DNA from: Candidatus Omnitrophota bacterium
GTDB lineage: Bacteria > Omnitrophota > Omnitrophia > Omnitrophales > Aquincolibacteriaceae
Direction: 5' to 3'
Length of the DNA stretch: 39,171 nt
NCBI GenBank assembly: GCA_016196555.1
Contig: JACPXL010000030.1
Coordinates: 1 to 39,171 of the forward strand
Below the pieces are notes generated by a model, which did no database searches, was not told where the DNA came from, and saw only the letters and a list, made by a program, of their open reading frames with translations. Shown here piece by piece: positions 1 through 39,171 of this stretch. The stretch's first letter is position 1, and every line of letters begins with the position of its first letter. The translations under genes and the position numbers were made by a program.

Positions 1-90
1 GATTGCTTCGTCGGCTTCGCCTCCTCGCAATGACAGCGAATAGTCCACCTTAAATGTCATTGCGGGCCCGAAGGGCGAAGCAATCTCGTT
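1..90. repeat. Palindromic repeat, two units in opposite orientation (GCAAT subfamily)
   Basis: Two copies of a short repeat face each other. The left unit (1-36) starts GATTGCTTCG and ends CGCAATGACAG. The right unit (56-90) runs from TGTCATTGCG to GAAGCAATCTCG. About 20 bases of unrelated sequence separate them. The same TGTCATTGCGAG / GAAGCAATCTCG ends recur inside mutY near 10.1 kb, and a variant with CATTCTGAG / GAAGAATCTCG occurs near 1.05 and 21.7 kb. The element ends 7 bases before the mdh stop codon, so it lies just 3' of that gene. The left edge is cut by the window. Confidence 0.85.
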
Positions 91-97
91 TTTCATC

Positions 98-1030
98 CTA
101 TAAATTCAACTTTGCGCAATTTTCGCGCACATGCTCGGCGGACTGGCGCAAGGCCGCCTTTTCATTTTCGGTGAGAGAAATTTCCGCTACAGCCCGGACT
201 CCCTTGCGGCCAAGCTGCGCCGGAACTCCGCAATACACATCTTTGATTCCATATTGGCCGGTGAGATAAACGCAGGAGGGAATGATTTCGCCGCTGTCTT
301 CGGCAATCGCATTCACCATACGAACAACAGAAGAAGAAGGCGCGTAAAAAGCGCTGCCGGTTTTAAGATGCTTCACAATTTCCGCACCGCCGTCGCGCGT
401 TCTTTGATTGATGGCCTCGATTTTTTCGGGACTCAAAAGTTTGGTGATCGGCTCTCCCTTGACCTTGGTATGCGCTGGGACCGGCACCATTTCGTCGCCG
501 TGTCCGCCGAGCACCATGGCATCGACTTCATGCGGTACACATTCGAGTTCTTCGGCAATGAAATAAGCCATGCGCGCAGAATCAAGCGCTCCGGCCATTC
601 CGAAAACACGATGCGGAGGAAAACCGGATTTTTTCCAGGCCAGATAAGTCATCACATCAAGCGGATTAGTGACGATAAGCAAAATCGCATCCGGAGAATA
701 TTTCACGCATTCCGTGACTACACCGCCAACGATTTCTGCATTTTTGAAAAGTAAATCGTCGCGGCTCATGCCGGGTTTACGCGCAAGGCCGGCCGTAATC
801 ACCACCACATCAGAACCTTTGGTGTCTTCATATTGATTCGTGCCTTTAATCGAAGCCTGAAATCTTTCGATCGGAGCGGATTCCATCATATCGAGGGCTT
901 TGCCCTGAGGAAGCCCCTCCACCACATCGATTAAGATCACATCCGCAATGTCTTTTTCTATCAAACGCTGAGCGGTTGTTGCTCCGACAAATCCTGCGCC
1001 GACTACGGTTACTTTTGGTTTGTAGGACAT
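98..1030 (-). CDS. mdh: Malate dehydrogenase, NAD-dependent, LDH-like type
   Basis: Interconverts malate and oxaloacetate with NAD in the cytoplasm (TCA cycle). The 310-residue length is normal for LDH-like MDHs. Visible landmarks: the Rossmann motif GAGFVG (residues 11-16), Asp35 after strand 2 (NAD preference), the mobile loop ARKPGMSRDD with Arg84 and Arg90 (an Arg rather than the LDH Gln favours oxaloacetate), Asn122 in VTNPLDVM, Asp150/Arg153, and catalytic His177 in GGHGDEMVP. The ATG is preceded by an AAAAGGG Shine-Dalgarno sequence. It lies 81 bases downstream of icd on the same strand, so the two are probably co-transcribed; that gap is filled with hairpin-forming repeats. Confidence 0.95.
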   Translation of the reverse strand: MSYKPKVTVVGAGFVGATTAQRLIEKDIADVILIDVVEGLPQGKALDMMESAPIERFQASIKGTNQYEDTKGSDVVVITAGLARKPGMSRDDLLFKNAEIVGGVVTECVKYSPDAILLIVTNPLDVMTYLAWKKSGFPPHRVFGMAGALDSARMAYFIAEELECVPHEVDAMVLGGHGDEMVPVPAHTKVKGEPITKLLSPEKIEAINQRTRDGGAEIVKHLKTGSAFYAPSSSVVRMVNAIAEDSGEIIPSCVYLTGQYGIKDVYCGVPAQLGRKGVRAVAEISLTENEKAALRQSAEHVRENCAKLNL

Positions 1031-1048
1031 TATTTTTCCCTTTTGCCT

Positions 1049-1110
1049 GTCATTCTGAGGTCCGAAGGACCGAAGAATCTCGAAAGCCGAGATATCGAAA
1101 GAACCGATAT
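1049..1110. repeat. Palindromic repeat (AGAAT subfamily) plus two further hairpins between icd and mdh
   Basis: TGTCATTCTGAG (1049-1060) and GAAGAATCTCG (1073-1083) are the ends of a repeat unit. The interior forms GGTCC-GAA-GGACC. Two more inverted repeats follow: TCTCG/CGAGA (1079-1093) and ATATCG/CGATAT (to about 1110). The icd stop codon is immediately beyond. These lie in the presumed icd-mdh transcript, where they could shape mRNA processing or partial termination, but no U-tract follows. Confidence 0.75.
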
Positions 1111-1111
1111 G

Positions 1112-2206
1112 TCATTTTCTCGAACCCGCCATCATTTTTTTGATAATCGCATCGCCCATTTCCTTGGTCCCGACTGCCGTAGGGTCATTGCGGTTTTCTT
1201 TCATATCATAGGTTACGTCTTTGCCTTCTTTGATAATCTCGGCCACCGCTTTTTCGAGCCGGTCGCCGGCTTCTTTTTCTCCGATATAACGAAGCATCAA
1301 AACTCCGGACAAAATCAAAGCCACGGGATTGACTTTGTTCAAGCCTTTGTATTTGGGGGCCGAACCATGCGTAGGTTCGAAAAGAGCATAATCTTTGCCG
1401 ATATTGGCTCCCGGAGCAACGCCAAGGCCGCCGATCAATCCGGCGCAAAGGTCGGAAAGAATGTCTCCGTAAAGATTGGGAAGGACAAGCATATCGTATT
1501 GTTCCGGCACTTGAACCAGCTGCATAGACATATTGTCCACAATACGGTCTTCGAATTCGATGTCCGTGTATTTCTTGGCCACTTCGCGCGCGACTTCCAA
1601 AAACAAACCGTCGGTGAATTTCATAATATTGGCTTTATGAACAGCCGTGATTTTTTTCCTTTTGTTTTGGCGGGCGTATTCGAAAGCAAATTTCACCACG
1701 CGTTCTGTTCCAAAAACAGAAATCGGTTTAATGCTGATTCCGGAATCAGGACGGATTTTTCTTTTGGAGAGCCTTTCAATATGGCCGATGATCTCGGTAT
1801 CTTCCGGCGTTCCTTTTTGAAATTCAATGCCGGTATAAAGGTCTTCGGTGTTTTCGCGCACAATCACAAGATCAATATTATGATAACGGCCGCGGACTCC
1901 GGGATAAGATTTGCAGGGACGAAGGCAGGCATAAAGATCAAGCTCTTTGCGAAGCGCCACATTCACGGAACGAAAGCCCGTTCCCACCGGTGTGGTAATC
2001 GGGGATTTGATGGCGATTTTGTTTTTGCGTATGGACGCAAGCACCCGTTCCGGAAGCGGCGTTCCTTCTTTTTCCATCACATCGATTCCGGCATGTTGAA
2101 TATCCCAGTCGATAGAAACGCCTGTAGCTTCAATGCATTTTTTTGCGACCTCGGCCAGCTCCGGTCCAACACCATCGCCTGGAATCAGCGTAATTTTATG
2201 TGGCAT
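1112..2206 (-). CDS. icd: Isocitrate dehydrogenase, NAD(P)-dependent
   Basis: Oxidative decarboxylation of isocitrate to 2-oxoglutarate (TCA cycle, cytoplasm). The 364-residue protein is a member of the isocitrate/isopropylmalate dehydrogenase family. Substrate residues are visible: Ser80 and Asn82 in [10 protein letters not shown], Arg86, Arg96, Arg117, Tyr124 in [10 protein letters not shown], Lys191, and the metal aspartates Asp224, Asp248 and Asp252. The [10 protein letters not shown] motif favours IDH over homoisocitrate or isopropylmalate dehydrogenase. Cofactor signals are mixed: HGSAPKY (Lys285-Tyr286) and VTYD (Tyr333) match NADP enzymes of the E. coli type, but a Glu seems to stand where E. 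coli has Arg395. Start: ATG with GAGGAG upstream. Followed by mdh. Confidence 0.92.
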
Positions 2207-2223
2207 GAAAACTCCTCATCTTA

Positions 2224-2251
2224 TTGACTTTTCGCAGGGTTATGATAAATA
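2224..2251 (+). promoter_or_regulatory. Possible sigma-70 promoter for the inositol-phosphatase gene
   Basis: TTGACT (2224-2229), a 16-base spacer and TAAATA (2246-2251) sit 15 bases before the ATG at 2267. No clear Shine-Dalgarno sequence lies in that leader. The match to consensus is fair only. Confidence 0.35.
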
Positions 2252-2266
2252 AGGCCCTCATTCTAT

Positions 2267-3061
2267 ATGAACCGACCTAAAATTAAAAGCACGCTCTTGG
2301 AAACACTGACCGGCGCCGGGAAGATACTGAAAACCACGATTAGCCAGCGCAAAATTACCGCCAAAAAGTCAGAGCTCAGCCTGGTCACGGAAAGCGATGA
2401 AAAATCAGAGAAATTCATCGTTAAAACGATTCTTAAAAACTTTCCGGACCACTCCCTTTTGACCGAGGAATCCCCCGCACGCGGCCATTCCTCTTCCCGC
2501 TGGATTATCGACCCTTTGGATGGGACCACCAATTTCGCTCACACCTTTCCTATTGCCTGTGTTTCCATTGCTTATGAAGAAAATGGCGAAGTCCTGCTCG
2601 GAGGCATTCTTGATCCTTTTCGCAATGAACTTTTTTTCGGAGAACGCGGGAAAGGAGCGACCTTAAACGGCAAAAAGATCAGGGTCTCCAAAACTCCTTT
2701 ATTGAATGATTCTCTTTTATGTACGGGATTTCCTTATGATCGCCGGGAAAAAATTGATGAGTATCTTCCTCTTTTTCGCCGTTTTGTCATCAAAACTCAA
2801 GGCATGCGCCGTTTGGGCGCCGCGGCGCTCGATCTTTGTTACGTTGCCTGCGGACGTTATGACGGTTATTGGGAAGCTAAACTTAATCCGTGGGACAAAG
2901 CAGCCGCGATGGTGATTGTGGAAGAGGCCGGCGGGCAATTAAGCAATTTTTCTGGAGAACCATTAACTTTGGAAGATGTGCAAAACGTGGCTTCGAATGG
3001 AAAAATTCATCAGGAAATGCTCGAAGTGATGAAACCTTATCAGCGCATTGGAAAATCGTGA
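2267..3061 (+). CDS. suhB: Inositol monophosphatase family protein
   Basis: Predicted Mg-dependent phosphatase of the IMPase/SuhB family (inositol-1-phosphate or a related sugar phosphate; exact substrate cannot be read from sequence). The 264-residue length is typical. Metal-site motifs are intact: Glu67-Glu68 in LLTEESP, the signature WIIDPLDGTTNF (residues 79-90; Asp82, Asp85, Gly86, Thr87), and the C-terminal LNPWDKAAA, where the Trp-Asp pair completes the site. It stands alone on the plus strand, diverging from icd and converging on the SGNH gene with only 4 bases between stops. The symbol is a family label: SuhB-type and CysQ-type enzymes are close, but the motif set fits SuhB better. 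Confidence 0.88.
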   Translation: MNRPKIKSTLLETLTGAGKILKTTISQRKITAKKSELSLVTESDEKSEKFIVKTILKNFPDHSLLTEESPARGHSSSRWIIDPLDGTTNFAHTFPIACVSIAYEENGEVLLGGILDPFRNELFFGERGKGATLNGKKIRVSKTPLLNDSLLCTGFPYDRREKIDEYLPLFRRFVIKTQGMRRLGAAALDLCYVACGRYDGYWEAKLNPWDKAAAMVIVEEAGGQLSNFSGEPLTLEDVQNVASNGKIHQEMLEVMKPYQRIGKS

Positions 3062-3065
3062 CCCG

Positions 3066-4294
3066 CTAAGCTGCCGCTAAAACTTCCTCAGCGCGTCCGA
3101 CTTGCGGTTTAGTCAAAGAGACCTGCAAAAGATTTTTTTCTTTCATGCCTTGTGCGATTTTTTCCGCCACTTCCTTTGACATTTTGGCGGTGTAGTGAAA
3201 CGCGTCCAGATAAAGCGGCTCCTTTTTATCCTGCTGCATTCCCGCTAAATCAATAAAATTACTCAAAGGCCTCTTTTGCTGCAAAGTTTCCACAAGACCG
3301 TAAGCAGACTTCATCATAATCATTTTGTAAGCAAACAACGAATCTTTAAATAAATTGTAATTTGAATCGTATTGATAGGCTGGGCAAGGCTGCCATACGA
3401 AAATAGGCTGCACGCCGAAATCCTTGGCGGTTGCTTCAATCATGGCCTTATTGGTCAAATAGCGATTGATTAAACCTAAAATGACAAGCACTGGATCTTT
3501 TCCCTCTCCGCTTTCAAAGGCCCGCATACTTTCTTTTTGTATGGTTGCTTTAATAATCGCCTCACGAACGGCACTCACTAAAGGCAGCACCACAAAAGCT
3601 TCTATGACTTTTTGATTGGAAGTCATTTCGAATTTACTTTTAAGTTTCTCACTGTAAAAACTACCCGGAAAAAGTAAAGTATGGAAGTATCATTGATACC
3701 ATCAATAAACAAGGCAATGTCCGGAATATGCCCCGCCAATAACAGCTGCTCAAAAAGAATTCTTTCCTGCGTGGAATAATAAAATCCGCGGGCAAAGTTA
3801 TAGACAAAAACTCTTTTGCCGGGAACTTCGGAGGCTAGAATTTCCTGCAAATAAGAGGCAATGGTTTCTTCATCGCTAACCCCGTAATTAAATGCTGTAG
3901 ATCCCCCCAAAATAAAAATATTAAAATTTTCCCGGAGGGGCGGCCACGGCCCCTGCCCTTTTGAGACACGAAAACCATTGGAGTCCACACGAATATATTG
4001 CCCGGAAAAAGGCGCTTCTTTGAATTCGGTAAACGGCTCATAAGCAAGCGGACGATTCCATGTTTCACTAAGAATGTGGGCAATTTCGGATTGATTGCGC
4101 TCGGGATAAACTTTCGGAAGCCGGTCTTTGTATTTTTTATAAACACCCTGAATATCGGCTTTATCCCCTTGCTGAAATCGAACTGCCGCATGAAAGGCAT
4201 AAATCAAAACATTCGAGAGGACCAGCAGAAGAAAAATATTTAGGAAGAAAATTGCGAAGGATGTGTAACCATGCAGAAAGGATTTAGAACTCAC
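3066..4294 (-). pseudogene. SGNH/GDSL-family hydrolase, split by a one-base frameshift
   Basis: Two reading frames make one SGNH hydrolase of about 410 residues. The upstream part (4294-3623) has an N-terminal membrane anchor (residues 12-34), the nucleophile block ILGGSTAFNYG, and the Asn-containing block FIDGIND. The downstream part carries LYLDAFHYT, the Asp-x-x-His block expected at the C-terminus. Right after FIDGIND the first frame runs into an unrelated tail and stops. The other frame, read from about 3690, gives YFHTLLFPGSFYSEK and continues directly into the downstream part. Restoring one T (GATAC to GATTAC near 3690) would rejoin them. Likely an envelope polysaccharide esterase or acyl-modification enzyme by family. 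Either a real disruption or a sequencing/assembly error. Confidence 0.8.
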
Positions 4295-4340
4295 GGGGGC
4301 TTATATTAAATACTTCTCGATTGAACTGCAAGACGCAATT

Positions 4341-5135
4341 TTAAGTATTTTCCCGCATCTGCCGTTCGAGAAATTGAAACGGCTTTTCCCAATAATCTTC
4401 TCCGGCAATCATAGGAAGATCATTGTGAGCGCCGTTTTCAATCGAAAGAAATCCTTTCGGCTCCGGGGCCTGTTCAAATAATTTTTCTCCCATCGCATAA
4501 GGGCATATTTCGTCGCGCGTTCCGTGCAGAATAAAAAGCGGGGCCTGTAATTTTGAAACCCATTCTTGATTGGGAAATGCAAATTCTTTGAGAAGTAATT
4601 GCATTCCGGGGATCAAAGAATAATGAAGGCGGCCAAGATCCACAAAAGAAGTAAAGGGCGCCTCAAGAATAACTGCTGCGGTTTTATTTTCCGCGCCAAG
4701 CCGTATGGCGGGATAAGTCCCAAGAGACTCTCCGTATAAAACAATCTGGAAAAGCGAAAACTTTTTTGATTTCACAAGCCATTCAAGCGCGGCGTGAGCA
4801 TCCCGGAGAATATCATCCCCCTGTTTAATTTCCCCGTCGCTTAATCCGTAACCGCGATAATCGATAAGAAAAACAGAAAACCCGCGCTCCACCCATCCTT
4901 TAGCTTTGTAAAGACGGCCGGAGATATTGCCGGCATTGCCATGAAAAAATAAAATCGCGCCGCGTGAATTCCGGGCCTCGAGAAACCAGCCATGAAGTTT
5001 GACGCCGTCAGCGGTTTGAAAAGACACGTCGTCGTGCTGGAACCCATAGTCCGCCGGAAATTCATAATGCGTTTTCTCTGGGAAAAAAATCATGGATGTA
5101 ATCATAGCGATGAGAATTCCTTTTAAACTAACCAA
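4341..5135 (-). CDS. Alpha/beta hydrolase, BEM46/ABHD-like, membrane-anchored
   Basis: Predicted serine hydrolase of unknown substrate. Order of features: a hydrophobic N-terminus (about residues 4-18, probable membrane anchor), oxyanion motif FFHGNAGN (63-70), IDYRGYGLSDG, nucleophile elbow GESLGT with Ser137, HGTRDEICP carrying the acid, and GAHNDLP carrying the catalytic His. The 264-residue length fits the BEM46-like group. The longest frame begins with TTG at 5135, one base from the upstream stop. An ATG at 5105 has a better Shine-Dalgarno sequence (AAAGGA) and would shorten the anchor by ten residues. Start therefore uncertain. Probably co-transcribed with the radical SAM gene just upstream. 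Confidence 0.85.
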   Translation of the reverse strand: MVSLKGILIAMITSMIFFPEKTHYEFPADYGFQHDDVSFQTADGVKLHGWFLEARNSRGAILFFHGNAGNISGRLYKAKGWVERGFSVFLIDYRGYGLSDGEIKQGDDILRDAHAALEWLVKSKKFSLFQIVLYGESLGTYPAIRLGAENKTAAVILEAPFTSFVDLGRLHYSLIPGMQLLLKEFAFPNQEWVSKLQAPLFILHGTRDEICPYAMGEKLFEQAPEPKGFLSIENGAHNDLPMIAGEDYWEKPFQFLERQMRENT

Positions 5136-7559
5136 TTAAAATACCGGTTTTATCCGGCCATCAGATTTTCGGGACGAGTTTTCTTTTTTCCAAAATCCCG
5201 GGATTTGGTTTTCGCATTTTGGACAATGGCCGCCGCTGGCGCTCAATTTATCTTCCAAAATTTGAAATCCAAAACGCGTGATCAGAAGTTCGCGGCAATT
5301 CGGACAATACGTGTTTTCCCAATTCCCCACCATGCCGGGCAGATTGCCGGCATAAATATAGCGCAGTCCGGACTTTTTGCCAATTTCTGCCGCGCGGCGC
5401 AAATCTCCCGCGGTAGTGTTGTCAGGGTCCGTCATTTTGTACTCCTTATGAAATGCCGTCACATGCCAGGGAATATCAGGAGAAATGGCGGCGACAAATT
5501 CCGTGAGGCGGCGGACCTCGTCATCGGAGGAATTAAATCCCGGAATTAAAAGCGTCAAAACCTCCAGCCAAAATTTTCTTTCGTAAAGACCGCGAATGGT
5601 TTGTTTAACATTTTCAAGCGATCCTCCGAGTTCGCGATAATGAGCGTCGTCAAAACTTTTGAGATCAACTTTATAGAGATCCACCCAAGGGCGGATAAAA
5701 TCCAAAACTTCCGGCGTTCCATTTCCGTTGGAAATATACGCCGTTACCAGCCCGGCCTTTTTCGCTTCTTTGAAAATTTCCACCGCCCATTCGCTGGTAA
5801 TTAAAGGCTCGTTATAAGTACTCGCCACAACTTCGCAATTTCTTTCGCGTGCAATCTTCACCAATTCGCGGGGTCCAGTTTTTATCGGAGGTGAAACCGC
5901 AACCGGATCTCTTAAGGCCTGGCTTGTGACCCAATTCTGGCAATTGTGAACCGTAGAAAAATTCGCCAAATAGGTATGGTCCTCTTCGATTTCTAAATTG
6001 TAAACTTTACCGTCGTAATCCTTCTTTTCAATTTTCTGAATAAGCACATAACGAAAATTTTCGTCTTCCCACACCCCTCTTTGTTTTCGGGAAGTTTCAT
6101 ACCACCTGACCAAATAAACCCATGGGTATTGTTTAATATTTCTTCCCAGTAATTTTCTTTCCGTCCGTTGAGCATATCGATAAAATTGCGGCAAATAGCC
6201 AAGTTTTGTAACAAGCCAGGCAACCCCCCAAGCCAGTTCTTCGGATATTGTGCTGACACGAATATGCCGGTCACGGGTAATGTGCCCATCTCCTGCTACA
6301 TAGGCGCTCAGAAAACTTTGTACGATGTTTCGTTCCGCCTTAAAAATGCACTCCGGGACCCGTTTCGCAAACCCTCTTTGGCCGCAAAGCGCCTTAAAAA
6401 ACAGGGCCAAGGAAGTTTTGGAAGTCGACACGGCCAAAGTTGTAGAACGATTCACCAAACAAGCGGTGACTCCAAAAACTTCTTTAATGAGCTTTTGAAC
6501 TCTTTCTGCCTTATCCTCTTCTTTCTTAGAAAAAGAAAAGCTTAAATTGGCCGAATGAACCCTGTCTTTACTTTTCGAAACACAACCTTCAGCGCAATAA
6601 TATCCGAGCAATTCGGCAAGATTTTCGGTAAGAAGAATACTTCCAGGAATACCGGGAGCGTGTTCTTTAGAAAAGCGTATGGTCCCATCTTTTTCGACAA
6701 GAGATGCTTCGTGAATACCCAATTTTTCGAGATTCCATTTTCCACTTTTAATTTTACTTCTGAGATGACGGATATGCGAAGCGGATTTGTTTAAAAGCTT
6801 ACCGATGTCTCTAGAAGATTTTTTATCCCTGGACAACTGCATAATCTGTTCAAGCATTTCGGCGGGAATACTATGTCTTGCGCGATAAGTTGAGGTAAAA
6901 GGTTGAAGAAGATTTCGTGTTGAAAGAACGATTTTTTCGGAAAACTCATAACGTCTTGGAACTGCGAGACAATGATCCGTAGTAAGCTTTTGGGCTTCAA
7001 GATAGATTCCCCGCGAATCCGGATAACGATCAGGCCTTAAACGGACAAGAAGAGGGTGTTCCGGGGTACATTCTACCGGCGGCAAAAAACCGGGTTTTAT
7101 TTTAAAAAGCAGGCCCCGGTAATTTCGTCTGAAATATTTTTTAATTTTTCTCCGTTTTCCGGAATGGGTATAAATTTCTACCGGCATTCGTTTGGAAACA
7201 ATCTCACCGATTGAAAGCATCCCTTTGGAAGTGGAAATTTTTGTTTCGGGCGGAAAACAGTAGCCGCAATGAAAATCACAGCCGAGCATGCCGAAGCTCA
7301 AAACCCTAGCACCGGGCATGGCATGGAAAAACGGTTTTTTCTCGATCGGATCGTCCTGAATCGCACCCACATAGCCGGTGGGAACATATAATTTACCGCC
7401 TTCATTAAACCGTACCCGGCAAACCCCGGCTTTACCTTCAGGAATAGGGCAGCGATGGCCGCAGGCAAAACAGCGAATACGCCCATCCGGCATTTTCTCA
7501 TAGAGAATGCCTTCTTTTGTATTGGCAGCCAGCACTTCCGATAAAGTCTCTTTTGCCAT
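5136..7559 (-). CDS. amrS: AmmeMemoRadiSam-type radical SAM enzyme, intein-containing precursor
   Basis: An 807-residue precursor. Residues 1-100 and 540-807 join to a 368-residue enzyme, the usual size for the AmmeMemoRadiSam (pyruvate formate-lyase-activase-like) family; residues 101-539 are an intein. The N-terminal part has CFACGHRCPIPEGKAGVC and then CDFHCGY. After splicing this becomes C94-X3-C98-X2-C, the [4Fe-4S] radical SAM motif, followed by QNW. The C-terminal part has STYNEPLI, YISNGNGTPE, VDLYKVDLKSFD and a final Cys-rich knuckle pair (CPNC and CPKC, then QIPGFW), all typical of the family. Its partners AMMECR1 and MEMO1 are not in this window, and the substrate is unsettled to my knowledge. 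Strong AGGAGG and TATAAT precede the ATG. Confidence 0.9.
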   Translation of the reverse strand: MAKETLSEVLAANTKEGILYEKMPDGRIRCFACGHRCPIPEGKAGVCRVRFNEGGKLYVPTGYVGAIQDDPIEKKPFFHAMPGARVLSFGMLGCDFHCGYCFPPETKISTSKGMLSIGEIVSKRMPVEIYTHSGKRRKIKKYFRRNYRGLLFKIKPGFLPPVECTPEHPLLVRLRPDRYPDSRGIYLEAQKLTTDHCLAVPRRYEFSEKIVLSTRNLLQPFTSTYRARHSIPAEMLEQIMQLSRDKKSSRDIGKLLNKSASHIRHLRSKIKSGKWNLEKLGIHEASLVEKDGTIRFSKEHAPGIPGSILLTENLAELLGYYCAEGCVSKSKDRVHSANLSFSFSKKEEDKAERVQKLIKEVFGVTACLVNRSTTLAVSTSKTSLALFFKALCGQRGFAKRVPECIFKAERNIVQSFLSAYVAGDGHITRDRHIRVSTISEELAWGVAWLVTKLGYLPQFYRYAQRTERKLLGRNIKQYPWVYLVRWYETSRKQRGVWEDENFRYVLIQKIEKKDYDGKVYNLEIEEDHTYLANFSTVHNCQNWVTSQALRDPVAVSPPIKTGPRELVKIARERNCEVVASTYNEPLITSEWAVEIFKEAKKAGLVTAYISNGNGTPEVLDFIRPWVDLYKVDLKSFDDAHYRELGGSLENVKQTIRGLYERKFWLEVLTLLIPGFNSSDDEVRRLTEFVAAISPDIPWHVTAFHKEYKMTDPDNTTAGDLRRAAEIGKKSGLRYIYAGNLPGMVGNWENTYCPNCRELLITRFGFQILEDKLSASGGHCPKCENQIPGFWKKENSSRKSDGRIKPVF
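5943..7259 (-). other. Intein (Hint splicing domain with LAGLIDADG homing endonuclease)
   Basis: 439 residues, precursor residues 101-539. Block A starts with Cys1 (CFPPETKIST). Block B is VECTPEHPLL with the TxxH motif. Block F is VYNLEIEEDHTY. Block G ends STVHN, followed by extein Cys+1. Two LAGLIDADG-like helices are present: ELLGYYCAEG (acidic residue Glu224 of the intein) and FLSAYVAGDG (Asp324). Both acidic residues are intact, so endonuclease activity is plausible. Between block B and the first LAGLIDADG helix is an extra basic, helix-rich stretch (about 129-175) resembling a helix-turn-helix. All splicing residues (Cys1, block B His, His538-Asn539, Cys+1; last three in precursor numbering) are present, so splicing should be active. 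Confidence 0.95.
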
Positions 7560-7568
7560 TGTTTCTGT

Positions 7569-7589
7569 CCTCCTATTTAGTTAATTATA
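7569..7589 (-). promoter_or_regulatory. Compact promoter/RBS of the radical SAM gene
   Basis: On the minus strand TATAAT (7584-7589) is followed about 9 bases later by AGGAGG (7569-7574), 9 bases before the ATG at 7559. If transcription starts about 7 bases after the -10 box, the leader is only about 17 bases. No good -35 box was found. Confidence 0.5.
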
Positions 7590-7620
7590 CACCTGCCGGC
7601 GGCCGGCTTAGGAAAGCCTT

Positions 7621-7656
7621 TTGTGAGGGCTGGGTTTGCAGTATAATCCCGCTGTG
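7621..7656 (+). promoter_or_regulatory. Possible promoter giving a leaderless mRNA
   Basis: TATAAT (7642-7647) lies 6 bases before a GTG start (7654-7656), with TTGTGA (7621-7626) as a weak -35 box at a short 15-base spacing. No Shine-Dalgarno sequence fits between. Transcription would start at about the GTG itself. Confidence 0.45.
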
Positions 7657-9195
7657 ATTACCCTCATTAATCATCAGGGCCTCAAAATTCTCAAAGGCAT
7701 TCAATTACAATCTCCTTCTCCTTCCATTGGCCTGGCTTATATCGGCGCTTATTTAAAGAAAAATGGTTTTAATTATACCGCGGTCGATGCCTGCGGACTT
7801 GCCATGAATCAAATACGGCCTTATGCGAAATTGAAAAATGTTTCTGTTCAAGGGCTCACCAATCTGCAAGTCCTTGAACGAATTCCTTCTGAAACAAAAA
7901 TTTTTGGTTTTACTTGTTTATTCAGCCATTGCTGGCCTCTTGTGCTCGATATGGCCAATGCGATTCGCGCCCAATTTCCCAACGCCCTTTTTATTCTCGG
8001 AGGAGAACACGGCACTGCCATTCCGGAAGCCTGTCTTCGCAGCGGAGCTATTGATGTGGTGGTGATGGGAGAAGGAGAAGAGACCTTTTTGGAACTGGTT
8101 CAAAAAGTAAGCGCAGAACAAAATTGGAAAGATATACGCGGCATTGCTTATTTGGATGATCGGGGTGCGTTTCAAAAAAATCTTCCCCGGAACCGCGTGA
8201 CTGAAATCGATCAATTTCCCTATCCTGATTGGGATTCGTGGCCGCTTGAATCTTATATTCAAAACAGCCAGGTCACGGGCGTGAATTTGGGCCGGGCCAT
8301 GCCGATTCTGGGCAGCCGGGGCTGTCCTTACGCCTGCAGTTTTTGCTCCAATGAAGGAATGTGGACGCGCCGTTATCTGATGAGAGACGCCAAAGCCTTG
8401 CTGAATGAAATGGAATATTTCAAAAATAAATACAATGTTTCCGGCTTTACGTTTATGGATCTGACTTTCATTGTGAACCGTAACAAAGTGAAGACTTTTG
8501 CTCAAGAGCTGATTAGCCGCAATCTCGGTATCACCTATCAAATTCCGGCGGGCACGCGCTGCGAGGCATTTGATGAAGAATTGGCGTTTTTGCTGGACCG
8601 TTCCGGCCTCCGGAATTTTGCTTTCGCACCGGAATCCGGCTCGGAAGAAATTTTGAAGGCCATACGAAAACAAATTAAATTGGACGAATTCATAGGAGCG
8701 GTAAAAGCCGTTTTAAAAACCAGCATGAGCATCGGCTGCTATTTTGTGGTGGGATTTCCCGATGACACGCGGACAACGCTCAAACAAAGCCTGCACATGA
8801 TACGTAAATTGGCGTGGATGGGTGTTCATGATGTGACCGTATCCAAATTCACTCCTTATCCGGGTTCAGCTGATTTTGCAGCACTTGAAAAAGAGGGAAA
8901 AATAACGACCAAAATCGAAGATTTAAGCGCGGTCATTGATTTTTTCTCGGGGAGTAACGCTTCTTACTGCCGCAGCCTTTCATCCCGCCAGCTTTATTTC
9001 TGGATGCTCTGGCTTTACTTAAATTTTTATGTCATTTCATTTTTGCTCCGCCCTTGGCGCGTGATTAAAAATTTTATCGAATTTTTCACCAAGCAAGGTG
9101 TGGAAAATACCCGCTACATGCGTTTTTTTGCTGAGCTTTTTGTAAGACGCCGGAAATGGCTCAAATCCGATCCTTCGCTTTCTCCCGTTGTCTAA
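7654..9195 (+). CDS. B12-binding radical SAM protein
   Basis: About 513 residues from the GTG. An N-terminal cobalamin-binding-like Rossmann domain (roughly residues 1-150, with FILGGEHGTAIPE and VVMGEGEETF) precedes a radical SAM core with the cluster motif CPYACSFC in GSRGCPYACSFCSN. The C-terminal part has aromatic, hydrophobic stretches near residues 440-460 that may touch the membrane. The family includes methylases and cyclases; the substrate cannot be told. The frame stays open to a TTG at 7636, but that codon overlaps the TATAAT box and lacks a Shine-Dalgarno sequence, so I prefer the GTG at 7654. Its stop overlaps the mutY start by 8 bases. The protein would use the B12 imported by the btuB block near 20 kb. 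Confidence 0.82.
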   Translation: MITLINHQGLKILKGIQLQSPSPSIGLAYIGAYLKKNGFNYTAVDACGLAMNQIRPYAKLKNVSVQGLTNLQVLERIPSETKIFGFTCLFSHCWPLVLDMANAIRAQFPNALFILGGEHGTAIPEACLRSGAIDVVVMGEGEETFLELVQKVSAEQNWKDIRGIAYLDDRGAFQKNLPRNRVTEIDQFPYPDWDSWPLESYIQNSQVTGVNLGRAMPILGSRGCPYACSFCSNEGMWTRRYLMRDAKALLNEMEYFKNKYNVSGFTFMDLTFIVNRNKVKTFAQELISRNLGITYQIPAGTRCEAFDEELAFLLDRSGLRNFAFAPESGSEEILKAIRKQIKLDEFIGAVKAVLKTSMSIGCYFVVGFPDDTRTTLKQSLHMIRKLAWMGVHDVTVSKFTPYPGSADFAALEKEGKITTKIEDLSAVIDFFSGSNASYCRSLSSRQLYFWMLWLYLNFYVISFLLRPWRVIKNFIEFFTKQGVENTRYMRFFAELFVRRRKWLKSDPSLSPVV

Positions 9196-10300
9196 TCGAA
9201 TTTTAAATTTTCAACAATTGCTTCTTTCCTGGTACCGCACTCATGCGCGCCGTCTGCCTTGGCGCAGCACTCACGATCCTTACAAAATTTGGATTTCTGA
9301 AATCATGCTGCAACAAACGCAGGTGGACACAGTCATTCCCTATTATCAAAAATGGATTAAACATTTCCCAACGATCGCTTCGCTGGCCGATTCTCCTCAA
9401 GCGGAAGTGATGAAATATTGGGCCGGACTGGGCTATTACCGCCGCGCGCGCATGCTTCATGGAGCGGCAAAAATTCTCGTAAAAAATCACGGCGGCAAAT
9501 TGCCGCAAAGCGCCGAAGAACTTCGCAAACTCCCCGGAATTGGCCGCTACACAGCAGGCGCCATTGCGAGTATTGCCTTCAATCAGAAAACGCCGGTTTT
9601 AGATGGGAATGTCGTTCGCGTCCTGACTCGCCTGCAGGCTTATGCGGAGGATATTACCCAGACAAAAACCGTGGCAAAACTTTGGGAAATTGCCGAATCT
9701 CTGGTGCCGGAAAACAATCCGGGTGATTTTAATCAAGCCATGATGGAACTCGGGGCCACGATTTGTGCTCCTGAAAATCCCAAATGCGATTTGTGTCCTG
9801 TTGCAAGTTTATGTACGGCGCGCAAAATGAAACGCGCGACGGATTTTCCCGTCAAAAAACAAAAAGAGAAGCTTGAGAAAATCAAAACCGCGGCTTTGAT
9901 TTTGCGACGCGGGGCAACTGTCCTTATCAGAAAACAAGCTGATCATGAAAGATGGGGCGGGCTTTGGATGTTTCCTTTTGATAAAGACAGAAAATCTTTG
10001 GCAAAAAAATTCCTTCTCCGTCCTAAAGAGTTGGAGCGCCGCTTCACGCTTTTTCATGGATTTACCAAATACCGTGTGCGTTTGGACGTATTTGAAGCTG
10101 TCATTGCGAGGAAGCCCGACCCTCTACGAGGGCAGTACAAAACACGAGGGCTGACGAAGCAATCTCGCGAGATTGCTTCGCTCACTTCGTTCGCTCGCAA
10201 TGACAGCGCGAACCGATGGATAAAAATTTCCGAGCTTACAACGCTCGCCCTTCCCTCTCCTCATCAAAAAATCGCCAAAGAAATTTTAGAAAATGCCTAA
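9188..10300 (+). CDS. mutY: A/G-specific adenine DNA glycosylase, with a repeat-derived insert
   Basis: Removes adenine mispaired with 8-oxoguanine. Landmarks: ISEIMLQQTQVDTVIPYY with the catalytic Glu, helix-hairpin-helix LPGIGRYTAG, catalytic Asp in LDGNVVRVL, and the iron-sulfur loop C-X6-C-X2-C-X5-C (from TICAPENPKCDLC). The C-terminal 8-oxoG-recognition (Nudix-like) domain contains a 37-codon insert (10097-10207) encoded by a palindromic repeat, between FEA and NRW; the reading frame is kept and no stop arises. Without it the protein would be about 333 residues, a normal MutY length. Starts at TTG overlapping the upstream stop and overlaps ygfZ by 8 bases, so translation is probably coupled. 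The insert falls in a surface loop before the WIKISEL strand, so function may survive. Confidence 0.93.
   Translation: MSNRILNFQQLLLSWYRTHARRLPWRSTHDPYKIWISEIMLQQTQVDTVIPYYQKWIKHFPTIASLADSPQAEVMKYWAGLGYYRRARMLHGAAKILVKNHGGKLPQSAEELRKLPGIGRYTAGAIASIAFNQKTPVLDGNVVRVLTRLQAYAEDITQTKTVAKLWEIAESLVPENNPGDFNQAMMELGATICAPENPKCDLCPVASLCTARKMKRATDFPVKKQKEKLEKIKTAALILRRGATVLIRKQADHERWGGLWMFPFDKDRKSLAKKFLLRPKELERRFTLFHGFTKYRVRLDVFEAVIARKPDPLRGQYKTRGLTKQSREIASLTSFARNDSANRWIKISELTTLALPSPHQKIAKEILENA
10097..10207. repeat. Palindromic repeat inserted in frame within mutY
   Basis: A 111-base element bounded by perfect 14-base inverted ends: GCTGTCATTGCGAG (10097-10110) and CTCGCAATGACAGC (10194-10207). It is two units head to head, joined at CTCGCGAG (around 10164-10171), with a small nested CCCTC-TAC-GAGGG hairpin in the left unit. 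At 37 codons exactly it preserves the mutY frame. The ends match the copy at 1-90. Confidence 0.92.
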
Positions 10301-11201
10301 TATTTTGATTGAAAAGTCTTGGGCTAGGAAAATACAGACCCAGGGATCGGACCGAATCGATTTTCTTCATCGCATTTTGAGCCAGGACATTCGAAACTTA
10401 AAGCCCGGCGAAGGAACGATGAGCGCTTTTCTTTCCGCCGCCGGGAAAATCCTCGCCTTTATGTCTGTCTATATTCTGCCGGATTCCATCATTTTGATCA
10501 CTGAAAACACAAATACTCAAAACGTCGTCGGGATGCTGGATAAATTTCTCATCACGGAAGATGTTCGATTTGAAGAGGCCACGGAAAAATTCGCCTTGAT
10601 TTCTTTGATGGGGCCCGCCGCAGAGTCCTGTTTGAAATCATTTTCAGCTGCTGCTCCAAATCAAGTCCTTGCAGCGATGCGTATTCAATCCGGTTTTGAT
10701 TTCCTTGTAAAAACCGAAAATGCGCCAAAAGCGATTAAATCGCTTTTAGATTTTGGAAAATCTCACAATTTGTCTCAGGCAAATTTAGAGAAATGGGAAA
10801 CTTTTCGTATTGAATCCGGTATTTTACGTTATGGAATTGATATGGATGACAAAATCGCCTTGCCGGAGACAGGCCTTGAAAACATCGCTTCCAGCGAAAC
10901 CAAAGGCTGTTACCCCGGACAAGAAGTCGTGGCCCGAATGAAAACTTATGGGGGCCATACTAAAAAAATGACGGGGCTTATCTTCGATAAAAAATCATTG
11001 CCGGAAGCCGGAGATAAAATTTACTCGCGCGGTGATGAAATTGGCTGGATTACAAGCTGTACGGTTTCGATTAACTTACAAAAAGGAATTGCTTTTGCCT
11101 ATCTTAAAAAAGGATTTTTTGATCCGGGCCTTGAAGTAGAAATTTTTGCGAAGGGTGAAAAAATTCCTGCCGCAACGGCCGCCCTGCCGTTTATTTCTTA
11201 A
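10293..11201 (+). CDS. ygfZ: YgfZ/GcvT-family folate-binding protein
   Basis: A 302-residue protein of the GcvT-like YgfZ family, which binds tetrahydrofolate and supports assembly or repair of some iron-sulfur enzymes. The family signature KGCYPGQEVVARM is present (about residues 206-218), with the conserved Cys. The N-terminal region has RIDFLHRILSQDI, typical of the fold. It follows mutY (an Fe-S enzyme) and a radical SAM gene with overlapping ends, so the three likely form one transcript; an Fe-S maintenance role fits this company (inference). The stop overlaps the converging epimerase gene by 11 bases. Confidence 0.88.
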   Translation: MPNILIEKSWARKIQTQGSDRIDFLHRILSQDIRNLKPGEGTMSAFLSAAGKILAFMSVYILPDSIILITENTNTQNVVGMLDKFLITEDVRFEEATEKFALISLMGPAAESCLKSFSAAAPNQVLAAMRIQSGFDFLVKTENAPKAIKSLLDFGKSHNLSQANLEKWETFRIESGILRYGIDMDDKIALPETGLENIASSETKGCYPGQEVVARMKTYGGHTKKMTGLIFDKKSLPEAGDKIYSRGDEIGWITSCTVSINLQKGIAFAYLKKGFFDPGLEVEIFAKGEKIPAATAALPFIS

Positions 11202-12177
11202 GCGCTGCTTTCTCGGAAGGTTTGAGTGCCGCGACCATTTCCTGAATCCCTTGCTCCAGAGAAATCGACGGGACAAATCCTGTGTATTTGCGAAGAAGCG
11301 TGGCGTCAGCCGCACGGCGCGGATAGCCGTCTGGTTTGGTGGTATCAAATTTAGGCTGAGGGTATTTGCCAATCACTTTGCAGATTAATTGAAAAAGTTC
11401 TTTGATCGTCACTTCTTTATCATGACCTACATTGATAATCGCTCCGGACGGTGCTTTTTCGGCCACGAGCATCAGCCCGCGCGCAAAATCCTTGGCATGA
11501 ACAAAAACACGGGATTGATTGCCTGTCCCCCAAATCATTACCGGATCATCACCATCCAAAACCCGCTTAATTAAAGCCGGAATCACATGTGAAGTCGCTT
11601 CATCATAATGATCGCGCGGACCGTAAGCATTAAAAGGCCGTGCAATGACAACTTCCATCCCCTTTTCGCGCCCGTAATAAAGCGCCAGCTTTTCACCCAT
11701 GCGCTTGGCCCAGCCATAACCTTCATTGGTCGATTCGGGAGCTCCGCGATCTCCTTCGGATTCAGGCGTCGGGACTTTGGCGTCGTGAGGATAAATACAG
11801 GCCGTACTGACTTGTAAAAATCGTTTTACTCCGCATTCATGGGCGGCATGAATGACATTTATTTGCAGTTTCATATTCGATTCAAACATATCCGCCATAT
11901 TAAAACGATTGTATTCAATGCCCGTCACCTTGGCGGCAAGATTGAGAACCACTTCTTGGTCCTGGCAAGCTTTAAGGCAATCGGCATATTCAAAAAGATC
12001 GAGAGTTTTTAAATTGATTTTATTGAGGATAGATTGGAGGCGGTCTTTGGTGCCGCGAATGAGATTATCTGCGACCGTAACACGGGCACCGTGTTCAACC
12101 AGCAACTCACTCAAATAAGAGCCGATAAACCCGGCTCCGCCCGTTACCAGTACTTTTTTACCCTGCCAGTAATTCAT
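11191..12177 (-). CDS. NAD-dependent sugar-nucleotide epimerase, GDP-fucose-synthase-like
   Basis: Extended short-chain dehydrogenase of 328 residues acting on a nucleotide sugar for surface polysaccharide. Visible: Gly-rich NAD motif TGGAGFIGSYL (13-23), Ser/Thr in VSTACIYP, catalytic pair YGWAKRMGEK (Tyr-x3-Lys), and substrate region ARPFNAYGPRD. The stretches CIYPHDAKVPTPES, SHVIPALIKRV and WGTGNQSRVFVH resemble GDP-L-fucose synthases more than GalE-type epimerases. Start ATG with an AAAAGG site 7 bases upstream. An inverted repeat CTCCT/AGGAG lies in the leader. No partner GDP-mannose dehydratase is visible, so the exact sugar is unknown. Confidence 0.85.
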   Translation of the reverse strand: MNYWQGKKVLVTGGAGFIGSYLSELLVEHGARVTVADNLIRGTKDRLQSILNKINLKTLDLFEYADCLKACQDQEVVLNLAAKVTGIEYNRFNMADMFESNMKLQINVIHAAHECGVKRFLQVSTACIYPHDAKVPTPESEGDRGAPESTNEGYGWAKRMGEKLALYYGREKGMEVVIARPFNAYGPRDHYDEATSHVIPALIKRVLDGDDPVMIWGTGNQSRVFVHAKDFARGLMLVAEKAPSGAIINVGHDKEVTIKELFQLICKVIGKYPQPKFDTTKPDGYPRRAADATLLRKYTGFVPSISLEQGIQEMVAALKPSEKAALKK

Positions 12178-12288
12178 GATTTACCTTTTGGATTGATTGC
12201 CACTCCTCAAAACAAGGAGAGAGTATAGACGGAGAAATGCTCATCTAAAAGGAATTTTTGCCGGATTATCAGTAACGCGGAGAACGAA

Positions 12289-12501
12289 TTAACGTCTCAT
12301 TCGTTCAAGAAGCCAAGCATCCAGTACGTCTTTTTTAAAGCGCCATTGACCGCCAATTTTGGTGGCCGGGATATCGCGCTTTTTCAAAAGGCGGTAAATC
12401 GTGACAAGATGGAAGCCCAGGTATTTTGCAGCTTCTTTAGGTGTCATGATTTGTGTACGTTCCGGTCTCTTGACTGAGGACTCGTTTTTTGCCTGTTCCA
12501 T
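12289..12501 (-). CDS. Small excisionase-type helix-turn-helix protein
   Basis: A 70-residue protein with a winged-helix HTH of the excisionase/HTH_17 type: MTPKEAAKYLGFHLVTIYRLL followed by the wing GGQWRFKKDVLDAWL (about residues 19-65). Such proteins are DNA-binding regulators or cofactors; no integrase or other mobile gene is nearby, so a host regulatory role is more likely than excision (inference). It has a CAGGA site before the ATG and a good promoter of its own at 12562-12590. Target unknown. Confidence 0.85.
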   Translation of the reverse strand: MEQAKNESSVKRPERTQIMTPKEAAKYLGFHLVTIYRLLKKRDIPATKIGGQWRFKKDVLDAWLLERMRR

Positions 12502-12561
12502 GGTCGTTTTCCTGTTTGTTTTTTTGGTGTTGTTGATTGTTATAACTATAATCTAGACGAA

Positions 12562-12590
12562 ATATTACAGTAATTACTATATAAAGTCAA
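12562..12590 (-). promoter_or_regulatory. Sigma-70-type promoter for the small HTH gene
   Basis: On the minus strand TTGACT (12585-12590), a 17-base spacer and TAATAT (12562-12567), in a very AT-rich stretch. It lies about 60 bases before the start at 12501. Confidence 0.7.
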
Positions 12591-12625
12591 GTATTGATAT
12601 ATATTTTTATACGGTCTTGAGGGGA

Positions 12626-12654
12626 CATAACCCTTTTATTTCTCAGAGGTTATG
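12626..12654. repeat. Inverted repeat in the 12.5-12.8 kb intergenic region
   Basis: CATAACC (12626-12632) and GGTTATG (12648-12654) are perfect 7-base arms 15 bases apart, lying between two divergent promoters. It could be an operator; there is no evidence for which protein binds. Apart from this repeat and the two promoters the 280-base gap holds nothing I recognise. Confidence 0.4.
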
Positions 12655-12681
12655 AGCTGTTGCATGCCAAAAAGAAAAATA

Positions 12682-12710
12682 TTGATTCAAATTGATAAAT
12701 GTCATATCCT
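12682..12710 (+). promoter_or_regulatory. Possible promoter for the TIGR04073-like gene
   Basis: TTGATT (12682-12687), a 17-base spacer and TATCCT (12705-12710), about 70 bases before the ATG at 12782. Each hexamer matches consensus in four of six positions. Confidence 0.4.
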
Positions 12711-12781
12711 TAAGGGCAATTATTTCGCCATCATTCTCAACCGCAACTTGATAACATCCGCAAAAAAAGGAGACAAACCGA

Positions 12782-13258
12782 ATGAAAAAAATAAGCCTTC
12801 TTATGTTTTTATTGCTGTCTATCCTGCTTTGTAGTTCCTATGGCTATGCAGACGACGATGTTTGGACTATGGCAAAATCAGACAAATACGGAACGAAATT
12901 TCAGGGAATGCTTGGACGCGGTTTGCTCAATATCGCAACCTGCTTTGTGGATTTAATTCAGCATACGGTTGAAGGCACTCAAGAGGGCCCTCCTTTTGTC
13001 GGAACATTGACAGGGCTTGGCAGCGGCCTTGGTTGCACAGCGTTGCGTGTTTCTTCCGGCGCCTTGGACGTGGTCACTTCCTGGGTTCCTGGATTTAACG
13101 GCTTCCCCGTTGCAAAATCTTATTCGGATTGTTTAGAACAGGATGAAGCGACATCCCCTGTTTCAGAAAGTGTTGCGAGTTCGGGCGGCGAAGAAACTGT
13201 AGTGGTTACTTCCGCTCCAAGAGAAAAACGCAGCTCAACAAATTACGTGAAAAAATAA
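12782..13258 (+). CDS. Secreted TIGR04073-like (exosortase-associated) protein
   Basis: A 158-residue protein with a clear signal peptide (about residues 1-23, cleavage after YGYA). The mature part has LGRGLLNIATCFVDL, a Gly-rich middle (GTLTGLGSGLG), then ALRVSSGALDVVTSWVPG. This order (R-G-x-x-N, Gly-rich, D-V-V-T) fits the TIGR04073 family, named as a putative exosortase-associated protein; its function is unknown. The C-terminus is Ser/Glu/Lys-rich and probably disordered. An AAAGGAG site precedes the ATG. A second family member is at 16289-16657. Converges on pyrE, with its likely terminator inside that gene. Confidence 0.75.
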   Translation: MKKISLLMFLLLSILLCSSYGYADDDVWTMAKSDKYGTKFQGMLGRGLLNIATCFVDLIQHTVEGTQEGPPFVGTLTGLGSGLGCTALRVSSGALDVVTSWVPGFNGFPVAKSYSDCLEQDEATSPVSESVASSGGEETVVVTSAPREKRSSTNYVKK

Positions 13259-13265
13259 GGAAGGA

Positions 13266-13811
13266 TTAAAGATTTAAATCGCTGATTGAAAAAATCGGAG
13301 TGTATTGATAAGGGGCCAGCTTCTCGCTGGCCCCTTCGTTTCTGTCGAGTAAACAAATCACCTTTACAACCTTCGCTTTTAATTTTTCTACTTCCTGAAT
13401 CGCGACAAGCACAGACCCGCCGGTCGTAATCACATCTTCCACCATCACGACACGGTCCCCTTCTTTTAAAACGGGGCCTTCAATCATTTTTTGCATGCCG
13501 TGATCTTTGGCTTGTTTGCGGACAATAAAAGCTTTGAGAGGATGCCCGGTTTGAGAACTGAGCAGGGCAACCGCCGCTGCGATTGGGTCTGCACCGAGTG
13601 TCGGTCCGCCGATAGCATCGACACGAAGACCCTGAATCATAGAAAGAATCAATTTTCCAGTCACTAAAATACCGTTTGCATCAAGCGTCACTTGCTTGCC
13701 ATCGATATAGAAATTCGATTTCTTCCCGGAAGCCAGCGTACGCTCTCCGCGCATCACGGCTTTTTCCTTAATCATTTGAAGCAGAGTCTCTTTTAATTTT
13801 ATTTCATCCAT
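13266..13811 (-). CDS. pyrE: Orotate phosphoribosyltransferase
   Basis: Converts orotate and PRPP to OMP in pyrimidine synthesis. The 181-residue length is typical. The PRPP-binding motif VVMVEDVITTGGS is intact, preceded by Lys-rich FIVRKQAKDHG, the active-site loop (Lys and His). The 3' part of the gene contains a perfect 11-base-pair inverted repeat (13310-13336) encoding GASEKLA. Starts at an ATG downstream of the TrmJ-like gene with 23 bases between them, so the two may share a transcript. Confidence 0.93.
   Translation of the reverse strand: MDEIKLKETLLQMIKEKAVMRGERTLASGKKSNFYIDGKQVTLDANGILVTGKLILSMIQGLRVDAIGGPTLGADPIAAAVALLSSQTGHPLKAFIVRKQAKDHGMQKMIEGPVLKEGDRVVMVEDVITTGGSVLVAIQEVEKLKAKVVKVICLLDRNEGASEKLAPYQYTPIFSISDLNL
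13310..13336 (+). terminator. Candidate terminator hairpin inside the pyrE coding region
   Basis: AAGGGGCCAGC (13310-13320), loop TTCTC, GCTGGCCCCTT (13326-13336): a perfect 11-base-pair stem. On the plus strand it lies 52 bases after the stop of the TIGR04073-like gene and is followed by CGTTTCTG, a weak U-tract. It is read through as codons on the minus strand. Confidence 0.5.
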
Positions 13812-13834
13812 ATCATCCTCGATTTCCGGGTATT

Positions 13835-14563
13835 TTACCGGCTTAAGGTTTTCTTTACCACAGCTCTTTCACGAATGCGGCGGCTCAGCCCTTTGAGCAT
13901 TTGCGCCTCGCTGGGCAAAAGGCCGCTTCGTTTGACAAGCGAGCGGAAAGTTTTGTGAACGCGGCAGGCCACTTCCGATTTATATCCCAAAGCATCCACG
14001 CCCCGATTAAAAGCCTCGAGTGCAATTTCCATTTCCGTTTTTGAAATCAATGGGATTTCCTGGGTTTTTGTTCCTTCGCCGTTTCGAACAAATAAAGAAA
14101 AAGCCGTCACCATCACCGCCTGCGCGAGATTGAGGGAAGGATAATCGGGGTGAACAGGAAACGTGGTGACCCAGTCGCAGAAAAGAAGGTCCTGATTAGA
14201 AAGTCCTTTTGATTCTTTGCCGAAAACAATCGCGGCCTTTTTTCCGGCATGCACTGTTTGGTGAATTCTTTGAAGGGTTTCTTCAAATCCCAAAAACCTG
14301 CCCCGTTTTTTTCCTCCGCGGCGCGAAGTCGCAATCACAAAATGCCTGTCACTTACGGCCTCGGGAAGTTTTTTAAAAACCCGCGCGGCTTTAAGCACGT
14401 CATAAGCCGACATGGCCAATTTTTTACCCTTCTTTTTCCATTGTGCGGGAGGCCTGACCAGGCGAAGATCGCGCAAGCCCATATTTTTCATGGCTCGGGC
14501 AGCCGCCCCGATATTATCCGGATTTTCCGTTTCGACTAAAATAATGGCAATTGAGGGGTTCAT
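13835..14563 (-). CDS. trmJ: SPOUT-class tRNA/rRNA 2'-O-methyltransferase, TrmJ-like
   Basis: Methylates a ribose 2'-OH using SAM; in TrmJ the target is tRNA position 32. The N-terminus IAIILVETENPDNIGAAARA, and the later motifs VFGKESKGLS and YPSLNLAQAV, are the three SPOUT motifs that build the trefoil-knot SAM site. The frame is open up to 14611, but homology begins at the ATG at 14563 (MNPSIAIILVE), giving 242 residues. That start leaves only 15 bases to the divergent ugpQ start. No Shine-Dalgarno sequence is seen. TrmJ is favoured over TrmH or TrmL by length and the C-terminal helical extension, but the symbol is tentative. Confidence 0.85.
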   Translation of the reverse strand: MNPSIAIILVETENPDNIGAAARAMKNMGLRDLRLVRPPAQWKKKGKKLAMSAYDVLKAARVFKKLPEAVSDRHFVIATSRRGGKKRGRFLGFEETLQRIHQTVHAGKKAAIVFGKESKGLSNQDLLFCDWVTTFPVHPDYPSLNLAQAVMVTAFSLFVRNGEGTKTQEIPLISKTEMEIALEAFNRGVDALGYKSEVACRVHKTFRSLVKRSGLLPSEAQMLKGLSRRIRERAVVKKTLSR

Positions 14564-14573
14564 ATCTATAATA
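14544..14573. promoter_or_regulatory. Possible bidirectional promoter between trmJ and ugpQ
   Basis: The 15-base gap holds TATAATA (14567-14573). It reads TATAAT on the plus strand, 6 bases before the ugpQ ATG, and TATTAT on the minus strand, 4 bases before the trmJ ATG. ATGGCA (14544-14549) is a possible plus-strand -35 box at 17-base spacing; no minus-strand -35 box is seen. Neither gene has a Shine-Dalgarno sequence, so both mRNAs could be leaderless. Confidence 0.4.
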
Positions 14574-14578
14574 AGCCC

Positions 14579-15361
14579 ATGTTTACCCATAAACCCCTTG
14601 TCATCGGCCATCGGGGTGCAGCCGCACTTGTCCCTGAAAATACCATGCCTTCATTTTATCTGGCCTTGGAAACATTCAAAGCCGATATGGTCGAATTCGA
14701 TATTCATCTGACCAAAGACGGAATTCCGGTAGTGATTCATGATGTCAAACTTGACCGGACCACCAATGGAAAAGGGTATGTCTCGAATTATCGTTTTGAA
14801 GAAATCCGCAAGCTTGATGCCGGATTTTACTTTGATCCCGACGGAAGTCAATCCTTTCCCCAGCGCGGCAAAGGTTGTCACATTCCAACCCTTGAAGAAA
14901 TTTTTTCCACCTTTCCCGGGCGGTTTCTGGCAATTGAAGTCAAAATACGTTCGGCTGAAGCAACGGACAAAGTCATGGAACTCGTCAAAAAATATAATGC
15001 TTTTGAATGTTGTATCGTCGGCTCAAAGCACGACGTAGTTTCAAACACCATGAAAACTAAATATCCCCAGACCCGGCGATTCACTTCTCAGAAAGAAGTT
15101 TGTAAATTGCTTCTTGATTTCCAAATGAAGGCCGGAATCAAAAAAGATCCTCAAGCCGTGGCTTCAATTCCGGTAAAATCCATGGGCATTGTCTTGGATT
15201 CAAAAAAGTGGATGGATTTCCTTCACGAAAGAGAAATGCGGGTTTTCTACTGGACCATCAATGAACCTGCGGCAATCAAACAGCTTGCGGAAAAAGGCAC
15301 GGACGGAATTATTTCCGATCACCCCGAAAAACTCAATCAAGTCCTGGGCCGGCCGATCTAA
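14579..15361 (+). CDS. ugpQ: Glycerophosphodiester phosphodiesterase
   Basis: Hydrolyses glycerophosphodiesters to glycerol-3-phosphate plus an alcohol. The 260-residue length fits bacterial GDPDs. The active-site sequence IGHRGAAALVPENT (residues 8-21; His and Arg) and VEFDIHLTKDGIPVVIHD (metal Glu/Asp and the second catalytic His) are both intact, as is IEVKIR with its Glu and Lys. No signal peptide, so cytoplasmic. The symbol is used as a family label. The end overlaps the converging zinc-ribbon gene by 29 bases. Confidence 0.92.
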   Translation: MFTHKPLVIGHRGAAALVPENTMPSFYLALETFKADMVEFDIHLTKDGIPVVIHDVKLDRTTNGKGYVSNYRFEEIRKLDAGFYFDPDGSQSFPQRGKGCHIPTLEEIFSTFPGRFLAIEVKIRSAEATDKVMELVKKYNAFECCIVGSKHDVVSNTMKTKYPQTRRFTSQKEVCKLLLDFQMKAGIKKDPQAVASIPVKSMGIVLDSKKWMDFLHEREMRVFYWTINEPAAIKQLAEKGTDGIISDHPEKLNQVLGRPI

Positions 15362-15707
15362 ACTGCTCCCACAATCGTTTAAAACGCGCTTCATAAATCA
15401 TGCTGTAAACTTCCATTTTATCGGGGAAAAAATTTTCGACTTTTTGCCGGAGATGGTCTTTGGCAATTTCGATGTCCACGTCCGGGCATTCTTCGTTGAG
15501 AATCATCTGACAAATCAGCTGGGCATCTTCCTGGATTTCGCGGGCCTTTTTTCGCTCGTCTTCAGATTCGAAATACCGCAAAAAATCCTCGACGGTTTCC
15601 ATCAACGACAAATCGAGCTTGAGACCGCAGCGGCATTTGACGCGCCGTCCGCCCTCAAACCTCACCACATCATGATTCATCCCGCATTTGGGGCAGCGAA
15701 TGGGCAC
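15333..15707 (-). CDS. Uncharacterised protein with N-terminal zinc ribbon
   Basis: A 124-residue protein not recognised as a named family. CPKCG (residues 5-9) and CRC (25-27) form a likely four-Cys zinc ribbon. The rest is charged and helical, with a conserved-looking stretch EIQEDAQLICQMILNEECPD (about 77-96). The GTG start shares one base with the stop of the corrinoid adenosyltransferase (TAGTG), so the two are almost certainly translated from one mRNA. Any link to B12 is only by position. Confidence 0.7.
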   Translation of the reverse strand: MPIRCPKCGMNHDVVRFEGGRRVKCRCGLKLDLSLMETVEDFLRYFESEDERKKAREIQEDAQLICQMILNEECPDVDIEIAKDHLRQKVENFFPDKMEVYSMIYEARFKRLWEQFRSAGPGLD

Positions 15708-16282
15708 TAATATTCAATCCCAGGCTGGGCCTTGATGCCCTTTTCATAAGGGTGTTTGATGCATTTCATTTCGGTCACCAGATCCGCGATTTCGATAAGT
15801 TCGGGAGGGGCGCCGCCGCCGGTGAGAATGACATGCTTAAGCGGCGGTTTTTTCTTTAACTCCGCGGCAATTTCCACAGGATCGAGAAAATTATATTTCA
15901 TGACATAATTGATTTCGTCAAAAATGACGAGCCCATGTTCTTTATCGTGAAGTAATTCTTTGCAGCGCTCCCAGGCCTGGCGGGCCATCTTAACATCCTG
16001 CTCAAAATTTTTCGTGTCCCAGGTAAACCCTTCTCCCATAATTTCGATTTGGAATTGATCGCCGAATTTTTTGGCGGCCTCGACTTCTCCCGTCTTCCAT
16101 TTTCCTTTGATAAATTGCACCATGGCAACTTTATAACCCCTCCCAATCGCACGCAGCGCCGTACCAAATGCGGCCGTGCTTTTACCCTTCCCGGTACCGG
16201 TGTTCACAAGGATAAGGCCTTTTTTCGTGAATTCTTTGATTTCCTTGTGAACGCGCGGGGCGTTATCAGTTCGTTCTGTCAT
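15707..16282 (-). CDS. cobO: Corrinoid (cob(I)alamin) adenosyltransferase
   Basis: Transfers the adenosyl group of ATP to cob(I)alamin or related corrinoids, making the coenzyme form. It is the CobO/CobA/BtuR type (P-loop fold), not PduO. The N-terminal P-loop VNTGTGKGKSTAAFG is unmistakable, followed by MVQFIKGKWKTGE, the Walker B-like VIFDEINYVMKYN, and LTGGGAPPELIEIADLVTEM. The 191-residue length is normal. A GAGG site precedes the ATG. It lies downstream of the riboswitch-controlled btuB on the same strand with short gaps, which fits uptake followed by activation of B12. Confidence 0.95.
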   Translation of the reverse strand: MTERTDNAPRVHKEIKEFTKKGLILVNTGTGKGKSTAAFGTALRAIGRGYKVAMVQFIKGKWKTGEVEAAKKFGDQFQIEIMGEGFTWDTKNFEQDVKMARQAWERCKELLHDKEHGLVIFDEINYVMKYNFLDPVEIAAELKKKPPLKHVILTGGGAPPELIEIADLVTEMKCIKHPYEKGIKAQPGIEY

Positions 16283-16288
16283 GAGACC

Positions 16289-16657
16289 TCAATTACTTTG
16301 AGTAGGATAATCCGGGAGACCGAAAGATTCTGTCATCGGAGAAATATCGTCGGTAAACGGCACAATCCAAGGATAAAAGACAATATCGTTGACCGCAGAA
16401 ACCGCACGCACGATGATATTGGTCACGACGCGCGGGATAAAAGTAATGGGCCAAACTTTTGGATGCATCTCATTTTCGCTTTTCAGGGTGCTGACGATTT
16501 CAAATGGCAGCGTCATAATATTGCCAAGACCTCTTCCAATCACCATGCCTTCTCTTGCCCCGACTCCCTGATCAGTATGGCCATCAACGCCCGCCAATCC
16601 GGCCGGGAGGCTCACCAGGAGAAGAAAAGCTACCAGGACGGGTGTTTTCTTAATCAT
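16289..16657 (-). CDS. Small secreted TIGR04073-like protein
   Basis: A 122-residue protein with signal peptide (about 1-22). The mature part has MVIGRGLGNIMTLPFEIV, then AVSAVNDIVFYPWIVP, matching the R-G-x-x-N ... P-x-E-I ... pattern of TIGR04073. Function unknown. AAAGGAG precedes the ATG. The start overlaps the stop of the RsmB-like gene by 4 bases and its end is 6 bases from cobO, so it sits inside the B12 gene run. Differs in sequence from its relative at 12782-13258. Confidence 0.65.
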   Translation of the reverse strand: MIKKTPVLVAFLLLVSLPAGLAGVDGHTDQGVGAREGMVIGRGLGNIMTLPFEIVSTLKSENEMHPKVWPITFIPRVVTNIIVRAVSAVNDIVFYPWIVPFTDDISPMTESFGLPDYPTQSN

Positions 16658-17970
16658 AAATTTTCTCCTTTTCCGTTTACTTTATTTTCGGCCATGGCGA
16701 GGAAAAATCCATCGGTTTGATTTTTGTGAGGATAAAGCCGGAAAAAACCGTCTTTGGAATAAGGATAAGCTATTTTTTGAAGTTCCGGATGCCGGGCAAA
16801 AATTTCCGCCATGACTTCTTCGTTTTCTTCGGGCTCCAGGGAACAGGTGGCATAATAAAGCCTGCCGCCCTTTTTAAGAAAAGGCAGGGATTTTTCAATA
16901 ATGGCGACTTGTTCCTTGTGAAAATCAGCGAACTTTTCTTCTTTGATTTTCCACTTGGCGTCCGGATTTCTGCGTAAAGTCCCCGTTCCAGAACAAGGCG
17001 CATCAATCAGAATTTTGTCGACGCCTTTTTTCATTTCACGGCTTTCCGAAATCCTCTCCAATTCCGCCGGAAAAATATTCATGGCCCCGGCACGGCGAAA
17101 ACGTTTTCTCAGCTCTTCGAGTTTCCATTTTTTAATGTCGGTAGCAATAATACGGCCTTTATTCTGCATCATGGCCGCTAAAAGCAGGCTCTTTCCTCCT
17201 CCGCCCGCGCAGACATCCCACACGACCTCTCCGGGTTTGGCATCGATCATTTGGCAGATGATCTGGCTGCCTTCATCCTGAATTTCGAAAAATCCTTTTT
17301 GAAAATCTTCGGTATCAAAAAGATGAACTCTTTCTTTGAAAACCAGTCCCCACGGCGACCGTTCTGTCGGAAAAACTCGCCAGCCCCATTTTTCGAATCG
17401 TCCGATTTGGCGCTCGCGCGCCATTTTGAGCGGATTGATGCGGACCACAAGCGGAGGCCTCTCAATAGTTGAAGCCAGAAGCGCGCAGCATTCTTCTTCG
17501 CCGAAGCGCTGCTTCCAACGTTTGACAAGCCAAAGGGGCACAGAATATTGAATGGATATTTTTTCTTCCGGAGAATTAAAATTAAGACCGGCGGGCAAAT
17601 CATGGGCTTTTAACGCTTGCTCCACCGCTCCGGCCGTTTTTATGCCGGGGAAAGAAGCGGCGGTATGTTCTTCGAATTCATCGCCGGAAACCAGACCTTC
17701 CTTCAACGAAGCCATTAATACCATCAGAGAGGGGTCTTTATCATGGCCGAGTTCCCGGCTCCAGGATTCCAGAAAAAGTTTGTGGCGGAAAAGCCCGTAA
17801 ATGGTTTCCGAAAAAAACCGGCGGTCACGCGAACCAAATTTTTTGCGGTTACGGTAAAAGAAATTGGCCAGCCAGCGGTCAGCGGGTTCGGTACTATTTT
17901 GAATATCTTCCCAGATAAGGGCCGCAGTGTTCAGCTGGGAATGAAGAAAGCGGGGATTAATCCTTTTCAA
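16654..17970 (-). CDS. rsmB: RNA cytosine-C5 methyltransferase, RsmB/NOL1 family
   Basis: SAM-dependent m5C methyltransferase, most likely for 16S rRNA. About 438 residues from a TTG at 17970. The N-terminal part resembles the NusB-like RNA-binding domain of RsmB (LANFFYRNRKKFGSRDRRF). The C-terminal catalytic domain has the SAM motif VWDVCAGGGGKSLLLA, DAPCSGTGTLRRNPDAKWK (motif IV, Cys) and YYATCSLEPEENE (motif VI, nucleophile Cys). The frame remains open to 18006, so the start is uncertain, and either start overlaps the end of the TonB-domain gene. The symbol is a family-level call. Confidence 0.85.
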   Translation of the reverse strand: MKRINPRFLHSQLNTAALIWEDIQNSTEPADRWLANFFYRNRKKFGSRDRRFFSETIYGLFRHKLFLESWSRELGHDKDPSLMVLMASLKEGLVSGDEFEEHTAASFPGIKTAGAVEQALKAHDLPAGLNFNSPEEKISIQYSVPLWLVKRWKQRFGEEECCALLASTIERPPLVVRINPLKMARERQIGRFEKWGWRVFPTERSPWGLVFKERVHLFDTEDFQKGFFEIQDEGSQIICQMIDAKPGEVVWDVCAGGGGKSLLLAAMMQNKGRIIATDIKKWKLEELRKRFRRAGAMNIFPAELERISESREMKKGVDKILIDAPCSGTGTLRRNPDAKWKIKEEKFADFHKEQVAIIEKSLPFLKKGGRLYYATCSLEPEENEEVMAEIFARHPELQKIAYPYSKDGFFRLYPHKNQTDGFFLAMAENKVNGKGENL

Positions 17971-18454
17971 GTTGGAAAAGCACGGGAATCTGAATGCATA
18001 CCACAATCGGCTCCCCGTTTTTCATGGCGGGATGAAATTTCCAAGTTTTGACACCTTTTTCGGCGGATTGATCGAGCACAGAATAACCCGTGGAACGCAT
18101 CACTTTAGTGCGGCCCACCGAACCATCCTTGAGAATTTCGAGGGCAATATCAAAACGGCCTTCCCAGCCTTGCCGAACGGCCCAGCGCGGATAAGCAATC
18201 GGTTCCGAATAATTAATTAAATAAGGCATGTCGGTATTTTCATAATGTCCGCCTTCGGTGAAAACCTTGCCGGGTTTGGTGACGAGATTTCCGTCTCCGG
18301 TCATAGTAAAAATAAAAGGATTGGCCGGCTGCATGGGTTCGGCAAGCGGAGCGGCCGCGGTTTCCATTCCCATTCTTTCTGCGGAAAAAGCGGATGGAGA
18401 TAAAAAGATAACTGCGAGAAAAACTAGACTCATGATTCGATGTATTTTTTCCAT
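17957..18454 (-). CDS. TonB C-terminal-domain protein without a proline-rich linker
   Basis: 165 residues. The N-terminus is hydrophobic (about residues 8-24), ending AFSA like a cleavable signal peptide, though it might stay as an anchor. Residues about 85-163 form a TonB C-terminal domain: YPRWAVRQGWEGRFDIAL, then GSVGRTKVMRSTG, and WKFHPAMKNGEPI. The long Pro/Lys linker of energy-transducing TonB is missing, and no ExbB/ExbD genes are near. It is placed between the B12 receptor and rsmB, so it probably serves the receptor. AAGGAG precedes the ATG. Confidence 0.82.
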   Translation of the reverse strand: MEKIHRIMSLVFLAVIFLSPSAFSAERMGMETAAAPLAEPMQPANPFIFTMTGDGNLVTKPGKVFTEGGHYENTDMPYLINYSEPIAYPRWAVRQGWEGRFDIALEILKDGSVGRTKVMRSTGYSVLDQSAEKGVKTWKFHPAMKNGEPIVVCIQIPVLFQLEKD

Positions 18455-18492
18455 GGTATGACTCCTTGATGAGTAAGGTTAAAGGAAAGGTT

Positions 18493-18521
18493 ATTTAAAT
18501 CCAAACCGGTTAAAAGGTCAA
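18493..18521 (-). promoter_or_regulatory. Possible internal promoter before the TonB-domain gene
   Basis: On the minus strand TTGACC (18516-18521), a 17-base spacer and TTAAAT (18493-18498), in the 81-base gap between btuB and the TonB-domain gene. It could express the downstream genes independently of the riboswitch. Confidence 0.35.
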
Positions 18522-18535
18522 GCATTGTTATGGGA

Positions 18536-20485
18536 TTAAATTTTTGCCTTAATGCCCCCCGTAACGGTGGCAAGCGGCATATCAAAACCGCGGCCTTCCT
18601 GATAATTGTCATTGGTCAGATTGCCGACGCGGCCGTAGAGTTGGGCAAATTTTGTTAAATCGTAAAACACGGCCAAATCCAATTTTTCATATTCATCCAT
18701 TCTCGTGTGTACACGACTTCCCGAATCTTCACGGCTTCCCACCCAAATCCAATCGACGGTAAGATGCCATTTCTGATAATCGTAAGTGAAACCGAATTTG
18801 CCTTGATGCCTCGGGATTCGAAGCAAACGTTTATCCGTCGTCACATCAATCGCATGGGTATAGGTGTACGTTGTATTGAAATAAAGCTCCTTCCAAAGCC
18901 TAATTCTATTCTCAAACTCAATTCCCTGGCTAAAGGCTCGCCCAATATTGGTGGCCCGTGTAAGGTTTAAAATTAAATTCCTGGTCTTGTTATTGAAGTA
19001 CATGAGCGAAAAACTTCCTCTCTTGTCCTTCCCATAAAACTGTTCGAATCCGGCATCCCAACTCCAGCTGGTTTCCGGTTCGAGATTGGGATCACCAAAA
19101 TTAGGGAAAAAAAGCTGGTTGAAGGTAGGGGCCCGAAAACCGCGCCCAAAACTGCCTTTAATCTTAGTCTGAGTTTTCGTAATCCATAAACCGGTAGAAA
19201 CAAGCGGTGACGCTTCCAGTCCGTAAAGTTCATGATGATCAAGGCGTATTCCAGCGACAATCGTCCAAATATTCCACAAGGTCAATTCGTTTTGCCCAAA
19301 CCATCCGTGATTGCGGGCAAGACTGTTATTATTCGTCGTATGAACATTGGAATGCTCAAACTCATATCCCGCCGTCAACACATCAAAATCTGAAATATAA
19401 AAATCGGATTGGTACTCAAAGGTGTGCCGGTTGGAATTAATGTGAAGAAAAGATTCAGGATCAGCTCCCGTCCTGAGGTCCGGATTCCTGGGATCATGTG
19501 AAAAGCTTGAATCATGAAAAAGAGAGTATTGCACATACTGCTGCCACCAATCCGTCAAAGATATCATGTACTTGGTGTTCACCACTTGTTGATTGGCTCG
19601 AGTACTGCGATTAGGATCCTGCCGGAAAAAATTTCTGCCGTTCACTGTGACAAAACCGTCGTCCAGACCCACAATGGAATTAAAATGATGGAAAGCAACA
19701 TCCAGATCGGAGTTGTCGGTAACTTGCAGCTTCGTGTGAGCGCGCGCCGTTGTATTTTCATAATCATCATTGTGGCCCAAACCTTCCGTATCGATTCTTC
19801 CACCGGCACCGGAAAATGAAAACTTGTCCCAACTGCCGGAAACCGTACCTTCTTCATGAAAAGTATTGTAAGTGCCGTAATCGAACATTCCACTCGCACT
19901 GAGTCCCTTCCCCCGGCCCGGCTTGGTTACAATGTTGATAAGCCCCCCGACAGCATCCGCGCCATAAAGAACACTTTGAGAGCCCCGTATGATTTCAATG
20001 CGTTCAATATCGGTTGTTGTAATATGCTGCAAAGACGCCAAAGACTGATTCGAATTATTAATCTGAACCCCATCCATCATCACAAGCGTGGATTCCTTAT
20101 TGACTCCCCGCATGACAACATGCGCCTCCCTGCCGAACGTTCCAAGCTGAATCACCATAACGCCAGGAACTCCCCTCAAGAGATCAAGAAGAAACACCTT
20201 TCCGCTTCTTTCAATTTGTTCCCGGGTAATGACGGTCACTGCGCGTGTGGCTTTTTCAATAGGGATTTCACGCCTTGTGGCAGAAACGACGGTAATTACA
20301 GGAGGAGTATCCTGAAGGCCTTTGTTTTCACCCTTCGGTTCGTCATTTTGAACGGTCGCTGCAAACAAACCGTTAAATGACAAGACAAAGGAGATCAAAA
20401 ATAGAAAAACAAAAAAATTTGAGGGTTTTTTGGGTGAAACCTGATTGCGGGACTTGATTCCCGGGAAGTGCTCGTTCCCTTTCAT
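18536..20485 (-). CDS. btuB: TonB-dependent outer-membrane receptor, cobalamin (BtuB-like)
   Basis: Imports a ligand across the outer membrane with TonB energy. About 649 residues from the ATG at 20485 (MKGNEHFPG); the hydrophobic export signal is at residues about 25-42 of that form. A TonB-box-like stretch (PPVITVVSATRR) precedes the plug domain, with DLLRGVPGVMVIQ, VVMRGVNKESTLVMMDGVQI and IRGSQSVLYGADAVGGLIN. The rest is a 22-strand barrel by family. The frame is open to 20554, but that would place the start inside the regulatory hairpin, and the AAAGGA site fits the ATG at 20485. Ligand assignment rests on the cobalamin riboswitch just upstream and on cobO in the same gene run. Confidence 0.9.
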   Translation of the reverse strand: MKGNEHFPGIKSRNQVSPKKPSNFFVFLFLISFVLSFNGLFAATVQNDEPKGENKGLQDTPPVITVVSATRREIPIEKATRAVTVITREQIERSGKVFLLDLLRGVPGVMVIQLGTFGREAHVVMRGVNKESTLVMMDGVQINNSNQSLASLQHITTTDIERIEIIRGSQSVLYGADAVGGLINIVTKPGRGKGLSASGMFDYGTYNTFHEEGTVSGSWDKFSFSGAGGRIDTEGLGHNDDYENTTARAHTKLQVTDNSDLDVAFHHFNSIVGLDDGFVTVNGRNFFRQDPNRSTRANQQVVNTKYMISLTDWWQQYVQYSLFHDSSFSHDPRNPDLRTGADPESFLHINSNRHTFEYQSDFYISDFDVLTAGYEFEHSNVHTTNNNSLARNHGWFGQNELTLWNIWTIVAGIRLDHHELYGLEASPLVSTGLWITKTQTKIKGSFGRGFRAPTFNQLFFPNFGDPNLEPETSWSWDAGFEQFYGKDKRGSFSLMYFNNKTRNLILNLTRATNIGRAFSQGIEFENRIRLWKELYFNTTYTYTHAIDVTTDKRLLRIPRHQGKFGFTYDYQKWHLTVDWIWVGSREDSGSRVHTRMDEYEKLDLAVFYDLTKFAQLYGRVGNLTNDNYQEGRGFDMPLATVTGGIKAKI

Positions 20486-20490
20486 GAAAA

Positions 20491-20526
20491 TTCCTTTCTT
20501 TTCTCCGGGCGAAGAAAAAACAGGAA
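20491..20526 (-). promoter_or_regulatory. Hairpin masking the btuB Shine-Dalgarno site (riboswitch output)
   Basis: Two 14-base arms (minus-strand 5' arm at 20513-20526, 3' arm at 20491-20504) pair with 12 Watson-Crick pairs, one G-U and one mismatch, around an 8-base loop. The 3' arm contains the AAAGGA that serves the ATG at 20485. No U-tract long enough for termination follows, so translational control is the likely mechanism (inference). Confidence 0.6.
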
Positions 20527-20563
20527 TCACGAAAGGATTTGGCTTTCTCTGCACGGAGTTTTG

Positions 20564-20773
20564 AAACAGGAGGTGTTCTGACTTGGCAAAAGAAACCGAT
20601 TGAGCGCGCCTTCCCAGTTCATGCTGCGAACCAGTGGCTATGGATCTGACTTTTGATCAGATGCGCTTTCGCTTTTGCCGACAGCGGCGGCACCGTGGAG
20701 TTGCCCATGAATTTCTAATGCTGGGCACTCACTTCCCTTTTAAGCCCTGAAAGATTTTTCAGAGCGCCTGTTT
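20564..20773 (-). ncRNA. Cobalamin riboswitch
   Basis: On the minus strand the aptamer is closed by AAACAGG (20767-20773) and CCTGTTT (20564-20570). Inside, in order: a P2-type hairpin GCTCTGA/TTCAGGGC, AAAAGGGAAG, ACGGTGCCGCCGCTGT, the B12-box GCCACTG (20632-20638), CTGGGAAGG, and AGTCAGAACACCT. These match the conserved core of class I cobalamin riboswitches in order and spacing. It lies in the leader of the btuB-like gene, and with the hairpin at 20491-20526 would lower btuB translation when B12 is bound. Confidence 0.93.
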
Positions 20774-20805
20774 ATTGTTTTGGAAAGAACGTAAATGCAG
20801 AGGGT

Positions 20806-20833
20806 ATTCTAGGCAGTTCGTTTTGAAAGTAAA
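20806..20833 (-). promoter_or_regulatory. Promoter of the btuB leader
   Basis: TTTACT (20828-20833), a 16-base spacer and TAGAAT (20806-20811) on the minus strand. Transcription from about 20799 would give a leader of roughly 310 bases holding the whole riboswitch. Confidence 0.6.
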
Positions 20834-20842
20834 GGACAAAAA

Positions 20843-21295
20843 TTATTTATCTTCGATAGCTGCTTGATCGAGACGCGAACGAACATCGGAGCGGTAAGCC
20901 TGTTCTCTTTCATACCGGCGCTGGCGGGAAAGTTCCAGCATTCTCTGTCCTTCCGTCATTTGTTCCTGGACCAGAGGATCTTTATTGTATTTGGCATTTT
21001 TATAAGCATCTGTGGCACTCCAAATGTGATTGGCAAGAAGCGGTCCAAGTCCCACCCAAACTACGGGACCTCCAACAACACCCCCCAAAATCGCTACGGT
21101 CGTGACAGCAGCCACTTCAACGCCGGCCATGACTTTGGTTTTAGTCTGGCCCAACTGATCATTCATGGCCTGACCTGTCGTAGGAAGCAAAAGCGAAGAA
21201 GCCCCTTCCTTGAGGCCGGTGGCAAATACGGATGGAGTTGAAAAAGCAAAAATCATTAAAAAGATAATGGCGAGTGATGTTAATTTTCTATTCAT
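20843..21295 (-). CDS. Uncharacterised exported protein
   Basis: A 150-residue protein, not recognised. A signal peptide (about residues 1-26, ending SVFA) is followed by a polar stretch, a hydrophobic Ala/Val/Gly segment (about 56-88, long enough to span a membrane) and a charged Arg/Glu/Gln-rich C-terminus. A strong purine-rich AAAAGGGGG precedes the ATG. It sits upstream of the btuB promoter on the same strand but with its own gap, so it need not belong to the B12 genes. Confidence 0.65.
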   Translation of the reverse strand: MNRKLTSLAIIFLMIFAFSTPSVFATGLKEGASSLLLPTTGQAMNDQLGQTKTKVMAGVEVAAVTTVAILGGVVGGPVVWVGLGPLLANHIWSATDAYKNAKYNKDPLVQEQMTEGQRMLELSRQRRYEREQAYRSDVRSRLDQAAIEDK

Positions 21296-21346
21296 GGAAT
21301 CCCCCTTTTAGCGATATGGTGCCTTATTATTTTCGGCTGACAGGAG

Positions 21347-21685
21347 TTAAAGCTTAAATTGGATTTTGGGGAATGCGGTTCTGCCCGATTTTGTCTGATT
21401 CAGAAATTTTTTTGTTTCCTGCATCAATTTTTGAAGAGGAAAATTTTCATAAACGGCGGGGTATTTTTGAAGATAGACGCTGGCTTTTTGAAAAAGTTCG
21501 TGTGCGCCTTGAGGCGTAGATTTTTGAATGTGAACAAAAGCGGCGGCAATTTGAATCAAGCCGTGATAAAAATCCCGGTTTTGATCGGAAGTTTTCCGCC
21601 AGAGCAATTCCAGAACTTCGTGGGCCTCGAAAAATTTTTCTTCGTTAAAGAGACGGCAAAATTCTTGAAGCTCTCTAGAAGTCAT
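21347..21685 (-). CDS. DUF309 protein
   Basis: About 112 residues. The core NEEKFFEAHEVLELLWRK, then FYHGLIQIAAAFVHIQK, matches the DUF309 family of small all-helical proteins of unknown function. The frame is open upstream to 21904, but residues before MTSRELQEF are encoded by a palindromic repeat and by antisense of pepA, so I place the start at 21685. That ATG is itself the last part of the repeat (CAGAATGAC), and no Shine-Dalgarno sequence is visible. Lies after pepA on the same strand. Confidence 0.75.
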   Translation of the reverse strand: MTSRELQEFCRLFNEEKFFEAHEVLELLWRKTSDQNRDFYHGLIQIAAAFVHIQKSTPQGAHELFQKASVYLQKYPAVYENFPLQKLMQETKKFLNQTKSGRTAFPKIQFKL

Positions 21686-21783
21686 TCTGAGGGCGAAGCC
21701 CGAACCCTGGCTCCGCAGGCGCCAGGATTTAATAGGATTCGATTTACCGTCCCTTGGCAAAAAGCCAAGGGGCGAAGAATCTG
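21681..21783. repeat. Palindromic repeat (AGAAT subfamily) between pepA and the DUF309 gene
   Basis: Ends GTCATTCTGAG (21681-21691) and GCGAAGAATCTGAC (21772-21785) match the copy at 1049-1083. Inside are nested hairpins GGGC-GAA-GCCC, CCTGGC/GCCAGG and CCTTGGC-AAAAA-GCCAAGG. The left end overlaps the start codon of the DUF309 gene. Confidence 0.85.
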
Positions 21784-21800
21784 ACGATATAAAGCTATCG

Positions 21801-23306
21801 TTATTTCCAATGGGAAAGACATTCGATAAGAAGCCGCACACCCACTCCAGTGGCCCCTTTGACGCAATCGTAGCGCGGACAGTCACACCACGCGGTTCCG
21901 GCAATATCTAAATGGACCCACGGGGTTTTCGCGGGGACGAATTCTTTTAAAAACATGGCGGCAGTGATGGTCCCGCCATAAGGCCCGCCGATATTGTAGA
22001 GATCGGAATGGTGCCCTTTGATTTGATCGCGATAATCATCCCAAAGCGGAAGTTCCCAGCATCGCTCGCCCGTTTCTTCGCCTGCTTTTTGAACGTGTGA
22101 AAGAAGTTTTTTATCCGTTCCCATCATGCCGATGGCTTTGTCGCCGAAAGTATAAGCGCACATTCCCGTCAAAGTCGCGAGATCGATAATGGCCTTGGGA
22201 TTATACCTTCCGCAATAAACTAAGGCGTCCCCCAAAATCAAACGGCCTTCCGCATCGGTATTTAAAACCTCGACGGTTTTTCCATTGGCCATTTCGATAA
22301 TATCGCCGGGGCGCTGCGGATTTTCAGCCACATTATTTTCCACAGCCGGTGTCAATCCGACAACATGGACCGGCAATTTGAGATCGGAAATGACGCCAAG
22401 CGTTGCAATCACGGTCGCCGCGCCGGACATATCGTATTTCATTTTTTCCATGTCCTTGGCCGGTTTAATGGAAATCCCTCCCGTATCAAAAGTCACGCCT
22501 TTGCCGACAAGACAAACCGTTCCTTTGCTTTTAAAACGAGTTCCGTATTCTAAAACAATCAAGGCCGGCGGCGTCACACTTCCCTGATTCACAGATAAAA
22601 TTCCGCCCATTTTCAAACGTTTCATTTCGGCTTCATTGAGAATGCGGCACTGGATTTTCTTTTCGGCGGCCATTTTTTTGGCGCGGGCCGCAAGCTCCGG
22701 GGCATTCATGATATTACCCGGTTCATTAATCAATGTGCGGGCGAGCAGCACACCTTGAGCAATAGCTTGCGCTTTTTTAGTGGCGGCACGCAATGCAGAT
22801 TCGTTTTGCTTTTTGGAAAAAAGGATTTCTACGATCTCGAGCTTCTTTTCTTTTTTCTGATCTTCGCTTTTGCTTTTATATTTGTCGAATTCGTAAGAAG
22901 CGAGAAGGCTTATTTCGGAGATAATGGCGGCACCGTCAGCAAGGGTCGGCTCTCCGCCGACAAAACTATCCAGAAAAATTCTGACTCGTGCGGCTTTGCG
23001 GGCGCGGGCCAATTGAATGATTTGTCCCGTGGCTTTACGCAGGCATCCCTTTCGATGATTTTTTTTTTGACCCAGGCCGAAAAGAACGGCTTCCTGGGCC
23101 TCGCGATAATCCGAAGAAAAGGATGAAAAATTCTGGGCGTATTTTCCTTCAAAACGGCCTTTAGCTAAAGCGGCCTTCGCTGCAACGGCAAATTGCGGTT
23201 CCAGAGATTCGATTTCTTTGGCGAGTTTTTCTTTTTCAAAAAATCCCGCCACAAAAATATCAGCGGGTTTCCTCTTCTGAGCAACTGACAACAATTCGAT
23301 TTTCAT
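21801..23306 (-). CDS. pepA: Leucyl aminopeptidase (M17)
   Basis: Cytoplasmic two-metal aminopeptidase; members may also bind DNA. The 501-residue length is typical. The catalytic C-terminal half has VGKGVTFDTGGISIKP (Lys and Asp ligands), DMSGAATV, and the family signature NTDAEGRLILGDAL. The N-terminal regulatory domain is present (about 1-160) and more diverged. Start: ATG with GGAGG, 33 bases after the glmS stop, so the two are likely co-transcribed. Confidence 0.95.
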   Translation of the reverse strand: MKIELLSVAQKRKPADIFVAGFFEKEKLAKEIESLEPQFAVAAKAALAKGRFEGKYAQNFSSFSSDYREAQEAVLFGLGQKKNHRKGCLRKATGQIIQLARARKAARVRIFLDSFVGGEPTLADGAAIISEISLLASYEFDKYKSKSEDQKKEKKLEIVEILFSKKQNESALRAATKKAQAIAQGVLLARTLINEPGNIMNAPELAARAKKMAAEKKIQCRILNEAEMKRLKMGGILSVNQGSVTPPALIVLEYGTRFKSKGTVCLVGKGVTFDTGGISIKPAKDMEKMKYDMSGAATVIATLGVISDLKLPVHVVGLTPAVENNVAENPQRPGDIIEMANGKTVEVLNTDAEGRLILGDALVYCGRYNPKAIIDLATLTGMCAYTFGDKAIGMMGTDKKLLSHVQKAGEETGERCWELPLWDDYRDQIKGHHSDLYNIGGPYGGTITAAMFLKEFVPAKTPWVHLDIAGTAWCDCPRYDCVKGATGVGVRLLIECLSHWK

Positions 23307-23339
23307 TTTTTCCTCCGGGATAATGACAGTTTAAAATGA

Positions 23340-25181
23340 CTATTCCACTGTAACGGATTTGGCAAGATTGCGGGGTTGGTCCACATCACGCCCGTTCAAA
23401 ACCGCGACTTTATACGCAAAAAGCTGCAATACCAGCACGGTCAAAATCGATGAAAAGACTTCATGAGTTTTCGGGATGGAAAAAAAATCATCCGCTAGGC
23501 TCATGAGATTTTTATCTTTCTCCGTTCCAATGGCAATGACAATTCCCTCACGGGCCCTGATTTCCTCGATATTGGAAATCATTTTGTCATAAGTTTTAGA
23601 TTCCGGCGCTATGCAGATAACTGGCTGCTCATGATCGATTAGTGCGATCGGCCCGTGCTTCATTTCCCCTGCAGCATAACCGTGAGCGTGGGCATAAGAA
23701 ATTTCTTTGAGTTTCAAGGCCCCTTCAAGCGCTGTGGGAAAATTATAACCGCGTCCCAAATAAAGAAAATTGCGGCGATGATAATGTTTGCGGGCGCAAG
23801 TTTCAATCGCCTTTGCTTGTTTCAAAACTGCGGCGGCGTATCCTGGAATTTTTTTGAATTCGCGCAGGAGTTTGGAAAAATCATCCGCATTAATTGTTTT
23901 GCGCAGCCGGGCCAGATAAAGCGTAAAAAGCAGAAGTGTTTCAAGCTGGGCTGTATAAGCCTTGGTGGAGGCAACTCCGATTTCAGGTCCTGCTTGAGTA
24001 TAAATCATGGCATCGGCATCGCGCGCGATGGTGCTCCCAACCACATTGACAATGGCAAGCGTTAAGGCCTTTTTTTCTTTGGCCAGACGCAAAGCCGCCA
24101 AAGTATCCGCGGTTTCTCCGGACTGAGTGATTAAAATGACCAGATCTTTTGATCCTATCACTGGATCTTCATAGCGGAATTCACTGGAAACCGTAGCTTC
24201 AACAGGAATGCGGACATATTTGCCCAGCATATAATTGCCGACGAGTCCAGCGTGATAGGCCGTTCCGCAGCTTACCAAATAAATTTTTTGGATTTTCTTG
24301 AATTTCCGGTCAATTTTTTTCGAAAGCGTATCAAAAAATATATTTTCCCCTTTCCTCAATCGTTTACTGATTGTCTCTTCCAGCACGCGGGGCTGTTCAA
24401 AAATTTCTTTGAGCATGAAATGAGGGTAACCGCCTTTTTGGGCCTGGGAAATGCTCCACCGAATCGTGGAAGGTTTTCGATTGACCACTTTGCCGGTTTT
24501 GAGGGAAGTGATGGTAACTTTTTCGCGCGTCACGACGGCGAATTCGTCATCCTCCAGATAAAGCACTCGATTGGTGTAGGGTAAAAAAGCTGTCACATCG
24601 CTGGCGATAAAATTTTCGCCGTCGCCCAGCCCGATGGCGAGCGGATTGGACCGTTTGAAGGCCAAAAGCTGGCCGGGCTCATCCTTGGAAAGGACGACGA
24701 AAGCAAAAAAGCCGTGCAGTTTTTCCACGGCTTTGCGGAAAGCTTCGGTGAGATTTCCCTTTTTATAAAAACTAGCGATCATATGGACGGCCACTTCGGT
24801 GTCGGTTTCGGAGCGAAACCGTACGCCTTTCCGGCGAAGATCGGATTTGAGGGAAGAATAATTTTCAATAATTCCGTTGTGAATCAGCGCAATGCGGTTA
24901 TGGGGATCGGTATGAGGATGGGCATTGGCCCGGGAGGGTTCGCCATGAGTGGCCCAGCGCGTATGGCCGATACCGGCATTAGAAAGGAGATGAATGCCCT
25001 TCAACTGTTCCTTCAGGGCGCTTAATTTCCCCTTCTCTTTAATGACAAAAAGGCTGTCTTTTTGATGGTTGAGGCAGGCCACGCCCGCGGAATCATAACC
25101 GCGGTATTCCAGATGCTCCAACCCCTTTAAAAGAATCGGAAGGGCGTTCTGATTTCCAATATAACCGACTATGCCGCACAT
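23340..25181 (-). CDS. glmS: Glutamine-fructose-6-phosphate aminotransferase (isomerizing)
   Basis: First step of UDP-GlcNAc synthesis: fructose-6-phosphate plus glutamine to glucosamine-6-phosphate. 613 residues, full length. N-terminal class II glutamine amidotransferase domain with Cys2 exposed after Met removal, GYDSAGVA and HTRWATHG; then two SIS sugar-isomerase domains (SCGTAYHAG, ITQSGETADTL, STKAYTAQL), ending in QPRNLAKSVTVE. A consensus TATAAT lies 9 bases before the ATG, leaving almost no leader; therefore no glmS ribozyme is possible here. Diverges from the HAMP gene and is followed by pepA. Confidence 0.97.
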   Translation of the reverse strand: MCGIVGYIGNQNALPILLKGLEHLEYRGYDSAGVACLNHQKDSLFVIKEKGKLSALKEQLKGIHLLSNAGIGHTRWATHGEPSRANAHPHTDPHNRIALIHNGIIENYSSLKSDLRRKGVRFRSETDTEVAVHMIASFYKKGNLTEAFRKAVEKLHGFFAFVVLSKDEPGQLLAFKRSNPLAIGLGDGENFIASDVTAFLPYTNRVLYLEDDEFAVVTREKVTITSLKTGKVVNRKPSTIRWSISQAQKGGYPHFMLKEIFEQPRVLEETISKRLRKGENIFFDTLSKKIDRKFKKIQKIYLVSCGTAYHAGLVGNYMLGKYVRIPVEATVSSEFRYEDPVIGSKDLVILITQSGETADTLAALRLAKEKKALTLAIVNVVGSTIARDADAMIYTQAGPEIGVASTKAYTAQLETLLLFTLYLARLRKTINADDFSKLLREFKKIPGYAAAVLKQAKAIETCARKHYHRRNFLYLGRGYNFPTALEGALKLKEISYAHAHGYAAGEMKHGPIALIDHEQPVICIAPESKTYDKMISNIEEIRAREGIVIAIGTEKDKNLMSLADDFFSIPKTHEVFSSILTVLVLQLFAYKVAVLNGRDVDQPRNLAKSVTVE

Positions 25182-25190
25182 AGAATTTGT

Positions 25191-25219
25191 ATTATACCTA
25201 TAGAATCTCTTTTTGACAG
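25191..25219 (-). promoter_or_regulatory. glmS promoter
   Basis: Minus strand: CTGTCA (25214-25219), a 17-base spacer and perfect TATAAT (25191-25196). The ATG follows after 9 bases, so the mRNA would have a 2-3 base leader. The -35 box overlaps that of the opposite promoter. Confidence 0.7.
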
Positions 25220-25241
25220 ACTATTTCAAATCTACTAAGAT
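25213..25241 (+). promoter_or_regulatory. Promoter of the HAMP/glucanase pair
   Basis: TTGACA (25213-25218), a 17-base spacer and TAAGAT (25236-25241). Transcription would start about 18 bases before the ATG at 25266. Shares its -35 region with the divergent glmS promoter. Confidence 0.8.
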
Positions 25242-25265
25242 GAATTTCAAACCGGGCCCCCAAAA

Positions 25266-25916
25266 ATGCGCAAAGAAAGACGAAGACATTTTTTTATCAA
25301 TAAGCCATTGCAGCTTCGCTACATGGCTTATCTGGTTTTTCCTCTCCTGCTCGTCTCAGCCGTTTCTATGATCAGCGTTTATCTCGGCATTTGGGGCGGT
25401 ATTCTTGATGCCTTCTCGGACGAGAGAATTCGCAACGATCTTCTTATCGCTTCGCGCCTCACCGAATATGAACAGGCGCGCTCTTTGAAAGAACCCCCTT
25501 CGGTTTCCGCTTTGTCTTTTTTCAAACAAACGGAAAGGCTGAGTCAAAGACAGCGGGAAGTCTTTAAAGATATTCTGGACGACACCAACCGCAAACTCAT
25601 CGCCAAGTTCATCCTTCTTCTTTTCTTTATCGCCTGGGGGTCGATTTATTTTTCCCATAAAATCGCGGGGCCTCTTTACCGTTTCCACGCGACTCTCGAA
25701 GCGATTGAGCAAGGAGATTTCAGTATACGCATACGCCTGAGAAAAGCGGACGAAGCCCAGCTTCTGGCAAAACGTTTTAATTTGACGCTGGAAAATCTCG
25801 ATCAGACTTTTTCGCGCATCAAAAATATTGTCCGCCAAAACGAGTCCGATCCCGCTCAGATGACCGCTCTTCTTAAACAAGAACTCGCAAAAATCAAAAC
25901 CAGTGCGAATCAATAA
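25266..25916 (+). CDS. Membrane HAMP-domain protein without an output domain
   Basis: 216 residues: basic N-terminus, first membrane segment (about 20-45), a periplasmic region of some 65 residues, second membrane segment (111-129), then a HAMP domain (130-180; IAGPLYRFHATLEAIEQGDF) and a short helical tail. No kinase, cyclase or methyl-accepting signalling part follows, so it cannot signal alone in a classical way. The stop overlaps the GTG start of the glucanase gene by 14 bases, so the two are translationally linked. Confidence 0.82.
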   Translation: MRKERRRHFFINKPLQLRYMAYLVFPLLLVSAVSMISVYLGIWGGILDAFSDERIRNDLLIASRLTEYEQARSLKEPPSVSALSFFKQTERLSQRQREVFKDILDDTNRKLIAKFILLLFFIAWGSIYFSHKIAGPLYRFHATLEAIEQGDFSIRIRLRKADEAQLLAKRFNLTLENLDQTFSRIKNIVRQNESDPAQMTALLKQELAKIKTSANQ

Positions 25917-27162
25917 ATTCTTCGTCTTTTTTCTTATTTTTCTCTCCGTTGTTCCAATGGCCGGATTCACTGAGCCAGAAACTCTAAGCGATACCGAACT
26001 TCTTTCCAAAATCGAAAAAGACAGTTTGGGATATTTCATCCGCATGTCCGACAAAGTCACGGGCCTCACGCGGGATTCTTCGCGCCCGGGTTCTCCGGCT
26101 TCGATTGCAGCCACGGGATTTGCTCTCGCCGCGGTTGCCATCGGAGGTTCGCGAGGATGGATTGATTCCGATCAGGCCTATGAGCAGCTTAGAAAAACGC
26201 TTAAGACACTTCTCACCAAAGCAGAGCATGAAAAGGGATTTTTCTATCACTTTTTGGATGGACGGACGGGAAGGCGCGTATGGACTTCAGAAGCTTCTTC
26301 GATTGATACGGCCCTGCTCGTCGCCGGCGCCCTTTTGGCCGGGAAATATTATCCGAATACAGAAATTGACCGCATGGCCCAGGATATTTACCGGCGCGTT
26401 GACTGGAAATGGATGCTGAATAATTCCGATCTTGTCTGCATGGGATGGACGCCCGAATCAGGTTTTCTTCCTTATTATTGGGATTCTTACAATGAACATT
26501 TAATCATTCAGGCCCTTGCGATCGGGTCTCCGACTTATCCCATTCCTGCCGAGTCGTGGAACACTTGGTTTCGCAATGAAGATGAGTATAACGGAAAAAA
26601 AGTGATTTACTCTCATTCGGGAAGTTTGTTCACCTATCAATTCGCCCAGGCTTTCATTGATTTCAAACTTTTAAACGATCGCGGCGTCAATTATGCGGAA
26701 AATTCCAAAAATGCGGCAATCGCAAATCGCGAATATTCGCTTTCATTCCGCAATCAATTTAAAGGTTATTCAGAATTTTCCTGGGGACTCTCGGCATCGA
26801 TTGGGCCTGGGGGTTACAAAGCTTACGGAGCAAAACCTGGGATGGGACTCCACGACGGGACCATTGCCCCTTATGCCGTCCTCGCTTCCATTGTTTTCAC
26901 TCCGCAGGAATCTATCACGGCTTCCCGGTTTTTTTTCGAAAAATATCAGGACACTCTTTACGGAATTTTTGGCTTTAAAGACGCCTTCAATTTGGGGAAA
27001 AATTGGTGGTCTTACGAATACCTTGGAATTGATCAAGGTATTACGGTTTTAATGCTGGAGAATTTTTTAAATCAGGGCGCGGTTTGGGAAAAATTTATGG
27101 AATTAGACCCCATTGAACGATGGGTCACGCTTTGCGGATTGAAAGAAACTCTTCCTTCCTAA
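25903..27162 (+). CDS. Secreted glucoamylase-like protein, GH144 type
   Basis: 419 residues with an N-terminal signal peptide (about 1-23, ending MAGFTE). The rest matches the glycoamylase-like fold (PF10091, GH144), an (alpha/alpha)6 barrel; characterised GH144 enzymes are endo-beta-1,2-glucanases. Typical stretches: TGLTRDSSRPGSPASIAATG, IDTALLVAGALLAGKYY, PYYWDSYNEHLIIQAL, SLFTYQFAQAFIDFK, YGAKPGMGLHDGTIAPYAV and FGFKDAFNL, all rich in acidic and aromatic residues. Probably periplasmic or outer-surface. Starts at GTG inside the HAMP gene's end. Substrate is by family only. Confidence 0.85.
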   Translation: MRINKFFVFFLIFLSVVPMAGFTEPETLSDTELLSKIEKDSLGYFIRMSDKVTGLTRDSSRPGSPASIAATGFALAAVAIGGSRGWIDSDQAYEQLRKTLKTLLTKAEHEKGFFYHFLDGRTGRRVWTSEASSIDTALLVAGALLAGKYYPNTEIDRMAQDIYRRVDWKWMLNNSDLVCMGWTPESGFLPYYWDSYNEHLIIQALAIGSPTYPIPAESWNTWFRNEDEYNGKKVIYSHSGSLFTYQFAQAFIDFKLLNDRGVNYAENSKNAAIANREYSLSFRNQFKGYSEFSWGLSASIGPGGYKAYGAKPGMGLHDGTIAPYAVLASIVFTPQESITASRFFFEKYQDTLYGIFGFKDAFNLGKNWWSYEYLGIDQGITVLMLENFLNQGAVWEKFMELDPIERWVTLCGLKETLPS

Positions 27163-27164
27163 AA

Positions 27165-27416
27165 TTATTCTTTCCTCATAAAGCGAAGGGTAAGTCTTGC
27201 GGCGGTTTCCTCGATCGCTTCGGATGTCAGATAAGTCCCCTTTTTGATTTCTTCTTTGATTTCATCCACCCGTCCCATATTCGGTTCGGGTTCCGAGGGA
27301 ATTAATTGGGCGTAGTGACGGGCCTGCTGCCACAGTCTGTCGTCTTCGGGACTGACAGCGGCGGGCTTCTCAATGTGGATACGACGATTATTTTTTCCAT
27401 TACCTGGTGTTTTCAT
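27165..27416 (-). CDS. flgM: FlgM-like anti-sigma-28 factor
   Basis: 83 residues from the ATG at 27416. The C-terminal half NMGRVDEIKEEIKKGTYLTSEAIEETAARL (given here in parts: RVDEIKEEIKKGTYL, then TSEAIEETAARL) has the FlgM pattern of a short helix, Gly-x-Tyr turn, second helix. The first 40 residues look disordered, as in FlgM. The frame is open to 27578, but that part runs antiframe inside fliA, so the shorter form is preferred; an AGGAG lies rather far (14 bases) upstream. Its place directly after fliA strongly supports the call. Confidence 0.7.
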   Translation of the reverse strand: MKTPGNGKNNRRIHIEKPAAVSPEDDRLWQQARHYAQLIPSEPEPNMGRVDEIKEEIKKGTYLTSEAIEETAARLTLRFMRKE

Positions 27417-27496
27417 AAAGGCGAATAGCTCTCCTGCTGCCTTTATGGATATCGGCGAATCAGGCCTTAAACTTGAACCAGGATAGGAACTTATGT

Positions 27497-28276
27497 TTAA
27501 GCTTCGAGCGTGATTTCCCCCACTTTTTTCATCAAATGAGAGCGAAGCCGGGTCACGACCTTCGTATGAATCTGACAAACCCGGGACTCTGAAACATCGA
27601 GAATTTCCCCGATTTCACGGAGCGTCAGGTTCTCATAATAGTAGAGAACCACCACGAGTTTTTCTTTTTCGGGCAGCTGATCGATGGCGTCTGCCAGAAA
27701 TTCCTTCACTTCGCTCTGGTGAACATAATTAAATTGATTGGTAATGAGAGAATCTTCAATGGTTTGAAGCCGGGAAATGGGCTTATTGCCATCGTCATTC
27801 TGCCAAACCTCATCGAGCGAAAGAAAGGTGGTTGAATTCAGGTCGCTGTAAATCGAATTGAGTTCATCCGTGGAAATATTAAGCGCTTTGGCCAGCTCAA
27901 CATCCGTTGCGATACGCCCGAATTTTTCTTCGAGTTCTTTGCATTTTTTATCAATCTCTCGGGCTTTCTTGCGCAGCAATCTCGGCGCCCAGTCGAGTTT
28001 TCGAAGTTCATCCATAATCGAACCGCGGATTCTGGATACGGCATAGGTTTCAAATTTATTGCCCTGAGAGACATCGTATTTTGAAATAGCATCAAAAAGA
28101 CCGAGGATCCCGTAGCTCACTAGGTCATTGAATTCAACGTTCGGCGGAAGGCCGATAGCCACCCGTCCTGCCACGTACTTCACTAAATATAAATATTTTT
28201 TTACGATTTCTTCGTGAATCGCCTGACTTTTGGTGCGCTTGTATTTTTTCCACATTCTGATTTCATCTTCATGCAT
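27497..28276 (-). CDS. fliA: RNA polymerase sigma factor, FliA/WhiG (sigma-28) family
   Basis: 259 residues. Region 2 has YLVKYVAGRVAIGLPP, DLVSYGILGLFDAISKYD and the -10-reading KFETYAVSRIRGSIMDELR. DELRKLDWAPRLLR is a hallmark of the FliA/WhiG group. Region 3 (KFGRIATDVELAKAL) and region 4 (LPEKEKLVVVLYYYENLTLREIGEILDVSESRVCQI) are complete. Likely directs flagellar or late motility genes, none of which are in the window. ATG with AAGGAG 7 bases upstream; 11 bases after the MerR-like gene, and followed by the FlgM-like gene. Confidence 0.93.
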   Translation of the reverse strand: MHEDEIRMWKKYKRTKSQAIHEEIVKKYLYLVKYVAGRVAIGLPPNVEFNDLVSYGILGLFDAISKYDVSQGNKFETYAVSRIRGSIMDELRKLDWAPRLLRKKAREIDKKCKELEEKFGRIATDVELAKALNISTDELNSIYSDLNSTTFLSLDEVWQNDDGNKPISRLQTIEDSLITNQFNYVHQSEVKEFLADAIDQLPEKEKLVVVLYYYENLTLREIGEILDVSESRVCQIHTKVVTRLRSHLMKKVGEITLEA

Positions 28277-28287
28277 GGAGGGTCTCC

Positions 28288-28527
28288 TTATTTGCTTTTT
28301 TCTTGTTCCAAAAGTTTTTTAATTTGAAGAAGCGTATAATTTTTGGTTTGTAGGATTTTGATTTGCTCAAGACGGTCAAAAACGGATTCGTCATAAAGCC
28401 GATGGCCCGAGGCGGTACGTCTTGCTTCCTGAATCAGTCCCGCGAGGGTGTAATTATGGATAGTTTGCCGGGAAAGCCCGGTGTATTGCATCACTTCGCC
28501 GATTTTAAAAAGTTTTTCTCGCTTCAT
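28288..28527 (-). CDS. Short MerR-type regulator
   Basis: 79 residues: a MerR-family winged helix with FKIGEVMQYTGLSRQTIHNYT and GLIQEARRTASGHRLYD, then the second helix pair FDRLEQIKILQTKNYTL and a short dimerisation helix. No C-terminal effector domain, so its signal, if any, is not visible. Shares 4 bases (ATGA) with the stop of the lipoprotein gene and precedes fliA, so it probably controls this same operon; a perfect palindrome over the operon start is a candidate site. Confidence 0.88.
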   Translation of the reverse strand: MKREKLFKIGEVMQYTGLSRQTIHNYTLAGLIQEARRTASGHRLYDESVFDRLEQIKILQTKNYTLLQIKKLLEQEKSK

Positions 28528-29195
28528 AGGGATTCTAACTTTTTGTGAGTACGTATCTGTTCATAAAGGCGCAGGGCCTCTTTATCTTCAGGCACCAGGA
28601 GGAGGATTTTCTCAACCGCCAGTCTCGCCGCTCCCCATTTGCCGTCAGCCACCCATTGCCTTGCTTGTTTGCGGTATGTTTCCACTCGCCCTCGAATCTC
28701 ATCTTCCGCGTTATGTTTTAAAAACAGCAGATCGGATTTTCCTTCCCGATGAGCTTTTTGTTTGATTTCATCAATCAATCTTGAAGCTTCGCTATTTTCA
28801 GGATCATATAAAAAAACTTTTTCTGCTGCTAAAAGCGCTTCTCCATATTGCCGGATCGAGAGAAGTGTTTTGGACCGGTCCAGCCATATTTTTGCTTCGT
28901 CCAATTTTTCATTCTTCGTGAACTCTTCAATCGCTTTCGGTTCGAAGGCTTCCTTTTCCCTGGCAATTTCTTGATCAATGATTTGAGCCATTAATTTTTG
29001 GGCTGTTTCATCGCCTGGTTTTTTTTCGAGGACGCTCTTTGTAATCCGCCGCGCCTCGTAGAGTTCTCCGGCCTCAAAGGCCCGACGCGCATCTTGCACG
29101 TTTTGACTTTTTACTTCGCTATGAGAAAGAACCTGGCATCCCATTAAGGCCATCACCAGAAGAAATCTGCTGTATCCAGTTGTTTTATGAAACAT
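28524..29195 (-). CDS. TPR-like lipoprotein at the head of the sigma-28 operon
   Basis: 223 residues. The N-terminal signal LVMALMGC carries a lipobox ending in Cys20. The mature part has three repeats resembling tetratricopeptide units (ARRAFEAGELYEARRITKSV, LSIRQYGEALLAAEKVFLY, VADGKWGAARLAVEKILLL), each with a PxxxEA-like turn. Such proteins scaffold envelope complexes. No Shine-Dalgarno sequence precedes the ATG, which lies inside a palindrome. First gene of the fliA operon. Confidence 0.8.
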   Translation of the reverse strand: MFHKTTGYSRFLLVMALMGCQVLSHSEVKSQNVQDARRAFEAGELYEARRITKSVLEKKPGDETAQKLMAQIIDQEIAREKEAFEPKAIEEFTKNEKLDEAKIWLDRSKTLLSIRQYGEALLAAEKVFLYDPENSEASRLIDEIKQKAHREGKSDLLFLKHNAEDEIRGRVETYRKQARQWVADGKWGAARLAVEKILLLVPEDKEALRLYEQIRTHKKLESL

Positions 29196-29215
29196 AATTT
29201 ACATTTTGTAAATTA
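29195..29215. promoter_or_regulatory. Perfect palindrome over the operon start, candidate operator
   Basis: Arms TAATTTAC (29195-29202) and GTAAATTA (29208-29215), 5-base centre. It lies between the -10 box (29217-29222) and the ATG of the lipoprotein gene, covering the expected transcription start: a position where a bound protein would block initiation. The binding protein is unknown; the MerR-like product of the second gene is a candidate. Confidence 0.6.
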
Positions 29216-29216
29216 C

Positions 29217-29244
29217 AATCTATAAATATAAATGGTTAGGTCAA
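29217..29244 (-). promoter_or_regulatory. Promoter of the lipoprotein-MerR-FliA-FlgM operon
   Basis: Minus strand: TTGACC (29239-29244), a 16-base spacer and TAGATT (29217-29222), 21 bases before the ATG at 29195. Confidence 0.6.
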
Positions 29245-29399
29245 GGCCTTTTTTTGACTTTTTTTGAAATTACCCATGAATAGTGTCATGAGGCTTCTAG
29301 ACACCCCAACATATTGATATGTATAGGGATATTTAATTTCAGATTCTCTTGAAGGCGTCGATAATTTTTATTGAGACTTAAAACAGAAAGGAGGGGAAA

Positions 29400-29600
29400 A
29401 TGACGTATCAAGAACTCTTCTATCTAAAATTCAAAAAGGGTGTTTCGACCTACGAACTCGTCAAACGTTATCCGGATGAAATCGAAAGGGTGAACGAGGT
29501 GGCACTTCTGGATGTGCCTGAAACAACCCTTCGTGAAATCATTCACGAAGAAAAGGTTTTGATGCGGTTAATGCGGCTTAAGAGAAAATTTTTGGGGTAA
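29400..29600 (+). CDS. Small uncharacterised protein, 66 residues
   Basis: Supported by a near-ideal Shine-Dalgarno AAAGGAGG (29387-29394) 5 bases before the ATG, and by its position in an otherwise empty gap. The protein is charged and probably helical, with no signal peptide or Cys; the C-terminal half is Met/Leu/Lys/Arg-rich. Not recognised. It is divergent from the fliA operon and ends 5 bases from the converging UGM-like gene. Confidence 0.65.
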   Translation: MTYQELFYLKFKKGVSTYELVKRYPDEIERVNEVALLDVPETTLREIIHEEKVLMRLMRLKRKFLG

Positions 29601-29605
29601 TCGGA

Positions 29606-31018
29606 TTATCCCTCAAGGTATTGTTTTTCGGTATTCACGTTCCATACATCAAACGGCCCTTCCCCTAAAAAATTCCTAGCAGCGTAAATCCCCGTTAAAA
29701 GCGCGTGGTCGGAATTATCGTAACGAAATAGGCCTTCCCTGCCGAGCGTCTGCAGATTTTCAAAATTTTCCAAATATCGCCGAATTACCGTAATGTGTTT
29801 TTCATATTGCAGGGAATAAACTGGGTAGACATTCGCACAGCGCAGCACAAACCCATTGATCAAATCGCGGCGTTTAGCAATTCCGATTTTTTCCAGCTCT
29901 TCCATGGCAAAATTGATCATATCAGGATTATTCATATTCCAAAACTCATCACCCTGCGTGCAGAAATATTCGAGGCCGAGGGAAGTCTTTTTAGCATCGG
30001 CCACCATGCCCGGACTCCAGTTTTTGTAATTTTGTATACGCCCCATTTTAACGTCCTCATCCTGAATATACAGCCATTGGTCCGGGAAGATAAATTCCCG
30101 GTTCAAAATGACATTGATGACGATAAAACTCCGGAATTGAAGGCGGTCGGCAGCTTCTAAAACAGCCGCGGGCGGGCGCGGGCTCAATAAACGAACGAGC
30201 AAAGGAAGCGGCATGGTTGAAAAAATATGGTCCGCTTTATGTTCTTTTCGCTTTCCTTCTTTCCTCTCTTCGGTGATGAGAGACACCGCACGCTTACCTT
30301 CGCAGCGTATTCCTACCACGGTTTGGCCGTATGAAAATTCTGTCCCATGATTGGTTATCAACTTTTCTAAGCGCTGATAAAATTCCCCCGGACCGGTCCG
30401 GGGGTAGTAAAATTCTTCGGCCAGGGTTTTGGGGGCATTTTGCTTTTTCCCAAACGCATTTTTAATCGCAACTTTGAGAGACAATCCGCGTATTCTCTGC
30501 GTCGCCCAGTCCGCGGACAAATCCCGGCAAGCCACGGCCCAAACTTTTTCCGTATAAGTTTTAAAGAAAATATCATAGAGCCTTTTGCCGAAATGATTGG
30601 TGATCCATCCTTCAAAAGTTTGGTCATCGCCGGGGCGTTTCCATTTACACCAAAAATAACTCGCAATGCATTTAAAACTTTCGACCAGGCCGAGATTGGC
30701 AAAAGTATTAGCAAAAGACAGCGGATAATTAAAAAACCGGCGTCGGAAATAAATCCGGGAGAGGCGTTTGACCCTCAATAAATCTCCCTCTAAAACATCT
30801 TGCCACAGTTGATTGATTTCGTCCGATTTGGTCAAAAAGCGATGCCCGCCGATATCAAATAAATAACCGTCAAAATTAAGGGTGCGGCACAAACCTCCGG
30901 GCACTTGTTCTTTTTCGAAAACAGTCGCCGTGCAGCCCGCTTTTGCCAGGGTATGGGCACACGCCATACCGGCCGGCCCTGCACCCACAATCAAAATGGA
31001 TTTTAAAGACTCATTCAT
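29606..31018 (-). CDS. FAD/NAD(P)-dependent oxidoreductase, UDP-galactopyranose-mutase-like
   Basis: 470 residues. N-terminal FAD motif VGAGPAGMACAHTLA (11-25) and the conserved GGLCRTLNFDGYLFDIGGHRF; later FFNYPLSF, YTEKVWA, and C-terminal GLFRYDNSDHALLTGIYAA. This profile fits the amine-oxidase/UGM-like group often found in polysaccharide clusters, probably a sugar-nucleotide mutase or a related oxidoreductase; protoporphyrinogen oxidase is less likely by context. Follows the GT-C gene with 4 bases between. Confidence 0.8.
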   Translation of the reverse strand: MNESLKSILIVGAGPAGMACAHTLAKAGCTATVFEKEQVPGGLCRTLNFDGYLFDIGGHRFLTKSDEINQLWQDVLEGDLLRVKRLSRIYFRRRFFNYPLSFANTFANLGLVESFKCIASYFWCKWKRPGDDQTFEGWITNHFGKRLYDIFFKTYTEKVWAVACRDLSADWATQRIRGLSLKVAIKNAFGKKQNAPKTLAEEFYYPRTGPGEFYQRLEKLITNHGTEFSYGQTVVGIRCEGKRAVSLITEERKEGKRKEHKADHIFSTMPLPLLVRLLSPRPPAAVLEAADRLQFRSFIVINVILNREFIFPDQWLYIQDEDVKMGRIQNYKNWSPGMVADAKKTSLGLEYFCTQGDEFWNMNNPDMINFAMEELEKIGIAKRRDLINGFVLRCANVYPVYSLQYEKHITVIRRYLENFENLQTLGREGLFRYDNSDHALLTGIYAARNFLGEGPFDVWNVNTEKQYLEG

Positions 31019-31022
31019 TATT

Positions 31023-32732
31023 TCACGATTTGCGCAAAATCATAAAAATAGAAAAAACGGAAAAGAGCAAAGAAAACATCAGTAACAATAGGACTCCCTT
31101 CACTATCCCCACGGCTAAATTGGCGGAGAATAAATGAACCCACCAAAAATCGATTTTCCATTCGGCCGGCGTTCTGACCCCGCCTTTAAAAGCTAGTTTT
31201 TCCTCGGGCGCCGGCGGTAAACGCTGAGTCAAAATCGCCGTCAAAAGCTTTCCCTGCATCCACACCGGGGCATGGCGGAGACTATGCAAAAGTTTTGGGA
31301 AAACATATTGGCGCTCTGTCGCAGAATCTCTAAGAGCAACTTGGGTCTCGAGCGCAACCGACTGGGCCGTATAGTTAAACGTATTATTATAATTGACTGA
31401 AATCGCGATGATTTGAACGGCGAAAGAAAACAAAATCAAGATTCCCACCAAAAATTTTTCCTGAGCATATTTTGCCGCATCTCGAAGGAACACGAGGAAA
31501 GGAAGAAAGAGCAAAGGAATTAAACTGACATAATACCGGGGGCCCCATTGCCAGGCCGTGGGCAAATAGTCATAAGGGAGTAAAAAAAGATAAAGTAAAA
31601 AAATAGCCGCGATAAAATAGGACTCCGCCTTAAATTCTTTTGAGAATTTTCCAAAAGCTAAAATTACGGTGAAAAGCAAAGGATTAAAAATAAAAATACT
31701 CTTGCCGCTTGAAAAAAACAAAATCAGAACATTTTTTGCAGCAGCGGGAACCAAAACAAAGTATGCACCGATTAAAAAAACGGCTGAAGCCACTGCGTAT
31801 TTTTTAAATTTTTGAGTGCGGAGCTTTTTTGAAATTTGACGGCCGTCGGCAAAAATCCACGGAATTCCAAAAATGAGCAGGGCCGGCAGCGCCGCCAAGA
31901 CCAGAGGATTTTTCCAAATATACATTCCGTAGCGGCCCCAAAAAAACGGGTTGCCGAAACACCAATAATTCCAGGCCAAAATCATGCCGGCAAAGAAAGT
32001 GAGAATACCGAGAAACAAAACGAGCGCTTGTTTTTTGTCTTGTGAGTGGCGATTTTTCAAGCTTCCTATCAAATAGCCCAAATAGGCGGGGAATAAAAAG
32101 ACAGTCTCGTATTTTGTCAGAATGGATGCCCCGAAAAATAGGGCGCCATAAGTCACATAATGTTTTTCATTTTCGTGGCGAAATTGAAACAAATAATAAA
32201 AAGCAGCCATGAGAAAAAAAGCGGCTTGGGACTCTGAATAAGAAAATTTTGAATAGGGCCATAACAGTGTGGTCATTCCCAAAAGAATGGTTCCTCCAGC
32301 CGCTATCGGAGGAAAAAATTTCATTTGCCGGGCGAATTTAAAAAAATAAACACAAGCTGCGGCTGTGAATAATGCGTTCAGAAAGGTCACGAAAAATGGG
32401 GCAAAGAAAACCTCGGTATTAATCGAAACAGCGGGCTTCATAGAGAGCACGCCCTGCAGGCATAAATTCCCTAAAAGATAAAGCGGCATCATCCACAGAG
32501 AAGTACCCGGAGGAAATAAGGCGGCTTTTTTCCCGTCCACGCCGGGACCGTAAACATAAAACTGGGAATTGAAAGGGCCTTTGCCGTGAATTAAAGAATC
32601 CGTAGTCAAAAATTTATGGTAGTCATCTTGATGATAGAAATGGCCTCCCGCGGTCAAAATATAGAGGGAGACAAAAAAAATGAAAATGAATAAGGGCAGC
32701 CGTTTGACCGTCAAAAGTTGAATAGGATTCAC
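31023..32732 (-). CDS. GT-C membrane glycosyltransferase (PMT/ArnT-like)
   Basis: 569 residues with roughly ten to twelve membrane segments. After the first segment the periplasmic loop holds HFYHQDDYHKF, the acidic pair expected for GT-C enzymes that use lipid-linked sugars. A Pro/Trp-rich soluble tail lies near 460-540. Acceptor and donor are unknown. Starts at GTG, 16 bases after accA, and is followed by the UGM-like gene, so part of an envelope-glycan run. Confidence 0.78.
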   Translation of the reverse strand: MNPIQLLTVKRLPLFIFIFFVSLYILTAGGHFYHQDDYHKFLTTDSLIHGKGPFNSQFYVYGPGVDGKKAALFPPGTSLWMMPLYLLGNLCLQGVLSMKPAVSINTEVFFAPFFVTFLNALFTAAACVYFFKFARQMKFFPPIAAGGTILLGMTTLLWPYSKFSYSESQAAFFLMAAFYYLFQFRHENEKHYVTYGALFFGASILTKYETVFLFPAYLGYLIGSLKNRHSQDKKQALVLFLGILTFFAGMILAWNYWCFGNPFFWGRYGMYIWKNPLVLAALPALLIFGIPWIFADGRQISKKLRTQKFKKYAVASAVFLIGAYFVLVPAAAKNVLILFFSSGKSIFIFNPLLFTVILAFGKFSKEFKAESYFIAAIFLLYLFLLPYDYLPTAWQWGPRYYVSLIPLLFLPFLVFLRDAAKYAQEKFLVGILILFSFAVQIIAISVNYNNTFNYTAQSVALETQVALRDSATERQYVFPKLLHSLRHAPVWMQGKLLTAILTQRLPPAPEEKLAFKGGVRTPAEWKIDFWWVHLFSANLAVGIVKGVLLLLMFSLLFSVFSIFMILRKS

Positions 32733-32748
32733 TCGAATGACTTAGGAA

Positions 32749-33795
32749 TTACTTGCCGTTGAAAACACCCATTTTCCGGAATTTTTGATAGCGCAGTTCC
32801 GGCAATTCTTTTCTCGAAATTTTCTTCAGATCTTCTAAAGCATCGTCAACTACCTTACGGATATTTTCGGCGGCGGCCTCAAAATTGCGGTGAGCCCCTC
32901 CTAAGGGTTCGGGAACAATTCCATCGATAACGCCCAGATCCAGAAGATCATGAGCGGTCAATTTCAACGCAATCGCGGCATCGGGAGAACGCGATGTCTC
33001 TTTCCATAGAATAGCGGAACAGCCTTCGGGAGAGATCACAGAATAATAGGCGTTTTCAAGGACCAAAATACGGTCGCCAACTCCGATCCCTAAAGCCCCG
33101 CCGCTTCCGCCCTCTCCGATCACAATTACGATAATGGGCACAGTCAAATCCGCCATTTCGCGCATGTTATAAGCAATCGCTTCGGCCTGGCCTCTTTCTT
33201 CAGCACCAATGCCGGGGTAAGCTCCAGGCGTATCAATTAAACACAGAATAGGGACTCCGAATTTTTCTGCCAAGCGCATCATTCGAATCGCTTTACGATA
33301 ACCTTCCGGATGGGCGCTGCCGAAACTGCGGAGAAGATTTTCTTTGGTGTCCCGCCCTTTTTGATGGCCAATAATACAAACTTTTTGCTGCTGCGCTCCC
33401 CACTTGGCAAAGCCGGTCACCATAGCGCGATCGTCGCTAAAATGGCGGTCGCCATGAAGCTCAATAAAATCTTTGGTCAAATATTTAACATAATCCAAAG
33501 TGTAAGGCCGGAGCGGATGGCGCGCGACTTGGACGCGTTCCCACGGAGTCAATTGATCAAAGATGTCCTTCATCGCCTTTTCTAATTTTCTTTCAAGGCT
33601 TTTGATTTCACCTGAAAGATCAATCCCCTCTTTGGCTGTTGTTTTTAAATCATTGATCTTTTTCTCGAGCTCCACCACGGGCCTCTCGAAAGGAAGACAG
33701 GTCTGGGTCAAATCGCGCGTTCCCAAACGGATTCTTTCTTTTTTGATCGGCTCTTCGAATTCTTCTTTTACTTTGGGGCTGCTTTTTTTAGGCAT
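32749..33795 (-). CDS. accA: Acetyl-CoA carboxylase carboxyltransferase, alpha subunit
   Basis: Transfers carboxyl from biotin carboxyl carrier to acetyl-CoA, first step of fatty-acid synthesis, as a complex with AccD. 348 residues, slightly longer than E. coli AccA through a charged N-terminus (about 30 residues). Core is well conserved: WERVQVARHPLRPYTLDYV, ELHGDRHFSDDRAMVTGFA, GSAHPEGYRKAIRMM, PGAYPGIGAEERGQAEAIA and the oxyanion site GEGGSGGALGIG. No Zn finger, as expected for the alpha subunit. It follows the L,D-transpeptidase with 4 bases between. accD is not in the window. Confidence 0.96.
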   Translation of the reverse strand: MPKKSSPKVKEEFEEPIKKERIRLGTRDLTQTCLPFERPVVELEKKINDLKTTAKEGIDLSGEIKSLERKLEKAMKDIFDQLTPWERVQVARHPLRPYTLDYVKYLTKDFIELHGDRHFSDDRAMVTGFAKWGAQQQKVCIIGHQKGRDTKENLLRSFGSAHPEGYRKAIRMMRLAEKFGVPILCLIDTPGAYPGIGAEERGQAEAIAYNMREMADLTVPIIVIVIGEGGSGGALGIGVGDRILVLENAYYSVISPEGCSAILWKETSRSPDAAIALKLTAHDLLDLGVIDGIVPEPLGGAHRNFEAAAENIRKVVDDALEDLKKISRKELPELRYQKFRKMGVFNGK

Positions 33796-33799
33796 AATT

Positions 33800-34591
33800 T
33801 TAATCTTGAACTTTCACTTCTGTTCCGAGGGGTAAAATATCATAAAGCTCCTCGACTTCCCAATTTAACATTCGGACACACCCGGAAGACATTTGCTGAC
33901 CAATGGTATCAGGCAGTGTTGTGCCATGAATTCCGTAACTTTTCTTGTCGAATCCGAGCCAGCGCGTTCCTAGAATATTTTTCGGATCATTGTGAGGGAT
34001 GGCGGCACCTTCATGATACCAGACTGGATTGGCCACTTTGGTTACAATTTTAAATGCTCCAACCGGCGTGCTGCTATTTTCTCCTGTGGCCACCCTATAA
34101 GTTCTGATTAATTTATCGTCGAGATAAAGCTTGAGAATATTATCGGATTTATCCACCATTACTGAAAAAAAACCTTTTTGAATTTTTAATTTTTTGCCCC
34201 GGTAAATCGTGTCGCTTTTAAGCTTGTTACTTTTCTTGATTAACTCCATCGTGGTGTTGTGCTTTTTGGCCAAATAATAAAGGCTGTCGCCTTCTGTCAC
34301 GGTGTGCATCACGCTGTCTGGAGTAGAAATAGGAGAAAAGATCATTTTGATATTTAATTTTTCATAATCTTTTCGGACAAGCCGTCTGTCTTTTTTTTCT
34401 AACCGGCCGCTTTCGAGAATTTTTTCATAACTTTTTTTTGCTTCCAAAAATTTCCCCTGATCGACTAATTTCCGGTTCTGTTCGATCAGCTGCATGGCTT
34501 CAGCATGAGCCTCGCCTACCTGGGCCTGGGCAAAACTATACACCGGCACGAGTGACAAAAGAAAGAATAGAAGAAGAGTTTTTAGTTTCAT
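33800..34591 (-). CDS. L,D-transpeptidase (YkuD) with LysM
   Basis: 263 residues. Signal peptide (1-20, cleavage near SFAQA), a helical stretch (about 25-85), a LysM peptidoglycan-binding repeat (about 93-140; HTVTEGDSLYYLAKKHNTT), then the YkuD catalytic domain with YGIHGTTLPDTIGQQ and SSGCVRMLNWE (His and Cys of the active site). Makes or attaches 3-3 cross-links in peptidoglycan. Its ATG overlaps the stop of the DUF212 gene by 4 bases, and accA follows. Confidence 0.93.
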   Translation of the reverse strand: MKLKTLLLFFLLSLVPVYSFAQAQVGEAHAEAMQLIEQNRKLVDQGKFLEAKKSYEKILESGRLEKKDRRLVRKDYEKLNIKMIFSPISTPDSVMHTVTEGDSLYYLAKKHNTTMELIKKSNKLKSDTIYRGKKLKIQKGFFSVMVDKSDNILKLYLDDKLIRTYRVATGENSSTPVGAFKIVTKVANPVWYHEGAAIPHNDPKNILGTRWLGFDKKSYGIHGTTLPDTIGQQMSSGCVRMLNWEVEELYDILPLGTEVKVQD

Positions 34592-35040
34592 CGTCCGCAG
34601 ATTAAAAAAGAAATTCCAATACCAAGAAAAGCGCCCGCAAACACTTCAACCGGAGTATGCCCTAAAAGTTCTTTCAATCGTTTTTCTGGGACTTCGCCTT
34701 TTTTATAGAGTTCATCGAGCATTTTATTGAGAAGGGTGGCCTGCTTTCCCATATTTCTCCGGACGCTGGCGGCATCGAACATAGTAATGATCGTAATCAC
34801 CAGCGCGATCAAAAAAGGCATGGAACTAAATCCATAATAAAGCCCCACGACGGTGGCCATGCTGGCTACGAAGGCTGAATGAGAGCTCGGCATTCCGCCC
34901 GTATCAAAAAGCCAGCGAAAGTCAAATCGCTTTTCATGAATAATCCCACGGAGAACCTTGAAAAACTGAGAGATAAACCAGCTTAAGAATATGGCCACAA
35001 ATCCCTGTTCCGCAGCGAAAGGAGGATTAGTAAGAATCAC
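34588..35040 (-). CDS. DUF212 (divergent PAP2) membrane protein
   Basis: 150 residues with about four membrane helices. FDTGGMPSSHSAFVASM corresponds to the PAP2-like motif with the catalytic His; DAASVRRNMGKQATLLN, then GHTPVEVFAGAFLGI completes the divergent PAP2 set. Probably a lipid-phosphate phosphatase in the envelope, by family. Starts at a GTG at 35040 with no clear Shine-Dalgarno sequence. First gene of a five-gene run (DUF212, L,D-transpeptidase, accA, GT-C, UGM-like). Confidence 0.85.
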   Translation of the reverse strand: MILTNPPFAAEQGFVAIFLSWFISQFFKVLRGIIHEKRFDFRWLFDTGGMPSSHSAFVASMATVVGLYYGFSSMPFLIALVITIITMFDAASVRRNMGKQATLLNKMLDELYKKGEVPEKRLKELLGHTPVEVFAGAFLGIGISFLICGR

Positions 35041-35064
35041 GGATAAGGAGGCTTGTTTTATGAG

Positions 35065-35093
35065 TTGACAGAAATGGCGTAATATGTTTATAT
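35065..35093 (+). promoter_or_regulatory. Promoter of comM
   Basis: TTGACA (35065-35070), a 17-base spacer and TTATAT (35088-35093), or TATATT with 18. The leader would be about 90 bases and very AT-rich; nothing else is recognised in it. Confidence 0.65.
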
Positions 35094-35192
35094 TTCATAA
35101 ATTTATTAATTATAGTAAATAGCCACAGTCTTTTTACATCAAAAGGCAATTCATTATAGAAACGGATTTCCAAAAAGCAAGGGGCTTTTCCC

Positions 35193-36725
35193 ATGATGGC
35201 TAAGATTGAAAGTGCAGCCTGCTTAGGTATTCATGCTTATCGGGTAGAAATCGAAGTGGATGTGAGCCACGGTCTTCCCCAAATGGTGGTGGTGGGACTG
35301 CCAGACCCAAGCGTGAAAGAGTCAAAAGAGAGGGTTCGATCCGCCATTAAAAACAGCGGGTTTAGATTCCCGCCTGAAAAAATCACCATTAACCTGGCGC
35401 CCGCGGATGTCAAAAAGGAAGGGCCCGCCTTTGATCTTCCCATTGCCTTAGGCATTCTGGCGGCCTCCGGAGTGATTGAGGCCGATCAACTAAAAAATCA
35501 TATTTTTCTTGGTGAACTGGCCCTGGACGGATCCTTAAGACCTTTTAAAGGTGCGGTCGTGATTGCCGCCGGATTAAAAAATAATTATTCCTTCGTTTTT
35601 CCGGTGAAAAATGCCCGCGAGGGCTGTCTTGAAAAAGAAGCGGTTATTTATCCCGTCAACACTTTGCAAGAAGTTATACAATTTTTAAAAGGGGAAAAAC
35701 AAATCGAACCCCTGCGCTCTTCCAATTTTTCTCCATCTTCGACGATTTCTAAATCTAACGAAGGAGGAAAAGATTTTTCCGAAGTTAAGGGCCAGTTTTT
35801 TGCAAAGCGCGCTTTGGAAATTGCCGTGGCTGGCGGACACAATCTTTTGATGATCGGACCTCCGGGTTCCGGAAAAACCATGCTCGCTTCCCGTATTCAC
35901 ACCATTCTTCCCCCGCTTTCATTTGAAGAATCCCTTGCGATTACAAAAATTTACAGCGTTGCCGGCCTGACGGAAGATTATGGCTTGATTCAAAACCGGC
36001 CTTTTAGATCTCCTCATCATTCGATTTCTCAAGTGGCTTTGGCAGGCGGAGGAAGCTGGCCCAAACCGGGAGAGATTTCTCTCTCGCATGGAGGAGTTTT
36101 ATTTCTGGATGAATTTCCGGAATTCCGCCGCGATGTTCTCGAAGCTTTGAGAAGTCCTCTGGAAGAAGGAGAAATTACGATTTCACGCATTAAAACTCAG
36201 ATCACGTATCCTGCCCGATTCCTTCTCGTTGCTGCCATGAACCCATGTCCGTGCGGCTATTTAAGCGACCGGCAAAAAACCTGCCGCTGTTCGCTGGGAC
36301 AAATTCAAAAATACCAATCAAAAATATCGGGGCCTATCGTAGACCGCATGGATTTGCATGTGGAAGTTCCATCTTCCACTTTGCAAACTTTGACGAGCGA
36401 AGAGGCCGCTGAAAATTCAGAAACCATTCGTCAGAGAATTATCCAATGCCGCGAAATTCAGGCAGCTCGGTATCCGGATCGTCTTTTTAAGGTGAATGCG
36501 TTTATGCGCGCGCGAGACATTAAACAATTTGCCCGGCCGGATTCGGAAGGAAGAAAATTAATCGAGATGGCCATGAAAGAACTCCGGCTCTCAGCCCGGG
36601 CTTATTACAAGATTTTCAAAATTGCACGGACCATTGCGGATCTGGCCGAGTCAGAAAATATTTCTTCGGAACATTTGGCGGAAGCGATTCAATACCGCTC
36701 GCTGGACCGGCAATGGTGGGGATAA
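35193..36725 (+). CDS. comM: ComM/YifB family AAA+ Mg-chelatase-like ATPase
   Basis: 510 residues. N-terminal ChlI-like (Lon-protease-fold) domain with VEIEVDVSHGLPQMVVVGLPD and FPPEKITINLAPADVKKEGP (the second given in part), then the AAA+ module: Walker A GPPGSGKT, Walker B VLFLDEFPEF, RSPHHSIS, MNPCPCGY, and a C-terminal SARAYYKIFKIARTIADL. ComM is a helicase that widens heteroduplex during natural transformation. Presence of comM alone does not show competence. Converges on the last GT-C gene with 3 bases between stops. Confidence 0.95.
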   Translation: MMAKIESAACLGIHAYRVEIEVDVSHGLPQMVVVGLPDPSVKESKERVRSAIKNSGFRFPPEKITINLAPADVKKEGPAFDLPIALGILAASGVIEADQLKNHIFLGELALDGSLRPFKGAVVIAAGLKNNYSFVFPVKNAREGCLEKEAVIYPVNTLQEVIQFLKGEKQIEPLRSSNFSPSSTISKSNEGGKDFSEVKGQFFAKRALEIAVAGGHNLLMIGPPGSGKTMLASRIHTILPPLSFEESLAITKIYSVAGLTEDYGLIQNRPFRSPHHSISQVALAGGGSWPKPGEISLSHGGVLFLDEFPEFRRDVLEALRSPLEEGEITISRIKTQITYPARFLLVAAMNPCPCGYLSDRQKTCRCSLGQIQKYQSKISGPIVDRMDLHVEVPSSTLQTLTSEEAAENSETIRQRIIQCREIQAARYPDRLFKVNAFMRARDIKQFARPDSEGRKLIEMAMKELRLSARAYYKIFKIARTIADLAESENISSEHLAEAIQYRSLDRQWWG

Positions 36726-36728
36726 AAG

Positions 36729-38444
36729 TTACCTTACCCGGTAAACATTAAACGGACCGAACCGTTGAACCAAGTCATAATTTTCCTGAATGTATTTCAT
36801 CATAGGTTCGTGAACCGGCCCCCGGTAAAACTCTCCTTCATGATTATCAATAATAAGCTTGGGGTTTTCTCTTTGCAGATTCTCTAAGAAATGTCTCACG
36901 TCCTCTGATGTAGAAAGACTGAGCGACAAATGACAAAAACTAAATGGATTTCGCCGCTGCGAAAAAAAGTAAATTTGGCTGTCATAAGGAATCACGAAGA
37001 TAGCTTCTTGATCCGACGTTTGTTCCTGAATGAATTTAATTAAAGGACCGTAAATTTTCAAATATTTGGGTTCTAACCATAAACTTGCTCTAGGAAAACG
37101 ATTGTTCCACTCGAGCGGTTTGGCTTTGCCTGCCAAGGTTTCTTCATAAAATTTTCTATCGGCTGGACGGCCAGCATGAGAATAAACGGCAATCACAATC
37201 ATGAAGATAGAAAATATTGAGCTTAAAGGCCGAATCCGCGGATGCAAATTTAACCCTGTGAATCCAACTAGAGACAACCCTGCCGTATAGTACAAATAAA
37301 TGGGAATTTGATAGAAGGCCGCGGTCATGGCATAAAAAATACTGATAAGTGCCAATGTCTGCGTGTTTGATAAATTGATTTCCCGGTCACGAAAGTTCTT
37401 ATAAAGACAATACCCTGCTCCGAAAGAAGCAAAAAGAAGACCCAGCCAATAAAAGCTATTCGCCCAATAAACCAAGCCTAGATTCCGAAAATTAGTAAGT
37501 ATGACTAAGAAAAAATCGAAAAAGTGAATTGATTTGACCTGAGGCAGTGTTGAAGTCCGGAAAGCCCTTCCCAAAACATCATTGACCAGCTCATGCCCGG
37601 CATTAAATTTCCACGCATACAGAAAAATAGGCAAAAAAGCAATTAAACAGCCCAGCCCTAATCGTGCGATAAGCTGGATTGTTTCTTTGTCGCGCAGGGT
37701 CATTTTTTTTAGGATAAAAAACAAAATCGCGATCGGCCAAAACCCGAAAAGAATCGCCGTAAAATAATTAAAAGAAACGACCCGGAAGAAATAAACTAAA
37801 TCTAAAAGCAGAAATAAAACTATAATTGTCCGGGCCAAGAAAAACTTTTGTCCACTCCCCACAATTTGCGGTTTTTTTGCCAGCATAAGCGCGAGCACGA
37901 CGGCCTGCCCCAAAAAAAATGCATTTAACTGACGGAAAAGAAAACTTACGCTGAGAAGAACGCCTAGAATGAGATGCTTTTTCTTTTCGCTCATCGAATG
38001 GCGAAGTATCCAAACGGCTGAGATAGCAAAAAAAAGACCGTACCAGCTGGCACCAGGCTGCGGGGATTGAATAAAGCTTAAAGCAGTTAGAAGAACGGCC
38101 GCAAGAAACGCAGGGAAAATTCCTTGGGATAAAAATAGGGAATAAATAAGGCATGATTGAAGCACTCCCGCCGCCACTAAAAAATACCGAAGGCTGACAA
38201 GATCTTCTCCGAAAAGCCGGAAGGCCAGTGCATTTAAAAAATGAACGTAGGGCCCATGCTGCTGGGTGACGGCCTTGCCTAAAACTTCGCCATGAAGAAT
38301 ACGACTCGCCACATGAGCATAATATCCATCATCAGCCGTAAGCCATGTGCGATTATGAAAATATCCGAGCAAGCAAATATTGACAAGGACAACGAGAAAA
38401 ATCCCGAGGATTTTTGAATTGGGGGAATTGCTCACAGGGGTCAT
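36729..38444 (-). CDS. GT-C membrane glycosyltransferase (PMT/ArnT-like), second copy
   Basis: 571 residues with about ten to twelve membrane helices. After the first helix the loop TWLTADDGYYAHVASRILHGE carries the Asp-Asp pair; GKAVTQQHGPYVHFLNALA follows, as in ArnT/PMT_2-like enzymes. A soluble C-terminal periplasmic domain begins around residue 430 (LWLEPKYLKIYGP) and contains NHEGEFYRGP near the end. Donor and acceptor unknown. No Shine-Dalgarno sequence seen. It shares only the general fold with the enzyme at 31023-32732. Confidence 0.78.
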   Translation of the reverse strand: MTPVSNSPNSKILGIFLVVLVNICLLGYFHNRTWLTADDGYYAHVASRILHGEVLGKAVTQQHGPYVHFLNALAFRLFGEDLVSLRYFLVAAGVLQSCLIYSLFLSQGIFPAFLAAVLLTALSFIQSPQPGASWYGLFFAISAVWILRHSMSEKKKHLILGVLLSVSFLFRQLNAFFLGQAVVLALMLAKKPQIVGSGQKFFLARTIIVLFLLLDLVYFFRVVSFNYFTAILFGFWPIAILFFILKKMTLRDKETIQLIARLGLGCLIAFLPIFLYAWKFNAGHELVNDVLGRAFRTSTLPQVKSIHFFDFFLVILTNFRNLGLVYWANSFYWLGLLFASFGAGYCLYKNFRDREINLSNTQTLALISIFYAMTAAFYQIPIYLYYTAGLSLVGFTGLNLHPRIRPLSSIFSIFMIVIAVYSHAGRPADRKFYEETLAGKAKPLEWNNRFPRASLWLEPKYLKIYGPLIKFIQEQTSDQEAIFVIPYDSQIYFFSQRRNPFSFCHLSLSLSTSEDVRHFLENLQRENPKLIIDNHEGEFYRGPVHEPMMKYIQENYDLVQRFGPFNVYRVR

Positions 38445-38487
38445 AAAATAAAGATCGTCCGAATAGACAAGAGGATTGAGCGGAGGA

Positions 38488-38533
38488 CAAAAAAATAATC
38501 CGCCATCTCTTTAATTAAGAAATGGCGGATTAT
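38488..38533 (-). terminator. Intrinsic terminator of the rRNA operon
   Basis: Arms ATAATCCGCCAT (38495-38506) and ATGGCGGATTAT (38522-38533) pair perfectly around a mostly AT loop. On the minus strand the stem is followed by a run of Ts (38488-38494), a standard Rho-independent terminator just after 5S. Confidence 0.9.
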
Positions 38534-38544
38534 CTGGATTAAAA

Positions 38545-38661
38545 TCCCGGCAGCTTGCTACTCTCCCAACGAACTACTCCGTTAGTACCATCGCCGGTAG
38601 AGGGCTTAACTTCCGTATTCGGAATGGGAACGGGTGTTTCCCCTCTCCTATGACTACCGGA
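38545..38661 (-). rRNA. rrf: 5S ribosomal RNA
   Basis: About 117 bases. The minus strand starts TCCGGTAGTCATAGG and ends CTGCCGGGA, which pair as helix I. The conserved CCCGTTCCCATTCCGAA and GAAGTTAAGCCC (loop B/C and helix III) are intact. Lies 3' of 23S in the usual order, and no tRNA is between. Confidence 0.95.
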
Positions 38662-38740
38662 AAAGCGATAGAACACAAATTAATTTGTGTTCAAAAATTT
38701 AACAACTGAATAAGTCTCGGCAAAATTAAGATGATTTCAC

Positions 38741-38765
38741 CAAATCCGTACGGAATACGGATTTG
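38741..38765. repeat. Perfect hairpin in the 23S-5S spacer
   Basis: CAAATCCGTA (38741-38750), loop CGGAA, TACGGATTTG (38756-38765): 10-base-pair stem just 3' of 23S on the minus strand. Probably a processing signal or part of the 23S end stem. Confidence 0.6.
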
Positions 38766-38769
38766 ATTA

Positions 38770-39171
<402 letters not shown>

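Follow-up and report, generated by a model that had tools for sequence, protein, structure and literature searches.

Are inteins only parasites, or can they also be switches? This question is raised by a gene in the window, the 39,171-nucleotide stretch of Candidatus Omnitrophota DNA analysed here, in which the CX3CX2C iron-sulfur motif of an AmrS-type radical SAM enzyme is interrupted immediately before its third cysteine (Cys3). The first-pass annotation had read the interrupting segment as an intein inserted between Tyr100 and this cysteine. It had pointed out that the intein's own Cys1 takes the third-cysteine position in the precursor, and had suggested that cluster binding and splicing might compete. 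The gene and its parts are as follows.

5136–7559, minus strand: AmrS-type precursor gene (AmmeMemoRadiSam radical SAM, TIGR04337), 807 aa including the intein.
7260–7559, minus strand: N-extein, aa 1–100, carrying the cluster cysteines C94 and C98.
7278–7280, minus strand: C94 codon, first Cys of CX3CX2C, intein position -7.
7266–7268, minus strand: C98 codon, cluster Cys2, intein position -3; possible redox-trap partner.
5943–7259, minus strand: intein, aa 101–539, 439 aa, Cys1 to His-Asn, placed by profiles, homologue alignment and Foldseek.
7257–7259, minus strand: intein Cys1 codon (C101), splicing nucleophile, invariant in 16/16 AmrS inteins.
7056–7067, minus strand: intein block B, TPEH (TxxH) motif, aa 165–168.
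6747–6815, minus strand: helix-turn-helix-like segment SSRDIGKLLNKSASHIRHLRSKI, aa 249–271 (weak Pfam HTH_38 match at aa 237–262; predicted helices).
6585–6611, minus strand: first LAGLIDADG motif, LLGYYCAEG, aa 317–325.
6285–6305, minus strand: second LAGLIDADG motif, AYVAGDG, aa 419–425.
5943–6005, minus strand: intein C-terminal splicing region VYNLEIEEDHTYLANFSTVHN, aa 519–539 (intein_Cterm TIGR01443).
5943–5945, minus strand: Asn439 codon, last intein residue.
5940–5942, minus strand: Cys+1 codon, second splicing nucleophile and, after splicing, third cluster ligand (alignment to E. coli PFL-AE).
5136–5942, minus strand: C-extein, 268 aa and stop, beginning with Cys+1 (CQNWVTSQ).

Profile matches above cut-off cover both the splicing and the endonuclease parts of the insert. 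In Pfam, Intein_splicing scores 46.7 bits (cut-off 35.8) and LAGLIDADG_3 scores 53.3 bits in two stretches (cut-off 22.5). The NCBIfam intein_Nterm profile begins exactly at residue 101 (32.3 bits, cut-off 24.5), and intein_Cterm marks an end of VHN followed by C (20.1 bits, cut-off 15.6). The segment thus has the features of a class 1 intein: Cys1 in block A, TxxH in block B, His-Asn followed by Cys, and a homologue with an empty site. Both LAGLIDADG motifs keep their acidic residue (E324 in CAEG, D424 in AGDG), and the helix-turn-helix-like segment probably serves DNA recognition. The NCBIfam Tes intein profile NF045703 resembles the AmrS intein; the NCBIfam search of the reading frame gave no intein variant of AmrS. 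The AlphaFold2 model of the precursor combines an intein fold for the insert with a PFL-AE-like fold for the remainder, and Foldseek matched it to the TliVMA intein (E 8e-24) and to the PFL-activating enzyme 3c8f (E 6e-9).

The host enzyme is recognized with the intein in place (AmmeMemoSam_rS TIGR04337, 256.6 bits, cut-off 220). Deletion of residues 101–539 in silico joins this match into one stretch of 272.9 bits, and Radical_SAM now reaches back across the cysteine motif (60.6 vs 51.3 bits). Since the intein splits the cluster motif, profile searches of such precursors see a broken radical-SAM domain, which is a warning for annotators. In E. coli pyruvate formate-lyase activating enzyme, the cluster is bound by the motif cysteines. 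The third cysteine of spliced AmrS aligns to the third of these, in GCLMRCLYCHN, and the insertion occupies an invariant active-site codon, as had been proposed. AMMECR1 (TIGR04335) and MEMO (TIGR04336) have no match in the 86% complete assembly of the source genome; the name AmrS therefore denotes the protein family here, not a complete system.

The neighbourhood at 7636–11201, divergent from the adjoining AmrS gene, is iron-sulfur-themed. One gene encodes a B12-binding radical-SAM protein with an uninterrupted cluster motif, another an HhH-GPD/NUDIX glycosylase of the MutY type. A YgfZ-like protein of 4Fe-4S assembly is encoded as well, at 64 bits on TIGR03317 (cut-off 49).

A search for the same insertion in AmrS homologues, sampled mostly from metagenome-assembled genomes, found this residue occupied by an intein in 16 AmrS genes from four phyla (Omnitrophota, Acidobacteriota, Chloroflexota and Planctomycetota). 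In eight intein-free relatives the junction aligns without a gap, C-x3-C-x-Y/F being followed directly by CQNW. The boundaries 5943–7259 are exact to the base, and the insertion between Tyr100 and Cys3 is confirmed. The earlier reading would have been called into question by homologues showing the segment to be left unexcised or by an alignment placing it away from the third cysteine; what we found is that segment-free homologues exist and that the insert lies exactly at this cysteine.

The distribution of the intein is patchy. Within the GTDB family and order of the window's source it is present in three other genomes and absent from others whose AmrS is 61–73% identical. A soil Chloroflexi clade contains a 451-aa intein in one member, a 154-aa mini-intein in three and none in one, although the exteins are 93–98% identical in protein and 83–91% in DNA. 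These full, mini and empty alleles strongly indicate, at the sequence level, that a removable element has been gained, has decayed and has been lost, and intein presence changes at least nine times on the extein tree. Altogether five AmrS alleles are mini-inteins of 154–175 aa that lack the endonuclease and retain the splicing residues. As dS is saturated in most pairs, selection was estimated from a single unsaturated mini-mini pair (dN 0.13, dS 0.72, dN/dS ~0.18), according to which splicing appears to be maintained after mobility is lost. Endonuclease decay is also visible in two full-length relatives, with EGGG in L004 and CAGG in L156. A tblastn search of phages and plasmids with the intein returned distant matches only. 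A 372-kb IMG/VR contig carries one phage gene with two inteins, which are distant relatives of the AmrS clan.

The third cysteine is also occupied in other radical-SAM families. We scanned 384 Omnitrophota genomes for a DNA pattern in which CX3CX2C runs into an intein start. The scan gave 10 matches and the reversed control none; the matches comprise 3 AmrS genes, 6 genes of the PA0069/Rv2578c type and 1 chance match. In Chloroflexota and Acidobacteriota the pattern found AmrS and a second, PflX-like family, assigned by reading the sequence. Two Acidobacteriota genomes each carry AmrS and PflX-like Cys3 inteins (L152 and L156 in G653; L153 and L157 in G681), and a Planctomycetales genome with an AmrS intein also has a PA0069-type Cys3 intein.

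A census with intein_Nterm, independent of the cysteine pattern, detected inteins in 96/285 Omnitrophota genomes. We inspected 48 N-junctions, from matches in frames below about 1,110 aa. Radical-SAM hosts account for three of them (NrdG2, at 224 bits against a cut-off of 131; a PA0069-type enzyme; and a B12-binding, HpnJ/BchE-like enzyme), and all three inteins sit at the third cysteine. A second B12-type Cys3 intein was found by homology; both B12-type hosts have CX4CX2C instead of CX3CX2C. Cys3 inteins thus occur in five radical-SAM families: AmrS, PflX-like, NrdG2, B12-binding and PA0069/Rv2578c-type. No intein was found at another cluster cysteine among those inspected, and a control pattern for the Cys2 site gave 19 matches and no radical-SAM intein in 275 genomes. 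One of these matches, a secreted glycosidase-like protein with a C-terminal Hint domain, was rejected as an intein: the domain lies in an unrelated protein and ends in VHN-R, without a C-extein nucleophile.

The inteins of AmrS, PflX-like, NrdG2 and B12-type hosts are mutually best BLAST matches, well above the inteins of other hosts, with between-family E values down to 3e-87; PA0069-type inteins are unrelated to this clan at the BLAST level. The intein tree groups AmrS with PflX-like inteins (support 98/97) and B12-type with NrdG2 inteins (97/96), while the joining of these two pairs is decided neither way (AU p 0.47). The BLAST and tree groupings indicate that at least two intein lineages are found at Cys3 and that one clan has moved from one paralogous enzyme family to another. 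Judged from these comparisons, the AmrS segment is a genuine intein, at a site where inteins have landed repeatedly in radical-SAM enzymes. Another recurrent Omnitrophota intein, at a PGPGxGGH-C site in six loci, belongs to the close non-radical-SAM neighbours of the clan; its hosts are probably UDP-glucose/GDP-mannose-type dehydrogenases.

The insertion brings C94, C98 and C101 together in the precursor, with the intein Cys1 in the third-cysteine position. The first-pass annotation had drawn attention to the resulting CX3CX2C. The reading is true but uninformative: any intein that begins with Cys and precedes the third cysteine yields this spacing automatically. Every Cys3 intein begins with Cys (29/29), but so does every other intein inspected (43/43), and a selected mimicry of the cluster ligand by Cys1 was rejected on this ground. 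A Cys at -3 occurs in 29/29 of the Cys3 inteins vs 2/43 of the others, and 27/29 have cysteines at -7, -3 and 1 together. The host motif dictates the -3 cysteine, whose presence therefore does not show that a redox switch has been selected for. The AlphaFold2 cluster loop has pLDDT < 50 in the precursor and likewise in an intein-free control relative.

We consider it likely, taking the explanation as a whole, that a mobile intein of class 1, equipped with a LAGLIDADG endonuclease, has inserted at the AmrS codon for the third [4Fe-4S] cysteine. Its position at the exact Cys3 site is given by the sequence and the homologues. Splicing would follow the standard route: Cys1 would undergo the N-S acyl shift, Cys+1 would carry out the transesterification and Asn439 would cyclise. 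The intact motifs and empty-site homologues suggest that splicing restores CX3CX2C and the enzyme. Unspliced AmrS is presumably inactive, because the third ligand lies outside its proper chain context. The intein would spread by cutting empty sites and then being copied in. In other radical-SAM families, too, the clan is recurrently found at this cysteine codon, which we attribute to the codons around C-x-x-C being among the most conserved of these genes. With cluster Cys2 invariably at -3, a CxxC pair is present in the precursor and is predicted to form a Cys-3/Cys1 disulfide and so to delay splicing if oxidised, a property that might be a mere by-product of the site.

What maintains the intein at Cys3 can be read in several ways. 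We lean towards a purely selfish element, for which the site would be the most conserved radical-SAM DNA and an imprecise deletion there would kill the enzyme; splicing would be constitutive and fast. The intact endonuclease motifs, the patchy distribution, the decay to mini-inteins, the losses and the spread of one clan across paralogous families are all expected of such an element. Less easily explained is that the unrelated PA0069 inteins also chose the third, and not another, cluster cysteine. The persistence of endonuclease-free mini-inteins under purifying selection points the same way, although loss may simply be hard as well.

A redox checkpoint, in which the Cys-3/Cys1 disulfide forms under oxidation and active enzyme appears only in a reducing cytoplasm, would explain retention at Cys3; we regard it as possible but not probable. 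The redox-trap geometry is present in C98 and C101, and the trap is predicted on the basis of Cys-3 and a precedent: according to PMC3922620 and PMC10663303, a native Cys-3/Cys1 disulfide blocks splicing of the intein in P. abyssi MoaA, another radical-SAM enzyme, under oxidation. In addition, Cys3 hosts at least two lineages and is the sole cluster cysteine at which an insertion leaves a Cys in position -3, and the 275-genome control yielded no Cys2-site intein. On the other hand, presence is patchy and many relatives are empty, the host dictates the -3 cysteine, and within one clan endonuclease specificity accounts for the site equally well. A review also deems the physiological role of conditional splicing unproven (PMC4031507). 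By analogy with MoaA, the trap in the AmrS precursor is a prediction, and may be a by-product of the endonuclease cut site. The stronger proposal, that Cys3 is a convergent regulatory site where unrelated inteins are kept through a redox or cluster-occupancy lock provided by Cys2 at -3, seems to us unlikely. If true, oxygen-labile radical enzymes would be released only in reducing, cluster-building cells.

Competition between splicing and cluster binding is more doubtful still. Here the precursor would bind [4Fe-4S] through C94, C98 and Cys1, and iron-sulfur supply would control activation through occupancy. The three thiols at CX3CX2C spacing, and the same trio in nearly all Cys3 inteins, fit this idea, but the spacing arises by itself, the two B12-type hosts deviate from it with CX4CX2C, and no further intein cysteine is conserved across all AmrS inteins, and extra cluster ligands from the intein were rejected on the same ground. 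That the insert is never excised, being a domain fusion or part of a pseudogene, is very unlikely: no tool result favours it, the frame is open throughout with complete splicing residues, relatives show the exact empty site, and excision alone restores the cysteine motif.

The intein sits where splicing, disulfide formation and iron-sulfur ligation would use the same thiols. With at least five host families and full, mini and empty alleles, the site offers a clean test of whether inteins can act as switches. Inteins of this class and fold have been described before, as have conditional splicing through a -3 disulfide and inteins in MoaA and in enzymes of the Rv2578c type. We found no literature linking an intein to AmmeMemoRadiSam, Rv2578c or tetraether lipid synthase, in a search that covered few subscription papers, and the recurrence at Cys3 across radical-SAM families appears undescribed in the literature searched.

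Among known systems, the archaeal LAGLIDADG inteins TliVMA (7qsu) and PI-PkoII (2cw7) are the best structural and PDB sequence matches. They share the fold and domain order of the AmrS intein, but reside at other sites in V-ATPase subunit A and DNA polymerase, respectively, and are about 17% identical. The mycobacterial SufB intein (PMC8891592) likewise has an Fe-S pathway host and a Cys1 nucleophile, whereas SufB is a cluster assembly protein and the insertion is away from a radical-SAM cluster cysteine. The intein-containing Rv2578c family radical SAM protein (NCBIfam NF038136) is likewise a radical-SAM enzyme interrupted at the third cysteine; its Omnitrophota and Planctomycetota relatives read GCFHACAY, then CLSGDTP...SHN, then CYARPTHEY. 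The AmrS intein differs from it in coming from an unrelated lineage and in its host family. The Pyrococcus abyssi MoaA intein (Callahan et al. 2011, as reviewed in PMC3922620 and PMC10663303) resembles it in having an oxygen-sensitive radical-SAM host and an N-extein Cys -3 able to pair with Cys1. Its host belongs to another family and another domain of life, and its insertion may lie either in CX3CX2C or in the second, CX2C, cluster motif of MoaA. The MoaA disulfide is experimental, while that of AmrS is predicted.
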